A stretch of 50,949 bases of DNA from Secundilactobacillus similis DSM 23365 = JCM 2765 (GTDB lineage: Bacteria; Bacillota; Bacilli; Lactobacillales; Lactobacillaceae). The notes below the pieces were generated by a model. It was not told the DNA's origin, did not search any database, and saw nothing but the letters and a program-made list of their open reading frames with translations. Location: NCBI RefSeq assembly GCF_001311075.1, contig NZ_BBAD01000016.1, positions 1 to 50,949 of the forward strand, written 5' to 3'. Below are positions 1 to 50,949 of the stretch, one piece after another. Within the stretch, counting starts at the first letter, position 1. Every line of letters starts with the position of its first letter. A program made the position numbers and the translations under genes.

Positions 1-9
1 GCGTAATGA

Positions 10-687
10 TCAGGCCATTGCCTTCGCGATATTCGCCAAGGTCATTTCGCTAGTATCGTTAAAGTGAATATCCGCTGCACTCAAAGTGTCAGGGTCGCCG
101 ATACCGATAGACGTTTCGTTGGCGCCGTTGATGGCTTGAATGCCGGCGGCTGCGTCTTCAACGCCGATGCATTGGGTTGGGTCGAGGTCGAGTGCTTCAG
201 CACCCTTGACGTAGATTTCTGGATCAGGCTTGCCCTTTGAGAGGGTGGCAGGATCAACGATCTTTGGAAAGTAGTCGGTGAGTTCTAGTTGCTTTAGGAC
301 GGTTGGACCGTTCTTAGAAGCTGAAGCTAACGCAATCAAGTAACCGTTTGCACGCAAGTCATCGAGAAAGGCCTTGATGCCTGGAAGAATGTTGGCGGGT
401 GTCATTTGGTGGATGGCGTTAACGTAGTTGGTGTTCTTTTCGGTTGCCAAGGCCACTTTTTCGTCTTGGGTATAGTCATTTTCTTTGTTGCCGGCCTTGA
501 GGATCATTTCCAATGAATCCATCCGTGAGATGCCCTTTAAGCCATCTTCAAGCGTCTTAGTCCACGTAACACCGAGTTTTTCAGCTAATTGACGCCAAGC
601 CTTCGTGTGGTAGAGAGAGGTGTCCGTAATAACGCCGTCGAGGTCGAAAACAAAGCCCTTAATTTGATCAAATGCAATTGTTGTCAT
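10..687 (-). CDS. pgmB: beta-phosphoglucomutase
   Basis: HAD-superfamily phosphomutase that converts beta-glucose 1-phosphate to glucose 6-phosphate in the cytoplasm, feeding disaccharide phosphorolysis products into glycolysis. Seen: 225 residues, the family's usual length; the DxD nucleophile motif at D15/D17 (FDLDGVITD), the SASKNG segment, KPDPEIY, and the VEDAAAGI acidic metal motif. ATG at 687 is preceded by a GGAGT ribosome site. It is the last gene of a minus-strand operon, 24 bases after a GH65 phosphorylase, and the mapA-pgmB arrangement of lactobacilli supports the function. Confidence 0.95.
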   Translation of the reverse strand: MTTIAFDQIKGFVFDLDGVITDTSLYHTKAWRQLAEKLGVTWTKTLEDGLKGISRMDSLEMILKAGNKENDYTQDEKVALATEKNTNYVNAIHQMTPANILPGIKAFLDDLRANGYLIALASASKNGPTVLKQLELTDYFPKIVDPATLSKGKPDPEIYVKGAEALDLDPTQCIGVEDAAAGIQAINGANETSIGIGDPDTLSAADIHFNDTSEMTLANIAKAMA

Positions 688-711
688 GATGCCAACTCCT
701 TTAAAATTAGT

Positions 712-3429
712 TTAGTAATCAACCGTTTTGGTTTGATTAGCGGTCAATGCAACCGGTTGCCCTAAGATAGCCACTGTCGCATCCGTATCCGCTGTAACTC
801 GAACTTGTTTTTGGGTGACCGTGAAGTCGTACCAATGACCGCGAATCAACTGGCGAAAATGCAGTGATTGCCACTTGGCTGGGAGGTGAGGGTGAATTGA
901 AATCACCTTACCTGAGCTATCAACGCCAGCGTAGTTTCTGGTTTCGATCATCAACGTTGCTGTCATGACGCCAAGGTGAATCCCTTCAGCAGTTGTACCG
1001 CCTTGAATGTCGTAGTAATCAGAGAAGAGGGCAGTTGAAAACAGTGACCAAGATTGGTCAAGGTTATCGTCCATTTCGGTGAGCACAGCATAAACGATTC
1101 GAGACAGGGTCGATCCGTGCGTTGTTCGATTTAAGTAATATTGGATGTTCTTAGTGAGATATTCTTTTGGTAACTGATACCCCAATTGTCCCAGAAGATG
1201 GTCGACCTCGTCAATACTTAAAACGTAAAATGGCATTAAAGTATCAGCTTGCTTGGCCACTTGGTAAGCATCAGGCGTTTTTCCTTCAGCCTTTAAGATC
1301 CGGTCCATTCGGGCAATGTCGCCGTATTTGCGGTGATAAGCTTCGAAGTTCAAACTTGGTAACTTAAAATAGCCCTCGAATTGGGCAAGGATGCCGTTTT
1401 TGTTGATATCTAGTTTGAGCTTGTGCGCGATATCCTTGAGTTGATCAAAGTTGGTGGTGGTAAACCCGCTCTTTTTTGCGGCCGCTTTGATCGTAGCGGG
1501 CTTTAATTGCGCTTGTAAGTCCAATAGCGTGTTGAACAACCAAGCGACCATCAAGTTAGTGTAGGTATTATTGGTCAGCCCTGGTTCATCAGCATTGGGG
1601 TAGTTTTCGTGAAACTCGTCAGGCCCCATGACGTGACTGATGCTATAGCGTTTGGTTTTGGCATCATAACTAGTCGTGCTGATCCAGAATTTGGCGATCG
1701 ACAGCAGCATTTCTAACCCGTAGTCGGCCATGAACGTTTGATCGTCAGACACGTGGACGTAGTTGACCACGTTGTAGGCGATGGCCAGTGAAACGTGACG
1801 CTGGAGTCGGCTGTTGTCTGGATCCCAAGTGTGGGTCATTGGGTTTAAGTGGGTAAATTGAGACTGCTCATCACCGGTCATCCCAGATTGCCAAGGATAC
1901 ATTGCGCCTTGATAGTCGGCACTAGCAGCATAAGCCCGGGCAGCGTCTAAGCGGCGGTACCGGTACATGAGCAGTTGTTTGGTAAGTTGTGGAAAATGCA
2001 ATGTGTAAAATGGCAACACAAACATTTCGTCCCAAAAGACGTGCCCCCGGTAAGCTTCACCGTGCAGGCCCCGCGCACCAACGGACGCATCAAGTTGACC
2101 AGACGCAATCGCTGCGGCTGAGACCATCCCGTGAAAGAGGTTCACTCGAGTCAGTTTTTGACTGGTAATATCCGTGCTAATTTGAATATCAAAGTTTTGC
2201 CAACCCTGCTTCCAATAACCGGTGCTCTGCTGCATCGTTTGTTTGTAGGTTGCAGAATCCAGAACATCATCAACGACTTGCGTAAGTGGTTGGTCAGGCG
2301 TTTCTAAATCAGTATAGATAGCAACGTTTTTGTCGAAAATAACGGGTTCGCCAGCCGTTACTTCAGTACTCATCACTTGCCGAATCTTATTATCGCCCAT
2401 GGCAACGGTCACGGTTGGTTCGGTTTTAACCTTGGCCATGTGGAGCGTGCTCCCCACCGCAAAGTTAATGTGTGAGGTTTGGGTTTCACCGGTCATGACC
2501 ATTTGGTGGTCGTTAGCATTCATCCCGGTGATGTGCAGGTGGTGTTGATCAAAGTCTTGGTAGCGGTCGACGTTACCGTTGATCACGCTACCATCGATTT
2601 CGGAGTAAATTTGGACACTTCCTGAAAAGTTAAGGGGGGTCACGGTATACCGAATCGCGTACTGATGCCAATCAACCATGTTGGCCACTTTGGTGGTCGT
2701 AATGGCGAGGGTGTGCCCAGTTGATAGTTGAATGTGCATAATCGTTGTGAGGGTACCGTGTTTGAGATCCAAACTCCGGTAAACGTCTTGAATATCTTGA
2801 TGATTAATTTTAAATGGCGGTTGTTCATCAACGCCGAAGGTTAAATACTGGGCGTTAGGTAAATTAACGAGGTCTTCATTTGTGACATCTCGATCGCCAA
2901 TTTTCGTTGTCAGTTGATTGTAGACACCCGCAACGTAGGTGCCAGGATAGTTGTCGGCATCGGCTTTAGATTCTACGTACGCGCCACGAAGACCTAGGTA
3001 GCCATTCCCAATCGTGAGCATGGCTTCTTGACCGTAGTTGCGCTTACTGTCGTACTGGCCGTAATAGTCGAGATGCCACTCGTTGTAGTGTTGCTTGCGC
3101 TTCACAGCTTGGGCGAGACCGTGCTCATCCACGTCTCGTTGACAAACAACGGGAATGTTTAACATGTTTGTAATCGCGAGTCCAATATCGATTCGGCGGT
3201 GATTGATGCCGATGATCGTATCTGAAAATTCATATTCCAAAGCATTGAGTAAAATGGCTGCGTCAATCGGTAACCCAGCCAATACGACCTTGATTTTTTC
3301 AAGGTTGTCACCAATCGTTTGATCGGGGTTGTAGGTAATCACGAATTGTCGATACGGCGCCTGATTATCATTGGCCGAGTAAGCAATTTCGATTGAATCC
3401 TGCATCACTCGAAGTGCAATTGTTTTCAT
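712..3429 (-). CDS. GH65 disaccharide phosphorylase, long form
   Basis: Glycoside hydrolase family 65 enzyme, 905 residues. The family splits an alpha-glucoside (maltose, trehalose, kojibiose, nigerose or a phosphorylated form) with inorganic phosphate, releasing beta-glucose 1-phosphate. Seen: about 125 N-terminal residues without a recognised motif, then the GH65 beta-sandwich start (LTIGNGYLGLRGAY), the GEAYRGHVFWDEMF phosphate/catalytic-barrel signature, the catalytic acid in VMGPDEFHE (Glu605), and KQADTLMPFY with HGSTLSRIVY near the end. The extension makes it longer than the roughly 750 residues of classic maltose phosphorylase. I chose ATG 3429 (AGAGG upstream) over the in-frame TTG one codon earlier. 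Adjacent pgmB consumes the product. The substrate cannot be read from sequence, and no dedicated sugar transporter is nearby. Confidence 0.88.
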   Translation of the reverse strand: MKTIALRVMQDSIEIAYSANDNQAPYRQFVITYNPDQTIGDNLEKIKVVLAGLPIDAAILLNALEYEFSDTIIGINHRRIDIGLAITNMLNIPVVCQRDVDEHGLAQAVKRKQHYNEWHLDYYGQYDSKRNYGQEAMLTIGNGYLGLRGAYVESKADADNYPGTYVAGVYNQLTTKIGDRDVTNEDLVNLPNAQYLTFGVDEQPPFKINHQDIQDVYRSLDLKHGTLTTIMHIQLSTGHTLAITTTKVANMVDWHQYAIRYTVTPLNFSGSVQIYSEIDGSVINGNVDRYQDFDQHHLHITGMNANDHQMVMTGETQTSHINFAVGSTLHMAKVKTEPTVTVAMGDNKIRQVMSTEVTAGEPVIFDKNVAIYTDLETPDQPLTQVVDDVLDSATYKQTMQQSTGYWKQGWQNFDIQISTDITSQKLTRVNLFHGMVSAAAIASGQLDASVGARGLHGEAYRGHVFWDEMFVLPFYTLHFPQLTKQLLMYRYRRLDAARAYAASADYQGAMYPWQSGMTGDEQSQFTHLNPMTHTWDPDNSRLQRHVSLAIAYNVVNYVHVSDDQTFMADYGLEMLLSIAKFWISTTSYDAKTKRYSISHVMGPDEFHENYPNADEPGLTNNTYTNLMVAWLFNTLLDLQAQLKPATIKAAAKKSGFTTTNFDQLKDIAHKLKLDINKNGILAQFEGYFKLPSLNFEAYHRKYGDIARMDRILKAEGKTPDAYQVAKQADTLMPFYVLSIDEVDHLLGQLGYQLPKEYLTKNIQYYLNRTTHGSTLSRIVYAVLTEMDDNLDQSWSLFSTALFSDYYDIQGGTTAEGIHLGVMTATLMIETRNYAGVDSSGKVISIHPHLPAKWQSLHFRQLIRGHWYDFTVTQKQVRVTADTDATVAILGQPVALTANQTKTVDY

Positions 3430-3548
3430 CAAAAATCAGCCTCTTTTCGTTCTTAGAAATGCTTATTTCTTTGAGCCCCATACTTTAATCATAAGGAGCA
3501 GTCAATCATTTCGCAAACAATTAGACTTCGTTTCCAAGAAGCTGAGGC

Positions 3549-5837
3549 TTATAGAAAACGGTGACTGATACTTTCATTGGTGATTAAAATTGGCTCGTGT
3601 TGAAGGTAAATGGTGAGTGGTTTGCCCGCAATCAGTCGACACGTTAACGCAGATTGGGTGACTGTAAAGACGAGCTTTCGGCCTCGAAATTGAAGCTGGA
3701 AGCGCAGACTCGTCCAGTTTTCGGGGAGCCGGGGATCAAGACGTAACTGATGATCCGCAGTTAACGCCACCCCCGCAAACCCAAAAATCAAACTCAGCCA
3801 ACTGCCACCCATATTCGCAGCGTGAATCCCGCTACCAGTGTTATCCTGTGCGTTAGTGAGGTCCATCATTGCCGTTTCCGTGAAGTACTGGTAGGCTTTT
3901 TCGGGTTGATGAAGTCGATGGGCGAGAATGCCGAAGATGGCGCGGGATAGTGATGAATCGTGAACCGTAATGGCCTCGTAGTAGTCAAAGTCGCGTTGGA
4001 GTTGGGCTTGATCTTGATCATCGGGAAATAAGAAATCACTCATCATGGTGTCGGCTTGTTTATTAACTTGGTAGTGATAGATCGTCATCGGGTGGAAGTG
4101 TAACAGAAGCGGGAACTGGTTGCGAGGTGTTTCCGCGATTGGCCAGACCGGTTTCGTCGTTGACACATCGTCCTGTAATTTGATCCGACGCTCGTCATCG
4201 TACGGTAAGGTCATGTGAGTTGCGGCTCGTTGAAACGCATCGATTTCAGCAGTTGTTACGTTTAGCGCCACCAATTTTTCGGGATGTTCATGCTTTAGTT
4301 GGGTCGAATAGTCAACTGCGATTTGAAGGTTATATTGGGCCATTCGGTTGGTAAAATAATTGTTGTTTACCATTGCAGTGTACTCATCTGGGCCAGTCAC
4401 GTCTTCAATCACAAAATCCATACCATCTGCGGTATAGTGACCGTATGCCAACCAGAAACGAGCGGTTTGGATAATCATTTCATACCCAGCTTGAAGTAAA
4501 AAGGTCTGGTCATCGGTAACGGCAACGTAGGCCGCAACCGCATAAGCGATATCAGCATCAATATGAACCTGTGCCGTTCCGGCTGGGTAGTAGCTGCTGG
4601 CCTCTTCACCGTTAATGGTCCGCCAAGGATATAGCGCACCGTTCTTGATAGCCAGTTCTCGGGCACGTTGTTGGGCTTGGGGAAGGGTTTTGTAACGGTA
4701 TAACAGCAGGGATTTGGCAATCTTGGGTTGCGTATAAAGAAAGAACGGGAACATAAACATTTCGGCGTCCCAGAAGTAGTGACCTTCATACCCAGTGCCC
4801 GTAAGGCCCTTGGCGGCAATGCTGGTCTGGCCATCACGACCAGCGGCCTGAAAGAGGTGGAAGAGGTTGAACCGAATCGCTTTGGCTAACGTATCATCGC
4901 CGTGCAACGCAATGTCACTATCACGCCAAAAGTCCACTAAACGTTGTTGAGAACTTGCTAATAAAGCGTCGAAAGTTTGGCCTGCGAGCCGACTTTCAGC
5001 AGTTTCTGTGAAGTCCTGAAGCAGTTGGGTCGCGTCCAGTAGCGGATGGGGATTGCCAATGGCGTAGGCGAAGCTAAAATTAACGGTTAACCCACTCGTG
5101 AGATCAAGCGTGCGGCTATAAGCTGGCAGGTCGTCAATCGTCGTCAGTGGCATATTGGTATCAGGTAGCGGTGTCATCGCAACCAGTAAGGCCAACTGAC
5201 TTTTACGGGTACTGATCATCATCGTGGGGAGTTGCCCTGAGGTAAAGGTCCGGTCCAACGTCATGTCACGTTGGGCGGCACGCACATCATTCTCATCACG
5301 AGCAATCTGTTGATCAATGTAGGCGTGTTGTTTGATAATCGTAACGGGTCCGGTAAAGTTAAGGGCCGAGATTCGGTAATTGATGACGTAAAAATGGGTG
5401 TCATCTTGAGAAGCAAAGGACTGTAAAGTCAATCGAAATTGCTTATTGGTCGGGGTGGTCACGTCAAACAGTTCGAGCAAGACACCGGTCTGCATATCAA
5501 GGTTTTTATCCACAATTTTGACATCAAAGGGCTGTTCATCTGATCGAATGCCATCAATCTCGAAAATGATTAAGCGCGGGTCGGGAAGGAGACAAATCGT
5601 TTGCGAATTTTGAGCGTAGCCGAAGTAGTTTTCACCGTAAGACAGCGGGGTTAAATCGTAGAACCCGTTCACTAATAATCCTGGCTGGCCACGGTAGGCA
5701 GTCTGCGTGCCTTGAAGTGGATTAGAAGCACGAACGCCAAAGTGACCATTGCCTAACGTAAATATTGTTTCAATGGCCGTCTCCGGTTGGGGTGGTAACT
5801 GTTGCAAATGGAGTTGAAATTGATCATGAGTGGTCAT
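3549..5837 (-). CDS. GH65 disaccharide phosphorylase
   Basis: Second GH65 phosphorylase, 762 residues, the usual length of maltose/kojibiose/nigerose phosphorylases. Seen: TLGNGHFGVR near residue 28, GTGYEGHYFWDAEMFMFPF, the catalytic acid in VTGPDEYTA (Glu485), KQADTMM and HDSSLSRAIFGI. ATG 5837 follows AGGTGA. It is the first gene of the operon, with 119 bases to the next GH65 gene and no terminator visible between them, so the two phosphorylases and pgmB are probably cotranscribed. It diverges clearly from the 905-residue enzyme, suggesting different disaccharide specificities. The substrate is unassigned. Confidence 0.88.
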   Translation of the reverse strand: MTTHDQFQLHLQQLPPQPETAIETIFTLGNGHFGVRASNPLQGTQTAYRGQPGLLVNGFYDLTPLSYGENYFGYAQNSQTICLLPDPRLIIFEIDGIRSDEQPFDVKIVDKNLDMQTGVLLELFDVTTPTNKQFRLTLQSFASQDDTHFYVINYRISALNFTGPVTIIKQHAYIDQQIARDENDVRAAQRDMTLDRTFTSGQLPTMMISTRKSQLALLVAMTPLPDTNMPLTTIDDLPAYSRTLDLTSGLTVNFSFAYAIGNPHPLLDATQLLQDFTETAESRLAGQTFDALLASSQQRLVDFWRDSDIALHGDDTLAKAIRFNLFHLFQAAGRDGQTSIAAKGLTGTGYEGHYFWDAEMFMFPFFLYTQPKIAKSLLLYRYKTLPQAQQRARELAIKNGALYPWRTINGEEASSYYPAGTAQVHIDADIAYAVAAYVAVTDDQTFLLQAGYEMIIQTARFWLAYGHYTADGMDFVIEDVTGPDEYTAMVNNNYFTNRMAQYNLQIAVDYSTQLKHEHPEKLVALNVTTAEIDAFQRAATHMTLPYDDERRIKLQDDVSTTKPVWPIAETPRNQFPLLLHFHPMTIYHYQVNKQADTMMSDFLFPDDQDQAQLQRDFDYYEAITVHDSSLSRAIFGILAHRLHQPEKAYQYFTETAMMDLTNAQDNTGSGIHAANMGGSWLSLIFGFAGVALTADHQLRLDPRLPENWTSLRFQLQFRGRKLVFTVTQSALTCRLIAGKPLTIYLQHEPILITNESISHRFL

Positions 5838-6084
5838 TGGTTCACCTAGTTTCGTCTGAAGTTAACCCCATTGTAAGCCGTTTAACTTGAAAGTGGCTGA
5901 AAAATGGTCTGCTAATTTGAAATGAAAGTTTGCTAAGAGAAGTCGGAAATTCGAAGGCCATGCGCCGTGTTATTGGTCATTGTGTGTTAAAATGACAATC
6001 GTAGCTAGGCAATTTATCGGTTATCGGCAACTAAATTTATGCCGATTAAAATTTCTGTGAGAGAGTTAACGGAGGACCAACGTT

Positions 6085-6680
6085 ATGGAAACTATTCAAG
6101 AACAGTTACTGTCAGCACAACAAACAGGCCGGTTGGTGTCGTTATTTCGTTACGGCGATGAACGGCATTTTTTAACGGGCAACGTGATCGCGGTTGATGA
6201 GAAGTTTGGTTTGATCAAACGCATCAATCAAAACGGCGCGGTGGATGGCCTGATTGTGCTGCGATTAAACACCATTACGAAGGTGATCGCACAATCGGAC
6301 TATTTAAAATCACTGGTTGCCATTATGGCGTTAGCCCGTGAACGGCACTATAGCGATGTTTGGCAGATTGATGCCATCACGACGGACCTTGATTTAGCGC
6401 ACCATTCAGTTTTAAAAGCTACCTTGAAGTGGGCCTTTAAACAGGACCAAGTTGTGAGTCTCGGGATCCATCCAGGAAAGCGCGAAAAAACGTATACTGG
6501 TTTTATCGCCGCGTTGAAGAATAAAAGTTGCAACTTAACGATGTTGATGCTACCGATTTAACGGCTCGCGTTCAGGTTAAATTAGCTTATGCTGATGTGA
6601 ATTACCTCGAACTTGGTAGTTTCAAGACTTATGGTGTGACCGCTATTTTGGAACGTTACATGGCCGAAGACTTTCATTAA
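6085..6680 (+). pseudogene. Hypothetical protein, frameshifted (198 aa when corrected)
   Basis: The open frame from ATG 6085 (GGAGGACC upstream) stops at 6561, but a one-base change in the AAAA run at 6523-6526 joins it to a second frame ending at TAA 6680, giving 198 residues. The joined tail includes YADVNYLELGSF and ends TAILERYMAEDFH, reading as a continuous protein. The N-terminal part is beta-rich and may be an Sm/KOW-like fold (inference); I do not recognise the family. It precedes a small membrane protein gene by about 20 bases. Either a real frameshift or a sequencing error; see the window-wide pattern of such indels. Confidence 0.75.
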
Positions 6681-6702
6681 TTTTTAGTAACGGAGGATTA
6701 AC

Positions 6703-6960
6703 GTGAAAGCACTCATATACCTAATTATCGTTGTTGTACCATCGACCATTATTGGGACAACGGTTTACCTGACTCGGACGTGGCCACCTCACGCGATGAG
6801 CACCATGGTGGTGTGGTTTATCGCATGGATGGTATCGATGGTGTTAGTGACGATTCTCTATCTCAAACTGATGCCGTTGACGAAACGACTTTCGGCGGAT
6901 GAAGATGATGATGAGGATGGGTCAGTAACCACCAAATCGGCGGATAAAGTCGACCAATAA
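6703..6960 (+). CDS. Small two-helix membrane protein
   Basis: 85 residues, starting at GTG 6703 after a clear GGAGG. Two predicted membrane helices (about residues 4-24 and 34-54) are followed by a strongly acidic cytoplasmic-type tail (ADEDDDEDGS). No family recognised. It sits between the frameshifted hypothetical gene and a CPBP protease gene, with about 20-base gaps, so the three are probably one transcript. Confidence 0.7.
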   Translation: MKALIYLIIVVVPSTIIGTTVYLTRTWPPHAMSTMVVWFIAWMVSMVLVTILYLKLMPLTKRLSADEDDDEDGSVTTKSADKVDQ

Positions 6961-6979
6961 ACATGATTGAGGTGACGAC

Positions 6980-7687
6980 ATGTCTGGACTTCCTGATTCT
7001 CGCCCAGCGGCACGCCCGTCGCTGTGGACGCGGATCTTACTTTTCATTAGCTTTTTTGTGTTAATTCAACTGCCACCCGTGTTGTTACTCGGGTTTCAAA
7101 AATTACCTGCCAGTTCGATTCTGGGGCGTAGTTTACTGGCAGTTGGTTATATTGCCGGTTATGCGTTAGTGATTTGGCTCGTTTGGCTTGCGCTGAAGCG
7201 GGTGACGACTGGGCCAATTTGGCGACGACTAACGGGTCCGGATTGGCGGATGATTGCAATTGGCTGGATTGGCTTTTTTGTTATCGAAATAGGGTTAAAT
7301 ATGCTCAACCAGTTATTGTTCAGCCAAACCGAAACGGCGAATAATCAAGCCATTATCGACCTATTAAAAAGCGATCACTGGACGTTTTATTTACTGATGT
7401 TTTCCGGCGTGGTGATGTCACCGATTCTCGAAGAACTACTGTTTCGGGGTTACTTGGTGAACGCCTTCTTCAAGACCAACCAGTTTTGGTGGCCGGTAAT
7501 TTTTAGTGGGGTGGCTTTTTCAATTGGTCACGCAAGTAGTAATCCGGTCAGCTTCTTGATCTACGCCTGTTTAGGTGGCATTTTGGCAACGGTCTATTTG
7601 AAAACGAACAACTTAACCACCTCCATTGGCGTGCACATGCTTAATAATGCGATTGCGATGGCTGGAATGGCGGTTATGTTGCGGTAG
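6980..7687 (+). CDS. CPBP family intramembrane protease (Abi)
   Basis: Membrane-embedded glutamic-type protease of the CPBP/Abi (PF02517) family, 235 residues with several hydrophobic helices. Seen: the catalytic EExxxR motif in ILEELLFRGYL, the second-motif histidine in SIGHASSN, and the terminal GVHMLNNAIAM. In lactic acid bacteria such proteins occur in bacteriocin immunity and in CAAX-like processing; nothing nearby points to a bacteriocin, so the substrate is unknown. ATG 6980 follows GAGGTG. A strong bidirectional terminator lies downstream. Confidence 0.88.
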   Translation: MSGLPDSRPAARPSLWTRILLFISFFVLIQLPPVLLLGFQKLPASSILGRSLLAVGYIAGYALVIWLVWLALKRVTTGPIWRRLTGPDWRMIAIGWIGFFVIEIGLNMLNQLLFSQTETANNQAIIDLLKSDHWTFYLLMFSGVVMSPILEELLFRGYLVNAFFKTNQFWWPVIFSGVAFSIGHASSNPVSFLIYACLGGILATVYLKTNNLTTSIGVHMLNNAIAMAGMAVMLR

Positions 7688-7746
7688 GCACAATTAAATA
7701 CAAGCTGAGTTAGCTAGGTAATTCCATTTACTGCTAACAAAGCTAA

Positions 7747-7791
7747 AAACAAAGTTCCCCAACTGATTTGGTCAGTTGGGGAACTTTGTTT
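7747..7791. terminator. Bidirectional terminator
   Basis: Near-perfect 20-bp inverted repeat built on AAAGTTCCCCAACTGA and its complement, flanked by A-rich and T-rich ends. It lies between the convergent CPBP gene and the LacI remnant and can serve both strands. Confidence 0.85.
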
Positions 7792-7795
7792 TAGG

Positions 7796-8275
7796 TTAAC
7801 GTGATGTTGTTGAAACTGGTTCAGGAAAACTTTTTCGGTAGACTATTTTTGAACTCAGTAAAATCGTTCGCTTGGCCTGTTCAGGGGCGTTCACGGTATC
7901 ACTAAGCGCTTCAACCGCAGTTTGGCCTAGCACATGAACGTTTAAGTGGTAGGTGGTTAGTGGCGGTGAGACGTATTTGGCCACATCAATATCATTGATG
8001 CTGATAATGGCGGTTTGATCAGGCACTTGAATCTGGTGCTCGTTAAAGGCCTGTAGAACACCAACTGCTAAGGGATCAGATGCAACTAAGAAGGCCTCGG
8101 GGATGACACCAGTCTCCTCGTATTTTTCAGCAATAAGATTGCCAACTTGGTAGCCACTTTCAACTGAGAAATTAGTACCGAGAAAAATATGACGCTCATC
8201 AAAAATACCGAGTTCTCGCATGTGGGTTTCGAAAAACTTCCGCCGAACGTCCCAGACAGGTCGTTGTGTTAGCAA
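7796..8275 (-). pseudogene. LacI/GalR regulator, C-terminal remnant
   Basis: 159 residues matching the effector-binding C-terminal half of LacI/GalR regulators: DVRRKFFETHMRELG, PEAFLVASDPLAVGVLQAF, the DIDVAKYVSPPLTT strand and an ERTILLSSKIVYRKS-like end. The family is normally about 330 residues with an N-terminal helix-turn-helix. Here everything before about residue 175 is missing, and none of the three frames between 8276 and 8553 encodes it. Without a DNA-binding domain it cannot act as a normal repressor. It probably once controlled the adjacent GH120 gene (inference); loss could leave that gene unrepressed. Confidence 0.8.
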
Positions 8276-8284
8276 TTAACCTTC

Positions 8285-8298
8285 AGTAAGCGGTTACA
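8285..8298. promoter_or_regulatory. cre-like / LacI-type operator
   Basis: AGTAAGCGGTTACA matches the CcpA cre consensus TGWAANCGNTNWCA at 13 of 14 positions. It lies directly beside the truncated LacI gene, about 260 bases before the GH120 start. It could equally have been the operator of the lost LacI regulator. Confidence 0.5.
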
Positions 8299-8338
8299 TT
8301 TTATTTAAAATCCGGTTATTCTTAATTTGCGATATCGT

Positions 8339-8375
8339 AAAATCACCTTATTAATTTATGATAAGGTGATTTTTT
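8339..8375. terminator. Orphan terminator
   Basis: AATCACCTTAT pairs with ATAAGGTGATT and runs into six Ts on the plus strand. No plus-strand gene ends here, so it may be left over from the deletion that removed the front of the LacI gene. Confidence 0.65.
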
Positions 8376-8477
8376 ATGATTTCATATGACTGCGATTGCG
8401 ATGCTTTGCCAACAAGTAGTAGTGGAAGCAATTTATCTAATGTTGAATTGACTAAACCAATTAATTATACTAGCTTT

Positions 8478-8491
8478 AGAAAGCGTTTACA
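8478..8491 (+). promoter_or_regulatory. cre-like site before GH120 gene
   Basis: AGAAAGCGTTTACA matches the cre consensus at 13 of 14 positions, 62 bases before the GTG start of the xylosidase. This suggests CcpA catabolite repression, or recognition by the formerly intact LacI protein. The site resembles the one at 8285. Confidence 0.6.
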
Positions 8492-8553
8492 GAATAGACA
8501 GTGTTTCTCACTGCTTTGAAATAAAAATGCTTTGAAATCAGGAGGTTTCAAAC

Positions 8554-10563
8554 GTGAAAATTTATGTTAATGCCAACGCCATTCGAGATGGAAACGGTAC
8601 TGAAAAGGCACCCTATAAATTAATCAATGACGCGGCACGTGTTGCTGCCGCTGGTGATGAGGTCTTAGTTTATCCGGGGACCTATCGTGAAAACGTTAAT
8701 CCGGTCAATGCCGGCACTGAAGATGCGCCAATTACGTACCGCAGTGTGGAACCATTGAAGGCAATTATCACCGGTGCTGAAAAAGTCACTGATTGGAAAC
8801 GATACAAAGATAATGTTTGGGTGACCCGAATCAATAATAACTTATTTGGCGACTACAACCCATATACCACATATATCATCGGCGACTGGTACCTCGGACC
8901 CGTCAATAAGCATACAGGTGCCGTTTATATGAATGATCGTCAATTTTACGAAACCGAGACTTTAGATGACTGTTTGAAGGGTGACGTTTATGCCCGGTCT
9001 TGGGATCAAAAGCATTCTGTTTATAAATGGTACACCGAACAAGACGAAGAACGGCATGAGACGATTATTTATGCTAATTTCCAAGGTCAGGATCCAACTA
9101 AGGAATCAGTTGATATCAATGTTCGGCGTGAGGTGTTTTGGCCACAAGCAACCGGCAGAAATTACATTACGGTCAGTGGGTTTGCAATCAATAAAGCCGC
9201 GACAACTTGGGCGCCACCTGCCGCTTACCAAGATGGCATGATTGGTCCGCACTGGTCAAAAGGGTGGCTTATTGAAGACTGTGATATCAGTCATTCACGT
9301 TGTGCTGGGATTTCGCTAGGTAAGTACAAGGATCCTGATAACGATCACTACTTCACTTACAAGCACGTTAAGAGTCCCACTCAAATGGAACGGGATGCCG
9401 TCTGCCGCGGGCAATATCATGGTTGGTATAAAGAAAATATTGGCCATCACGTCATCCGGCGGTGCAACATTCATGATTGTGAACAAGATGGAATCGTTGG
9501 TCGTCAGGGCGGGGTATTTAGCTTAATTGAAGATAATCATATCCACCATATTAACAACATGCAAGAATTAGCTGGTGCCGAGATTGCCGGCATCAAACTC
9601 CATGCGGCAATCGATGTCATTATTCGTCGTAACCACTTCGATCACTCAACGATGGGGCTATGGTGTGACTGGGAAGCGCAAGGTACCCGGATCACGCAAA
9701 ACCTGTTTGATCACAACTATGCGCCTGATGGGACTGCGCCACATTTGAAGGGTGCGATGGAGAGTCAAGATATTTGGGTCGAAGTGAGTCACGGCCCGAC
9801 ATTGATCGATAATAACTTACTTTTATCGAAGGGCTCATTGCGGATTCCAACCCAGGGGTTAGCTATCGTTCATAACTTGATTTTAGGGTCATTTACACTA
9901 GTTGGTGCTGGTACGGATCATCCGGGTAAGGGTGAACCGCAACCACGATATACGCCGTATCACATTGCACACCGGACGGAAGTTGCCGGGTTCATGACGA
10001 TTCTGCATGGCGATGATCGGTTCTATAACAATATCTTCATCCAAAAATGGCCTGTAACCGATACGACACCGGCGACCAATGAAAAAGTTGGCACCTACGT
10101 CTTTGATGATTACCCAACTTATGATGAATGGTATGCGCCATTTAAAAAAATCGAAGGTCAACCAGCGGTGGAGAATGACATGGCAGACTTGCAGCCATAT
10201 CACTTCGGGCATCTACCAGTTTGGGCCAGCGGTAACGTTTATTTAAACGGGGCTCAAGCTTGGAAGAAGGAGGATCATAAGTTAGTGGATGACCAAGATA
10301 AGGTCGAGTTTGAACTTGTTGAAAAAGATGGCAAGCCATTGGTGAAAACGAACTTGTACGAGCTACTCGGCAACTTCAAGAATAGTATCATCAACACCGA
10401 TGTTTTAGGCGAAGCGTTCGAACCAGAACAACGTTTTGAAATGCCGAATGGGGACGATATCATTTTCAACGAAGACTACTTCGGTAATCATCGTGGGGTT
10501 TCAACAATTCCGGGACCGTTTGCGTCACAACAAGCGGCAAAGAATTTTCTTTGGCACAAGTAG
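8554..10563 (+). CDS. GH120 beta-xylosidase
   Basis: 669-residue right-handed beta-helix glycosidase of family GH120, which releases xylose from xylo-oligosaccharides (type enzyme XylC of Thermoanaerobacterium). From memory of XylC, long stretches agree: NGTEKAPYKLINDAA, WAPPAAYQDGMIGPHWSKGW, GAEIAGIKLHAAID and LWCDWEAQGTR. XylC's nucleophile Asp382 and Glu353 align with Asp372 and Glu343 at identical 29-residue spacing; Glu410 in VEVSHGP matches Glu405. About 15 extra residues (near 388-405) sit between the nucleophile and Glu410. No signal peptide, so it acts on imported oligosaccharides. GTG 8554 follows AGGAGG. No xylose transporter is adjacent; phosphoketolase elsewhere in the window would use the pentose. 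Some GH120 enzymes also cleave arabinofuranosides. Confidence 0.87.
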   Translation: MKIYVNANAIRDGNGTEKAPYKLINDAARVAAAGDEVLVYPGTYRENVNPVNAGTEDAPITYRSVEPLKAIITGAEKVTDWKRYKDNVWVTRINNNLFGDYNPYTTYIIGDWYLGPVNKHTGAVYMNDRQFYETETLDDCLKGDVYARSWDQKHSVYKWYTEQDEERHETIIYANFQGQDPTKESVDINVRREVFWPQATGRNYITVSGFAINKAATTWAPPAAYQDGMIGPHWSKGWLIEDCDISHSRCAGISLGKYKDPDNDHYFTYKHVKSPTQMERDAVCRGQYHGWYKENIGHHVIRRCNIHDCEQDGIVGRQGGVFSLIEDNHIHHINNMQELAGAEIAGIKLHAAIDVIIRRNHFDHSTMGLWCDWEAQGTRITQNLFDHNYAPDGTAPHLKGAMESQDIWVEVSHGPTLIDNNLLLSKGSLRIPTQGLAIVHNLILGSFTLVGAGTDHPGKGEPQPRYTPYHIAHRTEVAGFMTILHGDDRFYNNIFIQKWPVTDTTPATNEKVGTYVFDDYPTYDEWYAPFKKIEGQPAVENDMADLQPYHFGHLPVWASGNVYLNGAQAWKKEDHKLVDDQDKVEFELVEKDGKPLVKTNLYELLGNFKNSIINTDVLGEAFEPEQRFEMPNGDDIIFNEDYFGNHRGVSTIPGPFASQQAAKNFLWHK

Positions 10564-10580
10564 GCTGAGTAGGCATAAAA

Positions 10581-10628
10581 AGCGGGCTCACCGTCATCAT
10601 TCCAATTGGATGGTGACGGTGAGCCCGC
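10581..10628. terminator. Bidirectional terminator
   Basis: GCGGGCTCACCGTCA pairs with its complement across a short loop, flanked by AAAA on the left and T-rich sequence on the right, between the convergent xylosidase and ohrR genes. Confidence 0.85.
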
Positions 10629-10644
10629 TGTTCGTTATTGTCAG

Positions 10645-11115
10645 TTATTCAGTGACACCGTGAATCAATTGATCGTGATTGATCGTGTTCAGTTCGCCGA
10701 TAACACTGTTAATTTGCTTCATGAATTGGTCGTAATCGATGCCATCTAGCTTCAAGAAGTCCACGCAGGCGTTGACCCGGCTGTAAACTTCATCACGCTG
10801 GTTTTGGGCAAATTCAGTGACTTCAATGTTCACGTGTCGTTCGTCTTGTTGGCTACGGGTTCGGGTGACCCAACCCATGCTTTCCAGACGTTTAAGCAGT
10901 GGGGTTAACGTCCCACTATCAAGATTAAGGTGTTCGCCCAATTCACGAACCGTCATGGGTGACTTCTCCCAGAGAGCCAACATGGCGATGTATTGTGGGT
11001 AGGTGAGGTGGAAAGGCTTCAAAGCCTCTTGGTAAAAGTGATTGAACGTCTTACTAGCGTTGTAGAATGCGAAACAGAGCTGATCGTCTAGTAAACGAGG
11101 AGTCGTATCGGACAT
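10645..11115 (-). CDS. ohrR: OhrR-type MarR family peroxide sensor
   Basis: 156-residue MarR-family winged-helix repressor. The OhrR signature is clear: the reactive cysteine in DDQLCFAFYNAS (Cys14), LTYPQYIAMLALWE, and the recognition region LDSGTLTPLLKRLE followed by the wing RSQQDERHVNIEVT. OhrR represses ohr, encoding organic hydroperoxide resistance protein; oxidation of the cysteine releases DNA. No ohr gene is adjacent, so its target must lie elsewhere or differ. The start is ATG 11115 (cat on the plus strand). An inverted repeat at 11150-11167 just upstream may be its autoregulatory operator. Confidence 0.85.
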   Translation of the reverse strand: MSDTTPRLLDDQLCFAFYNASKTFNHFYQEALKPFHLTYPQYIAMLALWEKSPMTVRELGEHLNLDSGTLTPLLKRLESMGWVTRTRSQQDERHVNIEVTEFAQNQRDEVYSRVNACVDFLKLDGIDYDQFMKQINSVIGELNTINHDQLIHGVTE

Positions 11116-11149
11116 AGTGGCGCCTTCTTTCTAAGAGTTTTAGGTAAAT

Positions 11150-11167
11150 CGTCATCAATTCATGACG
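11150..11167. promoter_or_regulatory. Inverted repeat upstream of ohrR
   Basis: CGTCAT and ATGACG are separated by six bases, 35 bases upstream of the ohrR start, where an autoregulatory operator is expected. It does not look like the B. subtilis OhrR site, so the assignment is tentative. The rest of 11116-11443 holds no convincing gene. Confidence 0.35.
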
Positions 11168-11443
11168 GTCTGTGATGGACAATTTAATCATTAGTCGAAT
11201 TCATTGTACCCCGCTTGATTTTGCTTGTCCAATTATTTATATGCTTAGTGATATGGATAAGAAACATTATTCGAAATATGAAGTGGATTGTCACTTGGCG
11301 TGGTTAAAAATTAGCTACGGCATTATTAAAGACGGTGTACTGCTTGATTTGTTTTTTAGTCAGCTTCAAAAGTTGATGCTTCTGGATAAAAGCGTTCTCT
11401 CTTGCCCAATTAACCGGTATAATGACGTCAGAGGGGTGATTCG

Positions 11444-11722
11444 ATGTTTATGTCGACAGGTGATTTTAACCAAGCACACGTCATTAAAGGTGTGGTGGCT
11501 GTAACGTGCCATAAAATGTTAACGTCCGAAAAACCGGATGAATTTGAATTATTTGATCAACTATTTGAAGATGCCAAACAGCAACTCTTTCAAAAAACGA
11601 AGGCGCGTGGTGGCGACGGAATCGTTAATGTGTCGTTTAATACGGAAGTGGTTCGCATGAGTGTTGCACCTAAGTTTTTAATCGTTCACGGTTATGGAAC
11701 CGTCATCACTTTGCCAAAATAG
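11444..11722 (+). CDS. YbjQ/UPF0145-like (DUF74) protein
   Basis: 92 residues resembling the UPF0145/YbjQ (DUF74) family, small cytoplasmic pentamer-forming proteins of unclear function. Seen: IKGVVAVTCHK near the start, the long helix FEDAKQQLFQKTKARGGDGIVNVSFNTEV, and the terminal VHGYGTVITL strand. ATG 11444 follows AGAGGGG; a TATAAT box lies about 20 bases further upstream. It ends just before the tRNA-Leu promoter. Confidence 0.65.
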   Translation: MFMSTGDFNQAHVIKGVVAVTCHKMLTSEKPDEFELFDQLFEDAKQQLFQKTKARGGDGIVNVSFNTEVVRMSVAPKFLIVHGYGTVITLPK

Positions 11723-11725
11723 GCC

Positions 11726-11754
11726 TTTACAAACCACTGATGATACGGTATGAT
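11726..11754 (+). promoter_or_regulatory. Promoter of tRNA-Leu
   Basis: TTTACA (-35), exactly 17 bases, TATGAT (-10), 17 bases before the mature tRNA-Leu start. Confidence 0.75.
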
Positions 11755-11771
11755 TATTTCTGTTGTTTGAT

Positions 11772-11855
11772 GCCCCGGTGGCGGAATTGGCAGACGCGCA
11801 GCGTTCAGGTCGCTGTTTGGGCAACCAAGTACAGGTTCGAATCCTGCTCGGGGCA
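11772..11855 (+). tRNA. tRNA-Leu(CAG)
   Basis: 84-base class II tRNA. The acceptor GCCCCGG pairs with TCGGGGC; the D arm contains GGCGGAATTGGCAGAC; the anticodon stem CAGCG/CGCTG encloses TTCAGGT with anticodon CAG at 11806-11808; a variable arm is followed by the T arm CAGGTTCGAATCCTG. The 3' CCA is not encoded. It has its own promoter upstream and a terminator downstream. Confidence 0.96.
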
Positions 11856-11884
11856 TAATTAACATACCGAATCAATGATTCATT

Positions 11885-11920
11885 AAAGCTTTGCTAATTA
11901 AGTTTAGCAGAGCTTTTTTT
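11885..11920 (+). terminator. Terminator of tRNA-Leu
   Basis: AAGCTTTGCTAA pairs with TTAGCAGAGCTT (one mismatch) and is followed by a T run. Confidence 0.85.
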
Positions 11921-12009
11921 GTGCGTTCAAGATTATCATTAACAATCGTTTGACTTGATTATTCCCCCAATTCGACTTATTCTCTACATAATTAATTTGG
12001 AGGTGTCGG

Positions 12010-12237
12010 ATGATGGAACTAACAGCAACGGATTACAACATTTTAGACGCGATTGCAACGGGTAAGGTTGAACCGGGGACTAGCCCAAGTTACTTTGTGG
12101 ATTACTGTGACAACGTGATTGGCGGCGATCCAAAGCCCTTGATTGCGGCAGGGTATATTGATGCCGGTCACTTTATTAACGGCTTGACCGAAAAGGGTAA
12201 ACAGGCGTTAGCAAACCGTGATCAACCATCAGCTTGA
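12010..12237 (+). CDS. Small wHTH-like hypothetical protein
   Basis: 75 residues from ATG 12010 (a second in-frame ATG follows at once) after GGAGG. The pattern LTATDYNILDAIATG ... AAGYIDAGHFINGLTEKGKQAL resembles a compact winged helix, especially the LTEKGKQAL strand-helix element, but the family is not recognised. Its 3' end overlaps the next gene by 20 bases, implying translational coupling. Confidence 0.6.
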   Translation: MMELTATDYNILDAIATGKVEPGTSPSYFVDYCDNVIGGDPKPLIAAGYIDAGHFINGLTEKGKQALANRDQPSA

Positions 12238-12586
12238 TTTCTCACACTTAGAAGACGTTCGTGGGCAAATTCAACGGATTTTTAATCACTGGCAATCTCG
12301 AATTGAGCAGGTTGAACTGGGCGCCCGAAAGCGACAGGATTTTGCTCAGGTCAACACGGTGACGCGGTTGTTGCGACACGAAATCCAACGTTATTATCAG
12401 GCCAATCAACTGATTTCGCGCTCATTGCCACTGGCAAATCGCCGGTTACAGAAACGCTTTTTGCAGGCGTTGCGCGAACTGTCTTCCCGAATCGTGTCCG
12501 TGCCGACGAAGGCGCTGGCCTATGATGATTTAGTGGGATTTAAAGCCAACCTGTTTGTTGCACAACAATTTGTGTTAACGACATGA
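12218..12586 (+). CDS. Hypothetical helical protein
   Basis: 122 residues, starting at GTG 12218 inside the end of the preceding gene. Almost entirely helical and basic (LEDVRGQIQRIFNHWQSRIEQVE ..., RLLRHEIQRYYQANQLISRS). No family recognised and no membrane segment. It is the middle gene of a three-gene run of small proteins. Confidence 0.55.
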   Translation: MINHQLDFSHLEDVRGQIQRIFNHWQSRIEQVELGARKRQDFAQVNTVTRLLRHEIQRYYQANQLISRSLPLANRRLQKRFLQALRELSSRIVSVPTKALAYDDLVGFKANLFVAQQFVLTT

Positions 12587-12607
12587 TAAAAATGAGGGAT
12601 GTGTTTC

Positions 12608-12877
12608 GTGCGATTATTAATTAGTGATGTGCGCGAGTTAAGGCTTGGTGATCGGACTGCCGAAATTGAGCAATTTCTGGCTAAAATCGGTTATCAAATT
12701 AGTGAGGCTTCTGCAACGACGATTATGCTAGCAAATGATCATGCATCGGTGACGGCTAGTGTGCCAGTTGTGCTTCAGCGGTATGATCGAGATCATTTTT
12801 TAAGTGTGACGGCCGCGGATGGTGAGCAGTTTGATTTGCCTTACGTGAAACAGCCTCAAAACCGGGTGCGGTTTTGA
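12608..12877 (+). CDS. Small hypothetical protein
   Basis: 89 residues. I place the start at GTG 12608, which has GAGGG at a normal nine-base distance; the in-frame ATG at 12599 lies directly against that site. Mixed alpha/beta, with a long helix (GDRTAEIEQFLAKIGYQI) and then strands; not recognised. The stop codon lies inside the descending arm of its own transcription terminator, so the last residues (QPQNRVRF) are encoded by the hairpin. Confidence 0.55.
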   Translation: MRLLISDVRELRLGDRTAEIEQFLAKIGYQISEASATTIMLANDHASVTASVPVVLQRYDRDHFLSVTAADGEQFDLPYVKQPQNRVRF

Positions 12878-12888
12878 GGCTGTTTTTT
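12849..12888 (+). terminator. Terminator overlapping gene end
   Basis: AACAGCCTCAAAACC pairs perfectly with GGTTTTGAGGCTGTT around a six-base loop and is followed by Ts. The TGA stop of the preceding gene is at 12875-12877, inside the right arm. Confidence 0.88.
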
Positions 12889-13005
12889 GAGATTGGAAAT
12901 TTACAGGTGGAGAACTACGCGTAAGGTAATTAGCAAAAGCCGAGAACGGCGACTTGCTATTGATTGGCCCTTGCGCTTTGCGCTCTCAACGCTTCATTTC
13001 ACACA

Positions 13006-13245
13006 CTAAACTTCTTTTGAGACCTGATACGCCTTAGAATCATCACCATTTTCATTTTGATGAGTGATTTCGTTATCGGCTAAAAAGATGTCGAACGCTT
13101 TATTATCAACGCCTTTAACGACCAGCACGTGGCCATCTTGCACGTGGTTAGCTTCCCGATAGATTTGCGCTGTTCTCACAGCTTCATCGTAATCGTGGAA
13201 GTTCCCAATTGAATCACCGGGGTTGAAGAAAATTAAATTATCCAT
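13006..13245 (-). CDS. Small acidic hypothetical protein
   Basis: 79 residues, acidic and soluble (FFNPGDSIGNFHDYDEAVRTAQIYREAN ..., LVVKGVDNKAFDIFLADNEI). Two in-frame ATGs exist at 13251 and 13245; only the second has GGAGGG at proper spacing, so it is preferred. Not recognised. It is transcribed away from asnB. Confidence 0.6.
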   Translation of the reverse strand: MDNLIFFNPGDSIGNFHDYDEAVRTAQIYREANHVQDGHVLVVKGVDNKAFDIFLADNEITHQNENGDDSKAYQVSKEV

Positions 13246-13402
13246 TGTCATCCCTCCATTTCGTGTTCACTTTTATTATACAGCATTTGGGGTTTGAATA
13301 ATATCGTAGCGCTTTCATTTGGCGACACTTAAAGAAAACGTTATGCTAGTACATGTTTAGTAGTATTGTGCGCCATTTTTTGCTAAAATAAAGCATGTTT
13401 TT

Positions 13403-13477
13403 GATTACGGGTCGATCGACCACGCGTCGTCGGCAAGGATCACGCACCGTAATCACAGAAGGCGCACCGAGACCTTC
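13403..13477 (+). promoter_or_regulatory. Structured 5' leader of asnB
   Basis: GATTACGG (13403-13410) pairs with CCGTAATC (13447-13454), enclosing a GC-rich palindromic segment, and a second hairpin follows (GAAGG with CCTTC, 13458-13477). Both lie between a TAAAAT box near 13384 and the asnB ribosome site. The T-box core GGGTGG is absent, so this is not a T-box. Its function is unknown. Confidence 0.45.
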
Positions 13478-13520
13478 GACAATGTAAGCGTAAATAGCAG
13501 GATAAAAAGGGGATATCAAC

Positions 13521-15420
13521 ATGTGTGGATTCGTTGGTTATGTTAACCAATCAGGCGTTCCAAGTGATACGATCGTAAAAATGGCGAACCGGATTCGTCA
13601 CCGGGGACCCGATGATGAGGCTTACTTTAGTGATGACAAGGCTACGATGGGCTTCCGTCGGTTGTCAATTATTGACCTTGCTCACGGTAAGCAACCAATG
13701 TATAACCAAGACCAAACCAAAGTTTTAACCTTTAACGGTGAAATTTATAACTACCAAGATATTCGGAAGGAATTACAAGACCTCGGTTACGAATTCCGGA
13801 CTGACGTGGATTCAGAAGTTTTGATTCATGGTTACGATGCTTGGGGAGCTGACCTGCTACAAAAGTTGCGGGGCATGTATGCCTTTGTCATCTATGATTC
13901 TAAGACCGGTGACGTCTTTGGCGCCCGCGACCATTTTGGTATCAAGCCATTGTACTACTATGATGACGGCGATACGTTCCTGTGGGCTTCCGAAATTAAA
14001 GCCTTCTTGGAACACCCAAAGTTCAACAAAGAATTTAATAAGGATCTGTTGGCCATTCACTTGAGTTTTGAATTTATCCCTTCAAAGGATACGATGTTCA
14101 AAAACGTGTTCAAGTTGTTGCCAGGTCACTACTTCTTACACCACAATGGTCAAACTGAGACCCATGAATATTACCGGTTCAACTACGACCATATCGATGA
14201 AAACCAAACGATCGAAGAAGACGCCAAGAAGATTCGCAAGATCGTGGACGAATCAGTTGACGCACATATGATCGCCGATGTTGAAGTTGGGAGTTTCCTG
14301 TCAAGTGGGATCGATTCCAGCTACGTCTTGAACGAAGCGGCCAAGTTAAAGCCAATTCAATCATTCTCGTTAGTTTAATGATTCAAAATACAGTGAATTG
14401 AGCTGGTCAACCGAATTTGCCAAGGAAATCAAGCAACAAAACACGCCATTAACGATGACCGGTGACGATTACTTTGACATCTTACCAACCATCATGTACT
14501 ACATGGACGAACCACTGTCTAACCCATCAGCCATGCAACTTTACTACCTCTCAAAGGGGACCCGCGAACACGTGAAGGTTGCCTTATCTGGTGAAGGGGC
14601 CGATGAATTCTTCGGTGGCTACAACACCTACCTTGAAGCCAAGCCATTTGAAACTTACCAAAAGTGGGTCCCAGCTGGCATTCGCCGGTTGCTTGGCGCA
14701 GCTGTGGTTAACTTACCACGGTTCCATGGTCGTCGGTTCCTCGTTCGTGGGGCGCAACCACTGAGCGAACGTTACTACCGGGTCAACTACGTCTTTGACT
14801 ACCATGATCGTGACCGAATCTTAAAGGATCCAAGCTTGAACATGGATGCCGGGGCCTACACGAAGCACATCTTTGATGATGTTAAGGGTAAGGATGAGAT
14901 GACCCAGATGCAGTATTTTGACATCAACACCTGGTTACCTTACGACATCTTGCACAAGGCCGATCGGATGAGTATGTGTAACTCATTGGAAGTTCGGACG
15001 CCATTGGTTGATAAAGAAGTTGCTAAGTTTGCAGCCACGATGCCAATCAAGACGCGGATTCGCGGGACCGAAACCAAGGTTTCACTGCGGACGGCCGCAC
15101 TTTCTGAACTCCCAGAACGGGTTGCTAAGAAGGAAAAGTTAGGCTTCCCATCACCAATCGCTTCTTGGATCAAAGAAGACAAGTACCGGACTCGGATCGA
15201 AGAGGCCTTCACCTCTGACGTTGCCAAGAAGTTCTTTAACACGGATGCCTTACTTGAAATTTTACAAGAACACATTAATGGTAAGTCTAGCATGCAAAAG
15301 ATCTTTACCATTTACACCTTTATCTTGTGGTACCAAGTTTACTTCCCAGAAGACACTTCAGCGGATACGGTAAGCAAGGTTCGTCGCACGGACATCGACA
15401 AGATTCCAGTTGCTAACTAG
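13521..15420 (+). pseudogene. asnB: Asparagine synthetase / amidotransferase, frameshifted
   Basis: Class II glutamine amidotransferase plus ATP-dependent synthetase. Residues 1-285 read in one frame from ATG 13521 (Cys2 nucleophile in MCGFVGYV, RHRGPDDE, FNGEIYN, SSGIDSS pyrophosphate loop) and stop at 14378; the rest (from about 14377, SKYSELSWSTEF onward, SGEGADEFFGGY, ADRMSMCNSLEVRTPLVD) is in another frame. Restoring two bases, a G after 14369 and a T in 14374-14376, gives SFSVSFNDSKYSE and a normal 633-residue protein, so error is likely. It forms asparagine from aspartate, but upstream of murE, asl and racD it may amidate the D-Asp cross-bridge as AsnH does in Lactococcus (inference). 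Confidence 0.88.
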
Positions 15421-15433
15421 AGCCTAGTTAATT

Positions 15434-15494
15434 GAAACCGGCTTGCACCCGTCAACCCATTTACGGTCGCCGGGCGTAAGCCGGTTTCTTTTTT
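15434..15494 (+). terminator. Terminator of asnB
   Basis: GAAACCGGCTT pairs with AAGCCGGTTTC over a long loop and is followed by TTTTTT. It separates asnB from the murE operon. Confidence 0.8.
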
Positions 15495-15603
15495 CGAGCA
15501 AACGTGAAATAATGGAGTGTGCGCTAAGTAGGTGATTTGCCTACGCAACGCAATCGAGTTAGCACTTATTGGGGCTAACGAAAGCACTGTTGTTGGGGTC
15601 GTC

Positions 15604-17190
15604 ATGAACGGCGACCTAACGAAACAGCATTTAGGAGATGAATCAAAGCCAATGTCACTTGATATGACCCAAGCGTTGACTTTATTAAACGAACATCAAT
15701 TACTCATTCAAACGACGCAACCAGCGTCTACGCAAACGTTTCAACACGTGACCTACGATTCTCGACAGGTCACCGCTGACACGTTGTTCTTTTGCAAAGG
15801 TAACTTTAAACCCGCTTATTTGGCGAGTGCCAAGGCAGCGGGGGCAACAGCCTACGTTGCTGAAACCGCGTATGACGAAGCGGGCGCTGGTCTGACCGGC
15901 ATTATTGTGACCAATATTCAAAAAGCAATGGCGTTGTTAGGGGCAGCTTTTTACGGTTATCCGCAAAACGACCTCTTTATCGTTGCCTTTACGGGCACTA
16001 AGGGGAAGACGACCTCATCGTACTTCACTTATCACATTGAAAAACAACACACTGATAATCATGTGGCGTTGTTTTCAACGATTGATCGTATCGTTGGCAA
16101 CAAGCCAGCCGATAAGTTTAAGTCGGATTTAACCACCCCAGAGTCCCTTGATCTCTTTCACGATATGCGGTCAGCCGTTGACAATGGGATGACCCACCTT
16201 GTGATGGAAGTGTCCTCACAGGCGTATAAGAAGAACCGGGTATACGGCCTGACTTTTGATGTCGGCATCTTTTTAAACATCACACCAGATCACATTGGTG
16301 AAAATGAACACCCAACTTTTGCTGATTATCTGCATTGTAAAGAACAGTTACTGGTGAACTCCCGAACGTGCATCATTAACGCCGAGACTGCCCAATTACT
16401 GGATGTTTACCAAACGGCGAAGGCAACGACTGAGCCAGAGCAAATTTACCTGTACGCACGTGAAGGGGCTAAGCTGGCACTGCCACTCGACCTTGACGTC
16501 ACGTTTAAGAACGTGAACGAAGATCTTCACCAAAGTGATTTTGCGGTGACGGCCTTGTCGGACAAAGCTAAAGCACTAGCACTTGATGAAACCTACGAAC
16601 TGCACGTACCAGGTGACTACAACGAAAGTAACGCCGTCAGTGCCATTATGGCGGGGGCGTTATCAGGGGCGAAGTCAACTGAAATCAAACAAGCGTTGGT
16701 CGATGTTCACGTCCCTGGTCGGATGGAAATGGTCACGAGTCCGGATCACGGCACAATTTACATCGATTACGCGCACAACTATGCGAGCCTAAAGGCGTTG
16801 CTGCAATTCTTACATCAACAGACCCACGCCGGTAAGGTGATCGTTGTAATCGGCAGTACTGGTAACAAAGGCGTTAGTCGCCGAGAAGGCTTTGGTAAAG
16901 CGTTGAGTGAAGAGGCTGACGTAGCGATTTTGACGACTGATGATCCCGGTTATGAAGACCCCAAGGTGATTGCGGACGCCATTGACGCCCACATTGACCA
17001 CGAACGGGTCACCGTTCAGTTTGTGATGGATCGCCAAACGGCCATTGAAACGGCCATTAACATGAGTACCCCAGACGACATCGTCGTGTTGGCCGGGAAG
17101 GGTGAGGATGCCTACCAAAAGGTAAATGGTGTCAACACGCCGTACCCAACCGATGTCACGATTGCGAAAAATGCTGTGAAGGAGCTTTAA
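15604..17190 (+). CDS. murE: UDP-N-acetylmuramyl-tripeptide synthetase MurE
   Basis: Mur ligase adding the third stem-peptide residue, here probably L-lysine, to UDP-MurNAc-Ala-Glu in the cytoplasm. Seen: the P-loop FTGTKGKTTSS, TTPESLDL, MEVSSQAYK, LNITPDHIGENEHP, the carbamylated-lysine region YLHCKEQLL, IDYAHNYASLKAL and TTDDPGYEDP (not the DNPR motif of diaminopimelate-specific enzymes). The start is uncertain: ATG 15604, or ATG 15652 (MSLDMTQAL), which agrees better with family N-termini and has AGGAG slightly far upstream. It ends one base before the D-aspartate ligase start, strong evidence for coupling. Confidence 0.92.
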   Translation: MNGDLTKQHLGDESKPMSLDMTQALTLLNEHQLLIQTTQPASTQTFQHVTYDSRQVTADTLFFCKGNFKPAYLASAKAAGATAYVAETAYDEAGAGLTGIIVTNIQKAMALLGAAFYGYPQNDLFIVAFTGTKGKTTSSYFTYHIEKQHTDNHVALFSTIDRIVGNKPADKFKSDLTTPESLDLFHDMRSAVDNGMTHLVMEVSSQAYKKNRVYGLTFDVGIFLNITPDHIGENEHPTFADYLHCKEQLLVNSRTCIINAETAQLLDVYQTAKATTEPEQIYLYAREGAKLALPLDLDVTFKNVNEDLHQSDFAVTALSDKAKALALDETYELHVPGDYNESNAVSAIMAGALSGAKSTEIKQALVDVHVPGRMEMVTSPDHGTIYIDYAHNYASLKALLQFLHQQTHAGKVIVVIGSTGNKGVSRREGFGKALSEEADVAILTTDDPGYEDPKVIADAIDAHIDHERVTVQFVMDRQTAIETAINMSTPDDIVVLAGKGEDAYQKVNGVNTPYPTDVTIAKNAVKEL

Positions 17191-17191
17191 C

Positions 17192-18445
17192 ATGCAACAA
17201 ACACCAGAATTTACCCCAATTCTATTGGGAAGTGATTTTAACGTCTACGGGATGGCGCGGTCACTGTATCAACTTTATCACCGTCCCGTTAAGGCAATTG
17301 CGTCGATTCAACTGGCACCAACGCGTTACACGAAGGTTGTTGATCTGGAATTGATCGATGGCTTCAGTGAGGATCCCGTTTGGATCGATAGCATGCGCAG
17401 AATCAAGGAACGTTACCGCGACCACAAAGAGCCCGTGATTTTGATCGGTTGTGGTGACGGCTATGCCGAATTGATTGCGAAACATAAGGATGAGTTATCA
17501 GACGTCTTTGTTTGTCCGTACATTGATTACGATTTGCTGAAGCATTTGAACAACAAGGAACGCTTCTACGAAATTTGTGATCAATACGGGTTGCCATATC
17601 CGGCAACGCGGACGATTTCAAAGGACCAACACGACAGTCAAACGGTGGTTGATCAGCCGTTTGATTACCCGGTTGCGTTGAAGCCGGCCGATTCTGTTGC
17701 TTGGTTGGACGTGCACTTTGAAGGCCGGAAGAAGGCTTTCCGGATCCAATCACGGGCCGAGTTCGATAAAATCTTGGATGCCTCATACGCTAACGGGTAT
17801 ACTGGCGACTTTATCCTCCAAGACTTCATCCCTGGTGATGACAGCAACATGCGGGTGTTAAACGCCTACGTTGACCAACACCACCACGTAAAGATGATGT
17901 GCTTGGGTCACCCATTGTTGGAAGATCCAGCACCATCTGCTATCGGAAACTACGTGGCCATCTTGCCTGAATATAACGAGGCCATCTACCAGCAGATCAA
18001 GACGTTCTTGGAAGCCATCGACTTCACAGGTTATGCCAACTTTGACATGAAATACGACTCGCGGGATAACACCTTCAAGTTGTTTGAAATCAACCTTCGA
18101 CAAGGCCGGAGCAGCTTCTTCGTCACGCTGAATGGCTATAACTTGGCCGACTGGGTCGTTAAAGACTACGTCAAACAAGATTTAGCCGATCAACCAACGG
18201 TGTACGGTAACCAAGACGAATCAAAGCACGCGCTTTGGCTAGGGGTTCCAGTGAAGGTCTTCAAGAAGTATGCGCGGGAAAATGCCGATAAGGAACGGGC
18301 GTTGAAACTGATTGCCGCTCATCGTTACGGCACGACTTACGAATACAGTGAGGATATGAACCTCAAGCGTTGGGCATTGATTAAATGGATGAACCATAAC
18401 TACACGAAAAACTTTGACCGTTACTTCGCTGAAAACAAAGGGTGA
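17192..18445 (+). CDS. asl: D-aspartate ligase (Aslfm-type ATP-grasp)
   Basis: 417-residue ATP-grasp enzyme, recognised by close agreement with Enterococcus faecium Aslfm: FTPILLGSDFNVYGMARS near the N-terminus, ILIGCGDGYAELIAKHKDEL, ALKPADSVAWLDVHFEGRKK, QDFIPGDDSNMRVLNAYVD, CLGHPLLEDPAPSAIGNYV and FEINLRQGRSSFFVTLNG with metal-binding Glu/Asn. It attaches D-aspartate to the epsilon-amino group of stem-peptide lysine, building the L-Lys-D-Asp cross-bridge. ATG 17192 begins right after murE, and the aspartate racemase follows, so substrate supply and use are cotranscribed. Confidence 0.93.
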   Translation: MQQTPEFTPILLGSDFNVYGMARSLYQLYHRPVKAIASIQLAPTRYTKVVDLELIDGFSEDPVWIDSMRRIKERYRDHKEPVILIGCGDGYAELIAKHKDELSDVFVCPYIDYDLLKHLNNKERFYEICDQYGLPYPATRTISKDQHDSQTVVDQPFDYPVALKPADSVAWLDVHFEGRKKAFRIQSRAEFDKILDASYANGYTGDFILQDFIPGDDSNMRVLNAYVDQHHHVKMMCLGHPLLEDPAPSAIGNYVAILPEYNEAIYQQIKTFLEAIDFTGYANFDMKYDSRDNTFKLFEINLRQGRSSFFVTLNGYNLADWVVKDYVKQDLADQPTVYGNQDESKHALWLGVPVKVFKKYARENADKERALKLIAAHRYGTTYEYSEDMNLKRWALIKWMNHNYTKNFDRYFAENKG

Positions 18446-18451
18446 TGCGAG

Positions 18452-19165
18452 ATGGAACACTTTTTTACGATTATTGGTGGTATGGGGACCATGGCAACCG
18501 AAAGTTACGTACATCAGCTTAACCTTCGCACACCAGCCCATCAGGATCAGGATTATTTGAACTACATTCTAGTCAATCACGCCACGGTGCCAGACCGGAC
18601 AGCGTATATTATGGACCACAGCCAGCCGAACCCGGAACCGGTGTTGCAGGCCGACTTTAAGCAGCAGAGCGCGTTAGGACCCGATTTTTTCGCGTTACCG
18701 TGTAATACGGCCCATTACTTCTACGATGCGTTGACGGCGGTGACGAATATTCCGATTTTGCATATGCCAAGAGAAGCTGTGGCTGAGATCAAGTCCAAGT
18801 ATCCTGCAGCTAAGAAAGTGGGCATCGTTGCCACTCAGGGAACGATCGAAGACCACATCTATGATGAAGAAATTATGGCAGCTGGTTATGAATTTCTACG
18901 GCCAAGTAAGGCCGTTCAAGCCAAAACCAATCATTTAATTTATGATGACATCAAGGATAACGATCACGTTGACCGTGAGCTTTTTCACGGTCTTGTCCAA
19001 CAGATGTTTGATGAGAGTGGTGCGGACGTTGTGATCTTGGGCTGTACGGAACTTTCCTTAGCTCAGGAACGCGAACCCATCACAAATATGCCGATTGTCG
19101 ATGCACAGTCGGTCTTGGTGGATCGTTCCTTGGCGTTAGCGTTGAAGGCGCGGGGAAAAGCTTAG
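18452..19165 (+). CDS. racD: Aspartate racemase
   Basis: 237-residue PLP-independent Asp/Glu racemase. The two catalytic cysteines are visible in LPCNTAHYF (Cys84) and LGCTELSLA (Cys198), with GGMGTMATE at the N-terminus. It makes D-aspartate from L-aspartate, the substrate of the ligase whose gene ends six bases upstream. This completes murE-asl-racD as a unit for the L-Lys-D-Asp type of peptidoglycan. Confidence 0.93.
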   Translation: MEHFFTIIGGMGTMATESYVHQLNLRTPAHQDQDYLNYILVNHATVPDRTAYIMDHSQPNPEPVLQADFKQQSALGPDFFALPCNTAHYFYDALTAVTNIPILHMPREAVAEIKSKYPAAKKVGIVATQGTIEDHIYDEEIMAAGYEFLRPSKAVQAKTNHLIYDDIKDNDHVDRELFHGLVQQMFDESGADVVILGCTELSLAQEREPITNMPIVDAQSVLVDRSLALALKARGKA

Positions 19166-19197
19166 TTATAGCAGACCAACACATCAAAATTTGCTTC

Positions 19198-19257
19198 AAA
19201 TAAAAGCGGGTATCAAGCGTCGCACAAGTGCGAACGTTTGATACCCGCTTTATTTGT
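19198..19257. terminator. Bidirectional terminator
   Basis: AAAGCGGGTATCAA pairs with TTGATACCCGCTTT, with an inner GTCGCA/TGCGA stem and A/T runs on both sides, between convergent racD and the DUF1516 gene. Confidence 0.88.
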
Positions 19258-19264
19258 CTGTGAA

Positions 19265-19612
19265 TTAGATTGATTGCAACGTTAACCAAATCCCCAATGC
19301 GGCAGTTAAGAGCACTAAAATCATGAAACCGGTCAACCACCGTTTTGAGAGGGTCCGCTCCTGTTTACGACCAAAAGTGAGTTCAATTAAAATCACCACG
19401 AACACTTCAAGTAGAGCCTTAAAACTGACCAGCATTGGCGCGTGTTGGAAGGTTCGGATCACTAAGACCACGCCACTAATGAGTAGCGATAGGTAAACTA
19501 ATCGGTTAAGTATCAAAAATTGGGCGATTCGTTTTTCTGAATGGCGACTTAGGCCAATAATTGTGAACGGAATTAATAGAATTAAACTAATAAAGTGAAT
19601 GAGAAGCCACAT
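19265..19612 (-). CDS. DUF1516 (YisL/UPF0344) membrane protein
   Basis: About 115 residues in four hydrophobic helices, matching the YisL/UPF0344 layout (WLLIHFISLILLIPFTI ..., LNRLVYLSLLISGVVLVIR, KALLEVFVVILIELTFGRK ..., GFMILVLLTAALGIWL). The family is conserved in Bacillota with unknown function. I favour ATG 19612 (AGGA ten bases upstream) over the in-frame GTG at 19621, which touches the ribosome site. Confidence 0.75.
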   Translation of the reverse strand: MWLLIHFISLILLIPFTIIGLSRHSEKRIAQFLILNRLVYLSLLISGVVLVIRTFQHAPMLVSFKALLEVFVVILIELTFGRKQERTLSKRWLTGFMILVLLTAALGIWLTLQSI

Positions 19613-19818
19613 GACAGTCACGTCCTTGAAATCAGTTGTTGGCAGCGTTGGTCGCCACCGGTTTAAATTAAGTGTACCATGTTCGATCGGTTAGCGACGA
19701 CTGGCTTTAGTGGAACACAGAAATTATTTAACTTTTTAGGCAGTGTTTGAAACTAGTAACTAGAATCGTGTCTAATAAAATCGAAAAAGGGCGATTAAAA
19801 CCCGAGATAGCCAGTTTA

Positions 19819-19832
19819 AGTAAGCGATTACA
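19819..19832 (+). promoter_or_regulatory. cre-like site
   Basis: AGTAAGCGATTACA matches the cre consensus at 13 of 14 positions and closely resembles the sites at 8285 and 8478. It ends 30 bases before the -35 of the DUF2187 promoter, a position more suited to activation than to roadblock. Confidence 0.5.
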
Positions 19833-19862
19833 CAAAATAATTTTAAAAACCCTTAAAAATCC

Positions 19863-19891
19863 TTGTATTCTCAAGTTGAATTTGGTATTAT
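19863..19891 (+). promoter_or_regulatory. Promoter of DUF2187 gene
   Basis: TTGTAT, 17 bases, TATTAT, ending 19 bases before the GGAGG of the next gene. Confidence 0.6.
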
Positions 19892-19926
19892 CTTTCTCAT
19901 CATGTTAAGTGGAGGACACACAACCA

Positions 19927-20154
19927 ATGGCAGAAGAACACAAGATTGGCGATTACGTAAAGGGCAAAAAGTTCGGTTCCTTTGAGCACGATTTCGAAGG
20001 CGAAATTGAGAAGGTTTATGAAAACTCAGTACTCATTCATATTCTTAGTTTTGATCCGGAAGATCGAATTCTGGTTGGTGAACTTAACAACCGGGCAATC
20101 GTCCGGAAAGACGATGCGCAACCAGCAAAACCAGCTAAAGTTAAGGCTGAATAA
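19927..20154 (+). CDS. DUF2187 family protein
   Basis: 75 residues with the DUF2187 KOW-like core IGDYVKGKKFGSFEHDFEGEIEKVYENSVLI, then a basic, alanine/proline/lysine-rich tail. The family is small, cytoplasmic and of unknown function; its SH3/KOW-like fold suggests nucleic acid or ribosome contact (inference). I chose ATG 19927; an in-frame GTG at 19909 is part of the GTGGAGG ribosome site itself. Confidence 0.75.
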   Translation: MAEEHKIGDYVKGKKFGSFEHDFEGEIEKVYENSVLIHILSFDPEDRILVGELNNRAIVRKDDAQPAKPAKVKAE

Positions 20155-20241
20155 ACCGCGCATCGAGTTCAGATATAACTAGTCATTTCAGCAACGGAAA
20201 CCATCTTTTCTGAAAAAAACTCATTTTTATGCAAAAAAGGG

Positions 20242-20270
20242 CTGACAAAGTGCGGTTTATATGATAAGAT
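20242..20270 (+). promoter_or_regulatory. Promoter of tRNA-Gly
   Basis: CTGACA, exactly 17 bases, TAAGAT, 17 bases before the tRNA. Confidence 0.75.
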
Positions 20271-20287
20271 TGTTTCTGTTGTTAATT

Positions 20288-20358
20288 GCGGGTGTAGTTT
20301 AGTGGTAAAATCCAAGCTTCCCAAGCTTGTGTCGCGGGTCCGATTCCCGTCACCCGCT
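20288..20358 (+). tRNA. tRNA-Gly(CCC)
   Basis: 71-base cloverleaf: acceptor GCGGGTG/CACCCGC, D arm with TAGTTTAGTGGTAAAA, anticodon stem CAAGC/GCTTG enclosing TTCCCAA with anticodon CCC at 20320-20322, T arm GCGGGTCCGATTCCCGT. The discriminator is T and CCA is not encoded. It is the minor glycine acceptor for GGG codons. Confidence 0.95.
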
Positions 20359-20390
20359 TAAGTGAATTGCATCGGGTATCTTAAAATGAA

Positions 20391-20424
20391 AGTCTGCTAA
20401 CTTCAGAGTTAGCGGGCTTTTTAT
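20391..20424 (+). terminator. Terminator of tRNA-Gly
   Basis: AGTCTGCTAACT pairs with AGTTAGCGGGCT (including G-T pairs) and is followed by TTTTTATTTT. Confidence 0.75.
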
Positions 20425-20656
20425 TTTCGATTAATGGCGCGTTGTTCTTAGTTGATGGGGGTATCACTGAATTCAAATGAAGCTGGTTGTTTTGGAAATT
20501 GATATGGCTAACTATCATAAGTCTATTTTCAAACTCAGCAATTACGCCATGAAAAATACTCCAGAACCCATTTTCAATAACCAAAGCCGGAATTGTATGA
20601 TAAAATGGTCGATAATCAAAACGATTATCAATCAGTAGATTAGGGGGGCGTGTTGT

Positions 20657-21205
20657 ATGACAGACTATCTTTGGTGTGTAACGGTTCAGCGGACAGATGG
20701 GAGTTTGTTGAATTACCGATTATCAGATGATTTACAATTCGGCTTAAACATTGATCCAAAGGGGCAACGGCATTTAACCACGGCGCTGATCGTCATTCCA
20801 CTGGCACCGTACCTGTATGATCATCCGGGAATGGCGGATGATGTCCTACCACCGTATGGCGTGGGACAAGTCCAACGAATCTTTCAGGTTTCTCGAGAAG
20901 TTGCTGGCGATTGGGTGCCAACGAGAAGTCAGTTTATTGGCGATAATGCGTGGCACACAGCGGCTTTTACTTCAGTGGAAGGGTACCTGAAGCACGATTA
21001 TCGAGACGAAGATCGGTTACGAATTGCTGAAGATATTCAGTACTGGCAGTCGCAGGTTAAGCACCGGCCGTTTCATCAAAGTTGCGGGCTACGAAAGGCT
21101 ACGAATCGAAGCATTGAAGCGCATTTAGCGCGAGTTGGTCGACGGCGAACGATTGCTGATCAGTCTGAATGGCAGCTTGCTCAGGTGGAGGTACCATCGG
21201 TTTAG
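20657..21205 (+). CDS. Hypothetical protein, 182 aa
   Basis: 182 residues from ATG 20657 after an AGGGGGG site. Soluble. The N-terminal half is probably beta-rich (YLWCVTVQRTDGSLLNYRL ..., TTALIVIPLAPYLYD); the C-terminal third is basic and helical (SIEAHLARVGRRRT). No family recognised. A perfect cre site follows it, and a nuclease-HTH gene lies downstream on the same strand, but with about 150 bases and a weak terminator between, so a shared transcript is uncertain. Confidence 0.6.
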   Translation: MTDYLWCVTVQRTDGSLLNYRLSDDLQFGLNIDPKGQRHLTTALIVIPLAPYLYDHPGMADDVLPPYGVGQVQRIFQVSREVAGDWVPTRSQFIGDNAWHTAAFTSVEGYLKHDYRDEDRLRIAEDIQYWQSQVKHRPFHQSCGLRKATNRSIEAHLARVGRRRTIADQSEWQLAQVEVPSV

Positions 21206-21230
21206 GGTGACCTTTTAGTGGATCAGTAAA

Positions 21231-21244
21231 TGTAAGCGCTAACA
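21231..21244 (+). promoter_or_regulatory. Perfect cre site
   Basis: TGTAAGCGCTAACA matches the cre consensus TGWAANCGNTNWCA at all 14 positions, about 110 bases before the exonuclease-HTH gene. Confidence 0.65.
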
Positions 21245-21283
21245 AGAATTGGACTGGTGTGTTTCTAACGCCGGTTCTTTTTG
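21245..21283 (+). terminator. Weak terminator
   Basis: CTGGTGT pairs with ACGCCGG (G-T pairs included), with outer AAGAA/TTCTT, followed by TTTTT. Likely end of the 182-residue gene. Confidence 0.45.
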
Positions 21284-21351
21284 TTCAAATTGGTGTACCC
21301 ACTCAGTCGTTCGGTCAAACGAGCTGTTCGCTTGTTATATGAGGTCAATCT

Positions 21352-22584
21352 GTGATAATGTGCAAAAACGCAAGTGAACGGAGTGGCAAAGAACGCATGC
21401 AAATTGCATTGATCGAACGACAAACGCCAAATGATGGCCGTTACTTATATTTAGTGGGCTGGCCGGTGTTAAAACTGACTGACCGTCAGCTGACGGTAAT
21501 GGCGAAAGTGACGAACTTAGTGGTCGGCATCACGTGTAACGCTCGGGAACAGGTCCAGATTGCCTTTTCTGAAACCAAACCATTGATTCTAGGTACCGGC
21601 AAGATCAATCGAATTGGGCACAAACCAGCAGAACTGACGGATGTCGATTGGTTAATGGAATTAGGTTATCCATCACTGCCCAAAATCGACCAACCGATGC
21701 CAGCGCAGTTAATCATGACTTGCCAACAGTTGACCGAAATTCCGGCACGGTACATTGTGGTTGATTGTGAGTTTGGCAGCTACTACCGCACACAGCAAGC
21801 CGGTAGCGACCAACTATTACAGCAGGTGACGGTTGATGGCGTTAATCAGAGTATTTTTCAAATTAGTGCGTTGGGGTTTGCGGATGGGCACCGAACGACG
21901 ACTTATCTCAATCGATTTTTGGATAATCCACATTTTTCGGCTGCTCAAACGCTGATTGGATTACAAAAGACGGGCCTCTCGTTAGCTGAGTATCGGCGTG
22001 AAGCGGCCATTATCGATGTTTTGCGAGCGGTAATTGAGGTCGTGCTGCAGCCGGGCCTGCCACTGGTGTTTTGGAATCAGGCGAACGATTTAAAGTACCT
22101 GATCAACTTATTCACGGTGCACTATGATGCCTTCAATGCGGCCGAACAAGCCGTTTTGAAACAACCGCTGCAGGTATTCGATGGCTCTCAATATATGAGT
22201 GATGTGATCAATCGAAGTAACGTTGGCCGCCAAAATAATCACTATGATTTACCGTTAAGCGGGGTTGCTGGTCTATTGAACGTGATCAATTCAACGCCAC
22301 ATGATGCACTTTGGGATGCGCTCACCACCCATGAGGTGATTCGGAGATTACGCGACGTTCGGGGCAAGAAAGTTCTCCGTCTGACTGAACCACAGCCCTT
22401 AATCACAGAATCGTCAAGGCAGGTTGCTGAACCGGCTAATGCTCAGCCTCACCAGCCTGTACACCGCATTGATCAGCAACAAGTGCTTGAATTACGCGCA
22501 ATGGGACGAACCTATCGGCAGATTGCGGTAGCGTGTAACATTAGCGTGAGTACGGCATGGCAAATCGTTAAGGCGTCTCAATAA
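21352..22584 (+). CDS. DEDDh 3'-5' exonuclease domain fused to HTH
   Basis: 410 residues. Residues 130-335 show the DEDDh exonuclease motifs: Exo I VVDCEFGSYY (Asp138, Glu140), Exo II FWNQANDLKYL (Asp246) and Exo III TPHDALWDA (His317, Asp322). About 130 residues of unknown fold precede it. Residues 374-410 (DQQQVLELRAMGRTYRQIAVACNISVSTAWQIVKA, split here by eye) form a resolvase/Hin-like helix-turn-helix after a proline/glutamine-rich linker. DNA polymerase III epsilon-type proofreaders and RNase T share the nuclease fold but do not carry this HTH. The start is GTG 21352 (GAGGT six bases upstream) or ATG 21358. Role unknown; a sequence-targeted nuclease or a regulator is possible (inference). 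Confidence 0.72.
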   Translation: MIMCKNASERSGKERMQIALIERQTPNDGRYLYLVGWPVLKLTDRQLTVMAKVTNLVVGITCNAREQVQIAFSETKPLILGTGKINRIGHKPAELTDVDWLMELGYPSLPKIDQPMPAQLIMTCQQLTEIPARYIVVDCEFGSYYRTQQAGSDQLLQQVTVDGVNQSIFQISALGFADGHRTTTYLNRFLDNPHFSAAQTLIGLQKTGLSLAEYRREAAIIDVLRAVIEVVLQPGLPLVFWNQANDLKYLINLFTVHYDAFNAAEQAVLKQPLQVFDGSQYMSDVINRSNVGRQNNHYDLPLSGVAGLLNVINSTPHDALWDALTTHEVIRRLRDVRGKKVLRLTEPQPLITESSRQVAEPANAQPHQPVHRIDQQQVLELRAMGRTYRQIAVACNISVSTAWQIVKASQ

Positions 22585-22931
22585 TGGACGTAATTTGGAT
22601 TGAAGAAAGCACCCAGTTTAGCCTTAATGAGTAATTTTTGATTATTTAACTATTAAAATAGGTGTGTAAAGTTGTTCTTACAAGATTTCGTTCTAACAAT
22701 TTGCAAAAAAGTTCACTATTTTGAGACGCGCAACGGGTGTGTCATCATTCATTTTGACGTGTAATAATAAAGGTACCTTGTGGCCAATTGGAGGAGTACT
22801 GGCACACACGGTCAGTCGGCGTTGATCACCACAGCCACTCAAGGTGATGGGTGGCTGTACGCAAACACCGACTACAAATTTGGTCATGTCGTTGAGGACG
22901 TTAACCAATGAACTGTTAGGGGGATAAGCAA
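22585..22931. other. Intergenic region with inverted repeat
   Basis: No convincing gene. ACAGCCAC (22831-22838) and GTGGCTGT (22851-22858) form a perfect inverted repeat about 75 bases before the following EAL gene. A minus-strand reading of about 64 codons from 22887 looks protein-like but has no ribosome site. The segment is otherwise unexplained. Confidence 0.4.
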
Positions 22932-23591
22932 ATGTATCGATATTTTGTTCAAGCACAATTAGACCACTTTACCGGTTCATTGTACGGGTATGAATTTATC
23001 ATCCGTGAATATGATGCGGGTAATTGGGTTGCACCACTTGATTATAGTAAAATCATTGTTGGGATTCAGGCGATTTTGTTAAAGCTAACGGCCCAGAAGT
23101 TAGCGTTGAAGGTTAACTTTGTGTCATTTAACCTGTCGCCAGAACAGATTTTAAATCCCGCAATGGCAACGACCCTATTTAACTTACAACCAGAATTGTT
23201 ACCCGTTAAATTTGTTGTCGAATTGGATACGACAACGTTAACTGATGACGTTGATATGGCCCAGTTGACCGCTCAACTCAAAACGTATACCGAGCACGGC
23301 ATCGAGTTGAGTTTGGATGGGGTTTCGCTTAACCAAACCAATATTGCCAATGTGGCAACGTTATTGCCGTTAGCTCAAGAAGTGAAGTTCCACATGGCTG
23401 ATTTCCGGGATCTTCAAACCGATTCTGAATTAGAGACCCGCTTTCAAACTTGGCAAGCCGAGATTAAGGACTACAATTTGCGCTACGTTGCGACTGGTGT
23501 GCAAACGGCAGAAGATGAGGCATTGTTGGATGACCACGAGATTGCGTTGCGTCAAGGTGACTACTATGGTAAACCACATGAGATTCAATAA
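22932..23591 (+). CDS. Degenerate EAL domain protein
   Basis: 219-residue single-domain EAL protein. EAL enzymes hydrolyse cyclic di-GMP to pGpG. Here Glu21 (YEFIIRE), Asn67, Glu97, Asp129, Lys152 and Gln208 (RQGDYYGKP) are kept, but the second Asp of the DD motif is Gly130 and the Glu of the EGxE motif is Thr188, so catalysis is unlikely while nucleotide binding remains possible. It aligns without gaps over most of its length with the EAL protein at 27736-28404, marking a duplication. ATG 22932 follows a G-rich site. Likely a c-di-GMP receptor or partner (inference). Confidence 0.82.
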   Translation: MYRYFVQAQLDHFTGSLYGYEFIIREYDAGNWVAPLDYSKIIVGIQAILLKLTAQKLALKVNFVSFNLSPEQILNPAMATTLFNLQPELLPVKFVVELDTTTLTDDVDMAQLTAQLKTYTEHGIELSLDGVSLNQTNIANVATLLPLAQEVKFHMADFRDLQTDSELETRFQTWQAEIKDYNLRYVATGVQTAEDEALLDDHEIALRQGDYYGKPHEIQ

Positions 23592-23600
23592 CTGCACAGC

Positions 23601-23647
23601 AAAAAAGCACTGTAAACACGCCAAACTGGGTGTCTGCAGTGCTTTTT
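23601..23647. terminator. Terminator
   Basis: AAAAAGCACTG and CAGTGCTTTTT form a stem with an inner ACACGCC/GGGTGT stem, between the convergent EAL and TMEM175 genes. Confidence 0.8.
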
Positions 23648-23734
23648 ATGTTGTAGAAGAAAGTGTAGATTTTTAATTAATGGGCTTACACATCGGCTTC
23701 TAACCGCTTCGCACACTGTTACACAACCTGATCA

Positions 23735-24302
23735 CTATCCGCTAGTATGCAGCGCCATATAGATCAATTCACCCAGTGTCGCAATCAAACAGGCTGGTGG
23801 GAAAAAGTAGACCAGCACCGCTAAAATCGCCGTAAACGTGGGTAACTGCCAACTGTTCATAAACCGGTACGGTGGCATGGCAGCCAATTTTTCAGCAACC
23901 GAGGTACCACGGTGTTCGGCAATCAGTACGCGGGTTAACAACCAGTAAGCAATGCTCCAAACGAAGAAAACACCGAGGTAGAAGTATTCGGGACCCCGTT
24001 CGTTTAAATATTCGCCGGCCCAAGCGGTGGCAACGGGTAGGAATGACATCGCCAGTAACCAGGCGTTATTGACCCAATAAACACGCTTGGTTAAGCGGGT
24101 CGCAATCGCGAACATGTAGTGGTGGTTGTACCAAGCAACGCCAACGAAGAGAAAACTGACAATGTAAGCAAATAAATAGGGCGTATCAGCGATAATTGCT
24201 GAAAATGCAGGTGATGTTGGGGGTCTTGAATTCCAACACCATAATGGTCATGATAATGGCGACAACGGCATCGGTAAATGCTTCAACACGGGAATGGTTC
24301 AC
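23735..24302 (-). pseudogene. TMEM175 family potassium channel, frameshifted
   Basis: DUF1211/TMEM175-type potassium channel, 188 residues when corrected. The start is GTG 24302 with GGAGGA upstream. The first frame gives the family hallmark RVEAFTDAVVAIIMTIMVLEF (RxxxFSD-type pore helix; shown in part), but runs into a stop; the remainder (SPAFSAIIADTPYLFAYIV ..., YNHHYMFAIATR) is in another frame. Removing one base from the CCCCC run (24219-24223, GGGGG on the plus strand) restores one protein. It is the only one of the corrected genes that needs a base removed rather than added. Several membrane helices follow. It would mediate potassium leak. Confidence 0.82.
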
Positions 24303-24429
24303 TATAATTCTCCTCCAAAGAATGATTTAGTGTCTTTATCATACATCGAGGTGTCAGCGTTGAAAAGGGAGGAGGACCCGGCTTAATTCTCGATTTCGTG
24401 GATGACAAGTTAACGAATAATCAGGCGTA

Positions 24430-24477
24430 TAAAACCGCCTCGTGGTTACCATGATGTGGTATTCGCGAGGGCGGTTT
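24430..24477. terminator. Terminator
   Basis: AAAACCGCCTCG pairs with CGAGGGCGGTTTT, downstream of the minus-strand esterase gene. Confidence 0.75.
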
Positions 24478-24494
24478 TGAATGGCCTCATAAAC

Positions 24495-25307
24495 TTATTC
24501 AGTTGCTAATTGTGGTTTGGGCCGTTGATCAATCAGATAGGTAGCCAAAAAGGCCGTGATTTGTGAAAAGATGTCATCCAGATAACCCTTAGCGTGGCGG
24601 TTTCCAGGTAATACATTGAGGACAAAAGGTACTTGGACAGATGTTAGCGCGTCAGCTAATTTTAAAACACCACTCGTTGGGACGAATTCCGCTAGCGAGT
24701 TGGCTAAGAAAAGTGGTCCCGTCGTCGCACTGATTCGATGAACCGGGGTAGCAGCACTCAGTTCATCGGTGCGTTGGTTAAAGTAGTTTAAAACGAACCA
24801 CTTGTAGAAAGCGTCATTGCTACCGGTTTGATTGATGGCCGCGCTAGATTGTTGATTAAAGCGGTCTAAATCACCCGGAGCGGCCTCAACGGCTTGGTGT
24901 TGCGTCAGCCAGTCATCGATATCTAAGATGCCGGATAACGAAACGGCAGGCACGCCATAGCGAATTGCCAGTTCAACCGCCATGTTACCACCAGCAGAGG
25001 AGCCGACCACACCAATTGGCATTTGGTTAAAGTCGCTGGTGGCAATCCAAGTCATTAACGTATCCATGTCGCGCAACGGTTCAGGATAGAAAACTTGAGG
25101 GGTTAGCCGGTAGTTCGGTACCAAAACTTCGTAACCGAGTTGCGCAAGTCGAGTGGCCCAATCCGCGTCCTTGTCTTTATCGCCGCGAAACCAACCGCCA
25201 CCGTGGATGTCAATTAAAAGTCCGAGATAGGGTTGGGCATCATCGTGATAGGCATCCAAAAATAGATGATTGTTTGCGTCATACTCCAATTCAGTTTTGT
25301 GTAACAT
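24495..25307 (-). CDS. Alpha/beta hydrolase (esterase/lipase-like)
   Basis: 270-residue alpha/beta hydrolase of the acetyl-esterase/HSL type. Seen: oxyanion motif DIHGGGW, nucleophile elbow VVGSSAGGNMA, a later LAEFVPTSGVL acid region and the catalytic histidine in PGNRHAKGY. Cytoplasmic, substrate unknown, probably short acyl esters. I place the start at ATG 25307 with GGAGGTGACAAC upstream; a longer in-frame reading to 25364 has no support. Confidence 0.85.
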   Translation of the reverse strand: MLHKTELEYDANNHLFLDAYHDDAQPYLGLLIDIHGGGWFRGDKDKDADWATRLAQLGYEVLVPNYRLTPQVFYPEPLRDMDTLMTWIATSDFNQMPIGVVGSSAGGNMAVELAIRYGVPAVSLSGILDIDDWLTQHQAVEAAPGDLDRFNQQSSAAINQTGSNDAFYKWFVLNYFNQRTDELSAATPVHRISATTGPLFLANSLAEFVPTSGVLKLADALTSVQVPFVLNVLPGNRHAKGYLDDIFSQITAFLATYLIDQRPKPQLATE

Positions 25308-25377
25308 GTTGTCACCTCCAAAGGGTTTTGGGGTGAGTATTACCGAAAAACTAGTCAAAGTCAATTAGACCGACTCG

Positions 25378-26105
25378 TCATGATAACCGGATAAGCTGTT
25401 CGTTGAGTCGCGCATATTTGCGAAAAATAATGGTGGCGACCTGTCCGGCAATGACGAGCGCATCTTGCCGCTCGTCTGCACTGAAGTATCGAGTGAGATG
25501 GCTGATTAATCGAAGCTGATCAGGCGTAGCTGTTGATGACGTGGCATCGGTTTGGACCGTCAGATACAGGTGCCAGAGTGCGGCCAGATAACCTCGAATT
25601 TCGGGTACCGTTTGACTGTCCTTCAAACTGGCCTGAATCAAGGGGTATAAGGATTTGGCATCTGGGACTACCGGTTCATTGATGACTGCGTTGCGCTGAT
25701 AACGGGTTCGCCGAAGGGTTAGGCCAGTCTCGTGAATTATTTGCGTCATTTGCTCGAGAATTTGGGCCTCAGTCATGTTCCGCTGAGGATCAGCGGCTAA
25801 TTGTGTTTGCCTGGCCAGTGTTTGAATCGCTAAACTGCGTCATGTTGCGTTTCAAAAACGTGCGTTAGGTTGACCAGAATCGGTTGATCAGGATGGGCCA
25901 GTGCAATCGCGTTGCAATAAGTCGCTTGATTTCTAGTGATTGTGTGATCTGAAACCAACTGTATCTGAATGATGCCAGTTGTGTAAAGATCCGGCGAGAG
26001 CGGTGTCTGACGAATCTGAGCATAAACAACCGTTTTGACGACAAAGAGCACTTGGTGCTGGCTGTACGCGGTTGGAATAAATTGTGAATCAAGCAAGTCC
26101 ATCAT
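25378..26105 (-). pseudogene. Unknown protein, paralogue 1, frameshifted
   Basis: Two minus-strand frames (26105-25830 and 25776-25378) join if one T is restored at the AAA run 25832-25834, reading HDAVLAIQTLARQTQLAADP across the junction and giving about 242 residues. The result aligns end to end with the next gene (237 residues): the N-terminal SQHQVLF matches SQHRPLL, and both end in an all-helical domain. The start is uncertain: ATG 26105 or 26102 lies almost on GGAG, and TTG 26120 is also in frame. Not a recognised family; N-terminal beta domain plus C-terminal helical bundle. It lies between two EAL genes. Confidence 0.65.
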
Positions 26106-26381
26106 CTCCAGTCGATTCAAAATAGATATTAATGCTATTTTAACATTTTATTCAGTAAAATGGAGAAAATGTTGCATATATTTCACTATTTTTAGTTATT
26201 TTGCATAATTATTGAAAATGTTATAACGGAATTTGGCTATTTTTTGAAGGTGTTATAACTGAAATCGGTTTCAAATCTGATTGGAATCGAATTTGATAAC
26301 ACCGGTTAATATTGGTGGCGTAAAAAAGTCACGCTTACCGATAATGCATCAGTCGGTAATCGGTGATTGAGTTGGTGTCAA

Positions 26382-27095
26382 TTATTGTCTGAGCTGTTGT
26401 GCGAGTGATGGATCAGTTTTGAAGATAAGTTGTGTGATTTGAATGAGGGTGCGGCTGAACTCATAGTGATCGGCGGTGGGGTAAAGTCGGTGAAGAATGT
26501 TAGCAAGTCGACAGTCAGCATCGGTCTCGAGATAACTATCCGCAGCGTGTAGTAAGCTTTGAAGATTGTCCAGATGGCTGATCACTTTTGCGATGGTTGA
26601 TGGGGTATGTCCGTGAGTTAAACCGGCTTGAATGATTGGTAGGATGGGTTGAATTGCGCTAACTTGAGATTGTGCGCTATCAAAACCACGATAGGGAAGT
26701 TGAAGACCATGTTGCATCATTAATTGAGCGACTCGGTTTGCCCAACGTTGGGTCAAATCGGGGTTAATCGGTAATGGCGTGATAAGCGCAGCAAGTTGAT
26801 ACTGACACATAGCATTCCGTTGAAATCGCTGTAACAGGTTTTGAAGGAGGTGATCACGATCTTGAAAAAGTTGGCGTCGGTCGACAACGATTTCAATCGT
26901 GGCCTTTTCGGGCCGAATCGTAATCAATTGGCGGTGAGTTGAAACGACATGGCAGACTGTGACAGTGGTGATGACCTTGTGCGGATGCTGAATCGGTAGC
27001 GGTAATAATGTGACTTGTTGCGCTCGGTCGCCGTGCACCCAGAGCAGGGGGCGATGTTGCGAAAAAGCCGTGTTAATTTCAAACGTTGTCAGCAT
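26382..27095 (-). CDS. Unknown protein, paralogue 2
   Basis: 237 residues from ATG 27095 after GGAGG. The N-terminal 95 residues alternate strands (LLWVHGDRAQQVTLLPL ..., TIEIVVDRRQLF), then a helical domain (LLQNLLQRFQRNAM ..., HDNLQSLLHAADSYLE-like segments). Intact homologue of the frameshifted gene at 25378-26105. No membrane helix, no known motif. It has a good promoter (27133-27161) and is divergent from a thioredoxin-like gene. Location between two EAL genes suggests, but does not show, a link to c-di-GMP. Confidence 0.65.
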   Translation of the reverse strand: MLTTFEINTAFSQHRPLLWVHGDRAQQVTLLPLPIQHPHKVITTVTVCHVVSTHRQLITIRPEKATIEIVVDRRQLFQDRDHLLQNLLQRFQRNAMCQYQLAALITPLPINPDLTQRWANRVAQLMMQHGLQLPYRGFDSAQSQVSAIQPILPIIQAGLTHGHTPSTIAKVISHLDNLQSLLHAADSYLETDADCRLANILHRLYPTADHYEFSRTLIQITQLIFKTDPSLAQQLRQ

Positions 27096-27132
27096 GGCGC
27101 ACCTCCTTTGATCGCGATTTGATTCTACGGTT

Positions 27133-27174
27133 AGTATAGTCGGGTTTGTTAGGGCTGTCTATTTCAAAGTGAAA
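27133..27174 (-). promoter_or_regulatory. Promoter and inverted repeat of paralogue 2
   Basis: On the minus strand TAGACA (27156-27161), 17 bases, TATACT (27133-27138). The palindrome TTTCAaagTGAAA (27162-27174) abuts the -35 and may be an operator. Confidence 0.55.
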
Positions 27175-27276
27175 CGATAAACAGCGGCTGAATGACGATC
27201 AGTTGCATTTGAAGGCCAAAGCGACTAAAATAAAGCACTAACAAATTGTAACCAGATTGAATCAGGAGGTGGTTTG

Positions 27277-27606
27277 ATGACAAGCGGAATCAAAGCGATT
27301 CGAGATGAATCATACGCAACTGAAACGAAGACTGGGGTGGTCGTTGTTGATTTCCGATCGGATTTTTGTCCGGGCTGTACGACGATGGATCACATTTTAA
27401 CCCAGTTGGCACAAACGGAACAATTTGGTTCACAAGTTAAGTTTACGAGTCTGACAGTCAATCGGCAGCCTCAAGTGGCACGTCTCATTGGGGTTCAAAG
27501 CACGCCAACGATGTTAATTAAGAAAGATGGTCAAATCGTTGATGCTGTTATTGGCACCCGTTCACTGGGAGAGATTAGAGCGAAACTGGCACGACACCTC
27601 GCGTAG
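27277..27606 (+). CDS. Thioredoxin-like protein
   Basis: 109-residue thioredoxin-fold protein with the redox motif CPGC (Cys31, Cys34) in DFRSDFCPGCTTM and the cis-proline in STPTM. It likely reduces protein disulfides in the cytoplasm, though the CPGC centre differs from thioredoxin's CGPC and is seen in variant thioredoxins. ATG 27277 has AGGAGGT six bases upstream; the TTG one codon earlier is not needed. Confidence 0.85.
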   Translation: MTSGIKAIRDESYATETKTGVVVVDFRSDFCPGCTTMDHILTQLAQTEQFGSQVKFTSLTVNRQPQVARLIGVQSTPTMLIKKDGQIVDAVIGTRSLGEIRAKLARHLA

Positions 27607-27650
27607 TATGACATAACGGGTAAGGTTAGTCCTCGCCTAAACCGTTAAAT

Positions 27651-27692
27651 AAGCGCCAAACTCCGAAACCGGAATTTGGGCGCTTACTTTTG
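27651..27692. terminator. Bidirectional terminator
   Basis: AAGCGCCAAACTCCG pairs with CGGAATTTGGGCGCTT with minor mismatches, between the convergent thioredoxin-like and EAL genes. Confidence 0.8.
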
Positions 27693-27735
27693 TAAGTGAT
27701 TTTTATAATTGGTAGAAAGTCATTCTGAAATCCAA

Positions 27736-28404
27736 TTAGCGGGCCTCAGGAAACAGGTGCGGTTTACCGTAATAGTAACCTTGGCGCAACTGCAACCCTA
27801 ATTGATCGAGTAAGACTTCATCAGCGGCGTTTTCGATGCCTTCGACAACAAGTTGCACGTGGTAAAAGTTGGCAACCCGTTGCCAATAGGCTAACTGACT
27901 GGGAATCTCTGCTTCACGGTGGGCTCGACGAAAGTTCTGCATGGCAAACTTAATTTCGTCGACTTCAGCCAGCAGGTGCCGAATCTCTGCTAACACATTA
28001 CCGCCACTTTCAATATCATCAAGGCTAATTTGGATGCCGTGATGGTGGTATAACGCAATTTGGCGGCGCAATTGTTCTGGCGTTGCTGTACAATCCTGCG
28101 CTTCTTCCGTTACTTCAATCATCAGGTGAAGGGGTGAAATGGCCACTTGAATGGCGATCAGTTGCGCTGTCATGTCCGCATCCAAAAACTGCGTTCGGTT
28201 GACGTTGAAGGCGACCGTTGGAATTTTTAATTTAAGCTGGTCTGCGATACCGAGTAATAAGTCGGTTTGGACGTCTGCGGCGATATCAGAAAAGTTAACC
28301 GGTAGTCCCCAGTGATCACCTTGATATTCACGAATTAATAGCTCGTAGCCAAAAAGTGATTGCGTACCCTGGTTAAACTGTGGTTGAACAAAATACCGAT
28401 ACAT
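27736..28404 (-). CDS. EAL domain protein, probable c-di-GMP phosphodiesterase
   Basis: 222-residue stand-alone EAL domain. Most catalytic positions are kept: Glu21 (ELLIR), Asn67, Glu97 (IEVTEE), Asp129-Asp130 (SLDDIESG), Lys152, Glu188 (VVEGIE) and Gln208 (RQGYYYGKP). The usual KID aspartate is not present after Lys152, and the DDFGTG loop reads DDIESG, so activity is likely but not assured. It shares the MYRYFVQ start and ungapped alignment with the degenerate protein at 22932-23591. Would hydrolyse cyclic di-GMP to pGpG. Confidence 0.85.
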   Translation of the reverse strand: MYRYFVQPQFNQGTQSLFGYELLIREYQGDHWGLPVNFSDIAADVQTDLLLGIADQLKLKIPTVAFNVNRTQFLDADMTAQLIAIQVAISPLHLMIEVTEEAQDCTATPEQLRRQIALYHHHGIQISLDDIESGGNVLAEIRHLLAEVDEIKFAMQNFRRAHREAEIPSQLAYWQRVANFYHVQLVVEGIENAADEVLLDQLGLQLRQGYYYGKPHLFPEAR

Positions 28405-28606
28405 GCACTAAACTCCGTTTCTAAACCGACCCGCAATGAGGTCACTGACCTTCGTGTTGAAACAAGACAAGGCCTACAATAACACACTTGCAAATAAAGG
28501 TAAATACAATTCCCGAATTATATACCAAATATATTGGTGAAACGTTAAAGTTATGGCATTGCGAACGACTGATTCAGAGTAGGGTTACAGTAGGCATGAT
28601 ATTGAC

Positions 28607-29506
28607 TTATGCAAAGCTTTTTTGAACCTGTGCAACAAAATATTGTGCAATTTCTGAAAGCGTATGGTTATTTTGTCGAAGCAGAATCATTCGGTTTTGA
28701 CGTGAATCAGCAAGTGGCCGGGTCACGATACCAACGTTTTCTGGATCTTCCAAGATGCCCGAACCAGAGCCGTACGCATCCGTTTGATTCACAATTGTCA
28801 CCATGGTGGCTCGGTCACTGGTTGCAATCACCGGCCCAGCGCTCGGAGCGGTGACTGGATCTTCAGCCAATTCTGAGTAAGTGGCATCTTGGGTAAAGCG
28901 AACTTGAGGGAAGGGTGCTAAATCACTCATGGTGATAATCGACTTACGCGCCAGCGGATGCCCGATCCGCATAAAAATATGGGTTTCAAAAGTTCCGAGC
29001 ACATCGTAAACCAGATTATTTTGGGCAAATAAGTTCAATAGATGGGCTTGGTTATCTTCGTTTAGAAAAACGATGCCAACTTCACTACGCGCCTTGGCCG
29101 TGTCTTCAATCACGCGGGTCGTGGTACTTTCAAAGGCCCGGATGTATTGGTAATTTGGGTAGTGTGCCATGACTGCACACAGCGCGGTCGCAATAAAGTC
29201 GTAGTGCTGACCGGCGACGGAAAAGTACTGTTCATTAGATTGTTTGTTGGAAAACGACCGTTGCAGGCTTTCAGCGTCTGCGACGATTTTACGCGCTTCG
29301 TTCACGAACGTTGCGCCATCAGTCGTTAGAAAGGCGCCTTGACGACTGCGTTGAAAAATCTGGGTACCAAGTTCGTGTTCTAGTTCTTTGATGCCGTGCG
29401 ACAGCGTGGGTTGTGAGACGTATAGTTTTTTAGCTGCAGCGTGGAAACTACCGTTGTCGGCGACTGCGAGGACGTAACGCATTTGTTGAATATTCAAAAC
29501 GCTCAC
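28607..29506 (-). CDS. LysR family transcriptional regulator
   Basis: 299 residues: N-terminal helix-turn-helix (MRYVLAVADNGSFHAAAKKL, then YVSQPTLSHGIKELE) and a periplasmic-binding-like effector domain ending HTLSEIAQYFVAQVQ. Full family length. Its targets are not evident. The unusual feature is a T-box leader directly upstream (29530-29822), so its expression should respond to the charging of one tRNA. Both neighbours are on unrelated themes. Confidence 0.88.
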   Translation of the reverse strand: MSVLNIQQMRYVLAVADNGSFHAAAKKLYVSQPTLSHGIKELEHELGTQIFQRSRQGAFLTTDGATFVNEARKIVADAESLQRSFSNKQSNEQYFSVAGQHYDFIATALCAVMAHYPNYQYIRAFESTTTRVIEDTAKARSEVGIVFLNEDNQAHLLNLFAQNNLVYDVLGTFETHIFMRIGHPLARKSIITMSDLAPFPQVRFTQDATYSELAEDPVTAPSAGPVIATSDRATMVTIVNQTDAYGSGSGILEDPENVGIVTRPLADSRQNRMILLRQNNHTLSEIAQYFVAQVQKSFA

Positions 29507-29529
29507 CTTCTTTTTAAAATTTAAAATTA

Positions 29530-29826
29530 TTGAAACAAAAAAAGCCCCTCGTAGCTAAAATTAGCCACGAAGGACGATTGCTCGTGTTACCACCCAAGTT
29601 CATTTAGATCACACTGACCTAAACCTCAATTCAGTACCGATTGATACCTAGTCAGTTAACGATGACAATCGTCCAAGTTGCGTGAACAACTTAGCCACTC
29701 CAAGCTCATCTTCGTCATGCTGACGCGATACCCTTTTTCACCAGCCAGGGTTCTCTAATGACGCGTCAGCACCACTACTCTTCTCTTCACAGTGTTTAAA
29801 TTAAAATTCGCTTAGACTTAGCTTAA
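29530..29826 (-). promoter_or_regulatory. T-box riboswitch before LysR gene
   Basis: Minus-strand leader with the T-box core GGGTGGTAACACG (29583-29595), a Stem I built on GCTGACGCG/CGCGTCAGC, the AG-bulge AGAGAA (29751-29756) followed by GGCTGGTGA, and a terminator hairpin (29544-29573) with a T run at 29537-29543. In the specifier loop the 5' AGTA faces GAAGATGA; the codon directly after GAA is GAT (Asp), while a one-base shift gives ATG (Met). I cannot decide from sequence alone. Uncharged tRNA would stabilise the antiterminator and allow LysR transcription. Confidence 0.88.
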
Positions 29827-29849
29827 CGTTTCAGTTGGGAAAGTGTCAA
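29821..29849 (-). promoter_or_regulatory. Promoter of the T-box leader
   Basis: Perfect minus-strand -35 TTGACA (29844-29849), 17 bases, then a weak -10 TTAAGC (29821-29826). Confidence 0.5.
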
Positions 29850-30225
29850 GAAAATTATGAAATTTTTTTAGTTTTGCCATGAAGCAAGGACGAATTGGGG
29901 GATTAGTGAAAATACTGAAAAGCGATGAGACATAACTGATGTGATGTTGTATATTTTAACGATGTTTAAAATTATTCTAACATGAGTAATTTACTATGGT
30001 TAATTGATTTCAATGACAAAAGTTTAACCTGCAAAGTATTCTAATAAAAGCCGTCGTTATAATAAATTCACATAAGTTACAATTGTAATACGAATTAGTA
30101 AATTGGACTTTATTAGCTAGTATTTAATGGAAAACGTGTTAAAATTAATGATGCATAAATAATGCAATATAGCTTATATTTAATCATTCTAAAGTAGCAC
30201 AAAGTTTGCAAAAGGAAGTGGTCTG
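29850..30225. other. AT-rich region without genes
   Basis: About 375 bases, clearly more AT-rich than its surroundings, with no open frame or strong hairpin. It precedes the orphan AP2 protein gene and together with it looks like an inserted segment (inference). Confidence 0.5.
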
Positions 30226-30717
30226 GTGTCAAAGCGAAAGGATATTACGGGGCAACGGTTTGGCCGGTTGATTGCAATTGAGCCTCATGGTCGCGATTGT
30301 CGAAACGGTGATTTACTTTGGCTGTGTCAGTGCGATTGTGGCAATCAAATTGTCGTCGATGGTGCCCGGTTGCGTTCTGGATCAACTCAGAGTTGTGGGT
30401 GTTTACGCCGTGACGTGAGTCGAGAAAAGTATCAACAAAACCAGCAGTTTATGGCACAAGTTGGGGATGCCAGCTCGTTGTTTGACCAAAATGGTATCGC
30501 TTTATCATCCGTAAAAGTTTCAACCCGAAACAAATCCGGGATAATTGGGGTCTCTTATGATAAAAACTCCGATAAATGGTTTGCACGGATGATGTACAAG
30601 GGCGCGTACGTCTTATTGAAGAGCTTTGACACCAAGGCTGAAGCAATTGCTGCCCGACAGTTAGCGCAAGAGCAGGTTCGTCAACAGCGGCAGGCTGAGG
30701 CAGACGTAACGAAGTAG
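30226..30717 (+). CDS. Zinc-ribbon plus AP2-type DNA-binding protein
   Basis: 163 residues. The N-terminal 60 residues carry GQRFGRLIAIEP and a cysteine cluster (Cys34, 36, 38, 57, 59; LCQCDCGN and QSCGCL), as in phage-type homing endonuclease relatives. Residues 102-150 (SGIIGVSYDKNSDKWFARM and the following YKGAYVLLKSFDTKAEAIAA) form an AP2/ERF-like DNA-binding domain. No HNH catalytic motif is seen, so it is a binding protein or a nuclease remnant. GTG 30226 follows AGGAAGTGG. Common in lactobacillus phages; here no other phage gene is near. Confidence 0.7.
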   Translation: MSKRKDITGQRFGRLIAIEPHGRDCRNGDLLWLCQCDCGNQIVVDGARLRSGSTQSCGCLRRDVSREKYQQNQQFMAQVGDASSLFDQNGIALSSVKVSTRNKSGIIGVSYDKNSDKWFARMMYKGAYVLLKSFDTKAEAIAARQLAQEQVRQQRQAEADVTK

Positions 30718-30960
30718 TTGAGTAGGGCGGTTTTGCTGAAATTTAGTGGTGTATAAGTAGGGTGAACCGTAAGTGAACAGCGATTAAACAAAGCAGTCGG
30801 TAGGGAAATCGACCATATATATTTAGTAAGTATCGAACTCGTTTTTGGCTTCAAGCAACTTAACAGTGTTCGTTCACAATCGTTGACTCGTGGTTAAGTC
30901 ATCAAGTGATTTCCAACGGATGCGGGATGGTGCGCAGAAATCAGCGCCTATATATAAGTA
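30718..30960. other. Intergenic region, nothing recognised
   Basis: About 240 bases between the AP2 gene and the terminator at 30961. No gene, RNA or clear repeat seen. Confidence 0.4.
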
Positions 30961-31001
30961 AAGGCCCCGGAGATTCTTAACTTTAGAATCTCCGGGGCCT
31001 T
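30961..31001. terminator. Strong bidirectional terminator
   Basis: AAGGCCCCGGAGATTCT pairs perfectly with its complement around a seven-base loop, downstream of the minus-strand three-helix membrane protein. Confidence 0.88.
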
Positions 31002-31046
31002 CTGTTTGCATTGCTTGATTAGATGGGGGCGACCACTGTCCGCTGT

Positions 31047-31535
31047 TTAAGCTGGCAGGATCAATCGCAACCCAATGCCCGCAATCACTGCGAATGCAAC
31101 AGCGGTGGCGATGCCGTTTAACAAAATTGCCAAATCAAACTGTCGCTGGTAGTCGGCGGCGATTGCGGCCAATGTTGGGGAGGCCTTGATCATTTCAGCG
31201 TGGTTATCGTGAAGTTCGGTAAATTGGGCTTCCAGTGACCGATACTTTAAATCACTGAACCAGCACCACCAAGAGATCGCGAAAGCCATGATCGCAATTA
31301 ACATCAGGCTCATGAGGAGCACATGACTTTGACCTTGACGCCAGAGAAATGACCAGGTTTTTAGCTGATTGGCAGGCACGATGCGAACCGTGATGAGACC
31401 GACACTAACGATGACGATTAAACAGGTGAGTTGACCAAGATTGGCGTTTTTATGACGAACGGACTGTTGTCGAAGCTCAAGCAATTGTTGCTGGACAATG
31501 GAAATATTTTTAGTCAGGGGAGTGGCGGAAATCAT
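31047..31535 (-). CDS. Three-helix membrane protein, paralogue A
   Basis: 162 residues. A charged N-terminal helix (SIVQQQLLELRQQSVRHKNA) precedes membrane helices at about 34-54, 73-93 and 142-161, with a soluble helical segment between the second and third (LKYRSLEAQFTELHDNHAEM). Homologous along its whole length to the protein at 42481-42966. Family not recognised. ATG 31535 follows GGAG. Its promoter contains a repeated TATACGTCAAT motif also found at the paralogue. Confidence 0.65.
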   Translation of the reverse strand: MISATPLTKNISIVQQQLLELRQQSVRHKNANLGQLTCLIVIVSVGLITVRIVPANQLKTWSFLWRQGQSHVLLMSLMLIAIMAFAISWWCWFSDLKYRSLEAQFTELHDNHAEMIKASPTLAAIAADYQRQFDLAILLNGIATAVAFAVIAGIGLRLILPA

Positions 31536-31613
31536 AACGGCAGCTCCTTTCCGTTGGTTGGTAAAGGCGTCAGCTAACAGGGTGACTAGTTTTCAGCAGT
31601 TAATTTCGTTATT

Positions 31614-31642
31614 AATATACGTCAATATTAGTATACGTCAAT
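31614..31642 (-). promoter_or_regulatory. Promoter with repeated operator motif
   Basis: On the minus strand TTGACG, 16 bases, TATATT. The motif ATTGACGTATA occurs twice, 16 bases apart (plus-strand 31616-31626 and 31632-31642). The 17-mer at 31624-31640 matches 43090-43106 upstream of the paralogous gene at 16 of 17 bases. Confidence 0.6.
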
Positions 31643-31723
31643 TGGTCTACGAAGCGGTGGATAAACACCTCATAAAATCGGTGTTTTCTCATAAATAAGA
31701 CAGTTCGTTGTCGTTTGTTTAAA

Positions 31724-31737
31724 TGATAACGATTACA
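31724..31737 (+). promoter_or_regulatory. cre-like site before BASS promoter
   Basis: TGATAACGATTACA matches the cre consensus at 13 of 14 positions, about 55 bases upstream of the -35 of the transporter promoter. Confidence 0.4.
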
Positions 31738-31792
31738 CTTCTATGAGAATTTATGAAATTTAATGAAATTAAAAAATAATTAAAATATATGA

Positions 31793-31820
31793 TTGACAAA
31801 TTAAAGATAAATGATAAACT
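31793..31820 (+). promoter_or_regulatory. Promoter of BASS transporter, long leader
   Basis: TTGACA, 16 bases, TAAACT, leaving a 5' leader of about 240 bases before the transporter. The leader is AT-rich; I see no known riboswitch core. A second TATAAT at 32013-32018 may be an alternative start. Confidence 0.5.
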
Positions 31821-32071
31821 TCATGTTGTACTCATTTAACTGATTGATTTGAAACGATAGTTGTTTGAAATCACGATGGCTAAATGGTTAACATTACCGA
31901 GATGGTAGGTGATTTGACTTCGTTTGGTTTAGAAATAACATTAAGTTCTAAATGAGAATTTGATAACACATAGTGCACCACTTCGGTTAATTTAGTTGGC
32001 AATGAGTCCTACTATAATAACCAATTTTACCTCAATTATTGTTCACGTTTTATATTCAGGGAGGACTACAT

Positions 32072-33049
32072 ATGAATACAATTGAAGCAGTTGGGAAATG
32101 GGTTGGCCGTTGGTTTACCTTATTAGTTGTGATTTGGGCGGCATTTAACTACGCTGTTCCAAAGACGAGTGCTTGGGTCGTTCCAAACACGTCGTACTTA
32201 CTTGGCATTATTTTGTTTGGGATGGGGCTGACGTTAAAGGGCGCCGACTTTGCTCGGATCGTTAAACGCCCAGTTCCAGTTATCTTAGGCACCATCGCTC
32301 ATTATGTGATCATGCCATTAATCGCGTTTCTACTTTGCCAAATTTTTCAATTAAAGGGTGCAACCGCAGCCGGGGTTATCTTGGTTGGGTCATGCCCAAG
32401 TGGGACGTCGTCTAGCGTTATGGCCTACCTTGCAGGTGGTGACGTTGCATTGGATGTATCGATTGAAACGTTATCAACGCTGTTGGCACCAATTGCTTTG
32501 CCAGGATTGTTGTTGTTGTACGCTGGTCAATACGTTGCCATTCCAACGCAATCGTTATTCTTAAGCACGATCAAGATCGTGCTGGTACCAATTATCTTAG
32601 GGGTTTTGATCCACACGATCTTTGGTAAGAAAATCGATCAATTAACTCGAGCACTGCCACTCATTTCACAAGCCGCAATCCTATTGATCATTGGGGCCGT
32701 TATCTCTGCTAACCACGCAGAACTTTTCTCCGCTGCAACTGCACTGGTTATCCCAGTTGTGATGTTGCACAACCTGTCAGGCTACGGCTTGGGCTACCTC
32801 TTCTCACGGTTGATCCGGTTGAAGGATCCACAACGTAAGGCCATTACCTTTGAAGTTGGGATGCAAGATTCCAGTTTGGGTGCGACGCTTGCGATGAAAT
32901 ACTTCTCACCAGCTGCTGCAATTCCATCAACAATCTTTAGTATCTGGCACAACATTTCTGGCTCGATCTTGTCGTCGTACTGGCGTGGTCGAACTGAAAA
33001 GAAAGCCGCGCAAACAACCGCCGAAACTGCACCAGTTTCTGGTCGGTAA
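32072..33049 (+). CDS. BASS family sodium-dependent transporter
   Basis: 325-residue bile acid:sodium symporter (BASS/PanS/YocS-like) with about nine to ten membrane helices. Seen: GMGLTLKGADF, VGSCPSGTSSSVMAYLAGG with the sodium-site segment, and EVGMQDSSLGATLA, all hallmark motifs. Bacterial relatives move ketopantoate, bile acids or other organic anions; substrate not assignable. ATG 32072 follows GGGAGG; an earlier in-frame start at 32039 is unnecessary. Confidence 0.87.
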   Translation: MNTIEAVGKWVGRWFTLLVVIWAAFNYAVPKTSAWVVPNTSYLLGIILFGMGLTLKGADFARIVKRPVPVILGTIAHYVIMPLIAFLLCQIFQLKGATAAGVILVGSCPSGTSSSVMAYLAGGDVALDVSIETLSTLLAPIALPGLLLLYAGQYVAIPTQSLFLSTIKIVLVPIILGVLIHTIFGKKIDQLTRALPLISQAAILLIIGAVISANHAELFSAATALVIPVVMLHNLSGYGLGYLFSRLIRLKDPQRKAITFEVGMQDSSLGATLAMKYFSPAAAIPSTIFSIWHNISGSILSSYWRGRTEKKAAQTTAETAPVSGR

Positions 33050-33060
33050 ACGATACATCA

Positions 33061-33102
33061 AAAAAGAACTTGTGACGAGTGGTCGTCCAAGTTCTTTTTT
33101 AT
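33061..33102 (+). terminator. Terminator of BASS gene
   Basis: AAAAAAGAACTTG pairs with CAAGTTCTTTTTT, with a small inner GACGA/TCGTC stem. Confidence 0.88.
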
Positions 33103-33186
33103 TGGATTAGGTTTAGTTACGCTTGTGTCCAGCGTAAGCATTCTGAGTTTGTGAGGTGATTCTGGTTTTATATGGTGGAGGATGCC

Positions 33187-33376
33187 GCGGGAGGCTCCGG
33201 CGCTATGCGAAGCTGGAACGCAGTGGCGGGCCTACGAGCTAGGAATGGCTGAGGACCGCCATGTCGGATCTCTCCGGACCCGCGTATGACTAAGGCACTC
33301 GCACCTCGAACCCCACGAGGCACGACTGCCTAAGTCATACCGACACTGCTGAGCCTCGCGCGCCTCCGCCTCCCGC
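33187..33376. repeat. Multibranched GC-rich structured element A
   Basis: About 190 bases. The outer stem GCGGGAGGC/GCCTCCCGC (33187-33195 with 33368-33376) continues after a 3x3 loop as GGCGC/GCGCC (33199-33203 with 33360-33364). Inside are hairpins TGCG/CGCA, TGGCGG/CCGCCA (33224-33261) and a long arm GTATGACTAAGGCA/TGCCTAAGTCATAC (33284-33297 with 33327-33340, 13 of 14 paired) capped by CCTCG/CGAGG. Far more GC-rich than the flanks and non-coding. Not an RNA family I recognise; either a structured RNA or an interspersed repeat. Confidence 0.6.
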
Positions 33377-33733
33377 TACATGGTGCGCTGTCAGTAACTC
33401 AACTGTTAACTGCAACAATCTGGAGTTAACGAAACTGTATAACGATAACATTGGACGGTAACTCAACAACTGCAGAAACGATAGTGGTAAATATTCAGTA
33501 ACCGCGATGAATCAACGGTTGTGCCATACTAAATCTACCAGGCATGCACCACGTTAGCGTGAACTTAATGCCGATACGTTGCCATTCAGACATCCGTTAT
33601 GATTCTGAAGTGTTGACTGATGATCAATTTTGTTGTTTGTCGAATCAACGTTAGTCATTGCAATACTGCTGTAAACCGTACAAAGGGCTTGAGATGATCT
33701 GCAATAGTGCTAAATTGTGCAATGTGAGATGGA
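33377..33733. other. Spacer between structured elements
   Basis: About 357 bases without open frame. GATGATCTGC near 33693-33702 could pair with GCAAATCATC beyond element B, extending its outer stem; otherwise nothing seen. Confidence 0.35.
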
Positions 33734-33913
33734 GGTAAGTGGCTAGGTGTATGCTGTGTCGCGATAATTGGCGGTTGTTGGTGTTCTTCCGACAACCGCC
33801 AATTATCGGGGACGAATTCAAGACTCGCACGGATTTTGGCGAGGCTTGAATTCGAGGGCTGAGACCGCCCTTGGGCTCAGGCCGGCCCCACAGCAGGAAC
33901 CTAGCCGCTTACC
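33734..33913. repeat. Multibranched structured element B
   Basis: 180 bases. The outer stem of 33734-33758 with 33889-33913 has GGTAAG/CTTACC, GGCTAGGT/ACCTAGCC and GCTGTG/CACAGC, interrupted by one G-T pair and a 4x4 loop. Inside: a perfect 17-bp hairpin (33762-33778 with 33792-33808, CGATAATTGGCGGTTGT), a second arm CGAATTCAAG.CTCGC (33813-33854), and a third GGCTGAG/CTCAGGCC-type hairpin. The protein-like reading across it (33768-33971) is a by-product. Structure is striking; function unknown. Confidence 0.65.
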
Positions 33914-34000
33914 GGAATCGACAGTTCAAGCAAATCATCGCATTTCACAAACTAACAGCAACGATGCTTAAGCTGGACACAAACGACAGTAACTATCACG

Positions 34001-34564
34001 CTAGTAAGTTCTAATCTTAGGTGGCTGATACGTCGTCATAAACGTCATAATCGTATCCAGCGAGTCAGCGAAACAGAGTTTTTGTCGATCAGTTGGTGTT
34101 AAAAAGCCATTCGTGACCATGTCGTCAAAGAAACGTTCTAATGAATCGTAATAATGATTGACGTTGTAAAAGGCACACGGATTAGAATTATCGCCTAAGC
34201 GGGCCCAAGAAAAAGCCTCAACGATCTCTTCCAGTGTCCCAGGACCACCAGGTAGTGCCAGACACCCATCGGCCAGCGTCAACATAGTTTGCTTACGGGT
34301 GGCCATATCGGCGACGATTTGAAGATCGGTGAGGCCAGTAAACGCTGCGCCACGGTCAACCAGTTCTTGTGGCATGACACCGTACACCTGACCACCGTCT
34401 CTGAGAACTTGGCGTGCGAGGATGCCCATCAAGCCAATCCCGCCACCGCCGTAGACGAGATCGAGGTGGTGCGTGGCTAAGTAGTGACCAAGTTCCGTAG
34501 CGGCCTGTTCGTAAACGGGGTTTGTGCCCGTGGCGGCACCGCAGTAAACGGCAATTTTTTGCAT
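34001..34564 (-). CDS. LOG family nucleotide phosphoribohydrolase
   Basis: 187-residue Rossmann protein of the LOG (TIGR00730) family, which removes the base from nucleoside 5'-monophosphates such as cytokinin or AMP. Seen: VYGGGGIGLMG and the active-site PGGPGTLEE motif. ATG 34564 follows GGAG. Its promoter region is shared with the divergent Xre gene. The physiological substrate in lactobacilli is not known. Confidence 0.9.
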   Translation of the reverse strand: MQKIAVYCGAATGTNPVYEQAATELGHYLATHHLDLVYGGGGIGLMGILARQVLRDGGQVYGVMPQELVDRGAAFTGLTDLQIVADMATRKQTMLTLADGCLALPGGPGTLEEIVEAFSWARLGDNSNPCAFYNVNHYYDSLERFFDDMVTNGFLTPTDRQKLCFADSLDTIMTFMTTYQPPKIRTY

Positions 34565-34638
34565 ATGAAGGCTCCTTTGAGGTTTTAATCAAGATAGGAT
34601 TAATGTACCATATAGTTGTTAAATTAGATAGCCGCGAA

Positions 34639-34703
34639 TTGTCAATAGTATTTGACAGTTCATGTCAAATGATTTTGACACTGTTTGACAAATACTTTTG
34701 ACA
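34639..34703. promoter_or_regulatory. TTTGACA heptamer array, divergent operator
   Basis: Six copies of TTTGACA or its complement in 65 bases: TTGTCAA (34639), TTTGACA (34651), TGTCAAA (34663), TTTGACA (34674), (34684) and (34697). The pair at 34651-34669 is a perfect palindrome, TTTGACAgttcaTGTCAAA. Spacings of 10-13 bases put the copies near one helix face. It lies just before the Xre gene and opposite the LOG gene, so autoregulation by that Xre protein is likely (inference). Confidence 0.65.
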
Positions 34704-34723
34704 TTTCGAAAGGAGGAGCCGGT

Positions 34724-34939
34724 ATGCAAAATTCAATTCAAACGCGCCGAAAAGCATTGCACTTATCACAGGCTGAATTGAGTCAGTTAGCTGCCGTTTC
34801 ACGACAAACCATCAACGCAATTGAAAATGCCAAGTACGATCCGTCATTAGCGCTAGCGTTTCGTCTGGCTGCCATCTTGTATACGACCGTTGATGAGCTG
34901 TTTGATGCGCCTGATCAGGTCACTTTTGAGCAAAAATGA
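34724..34939 (+). CDS. Small Xre-family HTH regulator
   Basis: 71-residue single-domain Cro/Xre regulator of the YgzD type: QAELSQLAAVSRQTINAIENAKYD helix-turn-helix (in part) followed by ALAFRLAAILYTTVDELF. ATG 34724 follows AAGGAGGAG. Preceded by a dense heptamer array that is its probable operator. Confidence 0.88.
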   Translation: MQNSIQTRRKALHLSQAELSQLAAVSRQTINAIENAKYDPSLALAFRLAAILYTTVDELFDAPDQVTFEQK

Positions 34940-35072
34940 AGCGCTTGTTGGCCGATGGTAAACCAACTTATTGCGAAAAAGGTTGTATTTCCAAAATAAT
35001 TAGTAGAAAATAATCTATAAATAATAACAATTACACATAACAGTTAATTTCAGCAAGAATGAAGGGTAAATT

Positions 35073-36845
35073 ATGGCATTTAACCTATGGATGTCACACC
35101 TTCTCATTTCAGTGTTTTTTGTGGCGGGCTTTATTACCTACTATGAGTGGCACGTCAAATGGGCAATTCAAACACCCCGACCGACAACGGTGGGGGAATG
35201 GCTGAGACGATTTTCAGTCATCGGTGTGACGGTGCTACTCTGCTTATGGCTTCAGTATATTACTGGTGCCAAGGCGGTTAGCGTATTACTATTTTTAAAT
35301 TTACAACTTTTTGTCATTGCTTACCCACTATTAAATGATCGACTCACCGACTTCGAGTTTTGGCTTCAGGGCGCAATTGGCGGTTCGTTTTGGTTTATTA
35401 ACCATACGTTTGACCTCGAATTATTCATTGGGGTTGCCTTGGTTCTCATCATCATGGGCACGGTACTGCGCTTATTTCGAAATCAGATTCGTTATAGTTG
35501 GGCCTTTCATATGATCTACGTAGTGGTGTTATCGGTTGCCTACTGGACGAGCTACGTTGGCATCGATAACTGGCAACGGTTTGGCTATATCGCGATGTTT
35601 ATGGCGATGAGTGTCTATTCATGTGCTTATAGTAATGCCACTCACAAACGCGCCTTAGAGCGGGCAAAACTCACGCACGAAGTTAATTTTGATGCGTTAA
35701 CTGGTGCCAAGAGTTACACCAACTTTTTAAGTGAATCGGTCGCCATTTTTAACCAAATTCGAGATGACCAGCAGCCGTTGACCTTTGCTGAATTAGATAT
35801 TGATAATTTTAAGGGAATCAACGATCGCTATAGTCACTTGGCAGGTAATGGGGCCTTGGTTGCGGTGACAAACCTCTTAAAAACGACGTTGTCACACTAC
35901 GTCCAGCCCTGGCAGCTTTATCGAACTGGTGGTGAAGAGTTCGTTATCCTGTTTCCAAATGGTGACGCTCAAGAAACGGTACCGGTTGTCCGAGCGTGTT
36001 GGCAAGCACTACGACAAATGGATTACCACTACCACGATCAATTCATCAAAATAACGGCATCGTTTGGAGTAACAACGGTCCGTCAAGCAGACGTTGTTTT
36101 GGCTGATAGCTATGGTCGAGCGGATGATAGTTTGTATATTTCGAAGCAACATGGCCGAGACTGTGTCACGGTTGATGGTGAGACGTTAGATGTCAATCCA
36201 TTGTCAACGGTCGTTGTGACCCACACGTATTTCACCCAACCCGTTATTCAAATTGCGGATGAGCAACCGATTTGTCAGGAGTTATTAATGCGGACGTTTG
36301 ATCACGGTCGGTGGGTAGTGCCAGAGTCGTTTGACCTTGGTGTTACGACTCAGGTGTCCATGATGCGGCAGTTGTTAGCGCAACTGAGCGTCAAGGTCAT
36401 TGCCATCAATGTGACGCGAGCTCAATTTGTTGATCCGCACCACATTAAGCAGTTACAGCGATTTGTAGCGGCAACGCCAGAACTTCGACGATTGACACTG
36501 GAGTTAAGCGAAACACCAACTATGGCTGAGCTTAAGCAGATTTACCCGCAGTACCAAAATGCCGGGATTTTAGTGATGTTAGACAGTGACTCGATTCTAC
36601 AACAGCGGAAATTGCTTGCTGAGGGCCTTGCGTACATTGATGGGATCAAAGTTGATGTGCAAGCATTAAGCGTTGCTGATCAACAATCGATTCAACAATG
36701 GCAACAACACCTTGAGGACCACCATAAGCGTTTGATCTTGAAGAATATTGAAACGTTAGCTGATTATGAACTAGCGCAGATGTTGAATGTTCGATATGGT
36801 CAAGGTTACTTCTTTGGTCGGCCGGTGATGCCACGGATGATTTAA
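35073..36845 (+). CDS. Membrane GGDEF-EAL protein (diguanylate cyclase)
   Basis: 590 residues: about six N-terminal membrane helices (residues 5-185), a GGDEF domain (residues 200-370; LDIDNFKGIND with Asp242/Asp244, active-site GGEEF at 286-290) and an EAL domain (400-590). The GGEEF is intact, so cyclic di-GMP synthesis is likely. The EAL keeps Glu403, Asn446, Glu477, Lys526 and Gln577 but the DD motif reads DS (504-505) and the EGxE motif reads KNIE, so hydrolysis is unlikely. ATG 35073 follows AAGGG. Membrane-bound c-di-GMP producer, sensing unknown. Confidence 0.88.
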   Translation: MAFNLWMSHLLISVFFVAGFITYYEWHVKWAIQTPRPTTVGEWLRRFSVIGVTVLLCLWLQYITGAKAVSVLLFLNLQLFVIAYPLLNDRLTDFEFWLQGAIGGSFWFINHTFDLELFIGVALVLIIMGTVLRLFRNQIRYSWAFHMIYVVVLSVAYWTSYVGIDNWQRFGYIAMFMAMSVYSCAYSNATHKRALERAKLTHEVNFDALTGAKSYTNFLSESVAIFNQIRDDQQPLTFAELDIDNFKGINDRYSHLAGNGALVAVTNLLKTTLSHYVQPWQLYRTGGEEFVILFPNGDAQETVPVVRACWQALRQMDYHYHDQFIKITASFGVTTVRQADVVLADSYGRADDSLYISKQHGRDCVTVDGETLDVNPLSTVVVTHTYFTQPVIQIADEQPICQELLMRTFDHGRWVVPESFDLGVTTQVSMMRQLLAQLSVKVIAINVTRAQFVDPHHIKQLQRFVAATPELRRLTLELSETPTMAELKQIYPQYQNAGILVMLDSDSILQQRKLLAEGLAYIDGIKVDVQALSVADQQSIQQWQQHLEDHHKRLILKNIETLADYELAQMLNVRYGQGYFFGRPVMPRMI

Positions 36846-36872
36846 GCAACATGTTCACCGAATAATTGAAAC

Positions 36873-36917
36873 AGTACCGAAATATCTCGAATTAAGGGGT
36901 GTTTCGGTACTTTTTTG
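36873..36917 (+). terminator. Terminator of GGDEF-EAL gene
   Basis: AGTACCGAAA pairs with TTTCGGTACT and is followed by TTTTTT. Confidence 0.85.
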
Positions 36918-37084
36918 GATGAGATGATTCCGCTCAAATTACCTAAGTTTGGCATATTCGTAAATTATTAGTTATTTTTAACGTTGGAATGGGTATAATT
37001 AGGCTGGAATATTTTTGAGTGAAGAGAGGCGAAGGTTGATACAAGTGGCTAATTTGAAAATTTTCAGAAATCGCAAGTAGTTGC

Positions 37085-37119
37085 TTGTAATTTAGAATCA
37101 ATCCAGTTATAATTGATTC
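37085..37119 (+). promoter_or_regulatory. Operator-promoter of the VIT pair
   Basis: TTGTAA (37085-37090), 17 bases, TATAAT (37108-37113). A perfect inverted repeat GAATCAAT/ATTGATTC (37095-37102 and 37112-37119, nine-base spacer) covers the spacer and -10, so a repressor bound there would block polymerase. A metal-responsive regulator is a guess. Confidence 0.65.
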
Positions 37120-37156
37120 CTGGTTAGAAAAATTCTAAAGTAAGGCGGCGGTTTAA

Positions 37157-37837
37157 ATGAAAAAGAAGATTACGTTAGCCCAACGAATCAATATCATGCG
37201 AGCAGCGGTGATGGGTGCGAATGACGGAATTCTATCCGTTGCTGGGATCGTTATTGGGGTTGCGGGTGCAACAACCAGTAACTTTGCGATTTTGATTTCA
37301 GGGTTGTCAGGAATGTTGGCCGGTACGGTTTCAATGGCGATGGGCGAGTATGTGTCCGTCAATACGCAAAAGGATTCGCAGCGGCGAGCAATCATGGCCG
37401 AACAAGAGCGATTGGATGACGATTATGATGGCGAGTTCAACTTCATTCGTCAAAAATACATTAATTCAGGGATCAGTCCGGATCTTGCCCATCAAGCAAC
37501 CACCGAAATGATGGCGCAAGATCCGTTAGTCGCTACGGTTCGAGAACGTTATGGGTTTGATGCAGGGGAGTATACGAGCCCATACGCAGCCGCAATTTCA
37601 TCCATGATTTCATTTCCAATTGGGTCGGTGTTGCCCTTGTTGGCGATTACATTATTACCAACGTCAACGCGTATTTTAGGCACGTTTATTGCGGTTATCA
37701 TTGCGTTAACGATTACCGGCTACAGTGCCGCCGCATTGGGAAATGCGAGTCGAAGCCGCGGGGTACTGCGAAACGTGGTCTCTGGCTTATTAACCATGAT
37801 CGTTACGTTTGCGATTGGGACCTTGATTGGTCAGTAG
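37157..37837 (+). CDS. VIT1/CCC1 family metal transporter, paralogue 1
   Basis: 226-residue VIT/CCC1-family protein: GANDGILSVAGIVIGVAGA first helix, SMAMGEYVSVNTQKD with the conserved MAxGEY acidic segment, a charged cytoplasmic middle (about residues 78-140) and three C-terminal helices. The family exports or sequesters iron or manganese. It is followed 13 bases downstream by a second family member; the two may form a heteromer. Confidence 0.87.
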   Translation: MKKKITLAQRINIMRAAVMGANDGILSVAGIVIGVAGATTSNFAILISGLSGMLAGTVSMAMGEYVSVNTQKDSQRRAIMAEQERLDDDYDGEFNFIRQKYINSGISPDLAHQATTEMMAQDPLVATVRERYGFDAGEYTSPYAAAISSMISFPIGSVLPLLAITLLPTSTRILGTFIAVIIALTITGYSAAALGNASRSRGVLRNVVSGLLTMIVTFAIGTLIGQ

Positions 37838-37850
37838 GGGGAATACGAAA

Positions 37851-38552
37851 ATGATGAAGCAATTAGCTGGGGCCAAACCCAAGAAAACCCAAACGATGGA
37901 AGAACGGTTAAACACGTTACGAGCTGGCGTTTTGGGATCCAATGACGGCATCTTAACCGTTGTTGGGGTGTTGTTTAGTGTGGCGGTGGCAACGCCGAAC
38001 CGGTTTACCATCTTCATTGCCGGATTATCAGATTTATTAGCCTGTGCGTTTTCGATGGCATCCGGCGAATATGCGTCAGTCTCGACGCAAAAAGATACTG
38101 AAAAGGCAGTTGTGCGGACCGAAAAGAAGCGGTTAGCGACGAACTATGATGATGCGATGGCGGCGGTTGTTAATCACTATACGGACCGTGGTGTTTCAAC
38201 TGAAACGGCGACTAAGATGGCTGCCGAATTAATGGCAAAACGGCCATTGGAAACGGTCGTGAGCGTGAAATATGACCTACAACTTGGCCATTACATGAGC
38301 CCGTGGAACGCGGCTTTCTCGTCGCTGTTCTCAGCGGCTGCTGGTGGCATTTTCCCGTTAGCTGCCATGACATTGTCGCCAGTTAGCATTGAATGGCCAG
38401 TCACAATTTTAGCCGTTTGTGCTTCAGTTGCGTTGACTGGGTTTCTCAGTGCTAAGCTGGGTGACGGCTTAGTTAAAACGGCCATTATTCGGAACGTGAT
38501 CGTTGGTATCCTGACGATGATCATTCACTATTCCGTGGGGATCTTGTTGTAA
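37851..38552 (+). CDS. VIT1/CCC1 family metal transporter, paralogue 2
   Basis: 233 residues, homologous to the preceding gene: GSNDGILTVVGVLFSVAVA, SMASGEYASVSTQKD, then a charged middle and C-terminal helices. ATG 37851 has AGGGGG upstream; longer in-frame readings overlapping the previous gene are not needed. Same predicted iron/manganese transport role; operon with paralogue 1 under one operator-promoter. Confidence 0.87.
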   Translation: MMKQLAGAKPKKTQTMEERLNTLRAGVLGSNDGILTVVGVLFSVAVATPNRFTIFIAGLSDLLACAFSMASGEYASVSTQKDTEKAVVRTEKKRLATNYDDAMAAVVNHYTDRGVSTETATKMAAELMAKRPLETVVSVKYDLQLGHYMSPWNAAFSSLFSAAAGGIFPLAAMTLSPVSIEWPVTILAVCASVALTGFLSAKLGDGLVKTAIIRNVIVGILTMIIHYSVGILL

Positions 38553-38564
38553 TTATAAAAAATG

Positions 38565-38612
38565 AAACGACCTGCCAATTCACGATGAACTGAATTGGCA
38601 GGTCGTTTTTTG
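38565..38612. terminator. Bidirectional terminator
   Basis: AAACGACCTGCCAATTC pairs perfectly with its complement and ends in Ts, between convergent VIT and HxlR genes. Confidence 0.88.
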
Positions 38613-38626
38613 TTGTTCAAATCAAG

Positions 38627-38992
38627 TTAAAAAATTTCTGAGCTATCGTGAATAATCGTTATCGGGGTCGTCGATTGCGTTGCCATTTGTTCGCCCCAAA
38701 TCGAGAGGGTGACAAGCGTTTCTCGAAGGCTTCGACCAGCGGCGGTTAATCCGTACACTACTTTCGGCGGCACGGTACCACAGGTTGTTCGACTAACGAT
38801 GCCGTCCGCTTCAAGTTGCCGAAGTTGTTTAGTTAAGACCTTTGGTGAAATCCCAACTAGGTGTCGTTGTAATTCCAGCGGTCGTTGCGACTGTAAGCCT
38901 AATTGACAAATAATGGCGGATTTCCATTTGCCACCGATGATGGCGAGGGTGTAATTGATGCCCAGTTGGTAGATTTTATCGTCGTATGCCAT
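38627..38992 (-). CDS. HxlR family transcriptional regulator
   Basis: 121-residue HxlR/MarR-like winged helix: IIGGKWKSAIICQL, LVGISPKVLTKQLRQLEADGIVSR and the wing PPKVVYGLTAAGRSL, as in YodB/CatR/QorR, which respond to quinones and electrophiles through a cysteine. Cysteines here are in ICQL and TTCGT. Divergent from an OYE-family reductase, its probable target, with a TTACC/GGTAA inverted repeat between. Confidence 0.88.
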   Translation of the reverse strand: MAYDDKIYQLGINYTLAIIGGKWKSAIICQLGLQSQRPLELQRHLVGISPKVLTKQLRQLEADGIVSRTTCGTVPPKVVYGLTAAGRSLRETLVTLSIWGEQMATQSTTPITIIHDSSEIF

Positions 38993-39068
38993 GAGTGCGT
39001 TCCTTTCGTATCCGTTAAATTGAGTCAGAAAATTTTAGCAGTGTTCAAACGACTTGACACGCTAAAAC

Positions 39069-39082
39069 TTACCATCCGGTAA
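39069..39082. promoter_or_regulatory. Probable HxlR operator
   Basis: TTACCatccGGTAA inverted repeat in the intergenic region between the divergent HxlR and OYE genes. The same half-sites occur before the quinone reductase at 42228-42245. Confidence 0.5.
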
Positions 39083-39176
39083 CTATTGTACACCGAATTA
39101 ATTACTTTTAATTAGTGATTGAGCGTGTATACTGGGATTTGTAATCGGTTTCAATTTAGCTGAAGGAGACTTCGAA

Positions 39177-40342
39177 ATGACAGACTATCAATTTTAAAGC
39201 CATATACCTTTAAAAACGGCATGACGGTGAAAAACCGGGTGGTAATTCCGCCGATGACGGAACGTTCCGGATTGGAAGACGGGAGCGTCTCACGAGATGA
39301 ATTGTATTACGCAAGTTTGCGGGCTGGCGGCGTTGGTATGTTTATTACACCAGCAGCTAATGTGACGGCGACCGGGAAGGGCTTCGAAGGCGAATTAGCG
39401 GTGAATGATGATCGTTATCTTCCGCGGTTGGCCAAACTAGCGGCTACGATGAAGCAGAACGGCACCAAGGCAATTTTGCAGTTGATTCATGCCGGACGGA
39501 TGACGAACTCACAGATCCTTCGTGGGACGCAACCTGTCAGTGCCAGCGCAATTGCGGCGCCTCGTGATGGAATGGAAACCCCGCGGGCATTGAGTGAAAC
39601 GGAAATTAAAGAAATTGTGGTTGCCTTTGCGATGGCAACGCGACGGGCGATCCTCGCGGGATTTGATGGCGTTGAGATTCACGGTGCAAATACCTATCTG
39701 ATTCAACAGTTCTTTTCACCCAACTCCAATCAACGGACGGATCAATGGGGCGGTTCGGTTACAAATCGGATGCGGTTTGGGTTAGAAATTGTCAACGCGG
39801 CTAAAATGGTGATTGATCAGTACGCACAAACGCCATTTTTGCTGGGTTACCGAATTTCGCCGGAGGAAGTTGAAAATCCAGGGATCCGCATCGCAGACAC
39901 GTTACAATTTGTCGATCGATTAGCGGATAGTGGCATCGACTACTTACACGTCTCAATGGGTAATGCTTGGCGAAAATCCCTGAATGATCCGCAAGAAACC
40001 CGGCCAACGATCCTTCGAATCAAGGATCAGGTCCATGATCGGGTGCCATTGATTTCAGTTGGTGGGTTGCAATCGCCTGCGGACGTTGAGAAAGTGATGG
40101 CCGCGGGCATCACGTTTGCGGCATTGGGACGCGAGTATCTTAGAGAACCAAAGTGGGTTCAAAAGGTTGAAGCCGGTCTTGAAGACACAATTCGTTACCG
40201 GGTCAACCGGACTGAACTGGAGGATTTAGGCTTAAACCCTGCTTTATTAGACTTCTTAGACGTCATTGGTACTGATCTGGGCTATGCGGGTGAAACCGAT
40301 GCAACGGCCAGTGACCGGGTTGATGCGATATTTAAAGATTAA
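39177..40342 (+). pseudogene. OYE-family NADH:flavin oxidoreductase, frameshifted
   Basis: Old yellow enzyme (FMN-dependent ene-reductase), 388 residues when corrected. ATG 39177 has GAAGGAG upstream, but the first frame stops after six codons; restoring one T in the TTTT run at 39192-39195 gives MTDYQFLKPYTFKNGMTVKN and the long downstream frame. Motifs: QLIHAGRMT, GVEIHGANTYLIQQFFSP, NQRTDQWGGS and SVGGLQSPADVEK. It would reduce activated alkenes or quinones, fitting control by the divergent HxlR regulator. Confidence 0.87.
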
Positions 40343-40351
40343 TTGGATGAT

Positions 40352-40400
40352 AAAAAAAGGAGACCACCTGTCGTTGAATAACATGTGGTCTCCCTTTTAA
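40352..40400. terminator. Bidirectional terminator
   Basis: AAAAGGAGACCAC pairs with GTGGTCTCCCTTTT between convergent OYE and GNAT genes. Confidence 0.85.
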
Positions 40401-40429
40401 TTAACCTTGTGATACCGCGATATTGTAGT

Positions 40430-40921
40430 CTACAATGAGTGAATCAAGTTATACCAAACTTCACCAGCATGATCCGATTCAGCAACGCCTGCGTTGACGT
40501 AACCGTTTCGTTCATAAAACGGTATCAGGCGTTCCAGACAGGTCAACGTGATGGCCTGACGATGTTGCGCTTTAGCAACCTTAGCGAGTTCTTTGAGTAG
40601 CTGGCTTGCGATGCCTTTACCCTGAGCATCGTCATGGACGGCCAAACTTAACACAGTCTGGTAGGCTGCTGTCGGATTATTGGGCGTTGTGTGGTCGAAG
40701 AGGTCGTCGTTGATGTAACGAGCATTGTCGGCTGGGCCAACGATATAGCCGAGCACTTGGCCTTGGTCATCCTTTGCAGTAATGAATGTATCGCTAATGA
40801 CTTGGATTCGTTCTGCCATACTAGTCTCGCTGGCAGCTTCTTCTGGCGTAAAACCCTGATTTTCGATGGTCATAATTTCAGTTAAATCTGCGAGTTGGGC
40901 AGGTTGATAGTGAATGGACAC
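40430..40921 (-). CDS. GNAT family N-acetyltransferase
   Basis: 163-residue GCN5-related acetyltransferase. The acetyl-CoA loop is LSLAVHDDAQGKGIASQLL (QxxGxGxA type), followed by AITLTCLERLIPFYERNGYV. Closest in layout to arylalkylamine/serotonin-type acetyltransferases. Acceptor unknown. ATG 40921 follows an AGGAGGT site. Confidence 0.87.
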   Translation of the reverse strand: MSIHYQPAQLADLTEIMTIENQGFTPEEAASETSMAERIQVISDTFITAKDDQGQVLGYIVGPADNARYINDDLFDHTTPNNPTAAYQTVLSLAVHDDAQGKGIASQLLKELAKVAKAQHRQAITLTCLERLIPFYERNGYVNAGVAESDHAGEVWYNLIHSL

Positions 40922-41183
40922 GGTGTTAACCTCCTGATGAATGTGATGCGTTTCATTTTAGTCGAAGCTTAGCGAGAAGTAAATATGCAGTGTGCGGCCT
41001 GCTGATATCAGGACAGAGGTCACGATAAACTAATGCGATTTCACGCGTTAACGGCGGCTATCTAGGTGCGCTTCTCATGTTGAGTGGCATTTAGTTGAAA
41101 CCGATGACGGTGTGGTTGCGACAACGGGCAATGGTATCGGTCAAGTTACACCGATGAGTTAACCATCTGAGTCAACGTCATCA
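40922..41183. other. Intergenic region with possible gene remnant
   Basis: No intact gene. Around 41030-41155 a plus-strand frame reads NAISRVNGGYLGALLMLSG, a stop, then (shifted) ETDDGVVATTGNGIGQVT, which looks protein-like and may be a decayed gene end. No homologue recognised. Confidence 0.25.
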
Positions 41184-41227
41184 AAAAACTACAATAATCG
41201 TTCAATTCAAACGATTATCGTAGTTTT
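41184..41227. terminator. Terminator of quinone reductase
   Basis: AACTACAATAATCGTT pairs with AACGATTATCGTAGTT; on the minus strand it is followed by TTTTTTG. Confidence 0.85.
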
Positions 41228-41240
41228 GTTGCTGGTCGTG

Positions 41241-42195
41241 TTAGATCAACACAACCACTTTACCAATGCCGGTTGATTGTGCCAAGTATTCATGGGCTTC
41301 ACGAGTGTGTGCGAGGTCGAACGTCTTGTCGGGCGTGACGTCAATCTGATGATTTTCAATGTAGGAGACGAGATGCTGAATCTGGTCGGCCGTCACGTTA
41401 CCCGAGTAAAAGCCGGTTAGATAACGATTGTTCGGAATGTCGACAATGGGGTCGAATTCCGGTAACGTCCATTGCCCACCGAGTTGACCGGTTGAATTTA
41501 AAATGCCGAATTCAGCGAGATGAGTAAATGAATCCGCAATGGTGGCCGGACCAACTAAGTCGATGATTTTATCAAACTGACCAGCTGAACCGGGTAACGT
41601 CAATGGATCATCAGTGATGAGCACTTTATCTAAATTAAGTTTTTGCAGGAGGCGTTGTTTACGCGGATTACGGGTCGTTCCCGTGATGATCGTGTTAAAT
41701 GGTAACGATTGAATCAGTTTAATCACCGCCACGCCAACTCCGCTGGTAGCTGCCCGGATCAGGATCCGATCATTAGCCTGAGTTGGAGACTATTGAAGAT
41801 ACCAAACGCGGTATAGTACGTTTCCGGTACTGCAGCCAGCTGAGCTGGTGTAAGCGTAGTGGTCACCGGATAAATCTGGTGATTTGGCACTAGTACGTAT
41901 TCAGCATAACTGCCATCAAAGTCGCGTCCCATTTCCCCCATTAACGAAACGACGCGTTGACCGGGATGGAGCTTGGTATCGGTGCTGACATCGATAATCC
42001 CCGTGACTTCGATGCCTAAGATTCTTGGAAATTTCACCGAGGGCGAATCACCTTGACGGGTGAAGATTTCTGAATGATTAATGCCAAATCCCGCGACTTT
42101 GATCCGTGACCAACCAGGTTTCACAACTGGTTTTGGAACAGTCGTATACTCAAGGACTTCTGGGCCACCGGATGGCGTACAACGATTGCGTGCAT
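41241..42195 (-). pseudogene. Quinone reductase / zinc-type ADH-like, two frameshifts
   Basis: Medium-chain dehydrogenase (NADPH:quinone reductase-like). Three frames join into 318 residues if two bases are restored: one near 42177-42180, linking ATG 42195 (MHAIVV, GGAGGT upstream) to TPSGGPEVLEYTTVPKP, and one at 41776-41778, linking FNSLQLR to NDRILIRAATSGVGVAV, the Rossmann glycine motif. C-terminal part: GQFDKIIDLVGP and a typical AREAHEYL-like end. A TTACC/GGTAA repeat lies 33 bases before the start. Confidence 0.85.
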
Positions 42196-42227
42196 GGTGA
42201 GGACCTCCAAAGTAAATTAGACCTATC

Positions 42228-42245
42228 TTACCATTAACTTGGTAA
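42228..42245. promoter_or_regulatory. TTACC/GGTAA inverted repeat
   Basis: Same half-sites as the HxlR-OYE intergenic operator, here with an eight-base spacer, just upstream of the quinone reductase. Suggests shared control, though the spacing differs. Confidence 0.35.
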
Positions 42246-42311
42246 AGTTCAACAGGATTGAATTGTGAAAACAATTGAAAATAGCCGGAAAAGGGTGGCT
42301 TAACCCACTAA

Positions 42312-42348
42312 AATACGGCCATTACCGCTGACTAGCAATGTCCGTATT
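42312..42348. terminator. Possible weak terminator
   Basis: AATACGG-CATT pairs with AATG-CCGTATT; on the minus strand it is followed by TTTAG. Likely end of the three-helix protein transcript. Confidence 0.4.
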
Positions 42349-42480
42349 GTGACCAAATATTGTACTGATAACTGTGTAACTAAGGCATTTGCTTAGTCGA
42401 TGACTTTGTAACCCTGACTGGTTGGCAGTTGAAGTTAAAAGCTAGCTCAATGATATTCAATGTTGCAACATCGAATGGGC

Positions 42481-42966
42481 TTAAACCACTGCGCAAAGCA
42501 ACAGCCCACCCATAATACCAAAGACGATGGTTAAATTGACCATATTAAACTGCGTCGCATCGTGCACCTTCTTTTGGAAATCATTGGCCAAGGCAGTTAA
42601 CGGCAATGACGTATTAATCACCGCTTGGTAGTCGTCAATGAGCTGCTGAAACGTCTGATTAACAGCATTGAACTTGAGGTCTTGCATCCAAGCGAGCCAA
42701 GAAGTCAAAAAGGCGATTAAAATGATGACGGTCCCGCTAAAGATGACCGGATCACTCATGATATCGTGGGTCACAGTGACTGATTTAATCAGGGCAGTGG
42801 GGGTTTGAATGATTAAAACCGCCACTACCGTGATAACGATCAGTAACATGCAGATCAATTGAATCAAGTTTAATCTGCGGTGCCGATTTGCCTGTTGTTC
42901 TAATGATAAGAGTTGTTCCTGAACGTTAATTTGGTTAGTTGTAATGTAGCCTTCGCGAATAAGCAT
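42481..42966 (-). CDS. Three-helix membrane protein, paralogue B
   Basis: 161 residues from ATG 42966 (AAGGGA upstream; an in-frame GTG at 42984 is less likely). Same layout as the protein at 31047-31535: charged N-terminal helix (QEQLLSLEQQANRHRRLNL), membrane helices near 36-56, 77-97 and 141-160, and a soluble helical stretch beginning DLKFNAVNQTF. Function unknown. Shares a 17-base promoter element with its paralogue. Confidence 0.65.
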   Translation of the reverse strand: MLIREGYITTNQINVQEQLLSLEQQANRHRRLNLIQLICMLLIVITVVAVLIIQTPTALIKSVTVTHDIMSDPVIFSGTVIILIAFLTSWLAWMQDLKFNAVNQTFQQLIDDYQAVINTSLPLTALANDFQKKVHDATQFNMVNLTIVFGIMGGLLLCAVV

Positions 42967-43089
42967 GGCATGGCGTCCCTTCACTAAAGTAATACAGTGT
43001 TATGAGCTAACACCAGTTGGTAAGTTCGTTGTGCTATGTGTACGTGACGACTCGAGCGTCGAACAACGTGGGTCTTTTGTATGTTTCCT

Positions 43090-43106
43090 AATACTAGTAT
43101 ACGTCA
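43090..43106 (-). promoter_or_regulatory. Shared control element, paralogue B
   Basis: AATACTAGTATACGTCA (plus strand) differs by one base from 31624-31640 upstream of paralogue A. Only one copy of the TATACGTCA core is present here, against two at paralogue A. Confidence 0.55.
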
Positions 43107-43135
43107 TTCAAGTGCGGATGACGCTGTAATTTAGC

Positions 43136-44026
43136 TTATTCGGGCTGTTTTAACGAATCTTGGGTAATCAAGACACTGCCAATGATCATGAGCAACAGTG
43201 CAACTATGAAAGGAATGGTGATTGATTCACGCAAGAATAGAATTGAGATCAGCACCGCAACGAACGGCGAAACGGCGTAATACGCACTTGTTTTAGCTGC
43301 GCCGAGGTAACGTTGCGCAAGAATATAGAAGTAGATGCTGATGCCAAAGGCGAAGAAGCCCAGTAATAACAAGTCAACCACTGTCCAAAAGGGTGGCCAC
43401 TTTTCGCCTAGCGTGAGTGCAACCAGTAAGCTACCGATCCCGACGCCCCAACCTTTAACGATGACGACCTGTAGCGGATCCTTATTGGAAAGCACGCGCG
43501 TAAGATTATTTTCAAATCCCCAGCAAACTGTTGCCAACAACGCTAAAATTGACCCCCAAGAGAGACTAAACTGATTAAAATCGTTGAAACTTAATAGTAA
43601 ACTTGCAGCTGTCACAATGACAATCGCCCAGCTTAAACGGTGGCTGACCCGTTCGTGAAATAGGGTCTGTGCTAGAAGCGTCGTTGCTACGATTTCAAAG
43701 TTACCCAGCAATGAGATGTTACCGGCAGAAGTGAGTTGAATCCCCATGTTCATCAGGACACCAGCTAAAACGTTGGCGATAATCATCACAATGAGCGCTG
43801 GGAGGTCGTGACGGCCGAGCGAGGTTTCTTGTTGATGTCCCTTAGTGCGGTGAATAAGTGGCAGTAGGGCTGTCATGCCTAATCCCGTGCCAAAGTACAG
43901 TAAAGCGGACAATATTGCCGGGGCTGCTGAAACCACTAGTAGTTTCGCTAATGGAGGATAAAGGGCGTATAGGACGGCTGATAATAACGCAAAACCGATT
44001 GCGCGTCTGGTTGTTCGAGTTGACAT
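43136..44026 (-). CDS. EamA/DMT family transporter
   Basis: 296 residues with ten hydrophobic helices in two EamA repeats, the drug/metabolite transporter plan. Repeat 1 includes LGMTALLPLIHR and LMNMGIQLTSAGNISLLGN, repeat 2 GSILALLATVCWGFENNLTR and the final YYAVSPFVAVLISILFLRES. Likely exports a metabolite or amino acid; substrate unknown. Confidence 0.88.
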   Translation of the reverse strand: MSTRTTRRAIGFALLSAVLYALYPPLAKLLVVSAAPAILSALLYFGTGLGMTALLPLIHRTKGHQQETSLGRHDLPALIVMIIANVLAGVLMNMGIQLTSAGNISLLGNFEIVATTLLAQTLFHERVSHRLSWAIVIVTAASLLLSFNDFNQFSLSWGSILALLATVCWGFENNLTRVLSNKDPLQVVIVKGWGVGIGSLLVALTLGEKWPPFWTVVDLLLLGFFAFGISIYFYILAQRYLGAAKTSAYYAVSPFVAVLISILFLRESITIPFIVALLLMIIGSVLITQDSLKQPE

Positions 44027-44223
44027 ATGATGATCCAGATCCTCTCGTGATCAATAGTTACTTTTAGTGTAGTGCGACCAGCGTAAGAGTTTGTTGTTGA
44101 TTAATTGATCATATTAGTTGGAAGTTAAGCTGAGTTGGGCGGAATCGTGAAATGTGATTAAAATTGTTATCTATTGATGTACTTTGAGTGATGGTTTTCT
44201 CATTATTCACTAACGGGGAACCT

Positions 44224-44274
44224 AAAAAAGGTAATACCCGTCATAGCTTGCTGCACTATAGTGGGTATTACCTA
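44224..44274. terminator. Terminator of tautomerase gene
   Basis: AGGTAATACCC pairs with GGGTATTACCT over a long partly paired loop, with A-rich left flank giving Ts on the minus strand. Confidence 0.8.
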
Positions 44275-44311
44275 TTTGAAAGTGATTAATAAAACGTGAA
44301 CCGTTAGGCGA

Positions 44312-44704
44312 TTACAGCTCGCCAGTGATAAACTGCGCTTGCCCGTTCGCAAAGCTCCAATCGGCATCGCCATTTTCAACCATATCGATCATTAAGTCGT
44401 GTGGATCGAAATCAAAGGTTGCTTGGAGTTTGGCTAAAAAGGTCTTATAGAAGGTGAGCTTTTCGGCTTCCGGCCGGGGACGCGTTCGAATGTTTAACAT
44501 GATTCGGTGTGGGGAGCGGTTGAAGCCCAAACCAGTATCGGCCATGACCAGATAGTCAGGATCGAAGAAACTAACGGTCTGATAACGGTCACCTTCAGGC
44601 GCGTGGAAAACTTCGAGGGTCGTGTCGTAGGCTAAATCAAGAATTGTCTTCACTTGCGGTTTCGTCCAGCTGCCCTGAACGAGGTTAAATTGAAGTAGTG
44701 GCAT
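44312..44704 (-). CDS. Tautomerase family protein
   Basis: 130-residue protein of the tautomerase superfamily (long, Tautomerase_2 type). The catalytic N-terminal proline follows the initiator Met (MPLLQFNLVQG), with KTILDLAYDTTLEVF and RTRPRPEAEKLTFY later. Keto-enol tautomerisation of an unknown substrate. The start is ATG 44704. Confidence 0.85.
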   Translation of the reverse strand: MPLLQFNLVQGSWTKPQVKTILDLAYDTTLEVFHAPEGDRYQTVSFFDPDYLVMADTGLGFNRSPHRIMLNIRTRPRPEAEKLTFYKTFLAKLQATFDFDPHDLMIDMVENGDADWSFANGQAQFITGEL

Positions 44705-44813
44705 GTTGGGGCCTTCTTTCTATGTTAATTACCTAATAATAGCGTGTGCTGTTGGATTTAGCAATCGATTTTGCTTATTTTAGCATTATCGGTTAATTAC
44801 CCAAGCTAAATTG

Positions 44814-44844
44814 TTGACTTAGAGTGGACTCCAAGTTGTAGACT
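44814..44844 (+). promoter_or_regulatory. MerR-type promoter of aldo/keto reductase
   Basis: TTGACT, a 19-base spacer, TAGACT. The spacer carries the dyad CTTAGAGTGGACTCCAAG. The overlong spacer and this dyad are typical of MerR activators of the NmlR/AdhR group, which respond to aldehydes or electrophiles. Confidence 0.8.
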
Positions 44845-44870
44845 ATTAAAGAACTTAAAGGAGGTACACC

Positions 44871-45716
44871 ATGACAGTCATTACAGAAACCTTTGATTTA
44901 AACAACGGCATTAAGATGCCTAAAGTGGGCTTTGGTACTTGGCAAACCCGCCCTGGCAAGGAAACCTATGATGCGGTCACTAACGCATTGAAGGCGGGGT
45001 ACCGCTTCTTGGATACCGCTAAAGCTTATGAGAACGAACAAAGTGTCGGTGAAGCGTTAGCTGATTTCGACATCGATCGCAGTGAGGTCTTTGTACAAAC
45101 GAAGCTACCCGGCGAAACGAAAACTTATGAAGGCACGTTACGGGACTTTGAAAGTAGTCTGAAGGCGTTGAACTTAGACTACGTTGATTCCTATATTATT
45201 CATGCACCCTGGCCATGGAATGATATGGGGTCAAATCACGATGACGATAACCGTAATGTCTGGCGCGCAATGCAAGAAATTTATGCCAGCGGTCGTGCTA
45301 AGTCGATTGGGGTGTCTAACTTTAACTCTCACGACTTACAAAACTTACTAGATTGGGACGGCTTAACGGTGACACCAGCCGTTGATCAGATTCAGTACTA
45401 CGTTGGTCATACGCAACCAACCATTGTGAAAACTGCAGAAGATCACGGTATTGTGGTTCAAGCCTATTCACCATTGGCAACCGGTGGCTTGTTGAATAGT
45501 GCTAAGCTAGAACAGTTGGCTGGGCACTACAACGTGACAGTCTCACAATTAGCACTGCGTTACGTCATTCAAAAGGGCGCCGTTCCGCTACCGAAGGCCC
45601 GAGCAATGGCCCATGTTGAAGCAAACACCAAGTTGGATTTTGTCATCAACAATGATGATATGAAGACATTGGATGGGATTCAATCAAATGGTGGTTGGCA
45701 TCCAGTTGGTGATTAA
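44871..45716 (+). CDS. Aldo/keto reductase
   Basis: 281-residue NADPH-dependent aldo/keto reductase. The catalytic tetrad Asp48, Tyr53, Lys78 and His111 is present (FLDTAKAYENE, FVQTKLP, YIIHAPWP), with GVSNFNSHDL and PLPKARAMAHVEAN coenzyme loop. It reduces carbonyls such as methylglyoxal or 2,5-diketogluconate-like substrates. ATG 44871 follows AAGGAGG. Control by a MerR-type promoter fits aldehyde detoxification. Confidence 0.92.
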   Translation: MTVITETFDLNNGIKMPKVGFGTWQTRPGKETYDAVTNALKAGYRFLDTAKAYENEQSVGEALADFDIDRSEVFVQTKLPGETKTYEGTLRDFESSLKALNLDYVDSYIIHAPWPWNDMGSNHDDDNRNVWRAMQEIYASGRAKSIGVSNFNSHDLQNLLDWDGLTVTPAVDQIQYYVGHTQPTIVKTAEDHGIVVQAYSPLATGGLLNSAKLEQLAGHYNVTVSQLALRYVIQKGAVPLPKARAMAHVEANTKLDFVINNDDMKTLDGIQSNGGWHPVGD

Positions 45717-45825
45717 TTGATAAAATCGGGTTTCGTCAACTGACGGAACTCGATTTTTAGGTTGGGTAGTTGTAAACCTTCCGACAAGTAATCAATCATT
45801 TTTATCAAATTGTGATTCAAAAAAT

Positions 45826-45856
45826 TTGACTTGGAGTGGACTTCAACGTTTAAACT
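45826..45856 (+). promoter_or_regulatory. MerR-type promoter of DUF3737-malY
   Basis: TTGACT, a 19-base spacer, TAAACT. The spacer dyad TTGGAGTGGACTTCAA closely matches the aldo/keto reductase promoter, so one MerR regulator, encoded outside this window, probably controls both. Confidence 0.78.
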
Positions 45857-45929
45857 AGATTTATAGTCTGACGACCGAATAGTCGCCATTCAGATGTCGA
45901 TAACGAATTGAAGGAGTTTGAAAGAGAGA

Positions 45930-46780
45930 TTGAAATTAATTAATCAGCAAGTGATGGAGGGTGAACGGGCGCTATTTCAAGCCCACGACCTCCAGATTGA
46001 AAATAGTACGTTTCAAAATGGTGAATCACCACTCAAACATGGCCACCATTTAAAAATTGATCATACGCTGTTTAAGTGGAAATACCCGCTTTGGTACAGC
46101 GATGATATTTCGGTGACTCAGAGCACTTTGAAGGCGGGGCTCATGCGGGCATTTGGTACACCACGCATTTGACCATGGATCACGTGATGATTGAAGATAC
46201 CAAAACGTTTCGGCATGCCGGCGATTTAAAGTTGAGCCACTTGACGATGAGTGATGCTAAGGAAACGTTATGGTGGTGTCACGATGTTCAACTTGATCAC
46301 GTGACGGCAACTGGCGATTACTTTGGGAAGAACTGCGAAAACGTGGTTGTGAATGATTTGCAGTTGTCAGGAAACTACGCGTTTGATGGTGGTCGTAATA
46401 TCGAAGTACACAATTCGACGTTTCAGACGCACGACGCCTTTTGGAATTGCGAAAACGTGACGGTTTATGATTCAACCCTGATTGGCGAATACCTCGCTTG
46501 GAATAGTAAGAACATCACCTTTATTAACTGTTGGATCGAAAGCGAGCAGGGGCTGTGCTACGTGGATCACCTGACAATGAAGAATTGCGCGTTGGTCAAC
46601 ACTAACTTGGCTTTTGAGTATTGCAGTGAAATCGATGCTGAGATTACGACGACGATTGACAGCGTTAAGAATCCAGTGAACGGGCGAATCAAAGCGCCAG
46701 CGATTGGTGAAGTGATCTTTGACGATCCGGCAATTCAGGCAAGTCAGACGCAAATTCAAACTCGGAGGCAATCAGCATGA
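45930..46780 (+). pseudogene. DUF3737 beta-helix protein, frameshifted
   Basis: DUF3737 family, about 283 residues when corrected. The start is likely TTG 45930 (reading MKLINQQVMEGERALF; a TTG at 45918 touches the ribosome site). A one-base loss in the GGGG run 46136-46139 breaks the frame; the second frame continues GIWYTTHLTMDHVMIED and ends in NPVNGRIKAPAIGEVIFDD. Repeated short strands (NCENVVVNDLQL, NSKNITFINCW) indicate a right-handed beta-helix. Function unknown; widespread in lactobacilli. Its stop overlaps the malY start (ATGA). Confidence 0.85.
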
Positions 46781-47945
46781 GTGATGCATTTTCAGAAATG
46801 ATCGATCGGCAACACACGAATTCCGTGAAGTGGGACGTGGCGGATGGCGAACTGCCAATGTGGGTCGCCGATATGGACTTTAAAACGGCGCCAGCATTAT
46901 AACGGCACTCAGCCAAACGGCTCAGCAAGGCATCTTTGGTTATCAAGAAGTTCCTCAGGCATACTTTGACGCGGTTAAACGGTGGTACCAAACGATGCAC
47001 CACTGGCAGTTAGACACGGAATGGTTGATTTTTGCGACCGGTGTCGTGCCAACGATTTCGTCTGCCGTTCGCCGACTGTCCAACGTGGGTGATAACGTGT
47101 TGGTTCAAGCGCCCGTCTACGATATTTTCTACCATTCGATTGAAAATAACGGGCGGCACACGCTATCCAGTGACCTCCAGTACGTTGATGGGCAGTACCA
47201 AATCAATTGGGCGGACCTTGAAGCAAAAATGGCGGCGCCACGAACGACGTTGATGATCCTATGCAACCCACATAACCCAATCGGGATTGTGTGGCCGGCT
47301 GAAACGTTGGGTCGAATCGGTCAGTTGGCAGCGGAAAATGGCGTTACGGTAATCTCGGATGAAATTCATGGTGATTTAACGGCGCCTGGTGTCGACTACA
47401 TCCCGTTTGCGTCAGTTAATGACGTTAACGCGCAGCACAGCGTGACTTGTGTTTCGCCAAGTAAGACGTTCAACGTTGCGTCACTACATGCGGCAACCGT
47501 CATCGTGCCGAATCCGCAGTTACGGGCAATCGTGGATCGGGGACTTAACACGGATGAACTTGCAGAACCCAACACTTTTGCGATTCCAGCGACAATTGCG
47601 GCGTATACGCAAAGTGACGAGTGGGTCCTAGCGTTGCGGCAGCAATTACAGGCCAATAAGGATCAAGTTGCTAATTTCGTGGCCGAACAACTCCCACAAT
47701 TACGGGTTGTTAAAGGCGACGCGACCTATCTGGTGTGGTTAGATATCAGTCAACTAAATCTACCGGCGACGCAGTTTAGTCAGCAGTTGCGTGCGCAGAC
47801 GGGGCTGTTCTTATCTAACGGTGCTGAATATCGAGGAAATGGTGATCAATTCGTCCGCATCAACGTTGCATGTCCGGCAGAGCGATTGACGGATGGGCTC
47901 CAAAGACTCAAACGCGGTGTTGAGACGATTATTCGTTCGGCATAG
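46777..47945 (+). pseudogene. MalY/PatB aminotransferase (C-S lyase), frameshifted
   Basis: PLP-dependent class I/II aminotransferase of the MalY/PatB type, a cystathionine beta-lyase, 389 residues when corrected. ATG 46777 has CGGAGG upstream and overlaps the DUF3737 stop. MSDAFSEMIDRQHTNSVKWD and WVADMDFKTAPA read normally, then one base lost near 46894-46898 breaks the frame; the rest (QTAQQGIFGYQEVP, ATGVVPTISSAVR, ILCNPHNPIG, and the PLP lysine in SPSKTFNVA) is intact. Co-regulated with DUF3737 by the MerR-type promoter. Confidence 0.87.
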
Positions 47946-47957
47946 ACGTAATAGCTG

Positions 47958-48000
47958 AAAACACTCACGAAATTCACTCGAATTTTGTGAGTGTTTTTTT
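47958..48000 (+). terminator. Terminator of malY
   Basis: AAAACACTCAC pairs with GTGAGTGTTTT and is followed by Ts. The AT-rich stretch 48001-48261 beyond it holds no gene. Confidence 0.85.
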
Positions 48001-48261
48001 GATATCCTGCATAAAGATAATCATTTGATTTCTACAAGCATAAGGTCATTCAAACAGTTTCGATTTCGTTTTAAGTGGGATGGATTTAGTGAAAACGACT
48101 GAAAATTTGGCTGACAACTCAGAAGAGATTACCCGATTTCTTCCGAATTAGCGTTAAAAATATTAATTTTTGAAAGTCACGTGAAACCGTGATGTATCAA
48201 TGGATTAGCGCCTTCGAAAAAAGAAAAATAAATAATTGGACCGTATCAATTTCAGAAATTG

Positions 48262-48289
48262 TTGACTTTTGTCGAAATATTGGTATTAT
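48262..48289 (+). promoter_or_regulatory. Promoter of phosphoketolase
   Basis: TTGACT, 16 bases, TATTAT, with an AT-rich leader of about 75 bases ending in GAAGGAG. No good cre match seen. Confidence 0.65.
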
Positions 48290-48369
48290 TAGACAAGTAC
48301 AAAATGGCTTTTGATGATTCACGTTAATTGTTTGAAAGACTGTATTTATTTACGAAGGAGTGTAATTTC

Positions 48370-50829
48370 ATGGCAGTAGATTTCGATTCCAAGTCATACT
48401 TGGAAAAAGTTGATGCATGGTGGCGTGCCACAACGTACCTTTCAGGTGGTATGATCTTCCTGAAGAGCAACCCATTGTTCTCAGTAACTAACACACCAAT
48501 CAAGGCAGACGACGTTAAGGTTAAGCCAATTGGTCACTGGGGGACTATCTCAGGCCAAACTTTCCTTTATGCTCACGCTAACCGTTTGATCAACAAGTAC
48601 GGCTTGAACATGTTCTACATTGGTGGCCCTGGTCACGGTGGCCAAGTAATGGTTACTAACTCTTACTTGGATGGTACCTACACTGATGCTTATCCAGAAA
48701 TCACGCAAGACCTTGAAGGTATGTCACGCTTATACAAGCGTTTCTCATTCCCTGGTGGGATTGGGTCACATATGACTGCCCAAACACCTGGTTCTCTCCA
48801 CGAAGGTGGCGAACTTGGTTACTCATTATCACATGCTACTGGTGCCGTTTTAGATAACCCAGACCAAATTGCCTTTACGGTTGTTGGTGATGGCGAAGTT
48901 GAAACTGGTCCAGCTATGACTGCTTGGAACTCAATCAAGTTCTTGAACCCTAAGAACGACGGTGCCGTATTGCCAATTCTTGACGTTAACGGCTTCAAGA
49001 TTTCCAACCCAACGCTCTTCAGTCGGATGAGTGATGAACAAATCACGAAGTTCTTCGAAGGTTTAGGCTGGTCACCACGTTTCCTTGAAAACGATGATAT
49101 CCACGATTACATGACTTACCACGAAAAGGCTGCTAAGTTGTTTGATCAAGCTATCGAAGACATCAAGGCAATCCAAAAGGACGCCCGTGAAAACGGCCGT
49201 TACGAAGATGGCGAAATCGCTGCTTGGCCAGTTGTTATCGCTCGTTTGCCAAAGGGTTGGGGCGGTCCTACTCACAACCCAGCCGGCGAACCAATCGAAG
49301 ATTCATTCCGTGCGCACCAAGTACCACTTGGCTTGAGCCAAAAGAACTTGAGCGAATTACCAGAATTCGAAGCATGGATGAACTCATACAAGCCAGCTGA
49401 ATTGTTCAACGCTGACGGTTCATTGAAGGCTGAAGTTGCTGACTTTGCACCTAAGGGTGACAAGCGGATGGCAGCTAACCCAGTTGCTAACGGTGGTCGT
49501 GCACGTGGCGAAAAACCTGAATTGCTTGACTTACCTAACTGGAAAGATTACGCAAACGAAATCAACGAAAGCAACCGTGGGACTCAATTGCCAGATGGCA
49601 ACCGTAACATGGATATGAACGTTCTTTCTACGTTCTTTGCTGGCGTTGCTACTAAGAACCCTAACTCATTCCGGATCTTCGGCCCTGACGAAACCATGTC
49701 AAACCGTCTCTGGGAAATGTTCAACATTACTAACCGTCAATGGATGAGCAAAGTTAAGGAACCAAACGACCAATACGAAGCCCCAGAAGGCCGTATCTTG
49801 GATGCTCAATTATCTGAACACCAAGCTGAAGGTTGGTTGGAAGGTTACACGTTAACTGGCCGTCAAGGGATCTTCGCTTCATACGAATCATTCCTTCGTG
49901 TCGTTGACTCAATGACTACTCAACACTTCAAGTGGATCCGTCAAGCTGCTGCTGAAGACTGGCGCAATGATTACCCATCATTGAACTTGATCTCGACTTC
50001 AACTGTGTTCCAACAAGACCACAACGGTTACACCCACCAAGATCCAGGTATGTTGACTCACTTGTCAGAAAAGAAGTCTGACTTCATCCGTCAATACCTG
50101 CCAGCTGATGGTAACACCTTATTAGCTGTCTTTGACCGTGCATTCACTGACCGTCAAAAGGTTAACCACATCGTTGCTTCTAAGCAACCTCGTCAACAAT
50201 GGTTCTCAATCGACGAAGCCGAAGAATTGGCTAACACTGGTTTGAAGACCATCGACTGGGCATCTACTGTTGCTGAAGGCGAAGACGCTGATATCGTCTT
50301 TGCAAGTGCTGGTGTTGAACCAACCATCGAAACGTTGGCTGCTTTACACTTAGTTAACGAAGCCTTCCCAACTGTTAAGATGCGTTACGTCAACGTTGTT
50401 GAATTGGAACGTCTTCAAAAGAAGAACGGCCCATTGAACGACGACCGTGCCTTGACTGATGCTGAATTCAGCTCATTCTTCGGCGAATCAGGGACTCCTG
50501 TTGTCTTTGGTTTCCACGGTTACGAAGACTTGATCGAATCATTCTTCTACGAACGCGAACACTTAGGCTTACGTGTCCACGGTTACCGTGAAGATGGTGA
50601 CATCACCACTGCTTACGATATGCGTGTCTACTCAGAATTAGACCGTTTCCACCAAGCTAAGGATGCTGTTAACACCTTGGCTGCCAAGGGTGCTATCGAC
50701 GCTGCTGCTGCCGAAGCCTTTGACAAGAAGATGGATGACATCTTAGCTAAGCACTTCAAGGTTACCCGTGACGAAGGTCGCGATATTGAAGAATTTACTA
50801 AGTGGGCTTGGACGCCATTGAACAAGTAA
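48370..50829 (+). CDS. xfp: Xylulose-5-P/fructose-6-P phosphoketolase
   Basis: 819-residue thiamine-diphosphate enzyme that splits xylulose 5-phosphate with phosphate to acetyl phosphate and glyceraldehyde 3-phosphate, the key step of heterolactic metabolism. Seen: [47 protein letters not shown], the ThDP motif [11 protein letters not shown], and [14 protein letters not shown] 48370 has GAAGGAG upstream; a longer in-frame reading from 48328 is not needed. Codon use is strongly biased (AAC, TTC, GAC), as in highly expressed genes. It would use the pentose from the GH120 xylosidase and hexose from phosphorolysis. Confidence 0.96.
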
Positions 50830-50847
50830 TTCTGAAATTTTAACATT

Positions 50848-50885
50848 AAAAGCTCTGTTGCCGGTCTCGGTGACGGGGCTTTTTT
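50848..50885 (+). terminator. Terminator of xfp
   Basis: AAAAGCTCTGTTGCCGG pairs imperfectly with CGGTGACGGGGCTTTT and ends in Ts. Confidence 0.8.
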
Positions 50886-50949
50886 GCTAGTGTGCGGAGC
50901 GAGGCGGTCATAAAGCGACGTGTAGCGGTCTCTAAGTTAAACTACCGGG

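Follow-up and report, generated by a model that had tools for sequence, protein, structure and literature searches.

REPINs appear to be the nearest published analogue of the paired-fold element described here. In the passages of PMC3116915 that treat REP doublets, 93% of 430 doublets are inverted and the doublet is the unit. Like the REPINs presented in those passages (PMC3116915), the element analysed below is a high-copy extragenic structured repeat that has an inverted doublet as its unit and is probably non-autonomous. REPIN arms are short (20–40 bp) palindromes, whereas the arms found here are multibranched folds that range from about 147 to 200 nt, and the pair that they form is enclosed by TIRs in two genera. 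Furthermore, REPINs have a RAYT (Y1 transposase), whereas the element described here appears to need none, as more than half of its carrier genomes lack a detected one (24 of 45).

MITEs, as characterized in part of PMC3049150, are short, geneless and highly base-paired repeats that have TIRs and occur in many copies. The element described here likewise has TIRs, lacks a transposase gene of its own and is accompanied by a second repeat with the same ends. It differs from MITEs in that neither a target-site duplication nor a parent insertion sequence was found for it in the copies and TIR neighbourhoods searched, and in that its interior fold appears to be older and more widespread than its TIRs.

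The same source describes BOX, RUP and SPRITE of Streptococcus pneumoniae as structured, modular, intergenic repeats that are proposed to be non-autonomous mobile elements, and mentions the proposal that BOX repeats act on co-transcribed genes (PMC3049150). Compared by description, these repeats of a relative of lactic acid bacteria resemble the present element in being structured, modular and intergenic; unlike the arms found here, those of BOX do not form multi-way junctions paired head-to-head. The EFAR repeats of Enterococcus faecalis are modular, about 170 bp long and located near stop codons, and resemble the paired element as far as this general description goes. GOLLD, ROOL, OLE and HEARO share with it an elaborate, covarying and non-coding fold, as outlined in part of PMC12286853. 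According to the same part, GOLLD and ROOL are phage- and prophage-encoded (PMC12286853), whereas the element described here is a high-copy chromosomal repeat and, in contrast to all four RNAs, has no Rfam match. Its arm fold, absent from Rfam 15, is one of the more elaborate covarying folds in a bacterial repeat.

No earlier description of the paired-fold repeat was found in the open-access literature searched, outside of which most subscription journals lie. In the portions of the repeat papers covered by a term search, including the MITE review PMC10969869, lactobacilli are unmentioned; in those of a 2008 stem-loop survey, L. johnsonii appears in one table and nothing more concerns lactobacilli.

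The repeat unit and its paired arms

The window, i.e. the whole stretch of DNA that was analysed, comprises 50,949 nt of contig NZ_BBAD01000016.1 from Secundilactobacillus similis. A sequence-only reading had located a multibranched structure at 33734–33913, in which a 25-base outer stem encloses a 17-bp hairpin and two further arms, and had held this nested pairing to be beyond chance and accounted for by no gene. Position and architecture are both borne out. Folded as RNA, 33734–33913 (+) reaches −114.9 kcal/mol (z −12.4), while 200 dinucleotide shuffles average −61.8 (sd 4.3); not one of them is as stable, which rules out chance folding. The minus strand folds at −101.7 kcal/mol (z −11.4). 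In the predicted fold, 15 pairs, a 3 × 3 internal loop and another 7 pairs make up the outer stem; the 17 Watson-Crick pairs of the hairpin are extended by a G.U and two more pairs to a total of 20, and the two further arms are present in the junction. A covariance model, R1, built on 24 Levilactobacillus copies, matches the structure in the window with an E-value of 3.9e-23 and assigns it slightly longer limits, 33727–33920 (+), with a GGA/GGA internal loop near the base. This structure, supported by folding, by the model and by covariation, is hereafter called arm B.

Arm B lies between a gene encoding an SBF-family transporter (32039–33049, +) and a gene with a Lysine_decarbox Pfam match (34001–34564, −). 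No ORF of at least 80 aa is found between 33049 and 34001, which rules out a protein-coding explanation. An Rfam 15 scan of the whole window returned two tRNAs only and left the arm B region without a match at gathering score, a relaxed search of 33000–34050 gave six matches that are each far under their gathering score, and nine loci with many arms gave no Rfam match. A known Rfam RNA, one of the outcomes that would have refuted the sequence-only reading, is therefore ruled out as the identity of arm B.

Many copies of the structure were found in its own genome (S. similis, 3.45 Mb in 176 contigs): of 109 candidates, the 40 that were scored all align to the query over at least 200 of its 220 bases, and the covariance model gives at least 89 matches with 150 of 674 candidates scored. 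When 30 fetched copies are aligned, the conserved stretch exceeds 180 bases and is bounded by inverted repeats. Judged from this conserved extent and from the sequence, the whole TIR-bounded unit in the window is about 0.87 kb long (33117–33989). Its left TIR (33117–33141, +), placed by pattern matches, is itself a small hairpin (TTACGC..GCGTAA) and is followed by a further matching inner part, AGTTTGTGA (33146–33154, +). The right TIR (33964–33989, −) and its inner part, TTCACAAACT (33944–33953, −), were located on the alignment of copies. Just beyond the left end stands a terminator-like hairpin with A- and T-runs, 3′ of the SBF-family gene (33060–33100, +), of which a consensus scan recovers 33074–33087; such hairpins are often found directly outside the TIRs in S. 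similis. The flanks of arms are complementary to each other beyond shuffled partners (5.54 versus 4.61, sd 0.06), reaching at least 8 bp in 17 of 142 cases.

Within the unit, arm B is accompanied by a second multibranched fold, arm A (33184–33380, −), which is a divergent inverted relative of arm B: it matches model R1 at 33371–33192 (−) with an E-value of 0.0012 (window) and is more stable on the minus strand in nine of ten copies. The spacer between the arms (33372–33726) has one weak promoter-like match and no ORF of at least 80 aa. When 13 S. similis loci were searched jointly, a second inverted arm reached an E-value of 0.05 in six, strongly in one (L016) and weakly in the rest.

The TIR core pattern CTTGTGTCCAGCGTAAGCAT, allowing up to two mismatches, occurs 119 times forward and 124 times reverse in the S. 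similis genome, against once per strand for a reversed-pattern control. A longer core, allowing up to three mismatches, occurs 122 and 127 times in S. similis versus 0–1 times in each of 14 congeners. These data indicate that the unit was amplified in this species. Both ends could be located in 11 of the 30 fetched copies, with 699–905 bp between inner TIR limits; about 120 copies of 0.7–0.9 kb would make up roughly 3% of the genome. More than half of the fetched copies (16 of 30) lie within 1.5 kb of a contig end, which suggests that the repeat breaks the assembly, and such repeats probably also hamper short-read assembly of S. similis. Contigs with copies near their ends include C6, C29, C37 and C79, among others.

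The inverted arrangement is not peculiar to the window. Neighbour, gene-setting and polarity counts draw on 211 of 254 model matches, spread over 76 of 77 loci; shadow matches on the opposite strand were excluded, as were some rows that were weak or truncated at an end, and weaker rows were added by hand. Among arm neighbours less than 700 bp apart in the named loci, 57 of 70 are head-to-head ('−+'), nine are '−−', four are '++' and none is '+−'. The near-complete Levilactobacillus genome G154 carries at least 123 arms (150 of 777 candidates scored), and all of its 37 pairs of close neighbours are '−+'. Their spacers cluster at 83 bp, with 34 of the 37 between 63 and 113 bp and extremes of 13 and 198 bp. 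As 29 of these pairs couple one arm scoring above 100 bits with one scoring below, the unit is asymmetric. Eleven of 20 fetched G154 units, picked by eye, have common outer flanks, and most of these 11 are bounded on both sides by a sequence close to ACTRAAGGTTGAAAG in inverted orientation. As these ends differ from the TIRs of S. similis, both genera have TIRs around the pair, but not the same ones. With its fixed head-to-head pairing, the unit lends itself to testing a model of transposition.

Two further observations concern individual units. In six G154 units (L228, L233, L234, L235, L238 and L245), a TATAAT-like stretch lies in the outer flank beside the low-scoring arm and could be an inward promoter. 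At locus L053 (G015:C34, about 175257–175487), a type-1 arm is flanked by what resembles the outer stem of a type-2 arm, which gives the impression that one arm was inserted into another or took the place of its interior.

Selection on the fold of a single strand

Compensatory changes, which the sequence-only reading had expected of a genuine structure, are abundant among the homologues. Among 30 copies of arm B, 98.9% of paired cells are standard pairs and 11 of 67 pairs have changed on both sides (covariation score 0.134 versus 0.070 when shuffled). Such changes affect 40 of 66 pairs in the 24 Levilactobacillus copies (0.306 versus 0.145) and 59 of 66 pairs in 149 distinct copies of a model-fitted alignment (0.552 versus 0.179). 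Alignment A3 leaves out L040, which is partial, as well as L053, L068 and L069, and alignment A4 holds the best 150 of 178 matches, fitted to the model. In all three sets of copies, the covariation measures drop strongly when the partner is shifted by 1–3 columns. Arm A has eight of 67 pairs with both sides changed (12 copies). The letters of junctions and internal loops are conserved among arms; a GCUGUG/CACAGC helix and, close to the base, the GGA/GGA internal loop are among the features that they share. Some other genera have variants (about 147 nt) in which the fold has fewer arms.

The fold is moreover polarized. Read on the strand that runs outward from the spacer, arm B has 157 G.T against 32 A.C cells and arm A has 39 against 2, these being counts of cells and not of independent events. 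The outward strand is more stable in 193 of the 211 copies, by a mean of 8.3 kcal/mol, whereas 152 control windows split 72/80; in 20 units of G154, it is more stable in all 20 high-scoring arms and in 19 of the 20 low-scoring ones. In one alignment, of 24 copies made with MAFFT, raw G.T and A.C counts are near equal (68 versus 66). This near-equality is partly due to misaligned columns and to one conserved helix position, which in many copies is C.A on the outward strand and a standard pair on the opposite strand; 18 of these 24 copies are still more stable on the outward strand.

Covariation and G.U polarity together show that a fold of one strand is under selection. The polarity fits either an outward RNA or a single DNA strand with its 3′ end at that end of the element, and does not fit plain correction of a palindrome. 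The hundreds of diverged copies constitute a natural data set on whether selection acts on RNA or on single-stranded DNA.

Turnover, distribution and a second repeat with the same ends

Over about 57 kb that are syntenic between the sister species L. fuyuanensis and L. parabrevis, the former has 19 arms and the latter 18. In a chosen set of 17 orthologous arm pairs, identities range from 0.63 to 0.98, and whole arms have been swapped between copies at the same site. L. parabrevis lacks the element at one site, which lies within a hairpin-like flank, and this absence may reflect a loss; one apparent deletion has left a remnant.

Model R1 matches at least 45 of 201 sampled Lactobacillaceae genomes, belonging to at least 10 of 40 genera, at least seven of 246 genomes of the order, all of them Lactobacillaceae, and at least one of 200 genomes of the class, namely S. 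similis itself. These are lower bounds, since runs on sets of over 40 genomes were limited to 13 scored candidates per genome and used stricter filters. The carriers named among the matches listed are Levilactobacillus and Companilactobacillus species and two records labelled Lactobacillus sp. The best-sampled genomes of several genera of lactic acid bacteria hold around a hundred or more copies. Spaced 20-kb stretches contain arm matches in two of eight cases in G154, none of five in G049, one of two in G015 and none of five in S. similis, the last being mid-contig and therefore biased low.

BLASTN found no match for either of two queries in plasmid and phage records, which rules out a plasmid or phage element. 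In a viral contig collection, an exact search with the arm pattern gave one match and a narrower pattern none. The sole match (L226:248–280) lies on a 4.9-kb contig that may be a bacterial fragment.

Four of 20 stretches fetched around TIRs in S. similis contain a different repeat of 320 bp (L206:4857–5176, L211:383–702, L212:342–661 and L216:302–621) whose outer ends are those of the paired-fold unit but whose interior is unrelated. Three of its copies are 97.6–98.2% identical, the fourth being 90–91% identical. The left ends of three copies lie directly after the T-run of a terminator-like hairpin. An unrelated repeat with the same ends suggests the behaviour of non-autonomous elements that would share one transposase.

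Ten proteins encoded near orphan TIRs were scanned: nine belong to ordinary host families, one has no match and none is a transposase associated with these TIRs. Within the 20 fetched stretches, no autonomous copy was found beside orphan TIRs. An IscB, IsrB or TnpB gene, which would be expected next to a HEARO or OMEGA RNA, is encountered neither for these ten proteins nor among six neighbours in the window. A Y1_Tnp domain is detected in 21 of 45 carrier and 37 of 156 non-carrier genomes; the 24 carriers in which none is detected rule out a RAYT as a necessary partner.

Explanations for the paired folds

Taken together, arm B probably forms the right-hand part of a mobile element that is chromosomal and non-autonomous, similar to MITEs and REPINs, and made of a pair of structure-selected folds. 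The unit comprises two ornate folds of about 150–200 nt placed head-to-head (<− spacer −>), enclosed here by TIRs, geneless and located in intergenic chromosomal DNA. It would be moved in trans by a putative enzyme encoded elsewhere and would enter preferentially beside the 3′ ends of genes, in line with the gene setting of the B end described below. The moving machinery would recognize the fold, either as RNA or as the single DNA strand that has its 3′ end at that end of the element, and selection to be copied would keep the pairs while the sequence drifts. The element would thus behave as a REPIN that has much bulkier end structures and is contained in a MITE, different lineages packing the fold pair in different TIRs. 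Among the three options of the sequence-only reading, a mobile palindromic repeat is the best fit, given the copies, the TIRs and a burst absent from 14 congeners; what that reading missed is that arm B is one arm of an inverted pair within a larger element. For the option of a recombination target, the pertinent observation is the swapping of arms between copies. Several results weigh against a mobile element. None of the ten proteins scanned near TIRs is a transposase that goes with these ends, target-site duplications are not apparent by eye in the 11 copies with both ends, and direct repeats in arm flanks are not above chance (3.34 versus 3.51). The fold also predates both sets of TIRs and is more widely distributed than they are, so that the TIR element may do no more than carry it. 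The lack of any plasmid or phage match is odd for such an element; REP-like repeats are described as chromosomal. Moreover, the paired units of the named loci have no preference for convergent genes (7 of 37, by a crude longest-ORF proxy).

It is possible, although rather doubtful, that each arm is instead the gene of a structured non-coding RNA, spread by transposons, with transcription that starts from the spacer, runs outward and stops at the terminator of the neighbouring gene; that some or even all of the copies have a function for the host, such as protein binding, seems possible to the same limited degree. The very strong covariation, the G.T excess of both arms on the outward strand, the greater stability of that strand in nearly all copies and the conserved letters of junctions and internal loops are what such an RNA would produce, and they uphold the structured-RNA option of the sequence-only reading as far as selection on a single-strand fold is concerned. 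That option fares less well on transcription: 142 copies have neither a positioned −10/−35 upstream nor a T-run downstream of the arms, promoter-like matches in the window region number one versus 1.2 expected, and spacers can be as short as 13 bp. The C.A helix position, which forms a standard pair on the other strand only, is likewise unfavourable, and as arms are absent from 30 of the 40 sampled genera, such an RNA would not be generally essential. Arms acting as 3′-end elements of neighbouring mRNAs, i.e. terminators or stabilizers spread by host selection, are improbable, even though their setting recalls the action proposed for BOX repeats in part of PMC3049150. By a crude longest-ORF proxy that skips units at locus edges, 97 of 118 units are intergenic, some arms end only 5–26 bp from a stop codon, and in S. 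similis an opposite-strand gene has its 3′ end towards the B end in 25 of 30 copies and towards the left end in seven of 12 (crude ORF proxy). However, arms are antisense to the genes that they face, in the orientation that folds less well, they are not followed by a T-run, units of S. similis often have a distinct terminator-like hairpin beyond the TIR, and the remaining 21 of the 118 units overlap a predicted ORF by the same crude proxy.

Least probable of all is that covariation is a by-product of DNA repair, in which template switching at quasi-palindromes and gene conversion would generate paired changes with no selection on the fold. Long hairpins are prone to template switching, and the whole-arm swaps at the same site imply that covarying changes can travel in blocks. 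This process predicts equal G.T and A.C, nearly as in the raw counts of the 24-copy MAFFT alignment, whereas the outward G.T excess is strong elsewhere, and it leaves the conserved internal loops and junctions unexplained. It is also conceivable, albeit unlikely, that the paired folds represent a new class of bacterial mobile element whose two ends, each an ornate fold of about 185 nt, are themselves the functional parts, the TIR-bounded transposons of individual lineages being a later packaging. Since the outward, best-folding strand has its 3′ end at that end of the element, the folds could provide structured termini for a copying process with an RNA or single-stranded DNA intermediate (ITR-like or SINE-like). 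We know of no such copying mode in bacterial MITEs.

Apart from the repeat, the window contains a gene (35073–36845, +) for a protein with GGDEF and EAL domains, of the cyclic-di-GMP type; such proteins are uncommon in lactobacilli. It also encodes a small protein (30226–30717, +) with a sub-threshold match to an AP2 domain (E-value 7.4e-06, below the Pfam cut-off).
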